Shown here in pieces: positions 1 through 64,000 of a DNA stretch of 64,000 bases; the first letter of the stretch is position 1; every line of letters starts with the position of its first letter. The position numbers and the translations under genes are program-made. Below the pieces are notes generated by a model. That model was not told where the DNA came from, searched no databases, and worked only from the letters and a program-made list of their open reading frames with translations. Origin of the DNA: Salipaludibacillus neizhouensis (GTDB lineage Bacteria; Bacillota; Bacilli; Bacillales; Salisediminibacteriaceae); assembly GCF_002886185.1 (NCBI RefSeq), contig NZ_KZ614146.1, positions 2,464,930 through 2,528,929 on the forward strand, read 5' to 3'.

Positions 1-561
1 CGTTTCCAGACAACCTGTTTTTCCACAATTGCAAGAAGCCCCGCCACTTTTTACTGAAGTGATATGACCAATCTCTCCAGCCATTCCTATTTCTCCATGA
101 ACAATCTCTCCGCCAGCAATAACACCGCCTCCTACTCCTGTCCCGAGTGTAATTGCTAACAGATTATCTGCTCCGTTTCCAGCACCTTTCCACTTTTCCC
201 CGGCGGCTGCGACATTCGCATCATTATCTATCACTGCTGGTAGTTGCAACCGATCTTCTAATTCCTTTTGAATAGGATAGTTCTTCCATCCCAAGTTGAC
301 AGCCTCAATGATAACTCCATTTTCTACATCTATATAACCTGGCGCACCAACGCCAACAGCAAGAAGTTGACTTTTCTTAAATCCAAGTTCCTTGGCCTGA
401 GTTAAAATTGATTCAGAGACATCACGTAAAATATATTTTCCTGCCTCTTCACGAGCCGTTTTTATCTCCCACTTATGTTGAATTGTCCCTATTTCATCAA
501 TAAATGCCAACTTAACTGTTGTTCCACCAATGTCTACTCCCACGAATACATTTTTATTCAT
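1..561 (-). CDS. glcK: glucokinase, ROK family (partial; C-terminus beyond left edge)
   Basis: Phosphorylates glucose with ATP in the cytoplasm, feeding glycolysis. The 187 visible codons are open to the window edge. They start MNKNVFVGVDIGGTTVKLAF, the ROK/hexokinase phosphate-binding motif, and reach the ROK zinc motif CNCGKTGCLE just before position 1, so the missing part is the C-terminal half. The ATG at 561 follows AAGGATG at good spacing. It lies downstream of yqgQ on the same strand, the same pairing as in B. subtilis. Family assignment is firm; glucose as the substrate is inferred from the context. Confidence 0.92.
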   Translation of the reverse strand, partial: MNKNVFVGVDIGGTTVKLAFIDEIGTIQHKWEIKTAREEAGKYILRDVSESILTQAKELGFKKSQLLAVGVGAPGYIDVENGVIIEAVNLGWKNYPIQKELEDRLQLPAVIDNDANVAAAGEKWKGAGNGADNLLAITLGTGVGGGVIAGGEIVHGEIGMAGEIGHITSVKSGGASCNCGKTGCLET

Positions 562-641
562 TTCAATCATCCTTTTTAACATTTTTACAAAAGATAGTTC
601 TTATTTATCGGACTATAAAAAAAGAAGTTGGCCAGGAGACC

Positions 642-821
642 TTAATGTCTTTCTTTTCGAATAACTAATAAAGCCTTTATAAAGAAATCTTTCTCTATCA
701 TCCCAAGTCTGTTTAATTCTTTTATTTCTTCTTCCATTAAATCTAAATCTGCTTGGCGGTCTCCTGTGTAAATAAACGTCTGATACGTCTTCAAAAACTG
801 CAGTAACTCAAAGTAGGTCAT
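642..821 (-). CDS. yqgQ: YqgQ family small protein
   Basis: Small (59 aa) DUF910/YqgQ protein with no established biochemical role. Recognisable by the IYTGDRxxDLDLMEEEIKEL core that is typical of the family. The reading frame extends upstream, but AAAGGAGAT sits about 7 bases before the ATG at 821, so that start is chosen over 848. It is followed by glcK, as in other Bacillaceae, where the two are usually cotranscribed. Confidence 0.85.
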   Translation of the reverse strand: MTYFELLQFLKTYQTFIYTGDRQADLDLMEEEIKELNRLGMIEKDFFIKALLVIRKERH

Positions 822-869
822 TAAAAGATCTCCTTTTACCATGTCCAAACGTTATTTTCACTTTTCTTA

Positions 870-1382
870 TTATACCAGTTTTAGAAAAGCAAGGACGATA
901 AAAAGAAAAATAGGAACGAAATGAATCAGTTTTAGAAAACGAAAATGAATGAGTAATTTATTCATAAGGATAAATCCAGCAAACATGCCTCCTGCAGCCC
1001 ATGGAATAACCAATAACAAAAACCATGCTGAAAAGCCATATGCAGCAAATTCAATCCCTAAAAGAAGATAAAAAAGAGAAATGATAATCCAGTGTTGGTG
1101 TCCTTGGTAAGGAAAATAACCAAAGGATGGGTGATACGCTTTAAAGAAATAGACAATAACCAATAATACAAATAAAAACAAACCAATTTTCATAAAGAAA
1201 ATTGGTAACCAGTAAAAAAACGCTGCTCCAATAATAATTCCAATTATTAAAGGTAAAATAGTAATAGTCAAAAGAAAAATATAAATAAAAGGAAAGGAAA
1301 GTCTTGCGTTTAAAGCAGGCATCGTCCCAATTGATAGCCCTGCAAGAAAAATACCTGTCATTACAATTAAAAAATTCATCAT
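870..1382 (-). CDS. polytopic membrane protein of unknown function
   Basis: About 171 aa and strongly hydrophobic, with roughly six predicted membrane segments and very short loops. The only polar stretch is near the middle (around SFGYFPYQGHQHW). AGGAGGTG lies 7-8 bases before two adjacent ATGs at 1382 and 1379, which rejects the longer N-terminal extension to 1439. It sits just upstream of yqgQ-glcK on the same strand and may share their transcript. I do not recognise the family; nothing suggests a transporter motif. Confidence 0.7.
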   Translation of the reverse strand: MMNFLIVMTGIFLAGLSIGTMPALNARLSFPFIYIFLLTITILPLIIGIIIGAAFFYWLPIFFMKIGLFLFVLLVIVYFFKAYHPSFGYFPYQGHQHWIIISLFYLLLGIEFAAYGFSAWFLLLVIPWAAGGMFAGFILMNKLLIHFRFLKLIHFVPIFLFIVLAFLKLV

Positions 1383-1530
1383 TCTGTAACACCTCCTCTG
1401 GAAAGGATATGAAAAGAAGATGAATTTAAGGACAAACAATTGAGTTGTTGAACAACCTTTCCGTTGGTATACTTACAACTACAGTAAATTAATTTTTTGT
1501 GATGATTTCTGACAGAAAGAGGGAAATAGA

Positions 1531-1923
1531 ATGGCTAATGATAAATTAGATGAAATTCTAAAACAAGGTATTTACGGGAAACCTGAAATTCGACCCGAGG
1601 AACGCAAACTATTTTTAACTACAATTGCAGAAAGAATTTATCTTTATTTAACACATTCACAAGTGAGACATCAGGGATTCTATCCAGAAGCTGAAAAGAT
1701 AATGAAAGAGAAAAAGAATGCTCATTTATATTTAAATGGTCGGTTGAGTTACCAGTTTTACAGTAATTATATTCAATTGGCAAATAAACACTCTATTCCT
1801 TTCACCATTATCAATGACGGTCACGATACACCAGTAGGAATTGTTCTAGCAGCTGATCATGCGATAAATCAAGAAAGTAATATGTTTATTGACGACGAGT
1901 TGTATCAAGATGATATGAAATAA
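1531..1923 (+). CDS. yueI: YueI family protein (DUF1694)
   Basis: A 130-aa soluble cytoplasmic protein of the DUF1694/YueI family, function unknown. Family hallmarks seen are the N-terminal DEILKQGIYGxPEIxPEE stretch and the central RxQGFYPE / HLYLNGRLSYQFYSNYIQLA region. AGAGGGAAATAGA precedes the ATG. It stands alone on the plus strand and ends in a strong hairpin that also serves the convergent spoVAF-like gene. Confidence 0.85.
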   Translation: MANDKLDEILKQGIYGKPEIRPEERKLFLTTIAERIYLYLTHSQVRHQGFYPEAEKIMKEKKNAHLYLNGRLSYQFYSNYIQLANKHSIPFTIINDGHDTPVGIVLAADHAINQESNMFIDDELYQDDMK

Positions 1924-1954
1924 GATCGGGCATTCGCCCGATCTTATTTTTTCT
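1918..1954 (+). terminator. bidirectional Rho-independent terminator
   Basis: A 14-bp perfect stem (aaataagatcgggc / gcccgatcttattt) with an attc loop and T-runs on both sides. It overlaps the stop codon of yueI and faces the end of the spoVAF-like gene, so it probably ends both convergent transcripts. Confidence 0.9.
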
Positions 1955-1961
1955 TTCTATT

Positions 1962-3419
1962 CTATCTATCAGGATCTGCTGGATGAATGGCTCTAGGTCG
2001 TCTATTCTTAAGTGGCATTGGTGCACGAAGTATAACGTCTCTGGCTCCCTTCCACTGAAAAGGAATAAATGGCCAAAAATAAGGAGTCTCAAAAACACGC
2101 ATGGATGTTAACAGGATCAATAGCATGGCAATCCCAAATACAAATCCAGGAACATTAAAGACAGACACAATAATCAATAACATTACTCTTACTAAGCGAT
2201 TCGCCAGTCCCATTTCATAACTTGGTGTTGCAAAAGAGCCTACAACAGATACCGCTAAATATAAGACTACTTCGTAGGAAAACAGTCCAACTTCTATAGC
2301 TACCTCGCCAATTAATATCGCTGCAACTAGTCCAAGTGCTGTTGCCAGTGCTGACGGGGTGTGTATAGCAGCCATTCTTAACATTTCAATTCCTGATTCT
2401 GCTATCAAAAACTGGATGATTAAAGGTAACCTTCCAGCATCCTCTATTCCGATGTAGTCCAATTGAGCAGGAAGAAGGTTGGGATTTTTAGCTAATAAAT
2501 ACCATAACGGTAGCAGAAAAATAGAAACCCACACTGCCAGAAACCTTACTAGCCTTAACGCACTTCCTATAACCGGCTTTTGTCGATACTCTTCAGCATG
2601 CTGCAAGTGATGCCAGAATGTTGTTGGTGAAATAATCACACTAGGTGAACCGTCTACAACGATAAGTACATGGCCTTCAAACAGATGACTCGCTGCAACA
2701 TCCGGCCTTTCCGTATAACGTACAAGGGGATATGGATTCATGTGCTGCCCAAAGATAAACTCCTCTAACGTTTTGTCTCCCATTGGTAAGCCATCGGTCT
2801 CTATTTTTTCCAAGGCAGTGCGTATGTATTTAACAAGTTTCGCATCCGCCAAGTCTTCCATATAAGTGATACACATATCTGTATGCGATCTGACACCTAC
2901 TCGTATATATTCATTGCGTAAGGATTTATCTCTAACTCTTCTTCTAATAAGACCCGTATTAAAAACAACCGTTTCAACGAATCCATCCCGAGCACCTCGA
3001 ATTACTTGCTCCGTGTCAGGCTCTTCTGGTCCTCTAATAGGATATTCCCTTGTATCTATTAAAATTACTTCACTAGACCCATCGACAACCAGAGCTGCAG
3101 GACCCGAAAGTACTTGAATGACAATTTCATTTAAATCTGTTTCTGTTTCCAATTCAATATATGGAATTTTTGATTTTACTAAAGTTTTTACGACATCGCC
3201 TGTGAGGTCTTCTGCTTTCAATTTACTTAATTCACGCTGGATCTGAGTTAATGACATATCCTTAGCAAAAGCATCTACTACAAATATCGCCATCCGTAAT
3301 CCATGAAACTCAAGTTCCAGCAGGATTAAATCAAAACTTTTATCAACCGCAAGCTCTTCTTTTAAATAAGCAACGTTCTTATCATAACTGCGAGAAGCTA
3401 GCTTTTTATTTAACGTCAT
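1962..3419 (-). CDS. spoVAF: GerA-family spore protein, SpoVAF type
   Basis: Likely spore inner-membrane protein of the GerA A-subunit family, involved in germination; in B. subtilis SpoVAF works with the SpoVA dipicolinic acid channel. The 485 aa show a soluble N-terminal half with the family motif GPEEPDTE...RGxRDGFVET..FNTxLxRRRxRD, then the TDGLPMxxKxxEEFIFGQ and YTERPDVAAxHLxEGHV blocks, then about five membrane helices and a C-terminal PFIPFxWKGxRDVxxRxPxPLKNRRP tail. Overall length matches SpoVAF. ATG 3419 follows AGGAGGTG; the in-frame GTG at 3431 lies inside that ribosome binding site. No spoVAA-E genes are adjacent, so the gene is detached from the usual spoVA operon; an orphan GerA-type A subunit is the alternative. 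Confidence 0.75.
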   Translation of the reverse strand: MTLNKKLASRSYDKNVAYLKEELAVDKSFDLILLELEFHGLRMAIFVVDAFAKDMSLTQIQRELSKLKAEDLTGDVVKTLVKSKIPYIELETETDLNEIVIQVLSGPAALVVDGSSEVILIDTREYPIRGPEEPDTEQVIRGARDGFVETVVFNTGLIRRRVRDKSLRNEYIRVGVRSHTDMCITYMEDLADAKLVKYIRTALEKIETDGLPMGDKTLEEFIFGQHMNPYPLVRYTERPDVAASHLFEGHVLIVVDGSPSVIISPTTFWHHLQHAEEYRQKPVIGSALRLVRFLAVWVSIFLLPLWYLLAKNPNLLPAQLDYIGIEDAGRLPLIIQFLIAESGIEMLRMAAIHTPSALATALGLVAAILIGEVAIEVGLFSYEVVLYLAVSVVGSFATPSYEMGLANRLVRVMLLIIVSVFNVPGFVFGIAMLLILLTSMRVFETPYFWPFIPFQWKGARDVILRAPMPLKNRRPRAIHPADPDR

Positions 3420-3567
3420 TACTATCTTCACCTCCTAGACAATAGCTTCACCTACTTTATTCCACATCATGCAAGAACTATCGCAACAATCTCAAATCTA
3501 TGAAGCATAATTATTGCTATGTTTTCATAATAAAAAGTAGGTGGACTTGTCTTAGAGGAGGGATAGA

Positions 3568-4470
3568 ATGATAAAAAAAATAAATAAGCATTTTTATAAG
3601 ATTGTATTTATTTCATTTGGAATCGCACTGCTTCTCATTTCCCTTCCTGCCTTTTCAAGTTGGACACAAAACAAAGAAGCATTTATTTTCTTTCCGGAAG
3701 ACGAAACTGTCTTTTTCAAACATGCAAAGTCATCTATTGAGTTATTGAATAAGAAGGATGATGATGAATATGTACTGAACATCGCATTTGCATCGGAAAC
3801 GAATAAACCCGCATTCCTGCGAAAAGATATGTCCCTTTTGTTTGAAAATGGAACATTTGTCCATGCCATGAAACAATCGTTAAAGGATCAGTTGTTTATT
3901 GAAGAGGTAGGGACATATGATGGGGAAGACAGTGGGAGATTTGACTCGATCACTTTTCATCATGCAGAGACTCATTATTCAAACGAACAAATAAACAGTA
4001 AGTACACGTGGAGTTCAGATCGATTATATGTCGAGGATTCCCCTTTCTCACTGCTTCATTCCTTTCATGAACCAGCAGACAAAAATGATGAGAAGGACAA
4101 AGAAATATTGGATAGTATTTTAACGCAACAGCTTACTTATGAATTAGAAGGATTATTAGAAGAGTTTCAAATTAATGGTGATTATTATCATGCTTTTACA
4201 CTTCTTGACTTGCCTCAATATAAGGAGGTTGCTTTGCCAGGTCTTACGGAAAAAGAAACATATGCATCGCTTGGACGAATATGGGAAAATTTATACCGCT
4301 ACTATGTATTAGGAATAAACACGTTCACAGAAGAGACTTACTCTCCATTAGGAAATAGTATTCCTCATATTTTACTGCATAAAGACGGCACTCACCTTTT
4401 GCTGCTATATGAAACTAACGATGGGACCAAACAGCAATTACTGCAATTAATTCAAAAATTAGACAGCTGA
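3568..4470 (+). CDS. exported or membrane-anchored hypothetical protein
   Basis: 300 aa. An N-terminal hydrophobic segment (about residues 10-30) after a lysine-rich start resembles an uncleaved signal anchor; the remaining 270 residues are acidic and look extracytoplasmic. I recognise no domain. GAGGAGGG lies 7 bases before the ATG. The gene is transcribed divergently from the spoVAF-like gene and convergently to gluP, with its stop only 14 bases from the gluP stop. Confidence 0.65.
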   Translation: MIKKINKHFYKIVFISFGIALLLISLPAFSSWTQNKEAFIFFPEDETVFFKHAKSSIELLNKKDDDEYVLNIAFASETNKPAFLRKDMSLLFENGTFVHAMKQSLKDQLFIEEVGTYDGEDSGRFDSITFHHAETHYSNEQINSKYTWSSDRLYVEDSPFSLLHSFHEPADKNDEKDKEILDSILTQQLTYELEGLLEEFQINGDYYHAFTLLDLPQYKEVALPGLTEKETYASLGRIWENLYRYYVLGINTFTEETYSPLGNSIPHILLHKDGTHLLLLYETNDGTKQQLLQLIQKLDS

Positions 4471-4476
4471 TAACCC

Positions 4477-4510
4477 AGGATGAATTAAAGTAATTGCTTT
4501 AATTCATCCT
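4477..4510. other. 14-bp palindrome spanning the gluP stop codon
   Basis: aggatgaattaaag / ctttaattcatcct with a 6-base loop. The left arm lies in the last gluP codons and the stop, the right arm in coding sequence just upstream. There is no T-run on either side, so it is not a canonical terminator, although it separates two convergent genes. Confidence 0.5.
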
Positions 4511-6062
4511 GCAGGTTCTGGTAATCTTCATTATCTGGATTTAACTCCACTGCTTTCTCAACCATTTCTAATGCCTCATTTATTTGACCGTTTTCAGAAT
4601 AGACAAGTGCTAAATTATAGTAGGCCTCATGGAAGGTCGGTATGAGTTCAATTGCAAGAAGAAGTTGTTTCTCTGCGTTTTCATAATCGTCCAATTTAAT
4701 CATAACGTACGATAATAAGAAATGCCCGTTCGCCTCTGATTCCTTATCCGGTTGATTCTCATTTGACACCCCCATCTCCAAGTAAGGAAGTGCCTTTTCG
4801 TAATTTTCTGCTTCAATATATTCCTGTCCAACCTGGTAATATATCATAGATATTTGTTCAGAATCCGTCTCCTGTTGGTATCCAATCCAAAGTAGTATTG
4901 TTGCCGTTATTATCGTCACCACGAGTGATATCGCTTGAAAAATATTTTTCTTGTGCTTTGGAAGTCCTACTATTGCGGAAGCTAAAAATCCACCAATCAG
5001 ACCTCCAATATGAGCACCATTATCTACCATCGGAACGAGAAATCCGAATCCTAAATTTATGATCAATATAACAATCACATTCATACCCATTGTTCGAAAA
5101 AACAACCGCTTATGATTTACACCGAAATACAGCAACGCCCCAAAACAGCCGAAAATTGCACCACTAGCTCCTGCTGACACATTATCGTTAAACATAAAAC
5201 TTGACGCAGAACCTATAAATCCTGCTATAAAATATATAATCACAAAACGTCCTGTACCAAAAATTCGTTCGACAGCGCCACCGAGATAAAAAAGTGCGAG
5301 TGAATTCATAAATAAGTGCAAAAAACCGATATGTAAAAACATGGCATTAAATAAACGCCACCATTCTCCTTCAAGGATCAAAGGGTCAAATTTCGCACCA
5401 AACTCAATAAGTGTTACTGTACTGGTTGTGGACCCACGCATTTCGACAAAGGCAAAAATAGCTAAAATGATTCCTAAAAGCAAAAACGTAAAAAGCGGTT
5501 TCCCGTGAAGAAATAAATTCCTTTCTTTTTCCTCTCTCTTTTTTAAAGACTGCTTTACTGATTGCTTGAGCGATACTAGTAACTCATCTTGTCTGTCTTC
5601 ATCTATATAATCCAAATTTATGTAACGAGGCATCTCACTTAGATCCCATTCGGTTGCGAGAGGGAACATTTTATCCTGTAATTCTTTGATCGGAATAAGG
5701 ATCGTTCGAAATTGATTTTTTCCCCCTGCCGTTAAAGGCAATGCCTTTTGTACAATGCTCTCATAATCATCCACGGGAGTATGAATCGAGAGAATAACAT
5801 TTACCACATTTGCTTGTCGAAGATTAAGTTTTTTGCTTATCTCTTTTGAGTACTCAAATGTTCTAGCAATACTGCGTCTTAAGTGATTACTCCAATCAAA
5901 ATCTCTTTGGGTTAATTTAATAATCTGATAAGGCTTTTTGCGATCGTCTTCCAACCATACTTCTTCGTTATTGTTACTTATGTAAACAACCCTCATCCCT
6001 TCTCGATTAACAAGATGATGAATGGATTCCCAAAATCGAATAGAGAGTTCATTTCTGTCCAT
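4485..6062 (-). CDS. gluP: rhomboid intramembrane serine protease with C-terminal TPR repeats (GluP/YqgP)
   Basis: Intramembrane serine protease; in B. subtilis YqgP cleaves the magnesium transporter MgtE. The 525 aa contain a cytosolic N-terminal domain (1-185), a rhomboid core with the catalytic serine in GASG (Ser300) and histidine in AHIGG (His351), a WWR(L)FNAMFLHIGFLHLFMN loop motif, and TPR-like helical repeats in the last 120 residues. The start at 6062 follows AGGAGGG; the longer frame to 6110 overlaps the upstream HAD gene and lacks a ribosome binding site. It lies 17 bases after the HAD gene and is likely in one operon with it. Confidence 0.93.
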   Translation of the reverse strand: MDRNELSIRFWESIHHLVNREGMRVVYISNNNEEVWLEDDRKKPYQIIKLTQRDFDWSNHLRRSIARTFEYSKEISKKLNLRQANVVNVILSIHTPVDDYESIVQKALPLTAGGKNQFRTILIPIKELQDKMFPLATEWDLSEMPRYINLDYIDEDRQDELLVSLKQSVKQSLKKREEKERNLFLHGKPLFTFLLLGIILAIFAFVEMRGSTTSTVTLIEFGAKFDPLILEGEWWRLFNAMFLHIGFLHLFMNSLALFYLGGAVERIFGTGRFVIIYFIAGFIGSASSFMFNDNVSAGASGAIFGCFGALLYFGVNHKRLFFRTMGMNVIVILIINLGFGFLVPMVDNGAHIGGLIGGFLASAIVGLPKHKKNIFQAISLVVTIITATILLWIGYQQETDSEQISMIYYQVGQEYIEAENYEKALPYLEMGVSNENQPDKESEANGHFLLSYVMIKLDDYENAEKQLLLAIELIPTFHEAYYNLALVYSENGQINEALEMVEKAVELNPDNEDYQNLQDELKQLL

Positions 6063-6079
6063 TTTCAAGCCCTCCTCTC

Positions 6080-6811
6080 TTAGAACATGTTCATGATTTC
6101 CCGCTTGCATTCTTCCATTGTTTTAACTTCCGCATACGGATGGACATCCTTACACGAAACTTCTTCCCGCGAATTTAGATAGATGACTTCCCAGCCAGCT
6201 TGTATCGCGCCTTTCACATCATGATCCCACGAATCACCAATAAACAGCATTTCTTCTGCTGCTAATCCTAGCCTTTTTTCTGCTATTCGAAAGATTTCTC
6301 TTGCTGGTTTAGAATATCCTACCTCTTCTGAGACAATGATATTGCCAGAGGGGATCCATTTATTCGCTCCGATTTTCTCCACTTTTTTATATTGTGTATC
6401 CGTAGTGCCATTAGTGATAATAGCCATTGGTATTCCTTTCTTATCAATATACGACAATAATTCATGCAGCCCCGTAAATGGTTCACTGTATTCATCTATA
6501 ATATTATAGTAATATGCGTGAAATTCATCCGCTAACTCATCACCATAGGGCAACTTTAAAAATTTCATCGATTCATTAAACCTTAAACGTCGATATTCAT
6601 CCCCACTAACTTCTTTTTTTTCGAATTTCCCCCAAAAACTATCGCTGTTTTGTTTGAAGACAGGGAAAAATTGTTGATAAGGGACATGCTCTTTTTTTAG
6701 GACATGTTTACCCAAGTATGTTAAATAGCACTCTTCTATTGCTTGTTTAAATGCTTTTTCATGACTGAATAATGTATTATCTAAATCAAACGCGATTCCT
6801 TTCCATTTCAT
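6080..6811 (-). CDS. HAD-superfamily hydrolase
   Basis: Cytoplasmic phosphatase of the HAD superfamily (243 aa), probably acting on small phosphorylated metabolites; substrate not determinable. All four motifs are present: FDLDNT (nucleophile Asp), ITNGTT, the lysine in GYSKPxxxIF, and GDSWDHDVxGAxxAGW. The helical cap between motif I and II places it in subfamily I (YjjG/YsaA-like). AGAGGTGA precedes the ATG. Confidence 0.88.
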   Translation of the reverse strand: MKWKGIAFDLDNTLFSHEKAFKQAIEECYLTYLGKHVLKKEHVPYQQFFPVFKQNSDSFWGKFEKKEVSGDEYRRLRFNESMKFLKLPYGDELADEFHAYYYNIIDEYSEPFTGLHELLSYIDKKGIPMAIITNGTTDTQYKKVEKIGANKWIPSGNIIVSEEVGYSKPAREIFRIAEKRLGLAAEEMLFIGDSWDHDVKGAIQAGWEVIYLNSREEVSCKDVHPYAEVKTMEECKREIMNMF

Positions 6812-6894
6812 GCAAACTTCACCTCTGACTATATGATATCAAAATACTGTGCGAACCTATATTATCTTATATTTCCCTCTCCATATTTATGCAA

Positions 6895-6917
6895 ACAAAA
6901 AACCCCAGTTGCCTGGG
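6895..6917 (-). terminator. terminator of the 57-aa small gene
   Basis: On the minus strand cccag-gcaa-ctggg followed by GTTTTTTG, directly after the stop codon of the small ORF at 6920. Confidence 0.75.
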
Positions 6918-6919
6918 AT

Positions 6920-7093
6920 TCAATGTAAGGTCTGAAACATCATTTTTTCTCGAACAAATGGAATACGCATCATCCAAGAGACGGCTAATACTCGTAACCA
7001 ACGCCTTTTCAGAAACATATTCAAAACTCTATACCTTTTCTTCCATAATACATATACTAACAATGCTACCATTATGCTTCCAACAAATCTCAT
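6920..7093 (-). CDS. 57-aa basic membrane-like small protein
   Basis: Not recognised. The protein begins MRFVGSIMVALLVYVLWKKR, a short membrane segment followed by lysines and arginines, then a second hydrophobic patch (WLRVLAVSWMMRIPF). Support comes from AGGAGTG nine bases before the ATG, a stop codon followed two bases later by a stem-loop with T-run, and its own separate gap downstream of ldh on the same strand. Could be ldh-cotranscribed. High net positive charge and amphipathic pattern could fit a small membrane regulator or a toxin-like peptide, but that is speculation. Confidence 0.6.
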   Translation of the reverse strand: MRFVGSIMVALLVYVLWKKRYRVLNMFLKRRWLRVLAVSWMMRIPFVREKMMFQTLH

Positions 7094-7195
7094 TCTGCAA
7101 TCACACTCCTTTAATACATAGCGTGATTCAAAAGCACTTATTTTATCCGAAGAAGCATCTGAATAAAAAATTAATTTACCGTCATCGTAAACTTT

Positions 7196-8164
<969 letters not shown>

Positions 8165-8226
8165 TCACAGTTTAAGTCTCTTATAAAAACGTACACTACT
8201 TCTAACTAATCCGCAAGATGGTTTTA

Positions 8227-9249
8227 TCACATTCCAATGTATTTAGTAAAAAGGGAAGTCGCTCTGGTAGTGTCTTCTGTCCCTTGAATAAGCGTTCTTC
8301 CGTCTGGAAATAACACTAAAGTTTCGCCTTCATGAAGTTCGGCTCTTAATAAAAAGGGCGTCTTTTTAAGTTTCTTCGATGATCTTCTCAGTATTCCTTC
8401 CCACTCGTTCAAATCAAATCCAGGGGTGTGATTAATTTGTACGGTTTCACGGCCACATAAAGTCGTTATATTATCTACATTTCTAGCTTCTAGACTTGGA
8501 AATGTCTTTAACTGGCAAGTTGGACATTTAACTTTAGCCTTGCCCATTTTCATCGTGAATTCGTTATTTTTCCATATATCAAACGTCGTCAATACTTGAG
8601 CAACTTGATCATCGTTTCCAGATAGTAATTTTAAGCAAGCCAACGCCTGAAGGCTTGCAACGATATCGACTACCGGAGAAAGAACGCCAATCGTATCACA
8701 AGTTTGCCCTGCCGTGTCATTCGTGGGGAACATGCATCGTAAACAGGCTGTTTTACCAGGAATAAAAACAGCACCCATCCCCCGTGAACTTACTGCTCCG
8801 CCATATATGAACGGTATTCCTTTCTTATACGCAACGTCGTTCATCAGGTATCTTGTTTGAAAGTTATCGGTGCCATCGATGATGACATCAACATCTTGCG
8901 TATAATCCTCGATATTTTCAGTAGAAACATCGGACACATATCCTTCTATCTTTATAGAACTATTTAGCTTTTTAAGTTTCTTTTCTGCGGCTACAGCTTT
9001 TGGTAAATAGTTTGCAACATCTTCCTCATCAAACAACATTTGACGTTGGAGATTACTAAGCTCCACATAATCCCGATCACAAAAAATAAGGTGGCCGATC
9101 CCTGAACGTGCAAGATGATTTGCAACAACTGTTCCTAAAGCTCCCATCCCAACTATAAGGACTTTGGAATCGCCCAGTTTTCTTTGACCTTCTTCACCGA
9201 TAGGCTTAAATAGGATTTGCCTAGAATACCTTTCCCAAGAAGCTTCCAT
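8227..9249 (-). CDS. ThiF/MoeB-family sulfur-carrier adenylyltransferase
   Basis: E1-like enzyme that adenylates the C-terminal glycine of a sulfur-carrier protein (ThiS or MoaD) in thiamine or molybdopterin synthesis. 340 aa. Motifs: YSRQILFKPIGEEGQ, nucleotide-binding GMGALG, CDRDYVELSNLQRQ, DGTDNFxTRYLMND, and two zinc-binding pairs CLRC and CPTC. The last 80 residues form an extra C-terminal domain not found in minimal MoeB. Start 9249 follows AGGAGG; the ATG at 9270 contains that Shine-Dalgarno sequence. No other thi or moa genes are nearby, so ThiF versus MoeB cannot be decided. Confidence 0.85.
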   Translation of the reverse strand: MEASWERYSRQILFKPIGEEGQRKLGDSKVLIVGMGALGTVVANHLARSGIGHLIFCDRDYVELSNLQRQMLFDEEDVANYLPKAVAAEKKLKKLNSSIKIEGYVSDVSTENIEDYTQDVDVIIDGTDNFQTRYLMNDVAYKKGIPFIYGGAVSSRGMGAVFIPGKTACLRCMFPTNDTAGQTCDTIGVLSPVVDIVASLQALACLKLLSGNDDQVAQVLTTFDIWKNNEFTMKMGKAKVKCPTCQLKTFPSLEARNVDNITTLCGRETVQINHTPGFDLNEWEGILRRSSKKLKKTPFLLRAELHEGETLVLFPDGRTLIQGTEDTTRATSLFTKYIGM

Positions 9250-9276
9250 ACGACGACCTCCTCGATTCATTAATCT

Positions 9277-10107
9277 TTATAAAAAATAAATGTACCCAAT
9301 TATTCCACCAATAACCGCACCTGACAGTGTACATAAATCATTCACACGATCATTTGTTATCCATGAATAACCTTTTACTAAAATGGTGGCTTGATCGCAG
9401 TGTCTCCTTCTTTCTGTTAGTTCTCCACACGTTCTGCATTTATACAGCCCTTGGAACTTTGAACCAGCCATTGCGTCAATTACCTGACCTAAATAACCTG
9501 CAAAAATAAGGAATAGAGCTATCCACCATGGAAAGAAAAAGTCAACAATCATTCCCTGCATGCTAAAGGCGATGATAACAATAACCGTACTTCCCAGTAT
9601 TCCAGCGATGTTTCCTAAAGCAGTTGTTCCTCCCGATTGTCCAACTAAGACTTTCCTATTAGTAAAAATCACCCTCGGAGTTTGTTTACTCGTTTTACCG
9701 ATAGTGGAGGCCCATGTATCACTTGTTGCGGCTGCTAATGAACCAATAAAGGCCGTGATAAGAAACGTTTCTTTTGTGATTAAAAACAAAAGAGCTAGAA
9801 TTGCTGACACACCACCGTTTGCAAATACTTGAGAAGCATCTCGAGTCTCCCCCTTTTCCTCAAAGGGTATTGAATTTCTTCCCGTATTTTGTCGTCCTTC
9901 AATTTTTTTACCTAAGATTGTCGAAGTTAGAAAAAAGCTAGCTAACAATACTAATCCATACAAGGAAAGCCCCAACGAAATAATTGCCCCAATCAAAACA
10001 CTTGCAAAAGCTCCGCTCCGATTTAACGATTTCTTTTTATAGGAAATAATAGCAAGTAGACATACACCGGTAATAAAAAAAAATTGGATAGTTTGAGAAG
10101 GTGGCAA
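9277..10107 (-). CDS. DUF92 family membrane protein
   Basis: Polytopic inner-membrane protein of DUF92 (TMEM19 / VTE6-like), about seven helices in 276 aa. Diagnostic features are AATSDTWASTIG, GQSGGTTALGNIAGILGS and the C-terminal KGYSWITNDRVNDLCTLSGA. Plant VTE6 is a phytyl-phosphate kinase, so a polyprenyl-phosphate kinase role is possible but unproven in bacteria. No upstream ATG exists in frame; the start is a TTG at 10107 preceded by AAGGAAGTGA. The MoeB/ThiF-like gene follows 27 bases downstream, probably in one transcript. Confidence 0.85.
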   Translation of the reverse strand: MPPSQTIQFFFITGVCLLAIISYKKKSLNRSGAFASVLIGAIISLGLSLYGLVLLASFFLTSTILGKKIEGRQNTGRNSIPFEEKGETRDASQVFANGGVSAILALLFLITKETFLITAFIGSLAAATSDTWASTIGKTSKQTPRVIFTNRKVLVGQSGGTTALGNIAGILGSTVIVIIAFSMQGMIVDFFFPWWIALFLIFAGYLGQVIDAMAGSKFQGLYKCRTCGELTERRRHCDQATILVKGYSWITNDRVNDLCTLSGAVIGGIIGYIYFL

Positions 10108-10206
10108 TACAAGTCACTTCCTTCGTAGTTTGGCTATGTATTAAAACATGTGTATTTAAAATCCCTCTAGGCGGCTGAGTACTTTTATAAAATTCAACCT
10201 CGGATG

Positions 10207-10782
10207 CTATAAATAAGTATCGTTGACGTTTGAGATCACTTTTGATGGTGTAACAATTTTATTAACCGGAATATCATGACTTTCAACTGGAAGTTTCCCT
10301 TTAATTTGGAAGTCAAAACAAATGGATACTGTATGGAATAAGTAATCTGCTAACATTCGGTCATAATATCCACCACCATGACCAATGCGGTAGCCCCTAT
10401 CATCGAATACAATTCCGGGAACAATCATTAGATCAATATCTTTCATGTCTACATACTCACATTTATGTGGATCAGGTTCTTTTAAACCATAAAAGCTAGT
10501 TTCAAGCTGATTTACATTCTCTAAATAATAAAAGTCTAATTTTTTGTCTTTAGGGGAGCAACGTGGAACAGCTATTTTTTTTCCTTGTTTCCAAGCTTGC
10601 TTAATGAGTGGCATTGTGTCTAATTCGATACCTACTGCTATTGTGACAGCAATAATTTCACTGCTTTTCCAATCCACCAATTGATACAATTGTCTATATA
10701 TTTCGGTCAATTCTTTTGTCCGTATTTCTGGACTATGTAATGAAAGTTCCTTTTTCGTATTCTCTCTTAAGTTTTCTTTCAT
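10207..10782 (-). CDS. yqgN: 5-formyltetrahydrofolate cyclo-ligase
   Basis: Converts 5-formyl-THF to 5,10-methenyl-THF with ATP, recycling the folate by-product. 191 aa. Family signature IGHGGGYYDRML is present, with the upstream DLMIVPGIVFDxRGYR block and basic N-terminal ATP-binding residues. In B. subtilis yqgN lies between gluP and rpmG, matching the order here. Confidence 0.93.
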   Translation of the reverse strand: MKENLRENTKKELSLHSPEIRTKELTEIYRQLYQLVDWKSSEIIAVTIAVGIELDTMPLIKQAWKQGKKIAVPRCSPKDKKLDFYYLENVNQLETSFYGLKEPDPHKCEYVDMKDIDLMIVPGIVFDDRGYRIGHGGGYYDRMLADYLFHTVSICFDFQIKGKLPVESHDIPVNKIVTPSKVISNVNDTYL

Positions 10783-11029
10783 AATAGGATCCGCTCCCTA
10801 GTTAAATAGTCATTTTCATCATCTCATTTTTTATTTAAAAAGTAAAAAATGAAAGAAATAAGTTTAATTTGTAGCTGGAGAATACCACTGGTTTCTTTTT
10901 GAGACATTTATCAAACAGCAAGATGGTTTCACCTTTAGATGTCATTTTGTTTTATAATGCGACATTTTCACCTTTATTTAAGTGTATTATTTAAATTGTC
11001 CTCCCCTTGTATGGAGGGAGGTGAAAACT

Positions 11030-11191
11030 ATGGGCCTTAAGGATTTAGAATTAGCAAGTTTTTCTAAGTATGAACTTGATTGCCTGTTAAATAGCATCAA
11101 GACGTATTTAGCGAAAAATGATGGAAGTGGAAAACGTAATCTGAAAGATCTTTTATTTATGTTAGAAAAAGAAATCAGTAATCGAAACTAA
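11030..11191 (+). CDS. 53-aa hypothetical protein
   Basis: Short, mostly helical protein with heptad-like leucines (DLELASFSKYELDCLLNSIKT...LKDLLFMLEKEI). GGAGGTG lies 7 bases before the ATG at 11030, and a strong terminator starts at the stop codon, so this is a complete single-gene unit. Family not recognised. Confidence 0.65.
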   Translation: MGLKDLELASFSKYELDCLLNSIKTYLAKNDGSGKRNLKDLLFMLEKEISNRN

Positions 11192-11228
11192 TTAAAAAAT
11201 CTTGTTGATAAACAGATTTTTTAATTCT
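11191..11228 (+). terminator. terminator after the 53-aa gene
   Basis: 12-bp perfect stem attaaaaaatct / agattttttaat with an 11-base loop; the U-run is inside the right arm. Confidence 0.8.
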
Positions 11229-11484
11229 TTAGGCATTATTAGGGGAGGACTTTAATATATAAAATAACTGACTTTGACTCGAAACACCTTTTAGTAACTA
11301 ATCACTTCTAGGAAAGTATTGGTTTATCTTTTTAACCTATAACTCAAAGGATCTACTAGGTCTTTTGAATCCTGAATACATAATTACCTAAGGTTAGTAG
11401 CCTTTAAGTCTGCCTCTTTTGCAAGCCATTCTATGGATAATTATATGACGTTATCTAAGCTTCTCTTCATCATATAGAAAGTAA

Positions 11485-11530
11485 AAGAGCGACTATAAAA
11501 CCTCTTGTGGGAGGTTTATAAGTCGCTCTT
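11485..11530 (-). terminator. rpmG terminator
   Basis: Long stem (aagagcgact...cctc / gaggtttataagtcgctctt) on the minus strand followed by TTTTACTTTC, 11 bases after the rpmG stop. The stretch 11229-11484 between the two terminators shows no ORF or RNA motif that I can recognise. Confidence 0.85.
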
Positions 11531-11540
11531 CCAATACTTA

Positions 11541-11690
11541 TTACTTTGTTTCACGGTGAATCGTGTGACGCTGCAATCTAGGGCTGTATTTTTTGAATTC
11601 CATACGGTCCGGGTTTGTACGTTTATTTTTTGTCGTAATATAATTACGGTCGCCTGTCTCAGTGCAAGCTAAAGTTACTTGTACGCGCAT
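11541..11690 (-). CDS. rpmG: 50S ribosomal protein L33, zinc-independent type
   Basis: Structural protein of the large ribosomal subunit, 49 aa, too short for most ORF callers. Translation begins [20 protein letters not shown] and ends [16 protein letters not shown] precedes the ATG by 7 bases. The zinc form of L33 has two CxxC pairs; here only Cys9 remains (CTET and YSPR instead of CxxC), so this is the C-minus form that does not bind zinc. Position after yqgN is conserved in Bacillus. Confidence 0.93.
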
Positions 11691-11884
11691 ATATTTCCCC
11701 TCCAAACTCTATTGTTACTCACACCTTAAAATAATAGCAGATTTTCGCAACAGATTCAAGCTAATAAATTATTTTTTGTGTACTTAAAATATTAGTTCGA
11801 AAATATTGGCTTTATTACTTAAACTTGTTAGTCGGACAATTCTTGAACTTTCTAAGGAAAAACAATGCCACCTGAACCGACAGA

Positions 11885-11930
11885 GCTTTCGCCGCCCCCG
11901 AGCAGCACCTATACAGTACGTGTGTCTTAA
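11885..11930. repeat. degenerate copy of GC-rich intergenic repeat
   Basis: gagctttcgccgcccccgag... through cagcacctatacagtacgt matches the left arm and loop of the palindrome at 36108-36164, but the right arm is absent. It sits in the otherwise featureless 11691-12075 gap between rpmG and the next gene. Confidence 0.55.
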
Positions 11931-12075
11931 AGAGAGCTGTCAGCTCATACTTACCTAAAAACCTCCATAGAAATTAAAGCCTTAACTATTAGAAAATGTA
12001 AATAACGGAATATTCTTTTTTAACAAGTCATAGAATGGTGGTGGCTTCAACCATTAGAAAAACTATTTTTTGTGA

Positions 12076-12672
12076 CTACTTAACCTTGTCCCCTAGTAAT
12101 TGCTTGAATTCCTCGTGAGCAGATTCTAGATCATAAAGCTTTTCTCTCTTCACTGTCCAGTCGTAAAGAGAGACATTTTTATGAGGCTCGATTGTAATAT
12201 CATAAACCATCCCCCAACCATAACTATGCTGGGATATCGGTGCATAAATCGTACTTCGAGATTTATCTTCTAGATATGCCTCCATGTCAATTTCATTCGT
12301 TTGATATTGTGAGGACCCTCCATTTGGACCAATTCCACTAACCAAATAATATTCTTGATCGTCACATACCATTATCGACTCATTATGAGGAGAATAATAA
12401 ACAAACGGGACTGAAACGGAAGATTTCATATGGTATTGAATCATTAACTTTGCATGACAAATATCGCTTTTATCATTATAAATAACCAACTTATGCAACT
12501 GACTTTCTCCCGAGGATATTGGTAAATGAAACCACTTCATTCTTATTCCATTTTCTTCATTCTCTAAAAATTTTAACCCTTGTTGGGGAATAATAGATTG
12601 TTTTATGCCTTGATTTATTGTAAGTACGTATTCGTTATAAAAAGGGGCGAGACCTGATGTTGTTATTTCCAT
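12076..12672 (-). CDS. hypothetical protein
   Basis: 198 aa, no signal peptide or membrane segment, rich in beta-prone sequence and aromatic residues. I do not recognise a family. AAGGAGATG precedes the ATG at 12672 by 7 bases; an alternative ATG at 12693 has the weaker GGAGAAG. It is isolated, transcribed away from the divergent 12872 gene. Confidence 0.6.
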   Translation of the reverse strand: MEITTSGLAPFYNEYVLTINQGIKQSIIPQQGLKFLENEENGIRMKWFHLPISSGESQLHKLVIYNDKSDICHAKLMIQYHMKSSVSVPFVYYSPHNESIMVCDDQEYYLVSGIGPNGGSSQYQTNEIDMEAYLEDKSRSTIYAPISQHSYGWGMVYDITIEPHKNVSLYDWTVKREKLYDLESAHEEFKQLLGDKVK

Positions 12673-12871
12673 TCTGTTCATCTCCTTGTTCATTGTCTTT
12701 CTTCTCCTTCTATCGTACCTAGAATAATTCATTTCAACAAGAAGGTATTTTTGTTATTTTTTGTCACTATTTCTGCAGTATCACTAAAGAATAAATATAA
12801 AGAACCTAGGAACAAATCGTAATTTATGATATAAAATAATAGTAGCATTCTATTCACTAGGAGGAAAAATT

Positions 12872-13213
12872 ATGGAATTAGTTATTATTGCATTATTAGG
12901 TGTGTCCGCTCTCTTATTTATCTTGTCTTTTTTTACTAAAGATCGCTATAAAGTAGTGGAAAAACAGCAAGAAAATATTTCGATTCAATTTATGCAAGAA
13001 ATTTATCAATTAAAAAAGAAAGTAAAAGTTCTAGAAGAGGAATATATGCTTGAAGATGGCAGTAGCTCACCTAATAACAGTTTGAAAGAAAACATGAAGG
13101 TAATTAGCAGAGATGATGTGTTGGCTATGTATGAGGAAGGATACTCGATTGAGGAGATTGCTTCAATGAGTGAATACAACGCGGAGGACATCAAGGATCT
13201 ATTGGAGAATTAA
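12872..13213 (+). CDS. membrane-anchored coiled-coil protein with C-terminal HTH-like segment
   Basis: 113 aa: one N-terminal membrane helix (residues 1-22), a charged coiled-coil (about 30-60), a linker rich in Ser/Asn, and a C-terminal helix-turn-helix-like stretch (VLAMYEEGYSIEEIASMS). The pattern resembles small Bacillus membrane proteins with a degenerate sigma-like HTH; function unknown. AGGAGG lies 8 bases before the ATG. The next gene starts 28 bases downstream, so the two are likely cotranscribed. Confidence 0.7.
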   Translation: MELVIIALLGVSALLFILSFFTKDRYKVVEKQQENISIQFMQEIYQLKKKVKVLEEEYMLEDGSSSPNNSLKENMKVISRDDVLAMYEEGYSIEEIASMSEYNAEDIKDLLEN

Positions 13214-13240
13214 TACATAGGATAGGAAGTGGAAAAGAAT

Positions 13241-13801
13241 ATGGCTTCTAAAGAAAACATACGCGGAGCAGCAGCTGGGTTATTCTTTGCTGGTGTTATT
13301 TTAGCCGGAATAAATTATCTTCAACCTACATCAAGTGAAAGTGAACAAAATTCAAAAACACGTGTAAATGCAAATGATATTACAACTGAAGAGGCATCAT
13401 CTTTTTTGGCAGAAGAAGGTTTTTCAACAATACCAACTGAAGAATATGAGTTGCTCACTGAGCAACAAGACGACCTAACCGAAGAAATTACCTCACTGAC
13501 AAGTCAACTAGAAGAACTCGAGCAATCTCAGGTTAATGAAGAAGAAACTACCCCGGACGAAACAAGTACTGAAGCTTCTGACTCAGAAGTCATTTATAAT
13601 AGTGTACTTTCGATCAGCTCTGGAATGACAACGCAAGAAATAAGCGAACAACTAGTATCTCTTAATATTATTGACGATGCTGAGGAATTTTCTAACGCGA
13701 TATTTGACAGGCAGTTAGAACAACGTCTTCAAATAGGTGAATTTACCCTTGATAGTCAAATGAGTATTAATGAAATTGTCGAAAAAATTACTTCCTCATA
13801 A
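13241..13801 (+). CDS. membrane-anchored protein with YceG/MltG-like N-domain
   Basis: 186 aa: an N-terminal membrane anchor (about residues 9-27), a long acidic Ser/Thr/Glu-rich linker, and a C-terminal domain (about 125-185: SGMTTQEISEQLVSLNIIDD...LQIGEFTLDSQMSINEIVEKI). That domain is the LysM-like part of the MltG/YceG endolytic transglycosylase, but the catalytic domain is absent. It may bind or position at peptidoglycan; this is inference. ATG 13241 is preferred over the GTG at 13229 because of GGAAGTGG upstream. Confidence 0.7.
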   Translation: MASKENIRGAAAGLFFAGVILAGINYLQPTSSESEQNSKTRVNANDITTEEASSFLAEEGFSTIPTEEYELLTEQQDDLTEEITSLTSQLEELEQSQVNEEETTPDETSTEASDSEVIYNSVLSISSGMTTQEISEQLVSLNIIDDAEEFSNAIFDRQLEQRLQIGEFTLDSQMSINEIVEKITSS

Positions 13802-13863
13802 ATTAGACTGTTTCTTATAAATCGATGTTTTAATTCGAATTTCACGAAATTGTTCTAAATAAA

Positions 13864-13909
13864 AACAGGCGTATGATCAAGGATAATTCCCCCTTGTCAT
13901 ACGCCTGTT
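13864..13909. terminator. bidirectional terminator between convergent genes
   Basis: 18-19-bp stem aacaggcgtatgatcaagg / ccttgtcatacgcctgtt, with A-run on the left and T's on the right; it separates the MltG-like gene and pbpA. Confidence 0.85.
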
Positions 13910-13936
13910 CCCTTTATAAGTTAGTCTTCATTGTTA

Positions 13937-15982
13937 TCAATTACTAAGGTCATTGTCAATCTCATCAACCTCTTCCGCGTTATCAGGAGCATTAGGTCCT
14001 TCACGATACTCTTGAAGCTCAAAATAAGCTCCTAACGCACCTTCTGCAATACGATTGGCTACACCACTGGTATCAATATTAGCCGTACCAGGTACGACCA
14101 CTGAGATAGCAACTTCCGGATTATCATATGGCGCATATCCAACAAACGTTTGGTTATTTGCCTCTATCCCTTCAACAAACACCTGTGCTGTTCCTGTCTT
14201 ACCTGCAACAGTCTCCCCTACGTCACCAAAATAGGATCTTGCTGTCCCTTTAGGACCATTCACAACACGATTAAAACCTTCTTGTATTCTATCTAAATAG
14301 GTTGGATTAGAATCGAGATAGTTTAGAATATTTGGTTTAATTTGCTGCGAAAGAGCTCCCATCTCATTTAAATCCGAGTTAGGCTCACGAATTTCTTTGA
14401 CTACTCTTGGTGCAATTCTAACTCCATCATTCGCAATTGTCGACACATATTGTGCTAGCTGCATAGTGGTATACGTGTCGAACTGTCCAAATGACAAGAA
14501 CAATAACTGACTTGGGAGATCATATCCACCATTAATTCCTTTAAATTCATTTGGCAGATCAATACCTGTTTCAACCCCCAGACCAAATTGCTGGTAATAT
14601 GATCGAAGGGTATCAAAACCATGATAATAACTGCCCCAGTTTGTTCCTGAGACACCTGGCGTGTAATCTACGAGCCTCATAGCTACATAAGTCATATATA
14701 TGTTTGATGAACGTTCTAAGGCTGTGCGTTCATCTACGTAACCTAATGTACTCACAGAACTAATATCCTGTGACCCCGGTAATTGAAGCGGGCGATCATA
14801 AATCCCTACTCCCGGTTGCATAACTCCCGAATCTAGACCTGCAAAAACTGTTGCACCTTTTATAGACGAGCCGACAACATAAGCTGAGGTAAAAGTTCCA
14901 ATGTCATTGTTTAGACCTGTCATAGAGAGCACATCTCCTGTATTCGGGTCCATCATGACGACATATGCCTCTTCATCATCAATAAAGTTACTGGCACTGC
15001 TGTTAATTTCATCTTCAATAACATCTTGAACACGTTGATGCAGTTCCAGATCAAGCGTCAGGACAAGATCATTCCCTCTACTTCCAAGGCTCTCTTCCGG
15101 ATTACTGAGGATATTACCATCCTGATCAATTGAGTTTTCAAGTTCCCCTTTTCTCCCTTTGAGAACAGACTCATACTGCGCTTCTAAATAACTTCTTCCG
15201 ACTTCTTCGTTTCGTTCATACCCTTGGGATAGAAATATATCAATTTCATCTCTCGGTATCGAACCTACACTACCTATAATTCCTCGTAATTCATTTCCAT
15301 ACATGTACTTTCTCGCTGAATCACGAATAATGTCTACTCCTGGCAACTGGTCCATATGTTCCATTATTTTAGCACTTTCTTCATATCCGATTCCACGATC
15401 AACTTTATGAGGCAAATTATTATACCCTGAATTAAACTCACGCCAAATTAGAAAAACTTCCAAATCATTGTCTGTCAGCTGAGAAAGTTCTTCTTCCGTA
15501 ATATTATCTAGTCGCTGTAAATGTGCTTCTGAATCAGAAAGATCCATTTCTTCAGCTTCTTTTATCGAAAGTTTTCCCAAGTATTCCTCTTCGTTTAAAA
15601 TTGACCAAAATTCTTTCCGGTCCCGTTCAAACTTATCTCCTAACTCTTCTACTTCATCACTCATAGAGATAAATTCACTGAGTTTCGTTGCTGTCTCTAT
15701 CATTTCAGTTTGTGAAGTATTTCTGTTTGTGTATGTCACAGTAAATTGTAATTCATTATCAACTAAGAGATTTCCATACCGGTCATATATTAATCCACGA
15801 GGGGCTTCGACAGGTTGACTTACATTAACCGTACTTTCGAGCTGTTCTTGGTAAGATTCCCCCTGCACAATTTGTACAACACCCAGTCTTAATATCAATG
15901 CAGAGAAAAGCATGAATACAACAAAGAACAACAAATTGAGTCGAATTGATAAATGTGGTTTTGTTAATTTTTTTTCACTCAT
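13937..15982 (-). CDS. pbpA: penicillin-binding protein 2 (elongation transpeptidase)
   Basis: Class B transpeptidase that cross-links peptidoglycan during rod elongation; membrane-anchored, acting outside the cell. 681 aa. One N-terminal membrane helix (15-38), a dimerisation/pedestal region starting with APRGLIYDRxG, then the penicillin-binding domain with SSIK (Ser372-Lys375), SSN (425-427) and KTGTA (595-599). The C-terminus is an acidic tail rich in Asp and Glu. Its location after the MFS gene yqgE matches pbpA (PBP2A) of B. subtilis. The 6S RNA gene occupies the upstream gap and its terminator ends about 60 bases before the pbpA start. Confidence 0.93.
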   Translation of the reverse strand: MSEKKLTKPHLSIRLNLLFFVVFMLFSALILRLGVVQIVQGESYQEQLESTVNVSQPVEAPRGLIYDRYGNLLVDNELQFTVTYTNRNTSQTEMIETATKLSEFISMSDEVEELGDKFERDRKEFWSILNEEEYLGKLSIKEAEEMDLSDSEAHLQRLDNITEEELSQLTDNDLEVFLIWREFNSGYNNLPHKVDRGIGYEESAKIMEHMDQLPGVDIIRDSARKYMYGNELRGIIGSVGSIPRDEIDIFLSQGYERNEEVGRSYLEAQYESVLKGRKGELENSIDQDGNILSNPEESLGSRGNDLVLTLDLELHQRVQDVIEDEINSSASNFIDDEEAYVVMMDPNTGDVLSMTGLNNDIGTFTSAYVVGSSIKGATVFAGLDSGVMQPGVGIYDRPLQLPGSQDISSVSTLGYVDERTALERSSNIYMTYVAMRLVDYTPGVSGTNWGSYYHGFDTLRSYYQQFGLGVETGIDLPNEFKGINGGYDLPSQLLFLSFGQFDTYTTMQLAQYVSTIANDGVRIAPRVVKEIREPNSDLNEMGALSQQIKPNILNYLDSNPTYLDRIQEGFNRVVNGPKGTARSYFGDVGETVAGKTGTAQVFVEGIEANNQTFVGYAPYDNPEVAISVVVPGTANIDTSGVANRIAEGALGAYFELQEYREGPNAPDNAEEVDEIDNDLSN

Positions 15983-16034
15983 AGCGGAAACCCTTTCTGT
16001 CCTTCTGAAATAAAAAGTATGAATATTAAGAAAA

Positions 16035-16275
16035 CATTTAGAATAGACACCCTATTTCATAAGGTGTCTATAAGACGACGTTGCCCGCATATGCGGTTAT
16101 CTTCCAGGTTTCACGAACCCGCCAATGACAGGTGGGTGCTTGCAAAAATATCTTCAGCTTCCTTTCATTTTCAATAAGGCATGCTGTTAACATTTTAATA
16201 TAAAGCTCCCAAAGTGAATAAATGTTCGGCTCGAATTATACTTGAAGTTCACCAACAAAGCAGGCATCTTTATTT
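16035..16275 (-). ncRNA. ssrS: 6S RNA (SsrS)
   Basis: Regulatory RNA that mimics an open promoter and traps sigma-A RNA polymerase. On the minus strand, the order of conserved blocks agrees with 6S RNA: GAGCCGAACATTT on the 5' side of the central bubble, GGGAGC, the apical AGCATGCCTT...AAAGGAAGCTG hairpin, then CAAGCACCCACCTG and GGCGGGTTCGTG on the 3' side. E. coli 6S has the matching GAGCCGATATTT, GAGCATGCTC and CACCTTG...GGGTTCAAGG. The ends pair (AAGATG with CGTCTT; GTTG with CAAC). A sigma-A promoter lies upstream and a hairpin (16043-16071) ends the transcript. No protein-coding ORF fits this gap. Identification is by eye, without covariance search. Confidence 0.85.
16043..16071 (-). 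terminator. terminator hairpin of 6S RNA
   Basis: ATAGACACC / GGTGTCTAT stem on the minus strand, followed by a weak T-rich tail (TCTAAATGTTTTC). Read-through into pbpA is possible because the tail is poor. Confidence 0.65.
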
Positions 16276-16281
16276 AAGATT

Positions 16282-16309
16282 ATTATATCACACGATACTC
16301 ACTTTTCAA
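16282..16309 (-). promoter_or_regulatory. sigma-A promoter of the 6S RNA gene
   Basis: TTGAAA (16309-16304), 16-base spacer, TATAAT (16287-16282) with a TGTGA extended -10 upstream. It begins directly after the MFS stop codon and predicts a start near 16275. Confidence 0.75.
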
Positions 16310-16330
16310 TATGAAGCGATTGTCCTGTAT

Positions 16331-17587
16331 TTATCTTTTCTTAAGCGCGCTATAGCTCTCTTTCTTGTTTGACTCTGGTAAAGAAATATCCTTGATAAAC
16401 CAAAAGATAACGAAATGTCCTAGCCCAAGAAAGAGCAAAGCTATCGGTACCCCCTTTTCTTCACCTAAACTTAATATGGCGACAATCAGTATGAGAATAG
16501 AGGCAATTCTTCCGAAATTTAAAAATAATTCACGAACTACAATATATTCTACTCTCATTGTCGCAGCATCACGGCTGCTTCCTATGACATCATATGTTAA
16601 GGAAAGATAAGGAACTAGTAATAATGGATATGCAATGGATGCAAATACCCCGTAAATAATTAAATGTGTAAAATCTGCACCAAATGCGATGATAAAAACT
16701 GCAAAGTATAAAATAGTTCCTCCAATAAGGACCGCATATTTACGTTTGGTTTTCGGCAAAAATCTTCCTACAATAAAATAACAAATAAAGGACAAAAATG
16801 AAGTTATTAAACCATATGTGCCAATAGCTAGTTCACTTCCCGTTGCAATGTACAACCAGACAATGACAACAAAAATAAAACTCCCTTCCCTTAAACCTTG
16901 AAAAAAGTTCGCATGCAGGATATTTTTCCAATGACGATATTCTTTTCGATACGAAAAACCTTCAGCGAGTCGATATTCTCCTTTTGCTGACCTTCTCCCT
17001 AAAAAAAAACTTAAAAATACGGCTACTGAGAAGAGAAAAAGGGATCCTGAGAATATCACTTGATAACCGATTAGGTCTTCCATATATGTAATAACAAAAC
17101 CAGCAAATATCGGGCCTATCATTCCTGCAAAAGAAGTAAGCAAGCCAAGAAATCCGTTGAAAAAGTCTCTTGTTTCAGGTTCCGTAATCTCAAAAGTAAG
17201 TACGTGAAAAGAAAGCCAGTAAAACCCATAGCCAATACCTAAGAGTGCACCTAAGAGGATTAAGTATTTTCCCGCCTGATCACTTAAAATAAGTACCGTC
17301 AAATAAAAACAGGATAGTGATATAACACCTAATCGCAATACGATAATCCGGTCTATTTTCTTTGCCCATCTGCCAGCTAGTATAAATGTTATGGGCTGCA
17401 TAATAACTGCTGATAAATTATAAATAGAAAGTTTAATAAGATCCTCTGATTGTTTCCACAAGAACACATTCACAAAAGTATTTGATAAAGCGATACTTAA
17501 AGCATAAAGCCCTCCAATAACCAAAAGTAATGTAATGTCTTTATTTACTTCTATATCACCAATTAATTTTTGAGTCCATTTTTTCAC
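16331..17587 (-). CDS. yqgE: MFS transporter (YqgE-like)
   Basis: Major facilitator superfamily permease, 418 aa with about 12 membrane helices. Seen are the loop 2-3 motif (GRWAKKIDRIIVLRLG) and LLGIGYGFYWLSFHVLTFEIT in the N-half. Substrate unknown; the N-half pattern is that of Bacillus YqgE, which lies between sodA and pbpA as it does here. Start is GTG at 17587 after AAGGAG; no ATG is better placed. Confidence 0.85.
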   Translation of the reverse strand: MKKWTQKLIGDIEVNKDITLLLVIGGLYALSIALSNTFVNVFLWKQSEDLIKLSIYNLSAVIMQPITFILAGRWAKKIDRIIVLRLGVISLSCFYLTVLILSDQAGKYLILLGALLGIGYGFYWLSFHVLTFEITEPETRDFFNGFLGLLTSFAGMIGPIFAGFVITYMEDLIGYQVIFSGSLFLFSVAVFLSFFLGRRSAKGEYRLAEGFSYRKEYRHWKNILHANFFQGLREGSFIFVVIVWLYIATGSELAIGTYGLITSFLSFICYFIVGRFLPKTKRKYAVLIGGTILYFAVFIIAFGADFTHLIIYGVFASIAYPLLLVPYLSLTYDVIGSSRDAATMRVEYIVVRELFLNFGRIASILILIVAILSLGEEKGVPIALLFLGLGHFVIFWFIKDISLPESNKKESYSALKKR

Positions 17588-17667
17588 ACTACCAACACTC
17601 CTTTCACCAACATCACTTAGTTTGTCACGAAGGTAAAAGGATATTCTTGATTCTGTATGTAGAATTC

Positions 17668-17705
17668 AAAAAAGTGTTCCGAAAGCATAAGCTTTCGAAA
17701 CACTC
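17668..17705 (-). terminator. sodA terminator
   Basis: Minus-strand stem AGTGTTTCGAAAGC / GCTTTCGGAACACT followed by TTTTTTG. Confidence 0.9.
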
Positions 17706-17718
17706 TAATTAAACTTTA

Positions 17719-18327
17719 TTATTTAGCTGCAGAATAGCGCTTAGCTACTTCATCCCAATTAATTACGTTGAAGAATGCATCAACATAATTAGGACGCAGG
17801 TTTTGATACTTTAAGTAATAAGCATGCTCCCAAACGTCTACACCTAAGATTCCAGTCTTGCCTTCCATAATAGGTGTATCTTGGTTTGGTGTGCTTGTTA
17901 CTTCAAGCTTGCCATTATTAACTGCAAGCCAAGCCCAACCTGAACCAAAACGAGTTAAAGCTGCATTTTTGAATTCTTCTTTGAACTTATCAAAGCTGCC
18001 AAAAGTTTCTGTAATAGCGTCCGCTAATTCACCTGAAGGTGCGCCGCCGCCATTTGGAGACATGATTTCCCAAAAAAGTGTGTGATTAAAGTGTCCGCCA
18101 CCATTGTTTCGAACAGCACCTCGAATACTTTCAGGTAAAGCATCAAGATTAGTAAGTAAGTCTTCTAGGCTTTTTCCTTCAAGATCACTGTGACCTTCAA
18201 GTGCACCATTAAGCTTTGTTACATACGTGTTGTGGTGCTTGCTATGGTGAATTTTCATCGTTTCTTCATCGATGTGTGGTGTTAGTGCGTCATGTGCGTA
18301 TGGTAGTTCTGGTAAAGTAAATCCCAT
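17719..18327 (-). CDS. sodA: superoxide dismutase (Mn/Fe)
   Basis: Dismutates superoxide to hydrogen peroxide and oxygen in the cytoplasm. 202 aa, full length. Metal ligands are visible in [12 protein letters not shown] (first His), [12 protein letters not shown] (second His), and [15 protein letters not shown] (Asp and His). The Gly-rich NNGGGHFNH and QDTPIM motifs suggest manganese rather than iron. AAGGAGGAG precedes the ATG. Monocistronic, with its own terminator. Confidence 0.96.
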
Positions 18328-18616
18328 TCATATCTCCTCCTTATATTTAGTATTGCAGGTATAAATTTTATTGAAAAATAAAAAATCCCCCACAATGATA
18401 AGGCCTTTTCTAATTTTTATTAGAAGAGGACTTCTTATCTTATTTCACATTATCAAATATTCCCTCAGCTTACAAATAATAAACCTTTGTTTTCAGATAA
18501 ATCTACTTAGTCTTTAAATTTAACTACCGTAAAAAAGATTGTGTTTTAGAAGACTCCACGAGAATTTTACAAGGATAAAACAGAAAATAATTTTAACTAG
18601 CACTCAACATACCACT

Positions 18617-18973
18617 CTATACATTTTGAGTTGACTTGCTCCATGACATGAATGACATCCGGGGATTTATCATTTGGTTAGGACTCTTCAATTGAAGCAT
18701 ATTTGCGTTCTTAGAAAAATCAATAATTAGTTTTTCATCATATATCCATTCGACACGCTTTTCAATAGCAACGCGAAAAGGTAATGGTGTAGTTTCTATG
18801 AGTAATTCTCTATCTGTAATGTCTTGTTCCTTTAATTCAACTAATTGACTGACTCCACTTACGACACAGCCACATCCATCTGTTTCATACTGAATAAACA
18901 ACACTTGATCTTCTTGAAGAGATGCTGTTTCGTTAATTACATTTATCGCTTCATTAGTTATAAAAACTTCCAT
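18617..18973 (-). CDS. HesB/IscA-like iron-sulfur biosynthesis protein (YqkB-type)
   Basis: 118-aa protein of the IscA/HesB fold family, similar to B. subtilis YqkB. The GCGC motif in YETDGCGCVVSGVS provides two of the usual three cysteines; the third position is not obvious. May carry or sense Fe-S clusters; function unproven. ATG 18973 follows AAGGGAGTG, and the longer frame to 19045 is rejected because it overlaps the tRNA terminator region and lacks a ribosome binding site. Confidence 0.78.
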   Translation of the reverse strand: MEVFITNEAINVINETASLQEDQVLFIQYETDGCGCVVSGVSQLVELKEQDITDRELLIETTPLPFRVAIEKRVEWIYDEKLIIDFSKNANMLQLKSPNQMINPRMSFMSWSKSTQNV

Positions 18974-19032
18974 TACATTCACTCCCTTACTTTCTTCATT
19001 ATGAAGGAGGAAAAGAAAGAAGACAATTAAAA

Positions 19033-19058
19033 AGCTCACTAGCAATAGCTAGTGAGCT
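19033..19058 (-). terminator. terminator of the tRNA cluster
   Basis: Perfect 11-bp stem agctcactagc / gctagtgagct with a 4-base loop; on the minus strand followed by TTTTTAATT, just after the last tRNA. Confidence 0.9.
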
Positions 19059-19071
19059 GTTAAAGTCAATA

Positions 19072-19164
19072 TGGAGGAGGAAGAGGGATTCGAACCCCCG
19101 CGGGATTTGACTCCCCTGTCGGTTTTCAAGACCGATCCCTTCAGCCAAACTTGGGTATTCCTCC
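19072..19164 (-). tRNA. tRNA-Ser (UGA)
   Basis: 93 nt with a long variable arm; anticodon loop CTTGAAA gives UGA. Acceptor stem GGAGGAA / TTCCTCC, T-loop GGTTCGAATCC, CCA encoded. The discriminator base reads U. Confidence 0.96.
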
Positions 19165-19174
19165 TAGAAAAATA

Positions 19175-19251
19175 TGGTGGACCCTGTAGGACTCGAACCT
19201 ACGACCGGACGGTTATGAGCCGTCTGCTCTAACCAACTGAGCTAAGGGTCC
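19175..19251 (-). tRNA. tRNA-Ile2 (CAU, lysidine-modified)
   Basis: 77 nt, acceptor GGACCCT / AGGGTCC, CCA encoded. Anticodon loop CTCATAA gives CAU. The loop and acceptor match tRNA-Ile2 (compare E. coli ileX) rather than elongator Met, so TilS would convert it to read AUA. Confidence 0.88.
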
Positions 19252-19275
19252 AAACTGGATAAGTCTATAAAATCA

Positions 19276-19352
19276 TGGTAGCGGCGGAGGGGATCGAACC
19301 CCCGACCTCACGGGTATGAACCGTACGCTCTAGCCAGCTGAGCTACACCGCC
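19276..19352 (-). tRNA. tRNA-Met (CAU, elongator)
   Basis: 77 nt, acceptor GGCGGTG / CGCCGCT, CCA encoded, anticodon loop TTCATAC gives CAU. Lacks the initiator-type GGG/CCC anticodon-stem pairs, so elongator. Confidence 0.93.
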
Positions 19353-19450
19353 TTGCTGTCCATCGCTCTTTTAAAGACAATGATTATCTTAGCACGGGAA
19401 TCAAATACAAGTCAACACTTTTTTAAATCTTTCTCACAAAAGTTGAAGAC

Positions 19451-19480
19451 AGCAGGAAGAAATGACCCCTTCCCGCTGCT
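19451..19480 (-). terminator. terminator of the Na/Pi cotransporter gene
   Basis: Minus-strand stem AGCAGcGGGAAG / CTTCCTGCT followed by TCTTCAACTTTTG; one bulge, weak tail. Confidence 0.6.
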
Positions 19481-19500
19481 AACAATCCCCATAATTAACT

Positions 19501-21123
19501 TTATTCTTCTTCCAAAATAGCTTCAGCAATATTCACTGAATGATCGCCTACCCGCTCTAAATTACTAATCATATCTACAAACACGATTCCTGCAGAACCT
19601 TGACAACTACCATCATTTAACCGCAAAATATGTTTTTTGCGAAGCTGTCTTTCCATTTTGTCAATTTGTTCCTCTTTTAATATAACAGATCTGGCAGCAT
19701 CAACATCTTCATTTTCTAATGCTTTTATTGCCTCATCTAACGTATCAATCGTCAAACTGAACATTTCACGTAAATCTTCTTTTGCTAATTCTGACATTTT
19801 CACTTTATTTGCAACTTGGAACTCAGCTAATTCAACAATATTCTCCATATGGTCCCCGACTCTTTCTATATCACGGACCGTATCCATAAGCATAGAGTGT
19901 AAACGAGAATCATTAGCTGTTAAAGAGTTTGTTGAAATTTTAACTAAATAATCCGTAATTTTCCGATCCAAGTTATTAATTGCATCTTCAAATTGATAAG
20001 AAAGCTCTGCGTGGCGCTTAATTTTTGTTTCAACAAATTGAGAAGCTTCGGTTAAGCCTTGCCTAGATAACTCCGCCATTCTCAACGTTTCTTTCTTCGC
20101 TTGACCAAGAGCAATAGATGATGATTGCGAAATCAACACAGGATCGAGATGCTGCGCTTTGTACTCAATCACTGTTTCATCTCCTGGTATAAGTTTTGTA
20201 ACTATAAGAGCCAATACTCCAATAAATGGTAGTTGGATTAATACGTTAGAAAAGTTAAAAATACCGTGAGCCACAGCAATGGTCATTTCTGGATTCAATA
20301 CTAAAGAATCTTGTAAAAAAGAAATCATTGCAATATATGGACGTATAATAATTAAAACTAAAATCGTTCCAATAACATTGAAAATAACATGAGTTAGTGC
20401 TGCTCGTTTCGCTGCAATGGATGCCCCAATCGCAGCAAGTACTGCTGTAATTGTTGTACCTATATTGTCACCAAACAAGACTGGCAATGCAGCACTCAAG
20501 TCCATAGCACCTTGAGCAAAAAGTTGCTGTAATAAACCGATCGCCGCTGATGAACTTTGAACAGCTACTGTGAAAATGGTTCCTATTAACACACCTAATA
20601 ATGGATTTTGACTCATACTAACCGTTAAATCCGTGAAAGCTTCCATCTCTCTTAACGGTTTCATACCATCGCCCATTAATTCTAATCCATAGAACAATGC
20701 GCCAAATCCGAAAAATACTTGCCCGTAATTATTTGCTTTTTTATTTTTCAGGAAAAAAATCAGAAAAGTTCCTACTGCAATTACGGGTAGTGCATAATCG
20801 GAAACTTTAAGTCCGATTATAAATGCTGTAACAGTTGTTCCGATATTTGCACCCATTATTACACCAATTGACTGGCGAAGAGTCATAAAACCAGCATTTA
20901 CAAGTCCAATCGCAAGAACTGTGGTTCCTGTACTGGTTTGTAAAAGTATTGTTACTACAATCCCCGCAATAACACCCATTACAGGATTACTGGTAAACTT
21001 GTCTAATACATCTCTGAGTTTGTCACCCGCAACCTTTTGCAGTCCATCTCCCATGTATTTGATTCCAAATAGAAAAATACCCAATCCACCGAAAAACATA
21101 AACAACAAATCTCTTAGTTCCAA
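19501..21123 (-). CDS. Na/Pi cotransporter family protein with C-terminal PhoU-like domain
   Basis: Sodium-coupled phosphate transporter (NptA/YjbB type), inner membrane, 540 aa. The N-terminal two thirds contain the duplicated QTSTGTTVLAIGLV and QSSSAAIGLLQQL repeats of the Na/Pi-II family and GANIGTTVTA / GDNIGTTITA pairs. The last 200 residues form a PhoU-like helical bundle with RVGDHxxNI repeats. The proposed TTG start at 21123 follows AAGGGGATG; the earlier TTG at 21147 lacks a ribosome binding site. It ends in a terminator near the tRNA genes. Confidence 0.9.
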   Translation of the reverse strand: MELRDLLFMFFGGLGIFLFGIKYMGDGLQKVAGDKLRDVLDKFTSNPVMGVIAGIVVTILLQTSTGTTVLAIGLVNAGFMTLRQSIGVIMGANIGTTVTAFIIGLKVSDYALPVIAVGTFLIFFLKNKKANNYGQVFFGFGALFYGLELMGDGMKPLREMEAFTDLTVSMSQNPLLGVLIGTIFTVAVQSSSAAIGLLQQLFAQGAMDLSAALPVLFGDNIGTTITAVLAAIGASIAAKRAALTHVIFNVIGTILVLIIIRPYIAMISFLQDSLVLNPEMTIAVAHGIFNFSNVLIQLPFIGVLALIVTKLIPGDETVIEYKAQHLDPVLISQSSSIALGQAKKETLRMAELSRQGLTEASQFVETKIKRHAELSYQFEDAINNLDRKITDYLVKISTNSLTANDSRLHSMLMDTVRDIERVGDHMENIVELAEFQVANKVKMSELAKEDLREMFSLTIDTLDEAIKALENEDVDAARSVILKEEQIDKMERQLRKKHILRLNDGSCQGSAGIVFVDMISNLERVGDHSVNIAEAILEEE

Positions 21124-21356
21124 TACGTCATCCCCTTGATCTACCAAGTTTCGATTTAATTCGATCTGTTTCGCTAACCTTTACTATCGTAAACTCTAAT
21201 TATTAATAAAATATTAATGGATTGTAAAGATTATATTAAGTTTATAAATTGATTCAAAAAAACACAAGGAAAGTTTACTTGTCCATTATGTTATGTTCCT
21301 TTAGAATAAGAGTCATTAACCAAATAATTTACATAAATAACCCAAGGAGTGAACAA

Positions 21357-22166
21357 ATGAATATATTTAAACAATTTATTAGCAGTTTACATTCTCCAGA
21401 AACTATTGCAAAATTTCGCATGCAAAAAATTGGCAAAACAATTCTTTATGTATTTTTCCTCATGTTAATCACATCTATCCCTTTTTCCATTCAATTAGGT
21501 GCCAATGTTAACAATCTTTATACGTACGTAAGTACAAATGTGGAAGAGTCTATTCCTGATTTCTCCGTTGAGAATGGAATTCTTAAGTCTGATGTAGAGG
21601 AACCAATTATTACAGAAAACGATAATACGGTGATCATTTTTGATCCGACAGGAGAGCTCACACCATTAGATTTAAATGAGTATCAAACTGCTTTTGCTCT
21701 ATTAGATCGGGAAGCTGTATTGGTTATTGAAGGGAATCCCCAACCTGTAAGTTATCAGGACCTAGGTACAGACATATCAAAAGCAGAACTATCAGAACAC
21801 ATAGAAACTTTCGGAGGACTCTTACCGTTAATAATCGGTGTCATGATTGTAGGACTGTATTTATTTACAACAGCATTGAAATTTATCGGTATCTTTACTT
21901 TGTCTGTTATTACCCTTCTATTGAAACGAAAAACTGCTAATCAGCTAAACTTTAAACAAGGCTGGGTACTCTCCGCTTATGCGGTAACGTTACCAACTAT
22001 AATTTTCGCGGTCTTTGATGCTATTGGTTTAAATATTCCTTTTTCTTTTGCTATATACTGGGTCATCGCTATCGTTATGATTAACCTAGTTTTAAGAAAT
22101 ATACCTAAACCAAAACAAAAACCAATAAGTGATAAACCTTCAGATCCACAACAACCACAAATTTAG
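21357..22166 (+). CDS. DUF1189 family membrane protein
   Basis: 269 aa. DUF1189 features: N-terminal NIFKQFxxSLxSPETIAKFRMQKIGKTILYVFFLMLITSIP, an extracytoplasmic domain (about 60-160), then three or four membrane helices ending KFIGIFTLSVITLLLKRK / WVLSAYAVTLPTIIF. Role unknown; often found near maltose or envelope genes. AAGGAGTG precedes the ATG at 21357; the upstream ATG-less extension is ignored. Confidence 0.82.
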   Translation: MNIFKQFISSLHSPETIAKFRMQKIGKTILYVFFLMLITSIPFSIQLGANVNNLYTYVSTNVEESIPDFSVENGILKSDVEEPIITENDNTVIIFDPTGELTPLDLNEYQTAFALLDREAVLVIEGNPQPVSYQDLGTDISKAELSEHIETFGGLLPLIIGVMIVGLYLFTTALKFIGIFTLSVITLLLKRKTANQLNFKQGWVLSAYAVTLPTIIFAVFDAIGLNIPFSFAIYWVIAIVMINLVLRNIPKPKQKPISDKPSDPQQPQI

Positions 22167-22197
22167 TTCTCAGCTAAATTAAAGCCACTAAAAACAA

Positions 22198-22236
22198 AAT
22201 TTGAGCGAATCCTCTAAAGGGCTCGCTCAAATTTTT
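22198..22236 (+). terminator. terminator after the DUF1189 gene
   Basis: 12-bp stem aaatttgagcga / tcgctcaaattt with a 13-base loop, then tttaat. Confidence 0.85.
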
Positions 22237-22404
22237 AATATCATTCTACAATAAACCCATTCGCACGAACTGAACTAGATTTGTTCATGCTTTTAAGGAT
22301 GTCTAAAAAGTATAATAGACTCCCGTAATAAATCTTCCTATAATATTAATTCTTAATTAATGTAATTTAGAGGTTTTTCATTAAAAAATGTGATATATTA
22401 ATAT

Positions 22405-22426
22405 TATATAACGAACAGTAAAGTTC
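22405..22426 (+). promoter_or_regulatory. candidate operator upstream of sinR
   Basis: Contains TATATAACGAACAGT, repeated exactly upstream of the second SinR-like gene, and the palindrome GAACAGTAAAGTTC (22413-22426), whose right half GTTCTT fits the SinR box consensus GTTCTYT. Proposed as an autoregulatory site; no experimental support. Confidence 0.45.
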
Positions 22427-22438
22427 TTGATATAAACC

Positions 22439-22460
22439 AACACCAAGGCTAGCTGGTGTT
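22439..22460 (+). other. hairpin in the sinR 5' leader
   Basis: aacacca / tggtgtt stem with an 8-base loop, 24 bases before the sinR start; too short for a terminator and without T-run. Confidence 0.4.
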
Positions 22461-22483
22461 TAAGACTTTTAAGGGGGCCTCAA

Positions 22484-22819
22484 ATGATAGGAGAGCGTGT
22501 TAAAAAATACCGGAAAGAAGCCGGATTATCTATGACTGAATTAGCTGATAGAGCAAGTGTTGCAAAGTCATATTTAAGTGCATTAGAAAGAAATATACAA
22601 ACAAATCCATCTATTCAGTTTCTAGAAAAAATAGCTACCGTCTTACATATTGATATGAATGTGTTATTGAAAGATGAATCAGATTTAGACAATATACATA
22701 CCAGTAATCTTGATAATGAATGGCAAGCTTTAGTTAGAGAAGCGATGGATTCAGGTGTGTCAAAAGACGAGTTTAAAGAGTTTCTTGAATTTAACAAATG
22801 GAAAATAAATAAAAAATAA
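22484..22819 (+). CDS. sinR: biofilm master regulator SinR
   Basis: DNA-binding repressor of matrix and biofilm genes in B. subtilis. 111 aa: N-terminal XRE-type HTH (MIGERVKKYRKEAG...SYLSALERNIQTNPSIQFLEK) and a C-terminal SinI-binding helical hook (LDNEWQALVREAMDSGVSKDEF). Both halves align with B. subtilis SinR along the full length. AAGGGGG precedes the ATG. Unlike B. subtilis, no sinI sits immediately upstream; the SinI homologue lies 0.6 kb downstream on the opposite strand. Confidence 0.93.
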   Translation: MIGERVKKYRKEAGLSMTELADRASVAKSYLSALERNIQTNPSIQFLEKIATVLHIDMNVLLKDESDLDNIHTSNLDNEWQALVREAMDSGVSKDEFKEFLEFNKWKINKK

Positions 22820-22821
22820 TG

Positions 22822-22848
22822 AAAGTCCTTCGCGGAGCTTTTTATTTT
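22822..22848 (+). terminator. sinR terminator
   Basis: Imperfect stem AAG(U)CC / GGAGCUU with a UUCG loop, followed by TTTTTATTTT. Confidence 0.6.
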
Positions 22849-22940
22849 GCCCTTAAGTAAATTACTAAAATGACGTTATTTATAAAGTTATATAATGTAC
22901 ATTATACAGAATGTAAAATAAAATATAAAATCTCATAATT

Positions 22941-22967
22941 CGTTATAATTACTATATAACGAACAGT
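22941..22967 (+). promoter_or_regulatory. inverted repeat and shared operator-like motif upstream of second SinR-like gene
   Basis: CGTTATA and TATAACG form a perfect inverted repeat spaced by 7 bases; the right half continues into TATATAACGAACAGT, identical to the element upstream of sinR. Confidence 0.45.
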
Positions 22968-23079
22968 TATCGTCTTTTATATAGTCCATCTCACATTTAC
23001 TTCCTTTTTCATTTTTCCTATATTTAGGTTTGTGCGTTATAATGAACTAAGTGCAATATACATTCAAGGAGGAATGAAA

Positions 23080-23316
23080 GTGATTAGTGAAATGATCAAG
23101 CGACGCCGTAAAGAAAAAGGGTATACGTTATCAGAATTATCTAGAAAGACTGGAGTATCTAAATCTTATTTAAGCTATTTAGAACGTAATATGAAGAAAA
23201 ACCCTTCAATTGATGTAGTAAAGCGTATATTCTTAACGTTAGATTTACCTCTTAGTCCTTTATTGCATCACGAGAGAATTGTGGAAGATTTACCAAAACA
23301 ACAGCAACAATCATAA
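23080..23316 (+). CDS. short SinR-like HTH repressor (HTH domain only)
   Basis: 78 aa, XRE-family helix-turn-helix closest to SinR/SlrR (MIKRRRKEKGYTLSELSRKTGVSKSYLSYLERNMKKNPS). The SinI-interacting C-terminal helices of SinR are missing; the protein ends in HERIVEDLPKQQQQS. It may bind the same operators as SinR but escape SinI, or act by dimerising through the HTH alone; this is inference. AAGGAGG lies 7 bases before the GTG at 23080; upstream ATGs overlap the ribosome binding site. Confidence 0.8.
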   Translation: MISEMIKRRRKEKGYTLSELSRKTGVSKSYLSYLERNMKKNPSIDVVKRIFLTLDLPLSPLLHHERIVEDLPKQQQQS

Positions 23317-23354
23317 AAAACACATGATTATAACCTTAAACCCATCAAATTTCT

Positions 23355-23383
23355 GTAGCACCAGGTATTTCCAAAGGTGCTAC
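23355..23383. terminator. stem-loop between the HTH gene and sinI
   Basis: Perfect 8-bp stem gtagcacc / ggtgctac with a 13-base loop, placed between two convergent genes; T-tail is weak on both strands. Confidence 0.5.
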
Positions 23384-23422
23384 GGACTTATTCTATACAA
23401 TAAAACAGATATTATGCAGAAC

Positions 23423-23572
23423 TTAAATTTTGTCCTGACGCAATTCACTATTTTTGGTTATCGTTATTAATAAAAACTCCCTTACCTCTTCTGTTTTCAA
23501 ACCTAAATTTTTTGCTTGTAGTATTAGATCTGTCCATTCTTCATCTAGCTGATACCGGTATTGTTTTTCCAT
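23423..23572 (-). CDS. sinI: SinI-like antirepressor
   Basis: 49-aa protein, missed by a 60-codon ORF limit. Residues 9-36 (LDEEWTDLILQAKNLGLKTE...EVREFLL) align with the B. subtilis SinI core (LDQEWVELMVEAKEANISPEE...IRKYLLLNK) and with the C-terminal hook of SinR in this window. SinI sequesters SinR by forming a heterodimer through this region, relieving repression of matrix genes. AGGAGGAG lies 12 bases before the ATG, longer than usual. Transcribed opposite to sinR and preceded by a c-di-GMP riboswitch. Confidence 0.85.
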   Translation of the reverse strand: MEKQYRYQLDEEWTDLILQAKNLGLKTEEVREFLLITITKNSELRQDKI

Positions 23573-23579
23573 CCTAATA

Positions 23580-23609
23580 GTTAACTCCTCCTAACGGGAC
23601 TTTTTAACC
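23580..23609 (-). promoter_or_regulatory. likely expression platform of the sinI riboswitch (SD sequestration)
   Basis: GTTAA (23608-23604) can pair with TTAAC (23584-23580), holding the sinI Shine-Dalgarno AGGAGGAG (23592-23585) in or next to the stem. No intrinsic terminator lies between aptamer and sinI, so control is probably translational. ON or OFF response cannot be read from sequence. Confidence 0.5.
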
Positions 23610-23611
23610 GA

Positions 23612-23701
23612 CTAGACAGTTCAGCAATCATAGGAAATGCCAATACCCCTTAGACCCGAAACTTTGCGTCTCTATTTTTCAATAGATTTGCCATTTACTA
23701 G
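23612..23701 (-). promoter_or_regulatory. cyclic-di-GMP-I (GEMM-I) riboswitch aptamer upstream of sinI
   Basis: Minus strand, 5' to 3': GGCAAA (23692-23687), a perfect P2 helix CTATT-GAAA-AATAG with the GAAA tetraloop, GACGCAAAG (23670-23662), CGGGTCTAAGG (to 23648), a variable P3 loop, then CTATGATTGCTGAACTG. The ends pair through CTAG / CTAG. This is the order and spacing of the class I c-di-GMP aptamer, for example V. cholerae Vc2 (GGGCAAACC...GAAA...GGGACGCAAAG...GGCCUAA). It ends about 40 bases before the sinI start. Confidence 0.88.
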
Positions 23702-23975
23702 AATATGTATTTATTCATTTAAATTTGCAAAACCACAACTAATCACACCCTATATTTTGTAATATATAGCGAAGAGTATCTAAAGTATAGACTATATAAT
23801 TAGAAAATTTTAGGGGAATTTGTCATGTGCTTCAAAACACATCTTTTTACTCACTTTTTTTCATATTACTGAGAAAGAATCTAATTATAAGTTACTCTTT
23901 CAAAGATTTGCTTATGTGAATTTCTTTAGAATTTACTATAAATTGATATCCAAATTACGAAAACCAAGTAAATTA

Positions 23976-24005
23976 AAACGCTTGGATATAATTTATCCAA
24001 GCGTT
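23976..24005 (-). terminator. nfeD terminator
   Basis: Perfect 13-bp stem aaacgcttggata / tatccaagcgttt, minus-strand T-rich tail. The 23702-23975 stretch to its left holds no supported gene. Confidence 0.85.
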
Positions 24006-24058
24006 TCAATAGTATTGGCATTTAATAAGAAATTTTCTGTGCTGATTTCCTAGTTACT

Positions 24059-24694
24059 TTACTTATTCTCTGGCGCTATTAAAATTCTCGTCCCATCAAC
24101 AGAAATTATCTTCACACTTACCTCTTCATTAATCCAAAGATTATCCGAAGTGGCGCTGAATAACTTACCGTCAATCTCCACAGTCCCTGTTGGTCGAAAA
24201 GGCGTTTTGGTTACTCCCATTTTTCCAATTAACTCATAATAATCCTCGTTCATTGAATTGTATCCATTTTCACTAGATAATTTGTCTTTTAACGTCATCT
24301 TTTCCCACATTTTTCTTGGTCGGAACATCTTAGTAAATAAATATGAACTAGGTGCTGCTATAATCAATGCCAATCCAACCAAAACACCATATACCAAATC
24401 CGGTGCCGGGAGAGCCAATCCTAATACCATTAGAAGTATTCCTATAAAAGCTATCGTACCATCTCCGGTCACCTTACCATCAAAAATAACAAGACATAAT
24501 CCTATCAGGTAAAGTATGACAACCCAAAATCCCTCATCTATTGAGGTTAGGTGGTAGGAGAAATACATTGTCATAATTGCAATACCTAACAACCCGAATA
24601 ATCCTTTTGTCCTCACCATTATTTCGCCGAATATTAGCAACGTCGCTAGGAAAATAACTAAGAACCCGATGGAAGCTTGGTCTAAAAATTCCAT
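24059..24694 (-). CDS. NfeD family membrane protein
   Basis: 212 aa, three or four membrane helices followed by a C-terminal OB-fold beta-barrel (GKMGVTKTPFRPTGTVEIDGKLFSATSD...). NfeD proteins in Bacillus (YuaF, YqeZ) work with flotillin-like proteins in membrane lipid domains; no flotillin gene is adjacent here. AGGAGG precedes ATG 24694 by 7 bases. Stand-alone gene with its own terminator. Confidence 0.85.
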   Translation of the reverse strand: MEFLDQASIGFLVIFLATLLIFGEIMVRTKGLFGLLGIAIMTMYFSYHLTSIDEGFWVVILYLIGLCLVIFDGKVTGDGTIAFIGILLMVLGLALPAPDLVYGVLVGLALIIAAPSSYLFTKMFRPRKMWEKMTLKDKLSSENGYNSMNEDYYELIGKMGVTKTPFRPTGTVEIDGKLFSATSDNLWINEEVSVKIISVDGTRILIAPENK

Positions 24695-24938
24695 ATGGTT
24701 TCCTCCTCTCAATCTAAATCCTAATGTCTATATTGTATCAAATGTTTTCCTTATATGTGTAAATACGAATCTAAAACTAAAAAGTTTCATTAGTTTCAAA
24801 GTAAAAGAACTAAAAAATAAACAGAAGCCTGAAGCATTATCCGGGGAAGATAGCCCCTAGAGCGGATTTGGGCCTCTCTGTTCGACGAAAAAATAAACTC
24901 TAAAACCCCAGTAATACTATAGATTTCAGTGTTAAAAA

Positions 24939-24970
24939 GGGCACTTCAAAGTATAAACTTTTGAAGTGCC
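24939..24970 (-). terminator. ypuA terminator
   Basis: Minus-strand stem GGCACTTCAAA / TTTGAAGTGCC followed by CTTTTTAAC, 10 bases past the ypuA stop. Confidence 0.85.
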
Positions 24971-24979
24971 TTTGATTAA

Positions 24980-25891
24980 CTAAGCTGTTTTCTTTGTTTC
25001 TGGAATATAGAAAGCTTCAGAGCTAAACCAACCTCTAATAATATCAATTAAACTGCTGAAAAACTCTAAAATAGAGTCAATGAAACCTTGCCCTTCTTCA
25101 CTGCTTAAAAAATCTCCAATATTTTCACGAATATGGCTAATCTGGTCCTGAACTTGGTCCCAGTCTATATTTAAATCTTTCATTCGATCAAACAAAGAGA
25201 CAAGGCCATTAAGTTCTTCTTCAGTTAGTGTCATTCCCAGCTCATCCGCTAATCGCTGAATAAGAGCTCTTAAATCTTCTTCCGTTTCAATATTTTCTTC
25301 CGCTAATGCTTCCTTTATTCTGGCCATTAGTTCTGTTGCGTCTTCAACACCATATTCTTCGCCTAATTCGGCAGTTTTAACTAACTCTTCATTTGCTACT
25401 TCTTTTTGTTCCTCCGGTATAACCTCGTCTATTGATGCTTCATAAGCTTTAATAAGACCAGTTAAAGCTCCTGTACCAGAGACATCAAAAGGAGCCGAAA
25501 CATAAATTTGAGCATCTTTAACACCTGCAGTAATTAAAGCATTTGCATACATTCCTTCAGAAACCCAATTAATACGATTCGTTTCTACATCAATGCCTTC
25601 TCCTGCTTCTAACATAGTAATCTTAGAAGATGAAAGGGCATTACTCCCTATAATGGAAGCACTAATATGTTCCCCTAAATATTTGTGTTCCTCTTCATTA
25701 CTAACTGAGATCATCATGGCTGTTTCTTCGTCTACATTCATTTCATCTAGTAAAGAGGATCGTTGTTGAGGATTCAGATCCTCTCCTAATGTAACTATTT
25801 CATCTCCTGGTGCAGCATCAGCAAAGCTCACCGAGACAAAAAGTATCCAAATAGCAAATGTTGATATCATCACTCTATATATTTTATCCAT
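24980..25891 (-). CDS. ypuA: exported DUF1002 protein (YpuA)
   Basis: 303 aa secreted or surface protein. N-terminal signal peptide (about 1-27, ending FADAAPG). DUF1002 signature: the LGEDLNPQQRSSLLDEM start, KITMLEAGEGIDVETNRINWVSEGMYANALITAGV, and VSAPFDVSGTGALTGLIKAYE. The C-terminal half is acidic and helical. In B. subtilis ypuA is cell-wall-stress induced; role still unknown. Divergent from yqfZ, with about 320 bases between them lacking any further gene. Confidence 0.85.
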   Translation of the reverse strand: MDKIYRVMISTFAIWILFVSVSFADAAPGDEIVTLGEDLNPQQRSSLLDEMNVDEETAMMISVSNEEEHKYLGEHISASIIGSNALSSSKITMLEAGEGIDVETNRINWVSEGMYANALITAGVKDAQIYVSAPFDVSGTGALTGLIKAYEASIDEVIPEEQKEVANEELVKTAELGEEYGVEDATELMARIKEALAEENIETEEDLRALIQRLADELGMTLTEEELNGLVSLFDRMKDLNIDWDQVQDQISHIRENIGDFLSSEEGQGFIDSILEFFSSLIDIIRGWFSSEAFYIPETKKTA

Positions 25892-26209
25892 CGATCATTC
25901 CCCTTTTCTTTTGTAAATCATATCACAAATAATATAAACGCTTAATTTACTAGTAGCTAGAGACAAAAGTCTTAACATTTATAAATACTTTTCTCCTCCA
26001 TTCTTATTTGTACTCTCTTTAAGACGTTTGACAGTTACAAAAAGTTACATCCCGTTGAGTTTTTCCGAAAAATTCTAGCATGTCTATATTATCAACGATA
26101 TTTCGTCATAAGTTAACATAGGGCTTCATAGATTAGAATATAAGAACATTTTCTTGTATAAATGAATAAACACTCAAGGTAACAAAGGCAAATCAAAAGG
26201 AGGATTACC

Positions 26210-26572
26210 ATGCGTCCAATAATAACAATATTACTTATAATTATCATTGGTTTCTGTGTAAGGATTGATCTGACAACGGGTTCTATTCCTACTACCCTTC
26301 CGCAAACCAGTCCAGAGAACGATTCTGTTTCTAACGAAGAAGAATCAGTAGTACCACCTCCTGTTGCTATCCCGAATCAAGTGATAATTGTTGAACCCGG
26401 GCAAACCGTATATGGAATCGTGCAAGAACTTCATGAAGGGCAGCCTTTTGCTATCCCGATCCATGAAGTTTTAGAAGACTTTGAAACCTTAAATCCTGAA
26501 ATATCAGCTAATCAATTGATAGCAAACGAACAATATAAGTTTCCATTGTATAAAGATAATGTTACGAATTAA
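26210..26572 (+). CDS. yqfZ: YqfZ-like exported LysM-like protein
   Basis: 120 aa: a signal peptide or membrane anchor (1-20), a Pro/Ser linker, and a C-terminal LysM-like fold (IIVEPGQTVYGIVQELH...VLEDFETLNPEISANQLIANEQYKFPLY) that would bind peptidoglycan. yqfZ precedes ispG in B. subtilis, where it is forespore-expressed. AAGGAGG lies 8 bases before the ATG. Confidence 0.75.
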   Translation: MRPIITILLIIIIGFCVRIDLTTGSIPTTLPQTSPENDSVSNEEESVVPPPVAIPNQVIIVEPGQTVYGIVQELHEGQPFAIPIHEVLEDFETLNPEISANQLIANEQYKFPLYKDNVTN

Positions 26573-26668
26573 TCATACTTCTTGCCACGCTTCTCCTGCG
26601 TTGTTACAATGTAATACGATAGAACATATTTTATTGACCTAAACGCGCAAAAGGGGCGATGATGAATA

Positions 26669-27778
26669 ATGACCCAAATGACTCACAGGAAAGATACACG
26701 AGCTGTAAAAGTAGGATCCTTAACCATCGGAGGTAGTGATGAGGTCATCATGCAAAGTATGACCATGTCTAAAACCCATGATGTTGATGCTACTGTAGCA
26801 GAGATAAACCGACTTGAAGAAGCCGGTTGTCAAATCGTACGTGTAGCTTGTCCAGAAATGAAAGATGCAGAAGCAATATCTGAAATAAAGAAAAGAATAA
26901 ATATTCCGCTTGTCGTGGATATACATTTCGACTATCGTTTAGCATTGAAGGCTATTGAAGGCGGTGCCGATAAAATTAGAATTAATCCTGGTAATATCGG
27001 CAAAAGGCATAAAGTAGAAGCCGTAGTAAACGCCGCTAAAGCTAAAGGAATTCCAATTCGAATCGGGGTTAACGCAGGTTCTTTAGAAAATCGTATTTTA
27101 GAGAAGTACGGTTATCCAACAGCTGATGGTATGGTCGAGAGTGCTCTTCATCATATTAAAATACTGGAAGAACTAGATTTTCACGACATTATCGTCTCTA
27201 TGAAAGCATCCGACGTGAATTTAGCCGTAGAAGCATATGAAAAAGCTGCTCAAGCTTTTGACTATCCGCTTCACCTAGGAATTACGGAATCTGGAACACT
27301 TTTTGCAGGAACAGTTAAAAGTTCGGCTGGTCTCGGAATTTTGTTAGGTAAAGGAATAGGAAATACGATGCGTATCTCATTGAGTGCAGATCCGGTGGAA
27401 GAAATAAAAGTAGCGAAAGAATTACTTAAAACATTCGGATTAGCAACAAATGCTGCAACTCTTGTTTCTTGCCCTACATGCGGAAGAATTGAAATTGATT
27501 TAATTAGTATCGCTAATGAAGTCGAGGAATATCTTCAAACGATCAAGGCACCGATAAAAGTATCCGTTTTAGGTTGCGCTGTAAATGGTCCAGGTGAAGC
27601 TAAAGAAGCAGATATAGGTATTGCAGGGGCACGTGGAGAAGGTCTTCTATTCCGTAAAGGGAAAACGATCCGAAAGGTTCCAGAAGCTGAACTAGTAGAT
27701 GAATTGAAAAAAGAAATTAATATATTGGCCGAAGCACATTATGCAAAAGAAAAAGAAAAACTGCAAGAACAAGAATAA
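26669..27778 (+). CDS. ispG: (E)-4-hydroxy-3-methylbut-2-enyl-diphosphate synthase
   Basis: Penultimate enzyme of the MEP isoprenoid pathway; reduces ME-cPP to HMBPP using an Fe4S4 cluster. 369 aa, nearly identical in layout to the B. subtilis protein: TIM barrel ([34 protein letters not shown]) and a C-terminal cluster-binding domain with Cys268, Cys271 (SCPTCGR) and Cys303 ([10 protein letters not shown]). Its partner ispH is also in this window, about 15 kb away. Confidence 0.97.
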
Positions 27779-27793
27779 ATGGAAATAGCAGAA

Positions 27794-27830
27794 AGAGGGT
27801 GACTCTAAAGTCGCCCTCTCTCTTTTTTTT
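27794..27830 (+). terminator. ispG terminator
   Basis: agagggtgac / gtcgccctct stem with a 6-base loop followed by an 8-T run. Confidence 0.9.
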
Positions 27831-27838
27831 GTTGTTCA

Positions 27839-28438
27839 CTAACTGACGAAAGGTGCGAAGAAAAAACTCATGATTAAAGAAAATGCTCCAATACCAATTG
27901 CTGTATACCCTATTCCCGGATGATCCTTTTTAGCTGAGATTGCGCCGAAAATAATACCTGCGATTGAAAATATAACTGGCAGAAAAAATAGTGACACAAT
28001 GGAAAGAGCTATACCTAATGCGCCGACACCTTTGCCGGCTGCTTTTGTATCTTCCTCATTGGTCACTTCTTCTTTACCCTCTTCTGCTTCTGGTCTCGGT
28101 TCCCTAAACCCAGCTATACCAGCCCCTGCATTCGGTGCAATCTCTGCTGCTGTTTCTTCTCTATACACTTCTGTTATTTCTCTTTCTTCCGGTCGATCTA
28201 ACGGACGTTCATCATTGTAACTTTCTTCTATCGTTTGGTCTTCTTGTAACGCTTGATCTTCCGTTTCATCTTCTTCTAAAAAGTCTTGATTTTCAGTTTC
28301 ATCTTCCCCTAGTAAGCCTTGTTCTTCTTGAACCACTTGATCAACTTTTTCTTCTTGCTTCTCTTGATGATGCGCTAACAATTCTTCTTCTAAATCGTCC
28401 TCTATCTTTTCATCATCCAATTCATCATAACTTATCAT
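27839..28438 (-). CDS. yqfX: YqfX-like membrane protein (DUF4190)
   Basis: 199 aa. A very acidic N-terminal tail (about 120 residues with repeats of the EDET / ENQDFLEEDETEDQ type) precedes two membrane helices of DUF4190 (KGVGALGIALSIVSLFFLPVIFSIAGIIFGAISAKK...GIGYTAIGIGAFSLI). In B. subtilis yqfX flanks ispG as here; expressed in the forespore. The extended acidic tail is longer than in B. subtilis YqfX. AAAGGAGG precedes the ATG. Confidence 0.8.
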   Translation of the reverse strand: MISYDELDDEKIEDDLEEELLAHHQEKQEEKVDQVVQEEQGLLGEDETENQDFLEEDETEDQALQEDQTIEESYNDERPLDRPEEREITEVYREETAAEIAPNAGAGIAGFREPRPEAEEGKEEVTNEEDTKAAGKGVGALGIALSIVSLFFLPVIFSIAGIIFGAISAKKDHPGIGYTAIGIGAFSLIMSFFFAPFVS

Positions 28439-28612
28439 TACTTTTCCCTCCTTTCAAAGATGCAAGGTGTACAATTAGTATGAGTATGAGACAATAAAAG
28501 CATAAGAGGAAAGATTACACAGTAGGAGGAAAGCAGACAATAGCCTTGCGAAGATGCTTTTTTTCTACAACAGCTTTAAAATTAAATCATTTATTAAAAG
28601 AAGGTGTTCATG

Positions 28613-29176
28613 ATGGGAAAATACCGATTCGGTATTGATATTGATGGAACGATTACTAATCCAGATACATTCTTACCGTATCTTAACAAACATTTCGAGA
28701 AACAACTCACGCTGGATGATATCGTCGAGTATGAACTTAGCGGTGTACTGGGCTTAACAAAGCAACAGTTTCTAGATTGGATGAAAGTTCATGAACCAAA
28801 CATTTACAAACAAGCTGAAATGGCAGAACATGCTAAAGATACATTACTTGATTGGAAAAAGTATCATGAATTGTATTTTATCAGTGCAAGACCTAAAGAG
28901 GTCAAGACCGTCACGGAAGAATGGTTTCACCGTTTAACAGTGCCTTATGATCACATTGAATTACTAGGCCAACACGATAAGTTGAATGCAGTAAAAAAAC
29001 ATAATGTCGATATCTTTTTTGAGGACAAACATGATAATGCTTGTAATATTGCTGAAGAGTGCCATATACCAGTAATACTTATGAACACCCCATATAACCA
29101 GCTCCCTGTACCAAGTAACGTCTTTAGAGTTGCTGATTGGAAAGAAGCAAAGCAAAAAGTGTCCACGATTTTCTGA
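28613..29176 (+). CDS. yqfW: YqfW-like nucleotidase (HAD superfamily)
   Basis: 187-188 aa HAD-fold phosphatase of the 5'-nucleotidase C / YqfW family. Motif I RFGIDIDGTI (nucleophile and acid Asp), motif II YFISARPK (Ser), and motif IV FFEDKHDNACNIAEE (acidic pair). The nucleotide substrate is not known. ATG 28613 follows AGAAGG at 8 bases; ATG 28610 is an equal alternative. Confidence 0.82.
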   Translation: MGKYRFGIDIDGTITNPDTFLPYLNKHFEKQLTLDDIVEYELSGVLGLTKQQFLDWMKVHEPNIYKQAEMAEHAKDTLLDWKKYHELYFISARPKEVKTVTEEWFHRLTVPYDHIELLGQHDKLNAVKKHNVDIFFEDKHDNACNIAEECHIPVILMNTPYNQLPVPSNVFRVADWKEAKQKVSTIF

Positions 29177-29222
29177 AAAAGCTGACTTATATCAAAACGG
29201 GTACTCAGTCATATTCTACACA

Positions 29223-29251
29223 GATAAACCCGCCAAGACGGCGGGTTTATC
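29223..29251 (+). terminator. stem-loop ending yqfW, overlapping the zur stop codon
   Basis: 12-bp GC-rich stem gataaacccgcc / ggcgggtttatc; on the plus strand followed by aaacgttttttt. It likely ends yqfW and possibly also zur read in the other direction. Confidence 0.7.
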
Positions 29252-29675
29252 AAACGTTTTTTTGTTCTCCACACTGTTCACAATAGCCGTATACTTCAAA
29301 TTTATGATCGATTATCTGAAAGCCTTCATCAGATATAATTGACGTATCCATAGGGCATTGATGAATATGTTTTGTTTTCCCGCAATCTAAACAAATTAAG
29401 TGGTGATGATGATAATCTGTCGAGCAAGAAAATCGAAACTTCTTTTCACCATCCAAATCTGTGGTTTCTAAGATGCCTAGTTCGGTAAACAAGGATAAGT
29501 TGCGATAAATCGTGTCAAAACTCAAGCCATTATACTTATTCTGCAGAGCTTCGAGAACATCTTTTGCTGCTAAATACCTGCTTTCATCCGAAAATAATTG
29601 TAAAATGTCTGTTCGTTTATCTGTATGCTTATAACCTTCTGTTTTCAGCAGTTCTTTTGCTTCTACAACATTCAT
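29250..29675 (-). CDS. zur: zinc uptake regulator Zur (Fur family)
   Basis: Zinc-responsive repressor of zinc uptake genes. 141 aa: winged-helix N-terminal half, HHHHLICLDCGK regulatory metal site and a CxxC pair (YCEQC) of the structural zinc site. The two CxxC pairs plus histidines fit Zur or Fur; adjacency to a zinc ABC importer with a Zur-like box upstream and its position relative to yqfW favour Zur. AAGGGGG precedes the ATG, 19 bases after the permease stop; last gene of the operon. Confidence 0.9.
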   Translation of the reverse strand: MNVVEAKELLKTEGYKHTDKRTDILQLFSDESRYLAAKDVLEALQNKYNGLSFDTIYRNLSLFTELGILETTDLDGEKKFRFSCSTDYHHHHLICLDCGKTKHIHQCPMDTSIISDEGFQIIDHKFEVYGYCEQCGEQKNV

Positions 29676-29694
29676 CTATTGACCCCCTTAGAAA

Positions 29695-30540
29695 TTAAAC
29701 CGTTTTCCTCAAACGTACAATTATTCGTTGGACAACGATAGATACTACAAGTATGGTAACTCCGCAAACAACGATCATTCCACCGGTAGCTATATTTAAA
29801 TAATAAGAAGTGACAATTCCACCTATTACAGAGATCTCTCCAAATAGAATACCAAAGAATATTACTTGGCGAAAGCTTTTTGCAAACTGAATACTTGCCG
29901 CAACAGGCAGTGTAACCATTGCACCTACAAGCAATATCCCTACAACTTTTATAGACATAGTAATCACCAGTGCAATGAGTAAAGAGAATAAAAAGTTTAT
30001 TTTTTTAACTGAGATCCCCGATGTGACAGCAAATTCCTGGTCAAAAGAAATAGATAATAATTCTTTGTAAAACCCTGCTAAAATAACAACAGTCACTATG
30101 CCAGTGATGACAATGAAAAACAAGTCGGATAAAGTGACTGTAACAATACTTCCGAAAAGATAACTGTACCATTCTGTATAACTACTCTGTACTAAACTAA
30201 TTAAAATTGCACTCATACCGATCCCCGTTGAAAGAATAATCGGAATAGCCAACTCTTGAAAATCCTTGTAAATCTGCCTAAGTTTCTCGACTAGGAGCGA
30301 ACCGGCCAATGAAAATAAGAGTCCGGTATATAAGGGATTGACAGGTCCTAACCAAAAAGCACTCTGACTCATGAATATCCCCGCTGTAATACCAGTGAGG
30401 GTAATATGAGAGAGCCCTTCTGAAATAATCGTCATTCTTCTTACAAGCAAAAAGGCTCCGATTAATGGACTTAAAAATCCTATAATAATACCTGCGATCA
30501 CACCTCGTTCTAAAAATGTTAATTGCTCTAATATTTCCAA
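29695..30540 (-). CDS. metal ABC transporter permease 2
   Basis: Second inner-membrane permease of a zinc-type ABC importer (ZnuB/TroD family), 282 aa with about eight helices. Family motifs: LVRRMTIISEGLSHITLTGI, LSTGIGMSAILISL, KVVGILLVGAMVTLPVAAS, GGIVTSYYLNIATGGMIVV. Paralogous to the neighbour at 30571, so the channel is probably a heterodimer. Start uncertain: TTG 30540 after AAGGTGAG, or GTG 30549. Confidence 0.88.
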   Translation of the reverse strand: MEILEQLTFLERGVIAGIIIGFLSPLIGAFLLVRRMTIISEGLSHITLTGITAGIFMSQSAFWLGPVNPLYTGLLFSLAGSLLVEKLRQIYKDFQELAIPIILSTGIGMSAILISLVQSSYTEWYSYLFGSIVTVTLSDLFFIVITGIVTVVILAGFYKELLSISFDQEFAVTSGISVKKINFLFSLLIALVITMSIKVVGILLVGAMVTLPVAASIQFAKSFRQVIFFGILFGEISVIGGIVTSYYLNIATGGMIVVCGVTILVVSIVVQRIIVRLRKTV

Positions 30541-30570
30541 CCTTCTCACCTTACTTCTTTTTTATAATGC

Positions 30571-31398
30571 CTAACGTTTTTTGGTCAGTGTGATAGAAAC
30601 AAGCAGGATAAGTACATTAACCATAACAATAGTCCCTCCCGGTGCTAAGTCGAGATGAAAGGCACTAATGAGACCTGTTAATACTGAAATTTCACCGAAT
30701 AAAATGGCATAGAAAAACATTTGTTTAAAGCCTCTTGCCCACCTCATTGCAGCAGCTACTGGTAAAGTCATTAATGCAGAAACAAGTAATATACCTACTA
30801 TTTGCATGGAAATACCTATAACCAGCGCTACCATAATCATAAACAGAAAATGGAGCGTTCTTCTCGGAATCCCGGAAATAACTGCTTGTTCTTCATCGAA
30901 GCTTAAAAAGAACCACTCCTTATAGAACAAAATTAACAATGCTGTCACAATAATTGTAACGATGATGACAACATAAAAATCCTGTTTGTTAATTGCTATA
31001 ACACTTCCAAACAAGTAATTAAATAAGTCATTATTAAAGCCATTGGCAAGTGAAATAAACACAACACCTATACCGATCCCCGTTGACAATATAATAGGAA
31101 TCGCCAATTCTTTATAGAATTTATAGACATTTCTTAAACGTTCAATAAAAATAGAACCTGTAACCGAAAAAGCTATTCCCATATATACCGGATTAAGTGC
31201 TGCAAATAAAGGATAATGCCTTCCAAGCAATAAACTAAACGCTATCCCAGTCAAAGTAATATGAGATAAAGCATCCGCCATCAAAGAAAGACGGCGTACT
31301 ACAATAAATACTCCAAGAAAGGGTGCTAAAAAACCAATCATTAAACTTGTATACAAAGAGTACATTAAAAAATCGTACTGGAAAAAAACGTCAATCAT
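30571..31398 (-). CDS. metal ABC transporter permease 1
   Basis: First permease of the same importer, 275 aa, ZnuB/MntB family. Motifs: VVRRLSLMADALSHITLTGIAFSLLLG, LSTGIGIGVVFISL, QIVGILLVSALMTLPVAAA, AFHLDLAPGGTIV. Its ATG overlaps the ATPase stop by four bases (ATGA), which indicates translational coupling. It differs enough from permease 2 that a recent tandem duplication is unlikely. Confidence 0.92.
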   Translation of the reverse strand: MIDVFFQYDFLMYSLYTSLMIGFLAPFLGVFIVVRRLSLMADALSHITLTGIAFSLLLGRHYPLFAALNPVYMGIAFSVTGSIFIERLRNVYKFYKELAIPIILSTGIGIGVVFISLANGFNNDLFNYLFGSVIAINKQDFYVVIIVTIIVTALLILFYKEWFFLSFDEEQAVISGIPRRTLHFLFMIMVALVIGISMQIVGILLVSALMTLPVAAAMRWARGFKQMFFYAILFGEISVLTGLISAFHLDLAPGGTIVMVNVLILLVSITLTKKR

Positions 31399-32219
31399 TG
31401 CTTATCTCTCCATACATCATCGTGGTCATGGTCATGATGATGGTGATCATGTTCATGATTGTGTTCTAAAAGATTAACATCATGACCATACATTGCTGAC
31501 ATCATTTCTTCTTTTTTATTTTCAAACGTTTCTTTGTTTCCATGAAAATGAAGACATTTATTTAAGCAGGCAACCTCTGTGACATATTCAGACATTGCAC
31601 CTATATCATGAGTAACGAGCACCAAAGTAATCCCTTTTTCATTATTAAGCTTTTTCAGCATCGTATAAAAGTTCCGTACTGATTTAGCATCCACACCAAC
31701 TGTCGGTTCATCTAAAATAAGTAAATCAGGATCACTTACCAGCGCACGTGCTATAAATACTCTTTGCTGCTGTCCCCCCGATAATTGACCAATATTCTCA
31801 GATAAATACTCTTCCATGCCGACTTGCTTCACTGCTTCATACACCTTTTGTTTGTACTTCTTTGTCATGAAGCGAAATAAGCCTATTTTACCGAACAACC
31901 CCATTGAAACTACTTCAAAAACAGTTGCTGGAAAACCACTGTTGAAACTGTTTGCCTTCTGAGAAACAAAGCCTATTCGACTCCAACTGTCGAACTTGTT
32001 AATCTCTTCTCCAAATAATTTCACTGTTCCCTCGTTAGGTTTTAACAGTCCTAATATACTTTTAATTAATGTAGATTTACCTGATCCGTTTGGTCCAACT
32101 ATTCCTAAGAAAGACCCTTGAGGTATTTTTAAGTGAATGCCTTCCAAGACATTTCTTTGATTGTAAGCAAATGAAACCCCTTCTACATCAATTGCTAATG
32201 GGTGTCTTTCTTTTTTCAT
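31395..32219 (-). CDS. znuC: zinc ABC transporter ATP-binding protein with His-rich tail
   Basis: Energises zinc import at the cytoplasmic face of the membrane. 274 aa. Walker A GPNGSGKST, ABC signature LSGGQQQRVFIARAL, Walker B LLILDEPTVGVD, switch His (VTHD). The last 25 residues carry a HNHEHDHHHHDHDHDD metal-binding stretch, unusual for the ATPase. No solute-binding lipoprotein gene is present in the operon. A Zur-like box lies 23 bases upstream. Zinc is inferred from Zur linkage; manganese is the alternative. Confidence 0.9.
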   Translation of the reverse strand: MKKERHPLAIDVEGVSFAYNQRNVLEGIHLKIPQGSFLGIVGPNGSGKSTLIKSILGLLKPNEGTVKLFGEEINKFDSWSRIGFVSQKANSFNSGFPATVFEVVSMGLFGKIGLFRFMTKKYKQKVYEAVKQVGMEEYLSENIGQLSGGQQQRVFIARALVSDPDLLILDEPTVGVDAKSVRNFYTMLKKLNNEKGITLVLVTHDIGAMSEYVTEVACLNKCLHFHGNKETFENKKEEMMSAMYGHDVNLLEHNHEHDHHHHDHDHDDVWRDKQ

Positions 32220-32241
32220 ATTGATCCTCCAATGTTTATGA

Positions 32242-32256
32242 TCAGAATCATTCCGA
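32242..32256 (-). promoter_or_regulatory. Zur box upstream of znuC
   Basis: TCGGAAT-G-ATTCTGA, a 7-1-7 inverted repeat with one mismatch that agrees with the Fur-family/Zur operator of Bacillus (TCGTAATnATTACGA). Placed between the divergent znuC and ppx starts. Confidence 0.75.
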
Positions 32257-32391
32257 TTTAACTTCTCACAAAAGTATACATGAGCCTGCTAAATTTGTAA
32301 ATCATTTGAGATGTGTCGTATCTTAACAGTTTCTCGCATTTTATGTCTTTCCCCTATATACTATAGGTATAGTTATAAGGAGGCATTAATG

Positions 32392-33924
32392 ATGAAAGCA
32401 GAGCAGATTGGAATCATCGATATGGGCTCAAACTCCATTCGATTTGTTGTTTACGATATTAATGAAAAGGCTTGCTATAAAGAGATTCAAAACTTAAAGG
32501 TTGTCGCAAGATTAAGTAGTTATATCACAAAAGAAGGCATCATGTCGAAAGAAGGCATTGATATCATTATTAAAACGTTACATAAATTTGAAGAAGTCCT
32601 TGCAGATTATAGTATTTCCCGTGTAAAAGGAGTAGCAACTGCGGCAATTAGAAATTCTAAAAATAAACAAGAAATTTTAAAAGCTATGAGAAAATACTCC
32701 AATTTTGATATAAAAATACTTTCTGAAGAAGAAGAAGCATATTACGGGTATTTAGCAGTTACAAATTCCACACAACTAGAAGAAGGAATTACGATTGATA
32801 TCGGTGGTGGCAGTACGGAAATAACGTATTTTAAAGATCGGCTTCTTCAGCATTCCCACAGTTTCCCTTTTGGAGCAATTACATTAAAAAATCAATTTGT
32901 TGCTGGAAGTACCCCTACAAAAGAAGAGTGGACAAAATTAACATCGTTTTTAAAAGAATCCTACTCTTCCCTTCCTTGGCTGCAGGACAAAAGTGTTCCT
33001 GTTATAGGTATTGGGGGTAGTGCGAGAAATCTCGCACTCGTCCATCAAAATATTATTTCTTATCCTTTATCCGGGCTTCATCAATATCAGATGTCAACCG
33101 TCGATGTTACATCTGTTCAGAGCAAACTTTCTGGTCTTCCCCTCAGCAAAAGGGAAAAGGTAGATGGTTTATCCAAAGATCGTGCAGATATCATTCTTCC
33201 TGCCATAGCTGCCATAGAAGAACTTCTTTATCATGTGCGAGCAGATGAGTTTGTGGTCAGTAATAAAGGCTTAAGAGATGGCATTTTTTACAAACTTTTT
33301 TTGGAACCACTAAATACTAGTCACTTTCAAAACGTTACCGAGGAAAACTTTTATCAATTATCGATAAACTATAGTTTAAACATAACGAAGCATAAAAATA
33401 TTGCTGTCCTTTCCAGTTTCCTTGTCCATGAATTGCTTCATCACGAGCTCATTTCTCTAACATCTGAAGATTTAGATCTTATGAAATGGTCTGCCAAAGT
33501 GTTTTATATAGGGAGTTCTATTCACCCAGAGGCTAAAAGTCAACACACCTTCTATTTATTGACAAACCAAGCAATAGACGGTCTTTCTCACATGGATCGG
33601 CTAGCCGTGGCCTTTATTTCTTCCTTCCAATCTAAATCTAGCTTAAAACAATTTGCAAAACCTTTTAGTGATTGGATAAATAAAGAAGAAATATCTAAGT
33701 ATGAATTACTTGGAGCTATTCTTAAGTTTTCTCACGGCCTGAATGCGTCCGATAGAAATGTTATTAAAAAAATAAAAGTATCATTTGTTCATAAAAGAAC
33801 CATTGGTTTGAATATTTTTCACACAGACGATCCATTCTTTGAAGAATTTAATGCAACGAAATATAAGAAACATCTTGAACGCGTATTGAATAAATCAATT
33901 CAGTTAACGTTTGTGCCTATTTAG
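32392..33924 (+). CDS. ppx: Ppx/GppA phosphatase (exopolyphosphatase)
   Basis: Releases phosphate from the ends of inorganic polyphosphate, cytoplasmic. About 510 aa. N-terminal actin-like ATPase fold with IIDMGSNSIRFVVYD, IDIGGGSTEI and GIGGSARNLA motifs; the C-terminal part has HD-like helices (ELLHHEL). AAGGAGG precedes two adjacent ATGs (32389, 32392). The polyphosphate kinase gene follows after 10 bases, so both are in one operon and set the polyphosphate level. Confidence 0.9.
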   Translation: MKAEQIGIIDMGSNSIRFVVYDINEKACYKEIQNLKVVARLSSYITKEGIMSKEGIDIIIKTLHKFEEVLADYSISRVKGVATAAIRNSKNKQEILKAMRKYSNFDIKILSEEEEAYYGYLAVTNSTQLEEGITIDIGGGSTEITYFKDRLLQHSHSFPFGAITLKNQFVAGSTPTKEEWTKLTSFLKESYSSLPWLQDKSVPVIGIGGSARNLALVHQNIISYPLSGLHQYQMSTVDVTSVQSKLSGLPLSKREKVDGLSKDRADIILPAIAAIEELLYHVRADEFVVSNKGLRDGIFYKLFLEPLNTSHFQNVTEENFYQLSINYSLNITKHKNIAVLSSFLVHELLHHELISLTSEDLDLMKWSAKVFYIGSSIHPEAKSQHTFYLLTNQAIDGLSHMDRLAVAFISSFQSKSSLKQFAKPFSDWINKEEISKYELLGAILKFSHGLNASDRNVIKKIKVSFVHKRTIGLNIFHTDDPFFEEFNATKYKKHLERVLNKSIQLTFVPI

Positions 33925-33934
33925 GAGGTCTGCT

Positions 33935-36040
33935 ATGAAAAATAAATCCAAACGACAAGCAGTGAATTTAGACGATCCTCTATACTATAATAACCGCGAA
34001 TTAAGCTGGTTATATTTCAACAAAAGAGTATTGGAGGAAGCATCTGATACACGTAACCCATTATTAGAAAGATTGAAGTTCCTCGCAATTTTTGGAACAA
34101 ATCTTGATGAGTTTTTCATGGTACGGGTAGCAGGCCTAAAAGATCAACTAAAGTTAGGATTTAACAAGTTAGATAGTACCTCTGGAATGACACCTAATCA
34201 GCAATTACAAAAAATTAGTCAACAAAGCCGTCGACTCGTTAAATCACATGATCAACTCTTTAAAGACACGTTGAAACCAATACTCAAAGGGGAAGGTATA
34301 CAGTTTTTCAATATAGAAGATTTAAACGCTACTCAATACAACTTTGTATCGAACCATTTCAAAAACTATATTTTTCCTGTACTGACTCCTATGGCTATTG
34401 ATGCTTACCGTCCTTTTCCGATACTCCTTAACAAAAGTCTTAACCTAGCCGTTTTATTAGAGGACAACTCTTCTGACACATCTGCCAGATTAGCAATTGT
34501 ACAAGTCCCAGCTGTTTTAGACCGAACACTTAACATTCCTTCCTCTAACAAAAATAAAGGGTTTGTGATGCTTGAAGAGGTTATTAGCTATTTTATCAAA
34601 GAACTATTTCAAGGTAATAAAGTTCATTCCGTATCTCCTTTCAGAATTACAAGAAATGCTGATTTAACCATTCAAGAAGAGAGTGCAAGTGATTTATTAG
34701 GTGAAATTGAGAAGGAATTGAAAAAGCGCAAGTGGGGCTCTGCAGTAAGATTAGAAATTCAAAAAGGAAACATGGAAAAGAAAGTATTGCTTTTTTTATT
34801 AAAAGTTCTGGAGTTAAAGCAAGATGATGTTTATGAAGTCGAGGGCTCTATAGATCTTTCGTTCTTGTTAGATTTTTACGATCAGGAATCCACATACTTT
34901 GAACATCTTGTATATAAAAAATTGTTCCCTCAGTATCCTGCAGGTTTATCAATGGATGACGATATATTTGATGTTGTAGATAAAAAAGATTTATTTTTCC
35001 ATCATCCCTATGAATCATTTCAACCTATTGTCGACATGATTGCTCAAGCGGCTACAGACGACCGAGTTCTTGCTATTAAACAAACTCTCTATCGTGTTAG
35101 CGGAGATTCCCCAATTATAAAATCGTTAGCAAAAGCAGCAAAATTTGGAAAACAAGTCACCGTTTTAGTCGAAATAAAAGCAAGATTTGATGAGCAAAAA
35201 AACATTCAATGGGCGAAAAAGTTAGAAAAAGCAGGTTGCCACGTCATTTATGGCCTGACAGGATTAAAAACACACAGCAAGATCACGCTTATTATTACGA
35301 AAAAAAATGAAAAAATTCAAAGATATGTTCATCTTGGTACTGGTAACTACAACGATACTACCGCCAAATTTTATACGGATATGGGGATTTTAACTTCAAA
35401 GGAATCGTTTGGAGAAGATGCTACCAATTTTTTTAACGTACTAAGCGGATACAGTGAAAATCCTTCTTGGCGGGAATTAGTTCTCGCTCCTTTTGAAATG
35501 AGAGATACTTTTGTAGAGATGATTAATCGCGAAATTATCGAACATGAGAAAAACTCAGACGGGCGTATCATCGCTAAAATGAATTCCTTAACCGATAAAC
35601 CCATTATTATAAAACTTTATGAAGCAAGCCAAGCAGGGGTGAAAATTGATTTAATTGTACGAGGAATATGTTGTTTGAAACCTGGGATTAAAAATGTAAG
35701 CGAAAACATTCGAGTAATCAGTATTGTTGATCGTTTTCTTGAGCATAGTCGTGTTTTCTACTTTCATCAGAATGGAGCAGATAAAATATTTCTTTCGTCT
35801 GCTGATTGGATGACAAGGAATATGGAAAAACGCATTGAACTTCTTTTCCCTGTTTACGAAGGTCGAGCTAAAAAACGAATTAAAGAAGTTTTGGAAACTA
35901 CTTTATTAGACAATAAAAAGGCTCGTTCTCTTCAAACTGATGGCAGCTATTGCTATGTAGACAACAATGAAGAAACGAAAAATATCCAAAGCCAACATAT
36001 TATCTATCAGCTAGCCGCAAAGAATAATACTACTAAATAG
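33935..36040 (+). CDS. ppk: polyphosphate kinase
   Basis: Reversibly polymerises the terminal phosphate of ATP into polyphosphate. 701 aa, PPK1 type. N-domain (RELSWLYFNKRVLEEA), a head domain, and C1/C2 domains with HHPYESFQPIVDMI, KQTLYRVSGDSPI, the catalytic-His motif YVHLGTGNYNDTTAKFYTDMG and SADWMTRNMEKRIELLFP. AGGAGG lies 7 bases before ATG 33935; the frame upstream overlaps ppx. Confidence 0.95.
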   Translation: MKNKSKRQAVNLDDPLYYNNRELSWLYFNKRVLEEASDTRNPLLERLKFLAIFGTNLDEFFMVRVAGLKDQLKLGFNKLDSTSGMTPNQQLQKISQQSRRLVKSHDQLFKDTLKPILKGEGIQFFNIEDLNATQYNFVSNHFKNYIFPVLTPMAIDAYRPFPILLNKSLNLAVLLEDNSSDTSARLAIVQVPAVLDRTLNIPSSNKNKGFVMLEEVISYFIKELFQGNKVHSVSPFRITRNADLTIQEESASDLLGEIEKELKKRKWGSAVRLEIQKGNMEKKVLLFLLKVLELKQDDVYEVEGSIDLSFLLDFYDQESTYFEHLVYKKLFPQYPAGLSMDDDIFDVVDKKDLFFHHPYESFQPIVDMIAQAATDDRVLAIKQTLYRVSGDSPIIKSLAKAAKFGKQVTVLVEIKARFDEQKNIQWAKKLEKAGCHVIYGLTGLKTHSKITLIITKKNEKIQRYVHLGTGNYNDTTAKFYTDMGILTSKESFGEDATNFFNVLSGYSENPSWRELVLAPFEMRDTFVEMINREIIEHEKNSDGRIIAKMNSLTDKPIIIKLYEASQAGVKIDLIVRGICCLKPGIKNVSENIRVISIVDRFLEHSRVFYFHQNGADKIFLSSADWMTRNMEKRIELLFPVYEGRAKKRIKEVLETTLLDNKKARSLQTDGSYCYVDNNEETKNIQSQHIIYQLAAKNNTTK

Positions 36041-36107
36041 AAAAGTGAACCGCCTTGCGTATAAGAATAGCGGCAAAGCAGTCTTTTATTAAATACAGCG
36101 TCAGCTT

Positions 36108-36164
36108 CCACCGCCCCCGAGTAGCACCTACGCAGTGCGTCTAAGTGCTACTCGGGGGCGGTGG
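36108..36164. repeat. GC-rich palindromic intergenic repeat
   Basis: Two 20-base arms (ccaccgcccccgagtagcac / gtgctactcgggggcggtgg) around a 17-base loop. Far GC-richer than its surroundings. Followed by TTTCCC on the plus strand, so it may end the ppx-ppk transcript, but its partial copies elsewhere in the window suggest a mobile palindromic element. Confidence 0.8.
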
Positions 36165-36230
36165 GTTTCCCTTGATACGTGTGGTGTGAAGGTAGCTGCC
36201 AATTTTATAAATTCTTATCTTCGAACAAAA

Positions 36231-36271
36231 GGATGTCTCGTTAGCTCAAAGTTTGAACAAACGAGACATCC
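36231..36271. terminator. terminator between ppk and the lytic transglycosylase
   Basis: 12-bp stem ggatgtctcgtt / aacgagacatcc with flanking A-run and T-run, serving two convergent genes. Confidence 0.85.
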
Positions 36272-36292
36272 CCTTTTATTAGAATTTATATG

Positions 36293-37006
36293 TTACTGAT
36301 CATAAGCCAAAAGTTCTGTAATTTCAGCATTCTCCTGTATTTCCACGGCATACTCACTTTTGGCATGCCCATTTTCATCTTTATAATTTTCTAAGCCAGT
36401 CATTCCTCGATGGTAAGCAGTTAAAGCATGGTTCCAATCCCCATATTCGTTATGCAGAAATTCTAAATAAACGACAGATAATTGTATGGAAAAGTGCGGA
36501 TCAAATAATTTCTCATCATTATATGGAAGATCTGCCATATCTGCTATCCAAGGACCAGTATTTTTCATAAATTGTGCTAACCCATAAGCATGCCCATACT
36601 TTGTTTCAGGACCGACTAACGACGGGTCAAACTGCCCTCCAGTCTCTACCTTTAAGAGTTCATAAACAATATAGGGGTCAACATTTCTCTTTTGAGATTC
36701 AAGTGCTAATAAAGTCCCCCATTCTCTTTTAAAGAGTTTATTGCTATCATCATACAACTGATCAGCTACGTGACGCGCTTCGCCCCATCCGTCATATTCA
36801 CTTGCATCATAATCATCTGGCAGTTGCTCAAAAAAAGCTTCCATTCTTTCCAATTCTAAATTGACTAGCGGTTCTCGCTGTTCTACTTTTTCAAGTTTCA
36901 ATTCTTCAATTGATTTTTGAGTAGTCGAATACTCGCTGCCTAAAATAATTGAAGCTCCAACGAGGACAACAATTGTAATGATCATTATAATCATTTGATT
37001 GCGCAT
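36293..37006 (-). CDS. membrane-anchored lytic transglycosylase (SLT domain)
   Basis: Cleaves peptidoglycan glycan strands at the cell surface. 238 aa: N-terminal membrane anchor (about 5-22), a helical linker, then a C-terminal SLT fold with LESQKRNVDPYIVYELLKVETGGQFDPSLVGPETKYGxAYGLAQFMxxT (catalytic Glu in VETGG, GLAQFM motif) and ALTAYHRGMTGLENY. AAGGAGG precedes ATG 37006; an upstream extension is rejected because it lacks a ribosome binding site. Confidence 0.88.
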   Translation of the reverse strand: MRNQMIIMIITIVVLVGASIILGSEYSTTQKSIEELKLEKVEQREPLVNLELERMEAFFEQLPDDYDASEYDGWGEARHVADQLYDDSNKLFKREWGTLLALESQKRNVDPYIVYELLKVETGGQFDPSLVGPETKYGHAYGLAQFMKNTGPWIADMADLPYNDEKLFDPHFSIQLSVVYLEFLHNEYGDWNHALTAYHRGMTGLENYKDENGHAKSEYAVEIQENAEITELLAYDQ

Positions 37007-37144
37007 TGTTTGTTCCTCCTTCATAATATAACTACAAATTAGCATAATAAACGTTTTACACACAACTTGCAACTTATTACACTCATATACTAGTACCCTT
37101 AATAGTAGAATTACAAACAACAGCTATTTATGTTTTGAATTAAA

Positions 37145-37170
37145 AGGGTGATCAGAATCCTGATCACCCT
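37145..37170 (-). terminator. orphan terminator in a divergent gap
   Basis: Perfect 11-bp stem agggtgatcag / ctgatcaccct with a 4-base loop; on the minus strand followed by TTTTAATTC. It lies between two divergent genes, where no terminator is expected. The rest of 37007-37314 holds no ORF. Confidence 0.65.
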
Positions 37171-37314
37171 ACAAACGATAGCTGTGAAAACAAAAAATCA
37201 ATTCCCAGTCTTCAACTGCAATTAAACATGATTATTGCACATTTCTCCTAATTTGACATATTTTAAATAATCTTAAGTTAATCATATCTGTTTACTACAG
37301 TAGGAGGTAATACA

Positions 37315-37578
37315 TTGAATCCGTTTATAAAAGATGTTGTTAATCAAAAAATCAAAAATCTAACAGCTAAAGAACTTATTCGTATGGGACGTCAAGAAGG
37401 CATTTCACTCACAGTGAAAGAAGCTAACCAAATTCTTTCCATTTTACACGCACAACCATTTGATATTAGTAATAAAAACCAGGTTAATAATATTAAAGCA
37501 CAATTAAAACAAAAATATCCCCAGCTCTATCAGCAGGGAATACTTTTGTTGAAACCGTATGAACATTATTTAGAGTAA
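37315..37578 (+). CDS. yqfT: YqfT family protein (DUF2624)
   Basis: 87-aa cytoplasmic protein of DUF2624, function unknown. Typical N-terminal NPFIKDVVNQKIKNLTAKELIRMGxQEGISLTxxEA. Starts at TTG 37315, 7 bases after AGGAGG. yqfT next to nfo is the B. subtilis order, though here it is on the opposite strand. Confidence 0.85.
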   Translation: MNPFIKDVVNQKIKNLTAKELIRMGRQEGISLTVKEANQILSILHAQPFDISNKNQVNNIKAQLKQKYPQLYQQGILLLKPYEHYLE

Positions 37579-37608
37579 GATAATACTTCCCTACAAATGC
37601 TTTTAAAG

Positions 37609-37652
37609 AGTGTTGGACAGGTAGGAAGAAAAACATGTTCAACACTTTTTTT
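37609..37652 (+). terminator. yqfT terminator
   Basis: 11-bp stem agtgttggaca / tgttcaacact followed by a T-run. Confidence 0.8.
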
Positions 37653-37722
37653 ATTTCAGCTGTTTCATATATTAGCGTTGATCGAAGAAACGAAGGCTGT
37701 GACTACAGTAGCAAAAAAAATA

Positions 37723-37752
37723 GCGAAAAACCCCTTAGGAAGACTTTTTCGC
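37723..37752 (-). terminator. nfo terminator
   Basis: gcgaaaaa / tttttcgc stem on the minus strand followed by TATTTTTTTTGC. Confidence 0.65.
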
Positions 37753-37813
37753 AGAGGCTGAAATCGTTTCCCGCAGAAAATAGCCAACAGGCTTTTTAAT
37801 CCAGGTCATTAGT

Positions 37814-38713
37814 TCACGAATTAGTTATTACTAACAATTCCTCTTTTAGTGAAGGATTAAAAGTTTGAGCTTTTAACATTTCTATTTCTTTTTGATAAGG
37901 AGCTTTTTTATTTTTTTTATCTGTTCCTACATAAGGTGTTTCTAATATCTTAGGAACTTTCTTTAGCGCATCATGGAAGATAACTCGTTCTAGCGTTTCA
38001 AATCCAATATGGCCAAAACCAATATTTTCATGACGGTCTTTACTGGCTCCTTTAATATTTTTACTATCATTCACGTGGAGTACCTTTAGTCGATCTAACC
38101 CGATGATCCGATCGAATTCTGCTAGTACAGCATCTAGATCATTCACTATATCATAGCCCGCATCATGTACGTGACACGTATCAAAACAAACGGAGAGTTG
38201 TTGATTGTGAGTCACTCCGTCTATAATTTTAGCTAATTCTTCAAAAGACCGACCACATTCAGTTCCTTTTCCTGCCATTGTTTCCAAAGCTATTTGCACG
38301 TCTTGATCCGGATCTAAAACCTCATTTAATCCTTCAATAATTTTTTTAATCCCCTCATCAGGACCTGCACCAACATGAGCGCCTGGATGAAGTACGATCT
38401 GTTTTGCACCTAGTGCTTCTGTACGATCAATCTCACTTTTAAGGAAATCGACTCCTAATCGGAAAGTTTCCGGCTTCGTTGTATTTGCAATATTAATAAT
38501 GTAAGGTGCATGCACAACGATATTAGAGATATTATTGGCTTTCATATGTGCTTGACCTGCTTCTATATTCAAGTCTTCAATTGCTTTTCTACGTGTATTC
38601 TGTGGCGCTCCTGTATACACCATAAATGTCGTTGCACCATATGAAGCAGCCTCTTCACTGGCTCCTAACAGCATTTTTTTACCACTCATTGAAACATGAG
38701 ATCCTAATAACAT
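37814..38713 (-). CDS. nfo: endonuclease IV (AP endonuclease)
   Basis: Cleaves DNA 5' to abasic sites in base excision repair; zinc TIM-barrel, 300 aa. All three family signatures are present: [50 protein letters not shown]. In B. subtilis nfo (yqfS) follows cshB as here and functions in spores. AAAGGGG precedes ATG 38713; the TTG at 38731 is too early. Confidence 0.95.
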
Positions 38714-38800
38714 CTTATTTTCCCCTTTCAAATCTAACGAAGTAATACTAAAAACGTATTTTTTTATATGTAGTGAAGCTTAAAGTCCCAGTAATAAGAA

Positions 38801-38849
38801 CTTACCACTCTTCCAAAACCGAATTAACAAGTCTGGAATGAGTGGTAAG
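38801..38849 (-). terminator. cshB terminator
   Basis: Long stem CTTACCACTC(A)TTCCA / TGGAA(G)AGTGGTAAG on the minus strand; T-rich tail. Confidence 0.75.
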
Positions 38850-38859
38850 AAAATCATTA

Positions 38860-40161
38860 TTATTTTTTTCGGTTCAGTCTTCGTTGTCGTGTTGCATCTC
38901 TTTCCATTTGTTGTTTTGCTTTCTTCTTATAGCCTGGTTTTACTTTTTTAGGAAGTTTAATTTTTGCGTTGGCACCCTTATCATCAGACTTTACTGATCT
39001 GTTTTGTACCTGAAATGATCTCTTTTCGATCGTAGTCCATTCATCTTTTTTCAGTTCTGTATACTTAAAATTAATTTTCTGTTTTTCTAGTCTTTCAATA
39101 CTATTCTGATCATCTCTTCCATAAAGGGTAATGGCAATACCATCCCACCCGGCACGAGCTGTTCTTCCTACTCGGTGAACGTAATATTCTAATTCTTTAG
39201 GAATTTCATAATTTATAATATGACTAATTCCTTTGATGTCAATTCCTCTGGCCACTAAATCAGTTGCGACCAAATATTGAATTTCAGCATCTTGCAATTT
39301 TTTCAATACTTTTTTACGATTCCGAGCAGGAACACCGCCGTGAATACAATCAACATTCAAGCCTTCTTTTTGCAAGCGGCTGAATACTTTGTTCGCTGAG
39401 TCTTTTGTGTTAGTAAAAATAATCGCCAGAAAAGGATTAACCTTTTTTGCTATTCTCACAAGTAAATCTTCACGGTCCCGATCTCGATCCGGCACGAGCC
39501 AATGTTCCATGCGAGTTGGAGAAGCACCTTTTGCTTCCACTTCAATTTGCTTTGGATTCTTCATATATTTTTGCAGGAAAGGCTTTAACTTTTCAGGAAT
39601 TGTTGCTGAAAAAACTAGAAGCTGAAGATCCTCACCTAATCGAGATGCAATGAGATCCACATCTTCAATGAAGCCCATATCAAGCATTTGATCCGCTTCA
39701 TCAACGACAAAGGTTTTTATGGCGGATGGTTTTAACGCCTGCTGGTTTAACATATCTAAAATTCTTCCTGGTGTACCTATGATGACATGCGGTTGATTTT
39801 TAACTTTTTCAATCATACGTAGACGATCTGTCCCACCAACTACTAATGATGTCGTAATTGGATCTTCACTCGTTTGACTATATGAAGTAAAAACTTCGTA
39901 TAGCTGTGTGGCTAATTCTCTAGTTGGAGCTGCAATAATATGTTGGGTGGTTTTTGATGCAGGATCTACATTGTGAAGTATTGGCAATAGAAAAGCTAAT
40001 GTTTTTCCTGTGCCCGTATGTGATCTTCCAATGACATCTTGTCCATTCTTTATTGCTGGTATGAGGCGTTCTTGAATTTCAGTAGGTAAATTTATCCCAT
40101 TATCCTTCAAGGCTTCAATAAGAAAGCTCTTTAATTCAAATCGTTCAAAATTATGTTTCAT
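38860..40161 (-). CDS. cshB: DEAD-box RNA helicase CshB
   Basis: ATP-dependent RNA unwinding, cold-shock and ribosome biogenesis. 433 aa. Q-motif (GINLPTEIQERLIPAI), Walker A HTGTGKT, PTRELA, VDEADQ, SAT, IFTNTKDSA, ATDLVARGIDI, HRVGRTARAG; ends in a basic, Lys/Arg-rich tail. Between yqfQ and nfo exactly as B. subtilis cshB (yqfR). AGGAGT-type ribosome binding site precedes the ATG. Confidence 0.93.
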   Translation of the reverse strand: MKHNFERFELKSFLIEALKDNGINLPTEIQERLIPAIKNGQDVIGRSHTGTGKTLAFLLPILHNVDPASKTTQHIIAAPTRELATQLYEVFTSYSQTSEDPITTSLVVGGTDRLRMIEKVKNQPHVIIGTPGRILDMLNQQALKPSAIKTFVVDEADQMLDMGFIEDVDLIASRLGEDLQLLVFSATIPEKLKPFLQKYMKNPKQIEVEAKGASPTRMEHWLVPDRDRDREDLLVRIAKKVNPFLAIIFTNTKDSANKVFSRLQKEGLNVDCIHGGVPARNRKKVLKKLQDAEIQYLVATDLVARGIDIKGISHIINYEIPKELEYYVHRVGRTARAGWDGIAITLYGRDDQNSIERLEKQKINFKYTELKKDEWTTIEKRSFQVQNRSVKSDDKGANAKIKLPKKVKPGYKKKAKQQMERDATRQRRLNRKK

Positions 40162-40439
40162 CTTACTCCTTCTTTCTCTTTTCGTCTTTATACAAAACGA
40201 ATCGGCTAAGCTAATTACCTATTTTATCATGAAAACAATCGTGAAGGCTAGTTCTAAAGAAGACTTTACTTGTTATCTCCTCAAGATTAATTCGTTTCTT
40301 CTTCCCCTCTATGTCTAAATCCAAAATACATTACATATTTTGCGTACCTTATTCTATTTTATGAGAATAACGCCCAAACAACTTTTGATGGTTTGCATAT
40401 GACTAATAAGAGAAGAATTTGCACGAAAGGATGATATTC

Positions 40440-41006
40440 ATGTTTGGCCCTCCACCATATCAACAATTTCAACCACCTTCTAATCCGGGCTTTAATCTTT
40501 TTCAACCTGGTCCTTTCACCGGTGGCGCGCCTCAAGCCCCACCCGCTGCTGCTGCATCAGGTGGAAAGGGATTTTTATCTAAATTACTCGGTGGGAAAGC
40601 TGCTGCTGCTGCTGCTGCTGCACCTGCCGTTACCGGCGCTCCTTCTGCTGCAAGCGGGATGAATATTGGTCAAATGCTAGGTTATGCCCAACATGCTCAA
40701 CACGTTATTAAAACTGTTCAAACAGTAGGACCAATCGTTCAACAATATGGTCCCCTTCTAAAGTCTTTACCCGCTTTACTTGCGGTATTAAAATCAAATA
40801 CGGATGATGCCGAAGACTCTTCCACTTCAGTAGAACCTGCTGATCCTTCAGAGGAAGATAAAAAATCAACTTCATCGATACCTAAAGCCTCACCCGCTAT
40901 TGAAAAAAAGGTGAAGAAACAAGTTCCTGTGCCGAAAAAAATCACTCCTAAGAAAAAAGTATCTACATTCCAATCCGAACCGTCAAAACCAAAACTTTAT
41001 GTATAG
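40440..41006 (+). CDS. yqfQ: YqfQ/VrrA-family protein with alanine repeat
   Basis: 188-aa Pro/Gln/Ala-rich protein of the VrrA/YqfQ family, associated with the spore coat or surface in Bacillus; function unknown. N-terminus MFGPPPYQQFQPPSNPGF, a Gly/Ala-rich middle with an eight-alanine tract, then a helical part (MGQMLGYAQHAQHVIKTVQTVGPIVQQYGPLLKSLPALL), and a Lys-rich tail. ATG 40440 follows AAAGGATG. It lies between cshB and the ispH side, as yqfQ does in B. subtilis. Confidence 0.8.
   Translation: MFGPPPYQQFQPPSNPGFNLFQPGPFTGGAPQAPPAAAASGGKGFLSKLLGGKAAAAAAAAPAVTGAPSAASGMNIGQMLGYAQHAQHVIKTVQTVGPIVQQYGPLLKSLPALLAVLKSNTDDAEDSSTSVEPADPSEEDKKSTSSIPKASPAIEKKVKKQVPVPKKITPKKKVSTFQSEPSKPKLYV
40599..40622 (+). 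repeat. (GCT)7 triplet repeat in yqfQ
   Basis: Seven GCT codons plus GCA encode an uninterrupted alanine tract; a further short GCT run precedes it at about 40546. Confidence 0.9.
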
Positions 41007-41181
41007 TGTTTTACTGGAAATTTACCTACATCGTCTGACACGATGTAGCATACATAGTAAGGAATATTTTATCACATTTCCTCGAATCTTTTTATTGACT
41101 AATCGGAATTAACATAGTAAAATTTTTATTTTAAATTATTTTGTGCTATAATAGAAATATTATTGTATTGGAGGAATGTCT

Positions 41182-41679
41182 ATGTTTAAAGTGGGAGACA
41201 GTGTCGTTTACCCTTACCATGGGGCAGGGCAAATTAAAGACATGGAAGAAAAAGATATTCTTGGTGAAAAACTAACGTACTATGTTGTTTATTTCCCTTT
41301 GAATCACGTAACATTAATGCTTCCAGAAAAGCGTATTCAAGAATCCGGTTTAAGGAAAATCATTGAAACTACCCAGCTTGAAGAACTGGCAGTAGCTTTA
41401 AAAACCTGCGAAGTCCCCGTTAAAAAAGAGGCAGCTCGTCCATATTCAAAGGAAAATGAAACACTTCTGAAAACCGGTAGTATTTTAGATGCTGCAAGCG
41501 TCATTGCAAACTTAACTTCAAAAGAGGGCGAACGAAACAACGGCCTTCATATGGAAGATCGTAAAAATTTAGATCGCGCTAAACAATTTATCGCCAGTGA
41601 ATTAATGCTTGTTAATGATATTAGTGAAGAAGAAGCATTAAGCTTTATAAATGAAAATTCCCAGTCACAAGGTGCTTAA
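41182..41679 (+). CDS. CarD-like transcription factor
   Basis: 165-166 aa. N-terminal CarD_TRCF RNA-polymerase interaction domain (MFKVGDSVVYPYHGAGQI...GEKLTYYVVYFPLNHVTLMLPEKRIQESGLRKI) plus a C-terminal helical DNA-binding part. CarD-type proteins bind the RNAP beta subunit and stabilise open complexes at rRNA and other promoters. GGAGG lies 7 bases before ATG 41182; ATG 41176 is too close to it. Confidence 0.88.
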   Translation: MFKVGDSVVYPYHGAGQIKDMEEKDILGEKLTYYVVYFPLNHVTLMLPEKRIQESGLRKIIETTQLEELAVALKTCEVPVKKEAARPYSKENETLLKTGSILDAASVIANLTSKEGERNNGLHMEDRKNLDRAKQFIASELMLVNDISEEEALSFINENSQSQGA

Positions 41680-41711
41680 TAGTTGTTCTGTCAATTGAAT
41701 AGCATTTTAAG

Positions 41712-41757
41712 GGGGCACTGAAAAAGTCGTTTTTAACTTTTTCAGTGCCCTCTTTTT
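41712..41757 (+). terminator. carD terminator
   Basis: gggcactgaaaaagt / actttttcagtgccc stem followed by TCTTTTTG. Confidence 0.9.
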
Positions 41758-41940
41758 GCAATTAAAGAAACCTTCACGTGTTATTTATTACCTCCCTTCT
41801 CCTTTCTAACCCCTATCTCTTTGATTGTTTTCCAAAGACACAAGCTTTATAATGAGATAGTGAAGTTAGTATAATGGTTACTAGCTGAGAAATGAATTTA
41901 AAGAGAAAAATGATATTTGTATTATAGAGGAGGATTTCTC

Positions 41941-42900
41941 ATGGAAGTCATTAAAATATCTCCACGAGGTTATTGCTATGGAGTGGTAGATGCTATGGCT
42001 CTGGCCAGACAAGCCGCAGATAATCTGGATTTACCTAGACCTATCTACATTCTGGGTATGATCGTTCATAATAAACATGTTACAGATGCTTTTGAGGTTG
42101 ATGGTGTTATTACACTTGATGGTTCTAACCGTTTAGAAATACTAAAACAGGTAGATAAAGGGACAGTTATTTTTACAGCTCACGGTGTTTCTCCTGAGGT
42201 AAGAGAGTTAGCAAAGAAAAAGGGACTTACTACTATTGACGCTACCTGTCCGGATGTAACGGTGACTCACGACCTTATTCGCAGTAAAAAAGATGAAGGA
42301 TACGAATTCATCTATATAGGAAAGAACGGCCATCCAGAACCAGAAGGGGCTATTGGCGTTGCTCCTGATGTTGTGCATCTTGTAGAATCCGTCAAAGATG
42401 TAGAAAATTTAGAACTTAACAATGATAAGATTCTTGTTACAAATCAGACAACAATGAGTCAATGGGACGTCTCCCATGTGATAAATGCGGCAATTAAAAA
42501 GTATCCTCATGCAGAAGTTCACAATGAAATATGTTTAGCCACTCAGGTACGTCAAGAGGCTGTTGCCAAGCAAGCTGGTGAAGCTGATCTACTTATCGTG
42601 GTCGGTGATCCGAAAAGTAACAACTCGAATCGCCTTGCTCAAGTTTCCAAAGATATTGCAGACACACCATCTCACCGCATTAGCCATGTAAATGAAATTC
42701 ACTTGGAATGGCTAAAAGGCATTGATAAAGTTGCTGTCACTTCTGGAGCAAGTACACCCACACCTATTACAAAAGAGGTTATTACTTTTCTACAAAACTT
42801 TGACGAGGATGACCCACACACTTGGGATACTACTAGTATGGTGAAATTAACTAAAATTCTTCCAAAGATTAAAAAGAAGAAAAAAATTCAAAATGTATAG
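41941..42900 (+). CDS. ispH: 4-hydroxy-3-methylbut-2-enyl diphosphate reductase
   Basis: Last step of the MEP pathway: reduces HMBPP to IPP and DMAPP with an Fe4S4 cluster. 319 aa. Cluster cysteines are visible at Cys12 (GYCYGV), Cys103 (DATCPDV), and Cys198 (NEICLAT); a HGVSP motif follows. GAGGAGG precedes ATG 41941; the upstream frame to 41917 has no ribosome binding site. Confidence 0.96.
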
Positions 42901-42911
42901 TATTTTAAGAA

Positions 42912-42942
42912 GAAGGCCGCCAAAATATTTTTGGTGGCCTTC
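42912..42942. terminator. hairpin between convergent ispH and yqfO
   Basis: gaaggccgccaaaa / tttttggtggccttc stem with a short loop; T-tails are weak. A second small palindrome (cgctctag / ctagagcg) follows at 42942-42969. Confidence 0.6.
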
Positions 42943-43016
42943 GCTCTAGTATAGAACCTGCCTAGAGCGGATTCAAGTTTCTAAATTATATCAACTCTTT
43001 ATAAGTAACACTCTTT

Positions 43017-44135
43017 CTACAAAAATCGGAAAGGATCGGTATGAACATTAGAACTAATAACCTCTGTATCATATTTCTTATCTCTAAGAAAAAGTTCTAC
43101 TTTTTTACGTACCCCTTCTTTCATAATTTTTTCTACATTATGTCCAGGGTCTACCATCGCTAACCCTTCTACCATCGCATCGTGAGCCACATGATAGTAT
43201 AGATCCCCGGTAACATAAACATCCGCACCTTGCCTTATTGCCTGGAAAGTGTATTTGTTTCCATCACCACCAAGAACAGCTACTTTTTTAACTTTCCGAT
43301 TTCCTTCACCAACCACACGAAGACCCTTTACGTCAAAAGCAAGCTTCACTTTCTCCGCGAATTCATCTAACGTTAACTCATTTTCCAAATAACCAATTCT
43401 TCCTAAACCCAAGGGTTTTCCAGGAGAAGCTATTTGATATAGATCATAGGCAACTTCCTCATAGGGATGTGCTTTGGTCATCGCTTGGATTACTTTTTTT
43501 TGCTGCGATGCATGGTACACCGTTTCTATTTTTACTTCATCCACAAACTCCATTTTACCTTTTTCACCGATGAATGGATCCGTTCCTTCCTCAGGTTTAA
43601 AAGCACCCGTGCCTAGTGAGTTAAAGGTGCAGTGACTATAGTTACCTATATATCCCGCTCCCGCTCCTCCAAGCGCTTGTCTTACGTTATCAGCCTGCTC
43701 TTCAGGAACAAACACAACAAGCTTCATTAATGGATCCGTATCTGTCTCGACGAGTACACGAAGGTCAGTTAGTTCTAATGCATCTGCCATCATGTCATTT
43801 ACACCACCTGGTGCTACATCCAGGTTTGTGTGAGCAGCGTAGACAGTGATATTATGTTTAATAAGTTTTTCAATTGTTCTTCCATACCCAGTATCAGTGC
43901 GCAGAGCTTTAATAGGTTTGAATATAACAGGGTGATGAGCAATGATTAAGTCAACATCATTATCAATAGCTTCATCAACCACTGTCTCCAAGACATCTAA
44001 TGCTATCATTACTTTTTTTATCGGTTTATTTAACGTGCCTACCTGTAAACCGACCTTATCACCTTCAACAGCATAAGATTTTGGTGAAAATTGTTCAAAT
44101 GACTGAATAATCGTTTGGCCATTCGCTAACTTCAC
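43017..44135 (-). CDS. yqfO: Nif3-like dinuclear metal-center protein YqfO
   Basis: DUF34/NIF3 family, 372 aa, with the PII-like insert (about 130-235) of the Bacillus YqfO form. Metal-binding histidines in DLIIAHHPVIFKPIK and HTNLDVAPGGVN, plus the C-terminal TGDLYYHVAHDAM. Proposed as a metal-insertase or GTP-cyclohydrolase-like enzyme; role unsettled. The GTG start at 44135 overlaps the trmK stop by four bases and follows AAGGAGG, so the two are translationally coupled. Confidence 0.92.
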   Translation of the reverse strand: MKLANGQTIIQSFEQFSPKSYAVEGDKVGLQVGTLNKPIKKVMIALDVLETVVDEAIDNDVDLIIAHHPVIFKPIKALRTDTGYGRTIEKLIKHNITVYAAHTNLDVAPGGVNDMMADALELTDLRVLVETDTDPLMKLVVFVPEEQADNVRQALGGAGAGYIGNYSHCTFNSLGTGAFKPEEGTDPFIGEKGKMEFVDEVKIETVYHASQQKKVIQAMTKAHPYEEVAYDLYQIASPGKPLGLGRIGYLENELTLDEFAEKVKLAFDVKGLRVVGEGNRKVKKVAVLGGDGNKYTFQAIRQGADVYVTGDLYYHVAHDAMVEGLAMVDPGHNVEKIMKEGVRKKVELFLRDKKYDTEVISSNVHTDPFRFL

Positions 44136-44836
44136 GATAATTCCTCCTTGATCCATTGTAATCTTTTTGAAATTTCATTCATTTTTTCTTCTTTATTTGT
44201 TTCTTTTTTTGCTTGTTGAATTTGCGATCTCACGTGTTCTAATTTTAACTCTTCCCTTATCCATTTCTTTTGAAAAGTAGAATTTTTATTTTTCAATAAA
44301 CAAGGTCCCATCCAGAGTTCCTTTTCTAAGTTGTCGCTATACATTGCAGAAGGTTTACCTGGCTCTGCAACAATTATTTCATAAATATGCTCATCTTCTT
44401 CTACCATTTCTTCTGCTATCAAACTCCACTGATGTTGAAAGAGCCACTTTCTAATATGATTAGCAGCTACATTTGGTTGTAAAACCAGTCGTTTTACATT
44501 CACTAATTGTTGTTTTCCTTCATCTAAAATGGAAGTTATTAATGGTCCGCCCATGCCCGCTATCACAATAGTATCGACATTTTCACCTTCAAGAACTTCC
44601 AGTCCACTACCTAACTTCGCTGTAATTTTCGACGATAATTCATGTTTGTTAATTAGAGATCTTGCTGAGCTCAACGGTCCTTCATTTACTTCTCCGGCAA
44701 TGGCCGTTTTACACTTTTTGTTTTGCACCAAAAATACAGGTAAATAAGCATGATCTGTGCCTATATCTGCTACAGTGTCTCCAATCACGTATCCACCAAC
44801 AGTATGTAATCGTATCGAAAGATTTTGTTCATTCAT
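44132..44836 (-). CDS. trmK: tRNA (adenine(22)-N(1))-methyltransferase TrmK
   Basis: Methylates A22 in the D-loop of tRNA (Ser, Tyr and others in Bacillus). 234 aa SAM-dependent Rossmann methyltransferase: DIGTDHAYLPVFLVQ, IAGMGGPLITSIL, LQPNVAANHIRKWL, followed by a helical C-domain. AAGGTG precedes ATG 44836. Confidence 0.92.
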   Translation of the reverse strand: MNEQNLSIRLHTVGGYVIGDTVADIGTDHAYLPVFLVQNKKCKTAIAGEVNEGPLSSARSLINKHELSSKITAKLGSGLEVLEGENVDTIVIAGMGGPLITSILDEGKQQLVNVKRLVLQPNVAANHIRKWLFQHQWSLIAEEMVEEDEHIYEIIVAEPGKPSAMYSDNLEKELWMGPCLLKNKNSTFQKKWIREELKLEHVRSQIQQAKKETNKEEKMNEISKRLQWIKEELS

Positions 44837-44920
44837 AAAAATCACCTTAGCTCCTATGTTAATACTGGTTCAAAGCATTTAAAAAAATAATAATGTTTTT
44901 GAACTTCCTTTTATATGACA

Positions 44921-44947
44921 AAAAGAAGGATACATGATCCTTCTTTT
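44921..44947 (-). terminator. cccA terminator
   Basis: aaaagaaggat / atccttctttt stem; the minus strand continues TTTTTGTC. Confidence 0.8.
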
Positions 44948-44956
44948 ACTAATTAA

Positions 44957-45328
44957 TTATTCAGATTCAGCCATAATAAATTCAGCTACAGCATCAGCTT
45001 CTTCTCCTGCTACTAGTCCATCAGGCATATTACCTGGACCTTCTGCAATTGCAGCCAGAACATCATCGTGCGAAAGATTTCCGCCATTTAATGGTGGACC
45101 TGACGCACCACTCAAGTCTCCGCCGTGACAACCTGCACAGGTACCTTCAAAAATATTTTCTCCTAATTCCACAGGACTTGCAAATTCTTCTTCCGCAGCG
45201 TTTTCATTGCCTTCACCATTTTCGGATGCAATATCCTCCTGATTAATACCAACAAACGATAAAACAATGATTAAACCGATCCCTAGAAATGCAGTTAATG
45301 CGAAAGGGAATAGTGGTTTTCCTCTCAT
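44957..45328 (-). CDS. cccA: cytochrome c550
   Basis: Small membrane-anchored c-type cytochrome carrying electrons to terminal oxidases. 123 aa: an N-terminal membrane helix (about 8-27), acidic linker, and one haem domain with CAGCH and an axial Met (GNMPDG). In B. subtilis cccA lies between trmK and sigA as here. Monocistronic. Confidence 0.93.
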   Translation of the reverse strand: MRGKPLFPFALTAFLGIGLIIVLSFVGINQEDIASENGEGNENAAEEEFASPVELGENIFEGTCAGCHGGDLSGASGPPLNGGNLSHDDVLAAIAEGPGNMPDGLVAGEEADAVAEFIMAESE

Positions 45329-45461
45329 CTGTATGTACCTCCCTTATTATATACTAAGATAATTAATTTTAAACGCTTCACATCGCAAAGCTCTATTATA
45401 TTGTATATGAAAAACTAACAATAGAAAAGTAAAATATCTATTTCCATCACAATTGATATTT

Positions 45462-46190
45462 TTATCGATCGGATAACCCAAAATCCTCCGTCATAGCCCG
45501 AGGATCGTCTGTAATAATAGCATCAACCCCACATAGTTTACATATTTTAGCTTCTCGTATCGTTTTGATGTTATAAACCCTCACCGGAACATTTTTTTTA
45601 CTCCATCTCCGATAATATCTTATCGACTGAAAGCTATGTCGTATGTGTATGCCATCCGCTTTTATTTTCTGTGCATAATTTGGTCCTCTGAAAATTGGAG
45701 TTTTCGTCAACAAAGCCGTTTCAATTTCAGGAGCTTGTTTTTTTATTTCGGCTATATACGGATGATAGAATGTTGAAATAATGACGGAATGAGTAACGCC
45801 ATGTTGTAGAATTTCATTTACACAACTTTTCACAAATAAATGGTGATTATCAGATTGCTGCTTCAATTCAACATGTAGCTTTAAGGAATGATCTTTTGAC
45901 CAATTTAGTACTTCAGCAAAAGAAGGAATCTTCTCTCCTCTAAATGATTCTTTAAAACTACTTCCTGCATCAAATTGTTTTAACTCTTGTAATGTAAAAG
46001 AACGAACAGCACCACTTCCATTTGTAGTCCTGTTAATTGTTGAATCATGAATAACGACCGGGATATTATCTTTAGACCATTGAATATCGAACTCTATTCC
46101 TTTTATAGGGTATTTTACAGCTGACATAAAGGCAGCCATCGTATTCTCAGGGGTGTAACGATTGTTTCCTCTATGCGCAATAATGTCCAT
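45462..46190 (-). CDS. glycerophosphodiester phosphodiesterase
   Basis: Hydrolyses glycerophosphodiesters to glycerol-3-phosphate and alcohol; GDPD/UgpQ type, cytoplasmic (no signal peptide), 242 aa. IAHRGNNRYTPENTMAAF, GIEFDIQWSKDNIPVVIHDxTINRTTNGSG and LHVELK motifs carry the catalytic His and metal-binding Glu/Asp. AAAGGAG precedes the ATG. Follows the 46206 membrane gene after 15 bases. Confidence 0.92.
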   Translation of the reverse strand: MDIIAHRGNNRYTPENTMAAFMSAVKYPIKGIEFDIQWSKDNIPVVIHDSTINRTTNGSGAVRSFTLQELKQFDAGSSFKESFRGEKIPSFAEVLNWSKDHSLKLHVELKQQSDNHHLFVKSCVNEILQHGVTHSVIISTFYHPYIAEIKKQAPEIETALLTKTPIFRGPNYAQKIKADGIHIRHSFQSIRYYRRWSKKNVPVRVYNIKTIREAKICKLCGVDAIITDDPRAMTEDFGLSDR

Positions 46191-46205
46191 CGCTAAAACT
46201 CCTTT

Positions 46206-46769
46206 CTATATTCCTTGACCAACTACTAGTGCGATAAATAATAGTATCCCAGTTCCTCCTGCGATATATAAATAATGATAACGAAATCTCCACCCAACAA
46301 TAATCCATACAATACATAACAGGACTATTCCCGTCCCCAAAGCAAATAAATTATCATAGAAAAATTCCTCTACAGTTACAATGAGTAATATAAAAGAAAT
46401 AAATGTCGAAAGAACAACGAAAAGATGTGAAATTGGTTTACTTTTGTTATTATAGTTCCTTGCCCCTATTATCCCGAGAATTAGAAAACCTCCTAATCCA
46501 CTTAATTGCACCACTGATGAAAATTGCACGAAAAAAATGATGGCAAGAAGAATAGTAATGATAACTATCATAATTAAAAAACTGACGATAACTTTACGAC
46601 TATTTTTAAGGATTGCCTTGATTGCAGTTGACCTGTTCTCATTTTCTTCCTGGAGTTCTCCTTCTGTATATAAACTAAGCAAAAAACGGCAATATGTTTC
46701 TGGTAACAATTTATTTTCTTGCCACTTTTTTATTTCGTTTATAATAATATCATTTTTACTCTCCTCCAT
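46206..46769 (-). CDS. polytopic membrane protein of unknown function
   Basis: 187-188 aa: soluble N-terminal helix (about 1-60, beginning MEESKNDIIINEIKKWQENKLLPETYCRFLLSLYTEGE), then four or five membrane helices. The N-terminal part resembles those of Bacillus DUF2157-like membrane proteins. AGAAAGG lies 8 bases before ATG 46769. Likely cotranscribed with the GDPD gene. Confidence 0.7.
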   Translation of the reverse strand: MEESKNDIIINEIKKWQENKLLPETYCRFLLSLYTEGELQEENENRSTAIKAILKNSRKVIVSFLIMIVIITILLAIIFFVQFSSVVQLSGLGGFLILGIIGARNYNNKSKPISHLFVVLSTFISFILLIVTVEEFFYDNLFALGTGIVLLCIVWIIVGWRFRYHYLYIAGGTGILLFIALVVGQGI

Positions 46770-46969
46770 ATAAAGCACCTTTCTCCCTAATTAGGCATAT
46801 TTTAAATCATTACAATAATCATTCTATTATGTATCTTTGACAGATAACCATGTGATGCACCTAACGTAAAGCTTAGTTTATACTCTCTTATAGGTGCTAC
46901 TGCTACACTATTTTATTATATCGTCTATATTTATTTTATGTATAATGAAGTTCATAATAAAAACGCACA

Positions 46970-47010
46970 GCGCCTTTTATTAAAAACAACGTGACCTTTC
47001 GCTGCCATTT
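46970..47010. repeat. possible third, degenerate copy of the intergenic repeat
   Basis: cttttattaaaaacaacgtgacctttcgctgcc aligns with the sequence before and into the left arm at 36083-36115 (cttttattaaatacagcg...ccgcc) but lacks the GC-rich core. Nothing else is recognised in the 46770-47057 gap. Confidence 0.35.
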
Positions 47011-47057
47011 ATTTAACAAAGATAGCTGTTTTCTGTACTTTCTTACTATAAAATAAA

Positions 47058-47086
47058 AGCTTGAAAGAGGAAAACCTCTCCCAAGC
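47058..47086 (-). terminator. sigA operon terminator
   Basis: AGCTTGggAGAGG / CCTCTttCAAGCT stem on the minus strand followed by TTTATTTT. Confidence 0.8.
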
Positions 47087-47111
47087 TATATGGTCGTTTA
47101 AATATTGATGT

Positions 47112-48227
47112 TTATTCGAGAAAATCCTTCAGACGTTTACTTCTGCTTGGATGGCGCAATTTACGTAATGCTTTTGCCTCAATTTGTCGAATTCGTTCCC
47201 GAGTAACCCCAAATACTTTTCCTACTTCTTCTAAAGTACGGGTTCTGCCATCATCTAGGCCAAATCGTAGGCGTAATACATTCTCTTCACGGTCTGTGAG
47301 TGTATCAAGAACGTCTTCAAGCTGTTCTTTTAACAATTCATAGGCTGCAGCATCAGCTGGTGCTAGAGCTTCCTGGTCCTCAATAAAGTCGCCTAAATGT
47401 GAATCATCCTCTTCCCCGATAGGAGTCTCTAGAGATACCGGTTCTTGAGCTATTTTCAATATTTCTCTAACTTTATCTGGTGTTAACTCCATCTCTTTAG
47501 ATACTTCCTCAGGTGTTGGCTCTCGACCTAGATCCTGTAGAAGTTGTCGTTGCACACGAATAAGCTTATTTATTGTTTCTACCATGTGTACTGGAATTCT
47601 AATGGTTCTTGCCTGGTCAGCAATCGCCCGGGTAATCGCTTGTCTAATCCACCAAGTAGCATACGTACTGAATTTAAAACCTTTGTCATAGTCAAACTTC
47701 TCCACAGCTTTAATCAAGCCCATGTTTCCTTCTTGAATTAAATCAAGGAAAAGCATACCTCGACCAACATAACGCTTAGCTATACTTACAACTAGACGAA
47801 GGTTTGCTTCGGCTAATCGCCGCTTCGCTTCCTCGTCACCGTCTTCAATCTTTTTAGCTAACTCAATTTCTTCTGCTGCAGATAATAATGGAACACGTCC
47901 AATTTCTTTTAAATACATGCGGACGGGATCATTAATTTTAATACCTGGTGGTACACTTAAATCATTTAAATCAAAAGAATCCTCCTTCTCCACTTGCTGG
48001 AGACTTGGTACATTCTCGTTATCATTTATAATTTCTACTCCTTGTTCTCCAAGGTATTCGAAAAATTCATCCATTTGATCAGAGTCTTGATCAAATGCAC
48101 CTAATCTCTCTGTAATTTCGGCGTAGGTTAATGTTCCTCGCTTTTTTCCTTGTTCTACTAATTGTTCCTTAACCTGATCGATGGTAAGATCACCTTCCGC
48201 CAATGGACGAATTGGTTTATCAGCCAT
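47112..48227 (-). CDS. sigA: primary sigma factor SigA (sigma-70)
   Basis: Housekeeping sigma factor, 371 aa. Region 1.2 ([21 protein letters not shown]), 2.3-2.4 ([14 protein letters not shown]), 3 ([13 protein letters not shown]), and 4.2 helix-turn-helix ([33 protein letters not shown]). AAGGAGGGG precedes the ATG. Follows dnaG after 48 bases in the macromolecular-synthesis operon. Confidence 0.98.
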
Positions 48228-48275
48228 ACGACCCCTCCTTCCTGAAGTTCACAACAAATACTAAAATTATTGGAT

Positions 48276-50087
48276 TCAATGGTTTTTTAATTCTTGTTTC
48301 ATTTTGATGATTTGCATCGCTATTAACGCTGCTTCTCCAAAATTATTCATTTCTTCTGCTTTTTTTTGCTGTATTTTTAATTGATCAATTTCTCTATATT
48401 TAGGAAATTGATGAATCTGTTTCAGATAATCGTTCAATTCCTGCTCAGACAGGTCATGGTTAACCCTCTTCATCGCAAGACTAGTGGCTTTGCTTCTCAA
48501 ATCACTATCTGATATTCTTTCTATAAAGTGAGATGGATTTGGGTCGTATCCTTCTCCGTAATAGCTATAAATGAGTGCGGCAATTGCTTGGTAGTCATCA
48601 ATGTAAAAATTACCACCAATTTCTTTTTGCACATGGTCAGCTATTGACCTAGAATGAAGCATAAGGGCAATAAGTTCTCTTTCCGCATTTTCATGGGCGG
48701 GAAGCAATTTCTTGGGTTCCTTTGCTACCCTAGTTTGAACAGCTTTATGAATTTGCCGCTTTTGTTTTTTTTCAGCAACCTTCATTAGACCCATTTGTTC
48801 TTGCTTTAATGCTTCTAATGATAAAGAGAACTCATCCGCTAATTTTCTTAAATAGTGATCTCGCTCAACAGCACCGGATAATTGACTAATCTCCTGTAAA
48901 ATGTTTTCTATATACGTTAAGCGATCTCCTTCTTGTTGAAGATTCTTGCCTTTGCGATAAAATTCAAAAATGAACGACATGAATGTCACACTCTGCAGGA
49001 TGACATCCTGGTTAAATCGTTTTGAACCATGTTTTCTTATATAATCATCGGGATCGTCTCCATCAGGCAGTAATGCTACCTCTACTTCGAGACCAACATT
49101 CCGCAGTAATTGCCCGTTTTTATAGGTTGCTTGCATACCAGCATGGTCAGAATCGTAACAAATAATAATCCGATCAATATTTCTGCGCAACATTTTTGCT
49201 TGATTTTCAGTTAATGCCGTACCCAATCCGCCTATCCCGTTGTCTATACCCGCCCTCCATGCAGAAATAACATCAACATACCCTTCAAACAAAACAGCTT
49301 CACTTTTCTTTTTCATTAAAGGGCGAGCCTGATGAAAATAATAGAGAATATCACTCTTATTAAAAAGCTGGGATTCGGGACTATTTAGGTATTTAGGCTT
49401 ACCATCATTTAAGACACGACCACCAAAAGCAACCATTTTCCCTTGTCGGTCCCAAATGGGAAACATGATTCGATCTCGAAATTTGTCATACGCTTTGGAG
49501 TCAGAGTCTCTTAAACCGACGAGGCCCGCTTGTTCCATCTCTTCCATGGAAAAATCCCTTTTCAGTAAAAAACGGGAAAGAAACTCCCAGGAATTTGGTG
49601 CGTATCCAATTTGAAAGTGGTCAATAACCTCTTTCGTGAATCCTCTACCCCTTAAATACTCTCTTGCTTGTTTCCCTTCATCAGAAACGGTCAATACATG
49701 ATGATAGAGCTTTGCTGCAAGCTGGTGCGCTTCGTGCCAACTCTTTGATTTGTTATCTGAACTCTCTTCCGTTTTGGACAGAGCATCTAATTCTGGAATG
49801 GTTACATCTGTTTTATTGGCCAGTTTTTCAACTGCTTCAATAAAACTAACATCTTCTATTTCCATGACAAATGAAAATGCATTCCCACCAGCGCCACAAC
49901 CAAAACAATGGTACAACTGTTTATCGGGTGAAACAGAAAAAGAGGGCGTTTTTTCTCCATGAAAAGGACATAACCCTTGGAAGTTTCTTCCCTGTTTTTT
50001 TAGCTGAACATACTCACTAACTATATCAACGATATCCAGTGATTGACGGACTTGTTCAATTTTTTCATCAGGAATTCGTTGACTCAC
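48276..50087 (-). CDS. dnaG: DNA primase
   Basis: Makes RNA primers for lagging-strand replication, 604 aa. N-terminal zinc finger (CPFH...CFGCGAGG), TOPRIM catalytic domain (EGYVDVISAWRAGI, DSDHAG), and a C-terminal helicase-binding domain. The start is proposed at GTG 50087, giving MSQRIPDEKIEQVRQ, which aligns with the B. subtilis MGNRIPDE start; GTG 50096 and TTG 50099 are alternatives, and the Shine-Dalgarno sequence is weak. Confidence 0.95.
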   Translation of the reverse strand: MSQRIPDEKIEQVRQSLDIVDIVSEYVQLKKQGRNFQGLCPFHGEKTPSFSVSPDKQLYHCFGCGAGGNAFSFVMEIEDVSFIEAVEKLANKTDVTIPELDALSKTEESSDNKSKSWHEAHQLAAKLYHHVLTVSDEGKQAREYLRGRGFTKEVIDHFQIGYAPNSWEFLSRFLLKRDFSMEEMEQAGLVGLRDSDSKAYDKFRDRIMFPIWDRQGKMVAFGGRVLNDGKPKYLNSPESQLFNKSDILYYFHQARPLMKKKSEAVLFEGYVDVISAWRAGIDNGIGGLGTALTENQAKMLRRNIDRIIICYDSDHAGMQATYKNGQLLRNVGLEVEVALLPDGDDPDDYIRKHGSKRFNQDVILQSVTFMSFIFEFYRKGKNLQQEGDRLTYIENILQEISQLSGAVERDHYLRKLADEFSLSLEALKQEQMGLMKVAEKKQKRQIHKAVQTRVAKEPKKLLPAHENAERELIALMLHSRSIADHVQKEIGGNFYIDDYQAIAALIYSYYGEGYDPNPSHFIERISDSDLRSKATSLAMKRVNHDLSEQELNDYLKQIHQFPKYREIDQLKIQQKKAEEMNNFGEAALIAMQIIKMKQELKNH

Positions 50088-51018
50088 CAGACTCACCAAC
50101 CTTTTATTTCAAAACATTCCTTAACCGCAGAAGCACCTAAGCTTCGATTGAGGTATTATCTTGTTTGTTTCGGATTACACCCGATCCTCCTTATAGCGTT
50201 TTTAGGTCATAGCAGTACAGCTCTTCATTAGCTTCACTTGGAGGGTGACAAGGCACCGAACAAAATAATCTATTCCTGATCAGATAATTTCACTCTCCTC
50301 TTCACTCAATGAAAAACTTACTATGGTTTAATCAACAACTGGATTCATCACCATCGACAAAAATCCTCATATTTTTCTTTTGCATATGTTGGTTATTCTA
50401 CATCCATTTTCAGAATCCTTCTTTTTTGGCCACTTATTCCATATTCCCTAAAAAAATAAGAGAGAAGAAATAAATTAACATAATGTCTCTTACTATCTTT
50501 ACCAAAAAAAAAATAAAAAGTCTTGACATTTACAATTTATTTGTTCTCACTGTAATTATTCCTATTTTTATTTATTATTATCAAGTCACAATATTTCATT
50601 ATATAGGATAAATTGACTTTTGACTAGAATTTTCTCTTATTTCTCATTTTTCTAGAAAATACAGTTCAAATACTAGTAAATCCACGTTCCAAACAACACT
50701 TGAAGTACCCATACAAACGATGACACTAGTTAATAATTAGAAAATCATAAGAATTTGAATGACTATTTTAGAAAAGAAATTATATTATAAATTTATTTTA
50801 ATAATTTTTTATGCAGGCTGCTATTTAAACTTTGTCGCGCTGAAAAAAATCTTGAAAAGCTTAATAATCATCTAATAAACAAAAACAAGAATAAAAAGTA
50901 AAATATCGGATAAACATCTTAATACCGTGTTTCTTCACTTAAATATGTTTTTCACAAGCAAAATATGCCCACATAAACGAAGACCCAAAGGAGGAAATCC
51001 CAGTGAGCCTTTAACCAT
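50088..51018. other. AT-rich 0.93-kb gap without a supported gene
   Basis: Runs of A/T and homopolymers throughout; no ORF above about 60 codons with a ribosome binding site. Two start-like signals stand out: on the minus strand AAGGAGGATCGG followed by GTG-TAA (about 50183-50200), and on the plus strand AAAGGAGGAAATCCCA followed by GTG-AGC-CTT-TAA (about 50987-51013). A TTGACA-like hexamer at about 50523 lacks a matching -10. Could be dnaG leader sequence and decayed DNA. Confidence 0.4.
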
Positions 51019-51852
51019 TTATTCTTTTTCTTTACGCTGGACAATTTGAAATATTAGATTTGCTGTTTCTTCTACTGCTTTAGTCGACACGTCAATTACT
51101 TCACACCCAATGCGCTTCATTACTCCGGCCGAGTAAACAAGTTCATCTTCAATGCGTTGAATTTTAGCATAGTTTGCTTCTTCTTTTAGTCCCAGAGCTT
51201 TTAAACGCTCTGTTCGAATACCATTCAACTTAACGGGACTGATCGTTAAGCCAATTACCTTGTCACTATTTATAGAGAATAGTTCCTCCGGTGGTTCTAC
51301 TTCAGGAACTAAAGGAACATTGGCAACTTTGAGACGCTTATGGGCAAGATATTGTGATAATGGTGTTTTTGACGTTCGAGACACACCTACAAGCACAACA
51401 TCGGCCCGCAGAATGCCTCTAGGATCTCTTCCATCATCATATTTCACCGCAAATTCAATGGCTTCTACTTTTTTAAAATAATCCTCATCCAGCATATGGA
51501 TAAGACCAGATTCATTTTTAGGAGGACATTGTAACTTCTTTTCCATCATGGCAACCATTGGTGAAAGAATATCATGCGAAGGTATATTATGGAGCTTTGC
51601 CTGCTCAACCAGATGTGTCTTAACTTCCGGAAGAACAACAGTAAATGCAATCATTCCATGATTTTCTTTCGCAAGAGCAATAACCTCATCTACCGTCCCG
51701 ATATCTCCCACATAAGGAATACGTTGTATCATTGTTTTATCTTCATCAAATTGACTAATCGCTGCTTTTACTACTAGTTCAGCAGTTTCACCAACAGAGT
51801 CCGATATAACATAAACGATCGACCGATTAACGGGAATTTGTGAATTAATCAT
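51019..51852 (-). CDS. yqfL: pyruvate, phosphate dikinase regulatory protein (YqfL)
   Basis: Bifunctional kinase/pyrophosphorylase of the DUF299 family that inactivates and reactivates PPDK or PEP synthase. 277-278 aa. Typical [24 protein letters not shown] start, P-loop [15 protein letters not shown], and KVIGLTISP block. In B. subtilis YqfL modulates CcpN activity, matching its location directly after ccpN. GAGAGGAG precedes ATG 51852. Confidence 0.92.
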
Positions 51853-51882
51853 ATATACTCCTCTCATTTTGACAGAGAAACC

Positions 51883-52527
51883 TTAAGAATGAATATCATC
51901 ATCAGCAATAAATACGAATGCTTTCGTTATATTCGTCTTCGTCAATCGCCCAATTACTTCATGGTGGATTTCGCCATCAGTTTCAACTTCTTTTACGACA
52001 GGAAGTCCGTCGATTTGCTTGCCTATTAGTTTGTTTGCTACTTCCAACATACTGTCAGAAGGATGACATGTTGTAACATTTGGCATCCTCGTCATGATTA
52101 TACTTACTGGAACTGATTCTAAGTCTTGCTTCCCCATACTTGCTCGAAGCAAATCCTTTCTAGAAACAATCCCGATCAGGTGTTTCCTTTTATTAACAAC
52201 AAAGAGAGTTCCGACATCCTCTAGAAACATCGTGCATATCGCATCGTACACGGATGCCGATTCCTCCACAACTACCGGAATTGATTGAAACTCTTTTACC
52301 GTTAGCTTTTTCATTCGTTCATTAAAGAGCTGTGAACCGGTCTTACCGGTATAATAATAGCCCACTCGCGGTCTAGCATCTAAAAATCCAGACATGGTCA
52401 AAATAGCGAGATCAGGTCTTAAAGTTGCTCGCGACAATGAAAGTTTTTGAGCAATTTGCTCACCAGTAATAGGACCGCTTTCTTTTACGATAACAATAAT
52501 CTTTTCTTGTCTTTCATTAAGTTCCAT
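51883..52527 (-). CDS. ccpN: transcriptional repressor CcpN
   Basis: Represses gluconeogenic genes gapB and pckA in glucose. 214-217 aa: N-terminal winged helix (LNERQEKIIVIVKESGPITGEQIAQKLSLSRATLRPDLAILTMSGFLDARPRVGYYY) and two CBS domains. Start is ATG 52527 or GTG 52536; the latter matches the B. subtilis N-terminus length, the former has the better-spaced ribosome binding site. yqfL follows after 30 bases. Confidence 0.94.
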   Translation of the reverse strand: MELNERQEKIIVIVKESGPITGEQIAQKLSLSRATLRPDLAILTMSGFLDARPRVGYYYTGKTGSQLFNERMKKLTVKEFQSIPVVVEESASVYDAICTMFLEDVGTLFVVNKRKHLIGIVSRKDLLRASMGKQDLESVPVSIIMTRMPNVTTCHPSDSMLEVANKLIGKQIDGLPVVKEVETDGEIHHEVIGRLTKTNITKAFVFIADDDIHS

Positions 52528-52613
52528 TGCCTTCACCGCCCTCTGTACTCAGGCAAGAGTAATTCTAACTAACCTTATTATATCTTAGTCTTCCCTGCAG
52601 GTCTAAAATCTTT

Positions 52614-54704
52614 CTATTCCTCTGCATGAAACACAATCACTTGGAATTCAGCAAAAGACGTAATGATTGCGGCAACTTTTTTCATTTGTGCTAATCTATT
52701 TTGCTTGATATCATTATCTTCGGCCATGACCATAATATTCGCAAAATAATCATGAATAACTGGTTCCAACTCTTTTAATTGCGCATACGCGTCAGAAATA
52801 TTCCCCTCTTCCAAAAGCTGAGCAATTTTTGATTGTTTTTCTTCCGCTTTGTTTTGCAATGTTATTTCTGCTTGCTCTTTTAGAAGAACAGTGTTTACCT
52901 CTGCTTGATCATTCGCTTTTTTAGCAATATTCAGGACGCGACTGAATGCTTCCACATCTTTTTTAAATTCATTCGTATTTAGTAATGTCATTAAAAATTC
53001 TGCTCGATAAACTGTTTTAGAAACGAATCCTATATCGGTACTCAGAACAGCATCCGCGACATCATAGCGGACGCCCCGCTCCTGGAGCATATTTTTATAA
53101 CGGAGCCATATAAAATCCTCCATGTCTTTCATGACATCTACTTTATCACGGTTTAGAAGGCCTTTTTCAGCAATAATTTCAAGCGTTTCCTTGATTACCG
53201 AAAATAAATTAACATCCCATTCTTGTGATAAAAAGATTGTTAATACTGCCGCAGTTTGACGGCGCAAGCCATGTGGATCTTGAGAACCGGTTGGTATGTT
53301 ACCAATTCCGAAACTAGTAACAATTGTATCTAATTTATCAGCTACGCTAACATATGCACCAATAGACGTGCTTGGTGGCTGATCCCCAGATTGCTTTGGT
53401 AAATAATGCTCACGGATTGCTTTCGCTACTTCAGCTTCTTCACCAAACTTTAGAGCATACTCTTCCCCCATTCTTCCCTCCAGTTCCGGAAATTCATTGA
53501 CCATGTGGGTTACTAAATCAGCCTTTGCTAGTTGCGCAGCACGCTTTGTTTGATTAAGTTGAGTGGGACTAGCTCCTGTTTTTACAGCGATCTTTTCTGA
53601 AATTTCTTCTATCCTCCGAACTTTGTCACCAACAGAACCAAGTTTTTCGTGATAAACAATTGCTTCTAAACGAGGTAACCTTGAATCTAGTGACTTTTTC
53701 AAATCCTCCTGATAGAAAAACTCAGAGTCAGCAAGGCGTGCCCGTAATACTTTTTCATTTCCTTTTTGAACGTTCTCTAAATGACGATGATCACCATTAC
53801 GAACAGTCACGAAATGAGGCAACAGCTCTCCTGCTTTATTTTTCACCGGGAAATATCGCTGATGTTCACGCATCGATGTAATTAATACCTCATCAGGAAC
53901 TTTTAAAAATCGTTCGTCAAAGTTTCCAAAAAGAGCTGTAGGATATTCTACCAGATTATTTACTTCTTCCAATAATCCGTCATCAATAGGAATGACCCAG
54001 TCTTCACTCTCTGCTATTCGCTCGATTTGAGTGCGTATAGCCTCTTTTCTCTCCACTGGGTTTACCATAACATGCTCACTTAAAAGCGTTTCAACGTAAC
54101 TATCAGCATCAGCCAGCTGTCTCGTTGTCCCTAAAAAACGATGTCCTATCGTTTCATTGCCGGTATGGACGTTCGTTATTTCAAACGGAATAACCTCGGA
54201 TCCATATAATGCTACAAGCCACTTCACAGGTCTGACATAACGGAGGTCATTGGCACCCCACTTCATGTTTTTAGGAAAAGGAACACGCAGAATAACATCT
54301 TTTAATTGCGGTAGAAGTTCAACTGTCTTTTGACCCGTCACATGCTTTTTAACAAAAACGTATTCCTCGCCTTTTAATTCTTTGAAAAATAAATCATCGA
54401 CAGAAACCTTTTGTCCCCTTGCAAATCCTTGAGCCGCTTTCGACCAGTTTCCTGACTCATCCATCGCAATTTTCTTAGAAGGTCCTTTTGCTTCTTCTTC
54501 AATATCACGTTGTGTTCCTTCCAACCCTTTAATGACTATTGCTAGGCGTCTTGGAGTTGAGTAAGCCTCTATGTTTTTATATCGAAGGCGATTATCCTTC
54601 AACCACTTTTCTACTAATCCCGATAGATTGTTCATTGCATCCGTGACAAATCTCGCAGGCATTTCTTCTAATCCAACTTCTAGCAATAACGATTGATTAT
54701 TCAT
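52614..54704 (-). CDS. glyS: glycine-tRNA ligase beta subunit
   Basis: Beta chain of the heterotetrameric bacterial GlyRS; binds tRNA-Gly. 696 aa. Recognisable N-terminus ([15 protein letters not shown]), [36 protein letters not shown], and a C-terminal DALR-like anticodon-binding part. Its start overlaps the glyQ end by 8 bases, so the chains are coupled and made in equal amounts. AAGGAGG precedes the ATG. Confidence 0.97.
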
Positions 54705-55587
54705 GAGATGTTTCCTCCTTATCCTTCAACATTGGAAATCCTAAATCTTCCCGTACATTGTAATACTGCTGAGCACAATTCCTTGCTAAGTTTCTGACCC
54801 GTCCAATATACCCCGTTCGCTCGGTTACCGATATGGCACCTTGCGCATCTAATAGATTAAATACGTGCGAGCATTTTAAAACATAGTCATAAGCAGGTAT
54901 AACAAGTTTTTCTTCTAAAATTCTCTGCGCTTCTTTCTCATATTTAGAGAACAGATCAAACAACATCGCTGCGTCAGCAACCTCAAACGCATATTTTGAC
55001 TGTTCATATTCATTTTGTAAAAAGACATCTCCATACGTGAATCCATTCACCCATTCAAGATCAAATACATTTTCTTTATCTTGAATGTATGAAGCAAGTC
55101 TTTCAATACCATAAGTGATTTCAACAGATACAGGCTTAGCGTCTAAACCGCCTACTTGCTGGAAATAAGTAAATTGGGTGATTTCCATTCCATCGAGCCA
55201 TACTTCCCAACCTAGTCCCCAAGCAGCTAACGTCGGAGCTTCCCAGTTATCCTCCACAAAGCGTATATCATGTTCTGCTGGATTTATTCCTAATTGTTTA
55301 AGGCTTTCTAAATACAATTCCTGAATATTGTCTGGAGAAGGTTTCATGACTACCTGGAACTGATGGTGCTGGTATAAACGGTTCGGGTTTTCGCCGTATC
55401 TTCCGTCTGCCGGACGTCTAGAAGGTTCTACATACGCAACATTCCACGGCTCTGGTCCTATACTTCTTAAAAATGTCATAGGGTTCATCGTACCAGCACC
55501 TTTTTCCACGTCATAAGGTTGCAAAATCAAGCAGTTTTGGTTGCCCCAAAATTTTTGTAACGTTAAAATCATTTCTTGAACGTTCAT
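54697..55587 (-). CDS. glyQ: glycine-tRNA ligase alpha subunit
   Basis: Alpha chain of the alpha2beta2 GlyRS carrying the catalytic class II site. 296 aa: [64 protein letters not shown] and [10 protein letters not shown] motifs. GGAGGGG lies 7 bases before ATG 55587. A glycine T-box leader lies directly upstream. Confidence 0.97.
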
Positions 55588-55653
55588 TTTCATACCCCTC
55601 CAATAATAGTGTTTACAAAACTAAAACATTAGACTATTCTTATAAAACCAAAA

Positions 55654-55885
55654 AACTCTCATCCCTATGCCCAGACTTTGGACATAGGGACGAGAGTTAC
55701 CCGCGGTTCCACCCTAATTGCATATAAGAATATGCCTCTTTCTAAAGTATGCTCCGGAACGCCTTCTTTACTGTCATTGACGCTTAGCTTTCACCGGCCT
55801 AAGCTCGCTTTTGTCAAGATTAAGTAAGTACTATTTTCCTTCTTCGCATTTATAAGTATAATAAAAAAATTTCTTTTGCTTCTAA
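55654..55885 (-). promoter_or_regulatory. glycine T-box riboswitch of glyQS
   Basis: Minus strand. Stem I with AGCGAGCTTAGG...AAAGCTAAGC (the AGCGA-type element), the T-box AATTAGGGTGGAACCGCGGG (55719-55700), and an attenuator hairpin AACTCTC...CCCTATG / CATAGGG...GAGAGTT (55698-55654) with TTTTTTGG. A GGC triplet in AGAAGGCG is the likely glycine specifier (inference). Uncharged tRNA-Gly would favour antitermination. Confidence 0.92.
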
Positions 55886-55954
55886 CGTGTGATCGATGCT
55901 TATACAGCAAAATCGTTTTGCTTTCACTTTTCTAACATATTACATAAAGAACAC

Positions 55955-56716
55955 TTACGTGTCAATGTGTTGATCTGTAAACTTCTCCATTTGATCTAAA
56001 AAGCGCTTTGATTTCAAATACACACCAACATGTTCCTGGTAGTACATTTCCAAGACTTTTTTCAATTGCTGTTTTGTTTCCGTTTTGACCGAGATATGCC
56101 CGATCCTAGTTGGATTCAACTGCTGAAATAATTGCAGTAATTTAATCGTTGCTGAGGAAACCTTTAAATGGTAGTCATCTATATGCATACATTGAGAGCA
56201 TAAAACACCACCTTGGCGTAAAGAAAACACAAATGGCAGATCAAATCTGCCACAATTTGTGCATTCATGAAGTACTGGCATTGAACCCGTGTAAGCCAAC
56301 ATTTTTGTTTCAAATATCCGTAACAGTATCTCGCCATCCTCTCCTTCATTCAAGTGATGAAGGAGCTGATAAATTAGCTCAAACAAATACGGATTCTTTT
56401 CGCGATCGTCAATAAGTTTATCTAACAATTCAACCATATAAGCCCCGTATGCCGTTAACATTAAATCACTTCTAATCTCACGGAATGAATCCAAAATATC
56501 CGCTTGGTTTAAAGTGCCAATCCCTTTAGATTGATGATATACAAACGAGCCATAAATAAATAATTGTGAACTTGAAGCAAACCGACTTTTAGGTTTTTTC
56601 GCTCCTCTGGCCATTAAGGCAACCTTGCCAAATTCCCGGGAATAAACCGTTAGTATTTTATTTGATTCTCCATAGTTAGTTGTTCTAATAACGATTCCCT
56701 CTATTTTTTGTAACAA
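55955..56716 (-). CDS. recO: DNA repair protein RecO
   Basis: Mediates RecA loading onto SSB-coated DNA in RecFOR repair. 253-254 aa: OB-fold N-terminus (LQKIEGIVIRTTNYGESNKILTVYSREFGKVALMARGAKKPKSRF), helical middle and a CxxC...CxxC zinc motif (CTNC...CSQC). Start TTG 56716 follows GAGGTGG and gives the same N-terminus as B. subtilis RecO (MLTKCEGIV). GTG 56725/56722 are alternatives. Confidence 0.93.
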   Translation of the reverse strand: MLQKIEGIVIRTTNYGESNKILTVYSREFGKVALMARGAKKPKSRFASSSQLFIYGSFVYHQSKGIGTLNQADILDSFREIRSDLMLTAYGAYMVELLDKLIDDREKNPYLFELIYQLLHHLNEGEDGEILLRIFETKMLAYTGSMPVLHECTNCGRFDLPFVFSLRQGGVLCSQCMHIDDYHLKVSSATIKLLQLFQQLNPTRIGHISVKTETKQQLKKVLEMYYQEHVGVYLKSKRFLDQMEKFTDQHIDT

Positions 56717-56746
56717 AGCCACCACCTCTAATTCATAAGCATTAAC

Positions 56747-56896
56747 TTAGTGAAGAAGCGACTCTTGATCCTCCGAGGAAAGCCCCTCTTCTTGTAGAGG
56801 GTTTTCTTCCATTCCATCCCTTTCTACCTCTTTATAAAGTAAATAGGATTCCGGGTGTCCTGTAACTGCAAAAAGATTCCAAGTTAAATGTTTCAT
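56747..56896 (-). CDS. yqzL: YqzL family small protein
   Basis: 49-aa protein of the YqzL family, function unknown; family hallmark is the N-terminal LTWNLFAVTGHPESYLLYKEVE followed by an acidic tail. Too short for the usual ORF cut-off. AAAGGGGCGAGG precedes the ATG. Sits between era and recO in the same direction, the conserved Bacillus position. Confidence 0.85.
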   Translation of the reverse strand: MKHLTWNLFAVTGHPESYLLYKEVERDGMEENPLQEEGLSSEDQESLLH

Positions 56897-56994
56897 TAAA
56901 CCTCGCCCCTTTCATGCAAAGAACGTTTTTTCGTTCTCCTCATTTATTAGGATGACCCTCTCCGTAAGGAATAAATCATGAAATAATTACCCAC

Positions 56995-58372
<1,378 letters not shown>

Positions 58373-58419
58373 TTAGCTAGTAGTTTTACGAAAACAGTTC
58401 GTTAATTTATTTACTTCTT

Positions 58420-58812
58420 TTAGAAAAAAAGATTGTATATTCTTGGAAGGAATATCATACATCCCACAACAGCTGCTGTCAAAGCAAACATAAATACAGC
58501 ACCAGCTGCTACATCCTTAATAATTTTTGCTCTCTCGTCATATGTTTGTACAACAAGATCAACCATGTGCTCTAAAGCAGTATTAATCAATTCCATTCCA
58601 AGGACTGCACCAATGACAACAACTAAGATAATTTGCTCGGTGAAAGGAATAGTCAATAATTGCGCCACCACCATAATTACGACCGATATAACACTGTGAA
58701 TACGAAAGTTCTGTTCGTATTTCCATGTATGCCGAACTCCTTGAGATGCATAAAAGAAACTCTTCTTCAGGCGATTCCACGAGACAAATGTCTGGTTATT
58801 TTTTGAGTCCAT
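58420..58812 (-). CDS. dgkA: undecaprenol / diacylglycerol kinase
   Basis: Phosphorylates undecaprenol (Gram-positive form) in the lipid carrier cycle; inner membrane, about 130 aa with three or four helices. GAVLGMELINTALEHMVDLVV and IKDVAAGAVFMFALTAAVVG motifs. ATG 58812 overlaps the ybeY stop codon; the Shine-Dalgarno signal is weak (GCAGGA), so translation may be coupled to ybeY. Confidence 0.92.
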   Translation of the reverse strand: MDSKNNQTFVSWNRLKKSFFYASQGVRHTWKYEQNFRIHSVISVVIMVVAQLLTIPFTEQIILVVVIGAVLGMELINTALEHMVDLVVQTYDERAKIIKDVAAGAVFMFALTAAVVGCMIFLPRIYNLFF

Positions 58813-59260
58813 GTTCCTGCAATATTTCCTCTTGACGTGAAAACATCTTTTGTTCATCCTCTTCAGAATCATGAATATATCCCACTAAGTGAAGGAAGCC
58901 ATGGACAGCTAAAAAACAAAGCTCCCGATGAAAATCATGACCATACTCTTCTGCCTGTGCATGTGCCTGAGGAAGAGAAATAATAATATCTCCCAATAAA
59001 TTCGGAACTTCGCCTGTCTCACCAACGTTGTCTCCTTCATCTAATGCAAAAGATAACACATCTGTTGGGTGGTCGATACCACGATATTCTTTGTTTAATT
59101 CATGTATTTTTTCTTCATCTACGAATATAATTGAAATTTCAGATTCCTCTGCAATAGATTCATATGTCAATGCAGTTCTTATAACATTACTGACCAATTC
59201 TTGGTCAAAACTAGAGAGTGTTTCTGTTTCATCTAGCAAATCAATTGTATAATTACTCAT
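58796..59260 (-). CDS. ybeY: endoribonuclease YbeY
   Basis: Zinc endoribonuclease in rRNA maturation and ribosome quality control. 154-155 aa; catalytic zinc motif HGFLHLVGYIHD. AGGAGGGG precedes ATG 59260; the longer frame to 59296 overlaps the upstream gene. Conserved ybeY-dgkA order. Confidence 0.94.
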   Translation of the reverse strand: MSNYTIDLLDETETLSSFDQELVSNVIRTALTYESIAEESEISIIFVDEEKIHELNKEYRGIDHPTDVLSFALDEGDNVGETGEVPNLLGDIIISLPQAHAQAEEYGHDFHRELCFLAVHGFLHLVGYIHDSEEDEQKMFSRQEEILQEHGLKK

Positions 59261-59264
59261 TGTT

Positions 59265-61481
59265 TTACCCCTCCTTTTTTTCGGCAATTTCATCATCCGG
59301 ATACTCTATCCTTGAATGAAAAGTTCCTTGCATCGTTTCTAATAAAGATGTTGCTACCGTATTTAATTCCTTTAATGTTAAATCACACATATCAAACTGA
59401 CCATCTTCCAACCGGTCAGAAATAACTTTTCTGACAAGCGACTCAATTTTTTCGGGTGTCGGGTTTTGCATAGATCTCACTGCTGCTTCCACCGCATCCG
59501 CAATGCCTACAATGGCTGATTCTTTTGTCATTGCCTTCGGACCGGGATATCGATAATCACTTTCAGACACATCCTCACCAAGCTCTTGCTTCGCTTTGTA
59601 GTAAAAGAATTTTAACAATGTCGTTCCATGGTGTTGTTCCGCAATATCAATTAATTCTTTCGGCAATTTATTGGTACGTAGCATCTCAGCACCATCGTAT
59701 GGATGAGCTATTATGATCGTTTTGCTTAGTTGAGGGCTCAATTTATCATGAGGGTTACCCATTTTCATCTGGTTTTCTATAAAAAAATGAGGCCTTCTTG
59801 TTTTTCCAATATCATGATAATATGCCCCAACTCTAGCCAATAATCCATTTGCACCTACCGCCTCACACGCTGCTTCTGCTAAATTGGCTACCATCACACT
59901 ATGATGATAAGTTCCTGGTGCTTCTAACAGAATCTTTCTCAATAAAGGATCATTGGGATTTGATAATTCAATGAGCTTGGTATTTGACAGTACCCCAAAT
60001 CCTGCCTCAATAAAAGGAAGCAGGCCAATTGTTAAAACTGCTGCGATAAAGCCGCTTAAGACAGCAAAACCAAAGTTAGATCCTATATCCATCCACCCAT
60101 ATTGGGCGTTTTTCAGCATAAGAAGCGCCATAACGACAAGAATATTGATAATTGCAACAAACATACCAGCCTGGAGTACCCTCATCACCCGATGAGATTT
60201 ATTCAAGAAAAATACTCCTGCTATGCCACTAAAGAATATATACACACCATGCGAATAATCTAATATCCCTGTCGCTTGGTTGTTAAACATAATACTTGCG
60301 ATAATTGCAAATACCATACTCGTAAACAAAGCAATTCTCGCGTTTAATAATATCGTTAAAAGCATAGTTCCCATTGCTACTGGAGCAATGTAAGTAATTC
60401 CATCTAATTCAATGCCGTGCATGATACTGACTAACTTCATTATTCCTAGTGAAAGGATATAAATTAATGAGTACATGAGTAAATGCGTATTATTGGTTTT
60501 TAAAGAGGTTTTTGCATCACTTAAGTAATATCCAAGCATGGAAATTAATAAAATAACTATAATTGCAAGCCCTATATATGGGTAAAACATCGTAACTTCT
60601 TCTGTTAGCCCTACCAGCGATAACTTTTGATAAAGTTCAGAAGTAATAACTTGTCCTTCTTCAACGAGCAGTTGTCCTTCTCTGACCATAACCGGCTCAA
60701 CTTGTTCTTGTGCCATTTCTCTAGCTTCTAAAGTTGCTTCTTCATCTAACATATAATTAGGAGTTATTCCAAATCGTGCAATTTCAATCATCGCTCTCGA
60801 TAATTGAAAGTTAGCAGTAGCCGTTAATACTTTTTCTTCTGCTTGATCTTTCGCCTCTGAAACTTGGTCCATCGGAATTTCAATATTCATGACATCATCC
60901 ACAACACTTGTTGTCGTTTCTTGAGCCATTTGCAAATTTTCAGAAGATGATTCCAGCAAAGTTATCAGCGTCTCATCAGATAAAACATCACTTGTTTGCT
61001 GTGTTAACGTAGTCCTGACCTTTTCCAGCATACCATCAGTACTTATAGGTCCAGTCATGTCGAGCGTCTCATCATTCTCAGGTGCTTCTTCTCTAACATC
61101 TAGTTGTAAATCAATTTCAAATTCAGACTCAGCAAGATCGGCTTCCGCCCTCACTTGTTTAACGGTATGAAACACATCCTGAATACGTTCTATTTGATTT
61201 TGAGCGTACCTTGGTTTTAGAGAATAAACGGGTTCAACAGATTCATAAGCGTCCAGCCTTAGTCTATCGGTTTCTTCTCTATTCTCAATCGTCAAAGGGG
61301 AGCGAATATCCTGCTCGGATATTGTCCCAAGTTCTACCTCAAAAGTATCAGGAATGACATTCGAAACCAATAATCCGTATGTAACCATTCCTAAAATAAA
61401 AAATAGAGATATTCTGATATATCTGTGTGCTTTTACTTTATTCCACCACGTATGCTGGTCAATTGATGAACGTAAAGACAT
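59265..61481 (-). CDS. pgpH: c-di-AMP phosphodiesterase PgpH (7TM-HD)
   Basis: Hydrolyses cyclic di-AMP; inner membrane with a cytoplasmic HD domain. 739 aa: N-terminal membrane helix, extracytoplasmic 7TMR-HDED domain (about 50-285), seven membrane helices, then the HD domain (HSVMVANLAEAACEA...VGAYYHDIGKxxRPxFFIENQ) ending in an acidic tail. GGAGG lies 6-7 bases before ATG 61481. Sits between phoH and ybeY as B. subtilis yqfF. Confidence 0.93.
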   Translation of the reverse strand: MSLRSSIDQHTWWNKVKAHRYIRISLFFILGMVTYGLLVSNVIPDTFEVELGTISEQDIRSPLTIENREETDRLRLDAYESVEPVYSLKPRYAQNQIERIQDVFHTVKQVRAEADLAESEFEIDLQLDVREEAPENDETLDMTGPISTDGMLEKVRTTLTQQTSDVLSDETLITLLESSSENLQMAQETTTSVVDDVMNIEIPMDQVSEAKDQAEEKVLTATANFQLSRAMIEIARFGITPNYMLDEEATLEAREMAQEQVEPVMVREGQLLVEEGQVITSELYQKLSLVGLTEEVTMFYPYIGLAIIVILLISMLGYYLSDAKTSLKTNNTHLLMYSLIYILSLGIMKLVSIMHGIELDGITYIAPVAMGTMLLTILLNARIALFTSMVFAIIASIMFNNQATGILDYSHGVYIFFSGIAGVFFLNKSHRVMRVLQAGMFVAIINILVVMALLMLKNAQYGWMDIGSNFGFAVLSGFIAAVLTIGLLPFIEAGFGVLSNTKLIELSNPNDPLLRKILLEAPGTYHHSVMVANLAEAACEAVGANGLLARVGAYYHDIGKTRRPHFFIENQMKMGNPHDKLSPQLSKTIIIAHPYDGAEMLRTNKLPKELIDIAEQHHGTTLLKFFYYKAKQELGEDVSESDYRYPGPKAMTKESAIVGIADAVEAAVRSMQNPTPEKIESLVRKVISDRLEDGQFDMCDLTLKELNTVATSLLETMQGTFHSRIEYPDDEIAEKKEG

Positions 61482-61517
61482 GCCCACCCTCCCTTTTTAA
61501 AGACCCTACTCATAAAC

Positions 61518-62507
61518 TTATCCATTTTTAGTTATTTTATTTTCGCGATCATCCTCTGCTTCATAGGCACGAATAATTTTTTGCACAAGCGTATGCCGAA
61601 CTACATCAGACGGTTCTAAGTGGATAAATGACATACCTTCCACATTGCTCAAAATATTAGTTGCGACTTTTAATCCAGACACTTTGCCACGGGGAAGGTC
61701 TATTTGTGTCAAGTCACCTGTAATAACCATTCTGGAACCGAACCCCAGACGTGTAAGAAACATCTTGATTTGCTCTGATGTTGTGTTCTGTGCTTCGTCT
61801 AATATAATAAATGAGTCATCCAATGTGCGCCCTCTCATATATGCAAGAGGTGCAATCTCTATTGTCCCTCGCTCAATCAAACGTTCTGTATGTTCAGCTC
61901 CTAATAGATCATGTAGAGCATCATACAAAGGACGCAGGTAAGGGTCTACTTTTTCTTTTAAATCCCCTGGCAGGAACCCTAAACTTTCCCCGGCTTCAAC
62001 CGCAGGGCGAGTCAATACAATTTTTTTTACATGTCCTTCTTTTAATGCATGAACTGCTAATACCACAGCTAAATAGGTTTTACCTGTTCCAGCGGGCCCA
62101 ATCCCAAAAACAATATCATTTTTTCGGATTGCTGATACATAGTGACGCTGACCTAAAGTCTTCGCCAAAATTGGTTTCCCTTTAGATGTCGTTGTTATTT
62201 TATCTTCGTACAAGTCAGTCATCTCATCCAATAAGCCACGATTAGATAGCTGAGATGCATAAACAACATCTCTTTCTTGAATGGCGACACCATTTCTAAT
62301 CAATTTTAATAGCATCTCTAAAATATCGACAATATGCTTAATCGTTTCTTCATCACCAGAAATAGTTACTTCTTGACCTCTTGTTAATATCGTTGTTGAA
62401 AACGTTTCTTCCAGTCGTTGTAAATGTTTATCATTTGGTCCAAACAAAGCTTGTACTTCATTTGCCCCTTGAATGTTTAATTCTATTGTCTTTTTATTCT
62501 CCGTCAA
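61518..62507 (-). CDS. phoH: PhoH family ATPase
   Basis: Cytoplasmic P-loop ATPase of the PhoH family, possible RNA helicase; role unresolved. 329 aa: Walker A GPAGTGKTYLAVVLAVHAL, LTRPAVEAGESLGFLPGDLKEKVDPYLRPLYDAL, Walker B FIILDEAQNTTSEQ, and TGDLTQIDLP. Start is TTG 62507 after AAGGAG; the ribosome binding site lies inside the last codons of yqfD. Confidence 0.95.
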   Translation of the reverse strand: MTENKKTIELNIQGANEVQALFGPNDKHLQRLEETFSTTILTRGQEVTISGDEETIKHIVDILEMLLKLIRNGVAIQERDVVYASQLSNRGLLDEMTDLYEDKITTTSKGKPILAKTLGQRHYVSAIRKNDIVFGIGPAGTGKTYLAVVLAVHALKEGHVKKIVLTRPAVEAGESLGFLPGDLKEKVDPYLRPLYDALHDLLGAEHTERLIERGTIEIAPLAYMRGRTLDDSFIILDEAQNTTSEQIKMFLTRLGFGSRMVITGDLTQIDLPRGKVSGLKVATNILSNVEGMSFIHLEPSDVVRHTLVQKIIRAYEAEDDRENKITKNG

Positions 62508-62513
62508 ATTTAC

Positions 62514-63701
62514 TCAGTCTCCTTGAATGATAGGCTGTCTCACCGCGATATCATCGATGATTTTAAAGTGTATGGATACCTTTACTTTACCACCCTCAAT
62601 TGATTGGTGCAAAACTTTTTCATCCATAATTTGCGCGTGATTGGAAAAATTATCAAGTAAACTTTTTTTCCCTTCCTCCATAGCAATTTCCAATGCCTCT
62701 TTTTTTAGCAATTCTTTTTCAATATCTTCTATTCCGTATTCATAAGAATACCCATATGAAATGGGAAGAGTTACACCTAGTATCTCCCAATTCTCTCTAA
62801 AAATTTCTTTCACTGTTTCCTCTGAATCAGGTTTACCTATCCCCCATATCGGAAATTGGAATCGATCATTACCGATAAAATGTTTTTTTTGAACTTCTCC
62901 AGTTAACTCTTCCACAGCGGATAAAAGAGGGACCTCAATGTCAGCTTTGTACCAAAACTCTCCTAGAACTGTTCCTGTAGCTGACACTTGCTTTTCTTCT
63001 CCTTCTTTACCTATATTACCCGAGACTAATATATCACCCTTTTCGACAAGTTCATTCTCACGCACGATCAATTTTCCTTTTTCTACAAAAAAGTCATGAA
63101 CCATCGCTTTTCTAGTTGCTACTAAGTGACCGTTTATCGTAGCTGGTGTTTTTTCAACAATCTCTTTTTCCACTATTTGGAAGTGATAAGATGAGCCTTG
63201 TCTTGTAACCCCTACCCAAGTAATATCTTCTCTTTCATTCATGATATGCGTTTGAATTTGTTCAGGAGGCGGCAAAAATAATGCGATACTTCCCTTTTTA
63301 ACTCCCAGTTCGTCTATCGTTGTCATTACTTCGTGTTCTAACTCCGGAGTAGCTCCATCTATTTCAATTTTCCAAACCATATTAGAAAGCACAATTATAC
63401 AGAGAAAACAACTTAATATACCCATAACCATTCCCTTGCGATTCCATATGCTTGCCCATAAAAAAGGTGCACCTTTCTTTCTCGTAAATGTAACCTTGCA
63501 GGACAAAAGCTTGGCCACTTTTTTGACAGCCCCCAAATCATCTAAATTAACATGGGCTGTGAAAATCTCTTCTGACTCGTATTCAATCCCCCATATCTCT
63601 AAACCAATTTCTTTGCTCAGTCTAATAAATTTCTCAGGAGTGGTCTCTTTGATCCGAATTTTCATGAAACCTTTGTAATTCTTCAGCCAATCATTACGCA
63701 T
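62514..63701 (-). CDS. yqfD: sporulation protein YqfD
   Basis: Membrane protein required in the mother cell during sporulation, linked to engulfment. 395 aa: a short soluble N-terminus, one membrane helix (around residues 92-112), then a large extracytoplasmic domain. Family markers include IWGIEYESEEIFTAHVNLDDL and VEKGDILVSGNIG. AGGAG precedes the ATG. Follows yqfC after 14 bases. Confidence 0.92.
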   Translation of the reverse strand: MRNDWLKNYKGFMKIRIKETTPEKFIRLSKEIGLEIWGIEYESEEIFTAHVNLDDLGAVKKVAKLLSCKVTFTRKKGAPFLWASIWNRKGMVMGILSCFLCIIVLSNMVWKIEIDGATPELEHEVMTTIDELGVKKGSIALFLPPPEQIQTHIMNEREDITWVGVTRQGSSYHFQIVEKEIVEKTPATINGHLVATRKAMVHDFFVEKGKLIVRENELVEKGDILVSGNIGKEGEEKQVSATGTVLGEFWYKADIEVPLLSAVEELTGEVQKKHFIGNDRFQFPIWGIGKPDSEETVKEIFRENWEILGVTLPISYGYSYEYGIEDIEKELLKKEALEIAMEEGKKSLLDNFSNHAQIMDEKVLHQSIEGGKVKVSIHFKIIDDIAVRQPIIQGD

Positions 63702-63715
63702 ATTTACTTCTCCTC

Positions 63716-64000
63716 TCAGTCACGATTTCTATCGAGATAATGGACATCTTTTATTTTTCCTTCAAGTAATATTTCTTCAGCATGGATTTTCTTGATGATG
63801 AACTGTTCACCTCTAATTAAAAGTTCCCCATCCGTTAAAGCTAGCTTTAATTCCTTGTCTGTAAATAACAAGACACCTTGATGGTTCTCAATATAAATAT
63901 GAAGGTTCCCAACCAAAGTGATCCTAGGTAAATCCATCACAACATCGGCAGGTAAATCTAAATAATTTACCATCCACTTTTTTACCCATTTTTGAAATTG
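63716..64000 (-). CDS. yqfC: sporulation protein YqfC (partial; N-terminus beyond right edge)
   Basis: YabP/YqfC family, expressed with yqfD under sigma-E. 94 residues visible, ending LEGKIKDVHYLDRNRD; the family core LPRITLVGNLHIYIENHQGVLLFT is present. The frame stays open to the right edge (QFQKWVKKW before the first ATG at 63973), and B. subtilis YqfC has a similar KW-rich N-terminus, so the true start is outside the window. Confidence 0.9.
   Translation of the reverse strand, partial: QFQKWVKKWMVNYLDLPADVVMDLPRITLVGNLHIYIENHQGVLLFTDKELKLALTDGELLIRGEQFIIKKIHAEEILLEGKIKDVHYLDRNRD

Follow-up and report, generated by a model that had tools for sequence, protein, structure and literature searches.

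SinI, a small antirepressor protein, inactivates the biofilm repressor SinR, and together the two proteins form the textbook biofilm decision switch of Bacillus subtilis. In this organism, Spo0A controls sinI, which precedes sinR on the same strand; to our knowledge, c-di-GMP has not been found to act there directly on either SinI or SinR. The locus described here resembles that of B. subtilis in that a gene for a SinI-domain antirepressor adjoins one for a SinR-type repressor, but the two genes converge instead of following one another on the same strand. It lies in a 64,000-nucleotide stretch of the Salipaludibacillus neizhouensis genome (contig NZ_KZ614146.1), referred to below as the window, and the sinI-type gene is preceded by a class I c-di-GMP (c-di-GMP-I) riboswitch aptamer.

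Several described riboswitches invite comparison. Vc2 of Vibrio cholerae combines a class I aptamer with translational control in which helix P1 is the key element (PMC9262584), much as is proposed here for the window. However, Vc2 is an OFF switch (PMC9262584), whereas closure of P1 in leaders of the window type is predicted to free the Shine-Dalgarno (SD) sequence. Within the Bacillaceae, c-di-GMP-I aptamers are also known from the Bacillus cereus group (Bc1, Bc2 and others). Their reported targets include genes for a collagen adhesion protein and a methyl-accepting chemotaxis protein, among others (PMC7793685 and others), and Bc1 is described as having a long expression platform with two terminators (PMC11218506). 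Among the matches listed for this group, the available text does not name sinI as a riboswitch target.

The first-pass annotation of the window knew of no described case of a c-di-GMP riboswitch controlling SinI. The pair has in fact been listed before: a 2015 paper tabulates (c-di-GMP)-sinI for B. methanolicus MGA3 (BMMGA3_08510, Table 4), a putative riboswitch that was identified by comparing mapped 5'-UTRs with Rfam and that lies in the 5'-UTR of sinI (PMC4342826), much as the window aptamer precedes its sinI-type gene. The entry is an annotation in one organism, and the available text of the paper gives no platform, direction, survey or assay for it (PMC4342826). A c-di-GMP-I riboswitch has also been described on the opposite strand beside a SinR homologue in Paenibacillus sp. 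FSL P4, again as in the window, and antisense action on the regulator was proposed (PMC9943018); the window differs in having a sense sinI between the two. No experimental test or survey of riboswitch-sinI pairs was found in the literature searched, from which subscription papers were mostly absent. What is new here is that the pairing is common in relatives and comes with a class-specific leader, the single B. methanolicus annotation being already known.

The aptamer and the sinI-type gene of the window

Both strands of the window were searched with the Rfam covariance model RF01051. The minus strand gave a full-length match (model positions 1–87) at 23612–23702 with 72.1 bits, above the gathering threshold of 35 bits (E = 3.5e-12), which bears out the minus-strand class I aptamer that the first-pass annotation had read from the letters and proposed to check with this model. 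The genome as a whole contains eight RF01051 matches, the window copy included, and all of them are above the cut-off. The motifs on which the earlier reading was based are present for the most part: the window aptamer has the GAAA-capped P2 and the GACGCAAAG core, along with G20, a base retained in 69/69 of the sinI-type aptamers collected below. Only the last motif, at the 3' end, falls short, as it reads CTGTCTAG where CTGCCTAG is usual and thereby places a U at the C92 position (we take the labels C92 and G20 to follow Vc2 numbering). The P1 helix is formed by a 5' strand CUAG (23698–23701, minus strand) and a 3' strand UCUAG (23612–23616, minus strand), with a perfect CUAG:CUAG pairing between the former and 23612–23615 in a register picked by eye. 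U23616 is the base at the C92 position, and the 3' strand also begins a predicted hairpin that encloses the SD sequence (see below). When the window aptamer was folded alone by energy, the consensus fold was missed (z 0.08).

C92 of the class I aptamer pairs with a guanine of the ligand, and the window aptamer lacks this C, which otherwise marks c-di-GMP-I riboswitches. A U at this position (23616, minus strand, in the window) was found in 2/69 sinI aptamers and in 0/52 non-sinI aptamers. The second U92 aptamer comes from another genus (locus L033 of genome G014), and the remaining 119 of the 121 aptamers in both sets have C. G20 and C92 are both reported to be important, with mutants at either position binding c-di-GMP more weakly (PMC9049102), and when both are changed together (G20A/C92U) the aptamer binds c-di-AMP (PMC9049102, PMC7288161). 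The window copy may differ from its relatives in c-di-GMP affinity or ligand preference, for example as a less sensitive sensor. A stronger version of this idea is that the aptamer has drifted, with U92 abolishing its response to c-di-GMP or shifting its preference to another dinucleotide (e.g. cGAMP), and that a second copy in the genome (C1:3401008–3401102) does the sensing of c-di-GMP. Although the rarity of U92 and the behavior of the G20 and C92 mutants speak for such drift, we consider it unlikely, albeit the most serious of the alternatives, given that, U92 aside, the aptamer reaches 72.1 bits with the Rfam model and 86.8 bits with our own model (in which it is itself a seed), that P1 is perfect and G20 is kept, and that U92 recurs in another genus. 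Because its score is far over the threshold, the window aptamer is assigned by sequence and structure to the c-di-GMP-I class despite U92.

The gene behind the aptamer was originally described as a SinI-like gene of 49 codons at a distance of about 40 bases, and both parts of this description held. The distance from the aptamer end to the ATG is 39 nt, and the 49-aa product of the reading frame at 23423–23572 (minus strand) scores 45.8 bits with the SinI domain model PF08671, for which the cut-off is 31.4, and matches the solved SinI chain 1b0n_B at E = 3.3e-6, with no HTH family above its cut-off. Its score with the NCBIfam sinI equivalog model NF046031 is 34.9 bits, below the 80-bit cut-off. 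The product is best regarded as a SinI-domain family member, and its NF046031 score does not support the status of a B. subtilis-type equivalog. An SD sequence, AGGAGGA (23586–23592, minus strand), with a predicted duplex with the anti-SD, lies 13 nt before the ATG.

Converging with sinI, the plus strand carries a sinR-like gene (22484–22819) that encodes a 111-aa protein with an HTH (HTH_3) and a SinI-type domain (PF08671, 48.1 bits). The protein matches SinR chain 1b0n_A over residues 1–110 with E = 1.2e-37, and a candidate cognate SinR for the window SinI is present in tail-to-tail orientation. A second convergent gene (23077–23316, plus strand) adjoins sinR and encodes a SinR/SlrR-type protein in which an HTH (HTH_3, 6.9e-15) was the only part recognized; PF08671 is absent from the 15 families that this protein matched at E up to 1. 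Such an HTH-only protein, with no SinI-type domain detected, would perhaps bind SinR sites yet escape titration by SinI. On the other side of the leader, a long inverted repeat read from the sequence (23972–24010, minus strand) lies 3' of an nfeD-like gene and is a possible terminator setting sinI apart from this upstream gene; a terminator scan of 23300–24100 listed none. No exact match to TTCGACA, which we take to be the 0A box of Spo0A, was found within 4 kb of the window sinI. Across the genome there are six SinI-domain matches, five of them above the cut-off, 16 GGDEF domains above the cut-off, and no match to PF12389, presumably the TasA/CalY family.

Recurrence of the riboswitch-sinI pair

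The occurrence of the two elements was surveyed in 60 genomes, including that of the window and, outside its own family, one genome per family for 25 families. RF01051 was found in 55 genomes and PF08671 in 43. At least one adjacent same-strand pair was present in 38 of the 41 genomes with both elements, covering 16 genera and 10 families, such that the search in relatives suggested by the first-pass annotation turned up the same arrangement well beyond the window. For the 25 out-of-family genomes, the corresponding numbers were 12 with both elements and 9 with a pair. The 14 control genomes, which include B. subtilis, gave no match to RF01051. Aptamer and sinI could still be chance neighbours with no regulation between them, and promoter-like sites around the window leader show no excess (4 vs 4.1 in shuffles). 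However, the same-strand pairing in 38/41 genomes and the location of the B. methanolicus aptamer within the mapped 5'-UTR of sinI (PMC4342826) make this reading negligible.

The survey loci were stretches around apparently standalone SinI ORFs among the matches listed, with the exception of L109, which was chosen by its riboswitch. One hundred such loci were searched with a covariance model of our own built from 20 RF01051 matches, 14 of these seeds being already known SinI neighbours. The search found 69 aptamers, each with a same-strand SinI ORF and an SD match behind it. Among the matches listed, an aptamer is present at 69 of the approximately 102 distinct standalone SinI ORFs, and none was found at the other 33. 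The total is 105 after removal of three duplicated loci and a fragment of SinR and addition of L031, whose long open frame had kept it out of the count. Set against the 281 RF01051 matches across the 60 genomes, the pairs suggest that SinI would be the target of roughly one riboswitch in four, an estimate for which the two lists were not matched singly. The window genome has a second riboswitch-SinI pair with another SinI-domain ORF (C1:3400868–3401102), three of its five standalone SinI ORFs are without a detected aptamer, and up to four pairs per genome were found elsewhere in the survey. In the alignment of the 69 aptamers, which was fitted to the model, 92.9% of cells in P1, P2 and P3 are paired and 21/26 pairs show both-side changes. 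For P1 alone, 76.1% of cells are paired with both-side changes at 3/4 pairs (n = 69), as compared with 65.9% and 4/4 pairs in the non-sinI control set described below.

Additional loci were collected from named genomes using a DNA pattern that required the aptamer core and YYGCCT, followed downstream by GARTGG. Because the pattern itself demanded the aptamer core and the downstream GARTGG, this search speaks to the spread of the pair and not to its frequency. The pattern matched 117 stretches, of which 80 were taken as loci. An aptamer was detected in 80/80 of these and a SinI ORF at the match in 79/80 (69 by HMM and 10 by scoring; the exception is L170). The named loci include members of Salipaludibacillus, Evansella, Cytobacillus, Mesobacillus, Neobacillus and Peribacillus, and one locus each from Paenibacillus, Gorillibacterium and Alicyclobacillus. 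A riboswitch-sinI leader was also seen in a record of Chryseobacterium sp. ISL-80 (JAGGQZ010000017.1, L167), in which the segment from the P1 strand to the start is identical to that of Bacillus sp. ISL-45 (L192); this record is probably a mislabelled or contaminated genome. At the level of sequence, the aptamer-sinI pair is certain and its recurrence in relatives is well supported.

The neighbourhood of SinR-type genes raises the question of whether the riboswitch works antisense on these convergent genes and not on sinI, as proposed for the Paenibacillus c-di-GMP-I riboswitch that lies opposite a SinR homologue (PMC9943018). Of the 57 named stretches with a SinR-type ORF, 42 have it on the opposite strand; 21/69 survey loci contain 14 opposite-strand and 8 same-strand SinR-type ORFs, and those of the window (22484–23316) are opposite. 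Despite this, antisense action is very improbable in our estimation, since a SinI ORF with an SD sequence follows 15–44 nt behind every one of the 69 aptamers. The Paenibacillus case would be most simply accounted for by a short, unannotated sinI ORF, and its antisense riboswitch may itself represent the riboswitch-sinI arrangement. If the pairing is common, other riboswitches reported as antisense beside sinR may also be ordinary switches of unannotated sinI genes.

Leader features and predicted pairing with the Shine-Dalgarno sequence

The 69 sinI leaders were compared with 52 control c-di-GMP-I aptamers from 51 loci away from the listed SinI matches, in which no SinI-domain frame was detected at E up to 10. 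The distance from the aptamer end to the start codon in sinI leaders has a median of 30 nt (n = 69), and an SD match of −6.3 to −12.6 kcal/mol is present in 69/69. The base that follows the conserved CC of the ligand site is T in 66/69 sinI aptamers (53/55 with the model seeds left out) as opposed to 4/52 controls. The resulting CCU is complementary to the AGG of the SD sequence. Because the P1 partner of this T is neither A nor G in 13/66 cases, the T is probably retained for a role besides P1.

Pairing between CCU and SD was predicted by folding 135 distinct leaders (65 from the survey and 70 from named genomes; L170 and L225 were not annotatable). The mean pairing probability was 0.708, compared with 0.540 for spacer-shuffled leaders (p = 6e-11), and 99/135 leaders had a probability above 0.5 versus 75 for the spacer-shuffled means. 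The leaders were likewise more stable than the shuffled ones (MFE −7.65 vs −4.90). Split by source, pairing was predicted for 36/65 survey leaders (p = 0.03) and 63/70 named leaders (p = 1.7e-10). The leaders are not phylogenetically independent, and these p-values overstate independence because many of the named leaders come from close relatives. The continuous CCU:SD helix in 98/135 leaders has 3–11 pairs (median 7) of varied types, although this variety is not an independent covariation test because the count covers only the paired positions of each predicted fold.

The controls that are informative about the P1 strand are chimeras with non-sinI aptamers, base swaps and spacer shuffles. Changing the last three aptamer bases to non-sinI bases lowered the predicted pairing of the P1 strand with the SD sequence from 0.215 to 0.101 (p = 1e-5). 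With its own P1 strand present, predicted SD-start accessibility dropped by more than 0.1 in 25/69 leaders and rose in 2, while with a non-sinI strand it dropped in 15 and rose in 4. No difference in SD-start accessibility was seen between own and shuffled own P1 strands (p = 0.28), and swapping sinI aptamers among sinI leaders left SD accessibility at the native value (0.485 vs 0.484). The latter chimeras are uninformative because the P1 strand and the SD sequence are both conserved. Across the survey set, folding lends moderate support to SD sequestration. The 3' strand of P3 was also considered as an anti-SD and rejected, as pairing of the SD sequence with the aptamer body was lower in native than in chimeric RNAs (0.083 vs 0.111, p = 0.0006).

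The folds fall into two architectures, one with CCU directly on the SD sequence (98/135 leaders) and the other with a hairpin that encloses the SD sequence and closes near the AUG. The latter is predicted for the window and several leaders of its genus (L030, L031, L041 and L055, against L054, L043, L163 and L156). In the window, the predicted ligand-free hairpin spans 23573–23616 (minus strand): UCUAGU of the P1 strand pairs with AUUAGG just before the AUG, an inner stem is formed by GGUUAA and UUAACU, and the SD sequence is held inside, with a probability of CCU:SD pairing near zero. The hairpin has an MFE of −12 kcal/mol (23567–23622), a z-score of −0.73 and 42/200 shuffles that are as stable; the segment MFE is −10.9 versus a spacer-shuffled mean of −6.5. 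Predicted SD-start accessibility is 0.29 with the P1 strand free and 0.60 with the strand removed, and takes values of 0.41 with a non-sinI strand and 0.43 with a shuffled one. When aptamer and leader were folded together, the best free fold was 16 kcal/mol below the aptamer-formed fold, a difference that would have to be made up by ligand, tertiary contacts and co-transcriptional folding. Taken alone, the window leader gives weak folding support for a platform.

A hairpin resembling a terminator separates aptamer and start codon in 1/69 sinI leaders and follows 30/52 control aptamers, a comparison over unequal lengths because 200 nt were scanned in the controls. This bears on the possibility that c-di-GMP lowers SinI, with the riboswitch turning sinI OFF or working at the level of transcription or mRNA stability. 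Both signs are known among class I switches; Cd1 turns transcription OFF, and Vc2 is an OFF switch of translation with a key P1 (PMC9262584). Terminator-like hairpins are also frequent behind the non-sinI aptamers of the surveyed genomes. Nevertheless, the near absence of such hairpins before sinI, the prediction that the competitor of P1 is the SD sequence or start region itself, which favours ON, and an unpublished microarray result from B. thuringiensis in which sinI rose at high c-di-GMP by a route not stated (PMC7793685) together render this explanation improbable.

Proposed translational control of SinI

The computed elements of the system are the aptamer, the SinI and SinR genes, their recurrent pairing with the riboswitch and the class-specific leader. 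The best-supported mechanism built on them, to which we assign a probability of roughly 0.7, is that a class I c-di-GMP riboswitch governs a SinI-type antirepressor as a translational ON switch. From these elements we infer ligand binding, translational control and its ON direction, as well as the binding of SinI to SinR and the downstream regulon. In the ligand-free state, the 3' strand of P1 (C92-C93, or U92-C93 in the window) would base-pair either at the ribosome binding site or just ahead of the start codon, leaving SinI poorly translated. Bound c-di-GMP would keep this strand in P1 and the ligand pocket, freeing the SD sequence for synthesis of SinI, which would bind and titrate SinR and thereby lift SinR repression. 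C92 and C93 would be common to ligand-bound P1 and the SD helix, which favours the ON direction. The window would represent a variant in which the P1 strand is predicted to pair beside the AUG and not with the SD sequence itself. It is plausible that the riboswitch tunes the SinI:SinR ratio, as first suggested for this locus; an effect on matrix production, also suggested then, would be more speculative in a genome that gave no match to PF12389.

A broader and more tentative proposal, which we put at somewhat below even odds, is that riboswitch control of SinI is the rule in Bacillales genomes having both elements. There would often be several paralogues, each under a separate translational ON switch whose ligand-holding aptamer bases would, in the free state, cover the ribosome binding site; sinI of B. 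subtilis, driven by Spo0A, would be the exception and the U92 copy of the window a retuned version. If the arrangement is common in relatives, c-di-GMP and SinI/SinR would be wired together through a single RNA step, and the B. subtilis circuit would not be representative.

Other c-di-GMP-I riboswitches of the window genome are found upstream of GGDEF genes (L002, L004), and one (L008) lies, as judged by eye, upstream of a gene for a chemotaxis-type protein that is followed by one for a CheY-like regulator. Their positions before GGDEF and chemotaxis-type genes suggest that c-di-GMP feeds back on its own turnover and controls motility. The window also contains a 6S RNA (16078–16269), a T-box leader (55683–55853) and three tRNAs (19075–19352), all on the minus strand.
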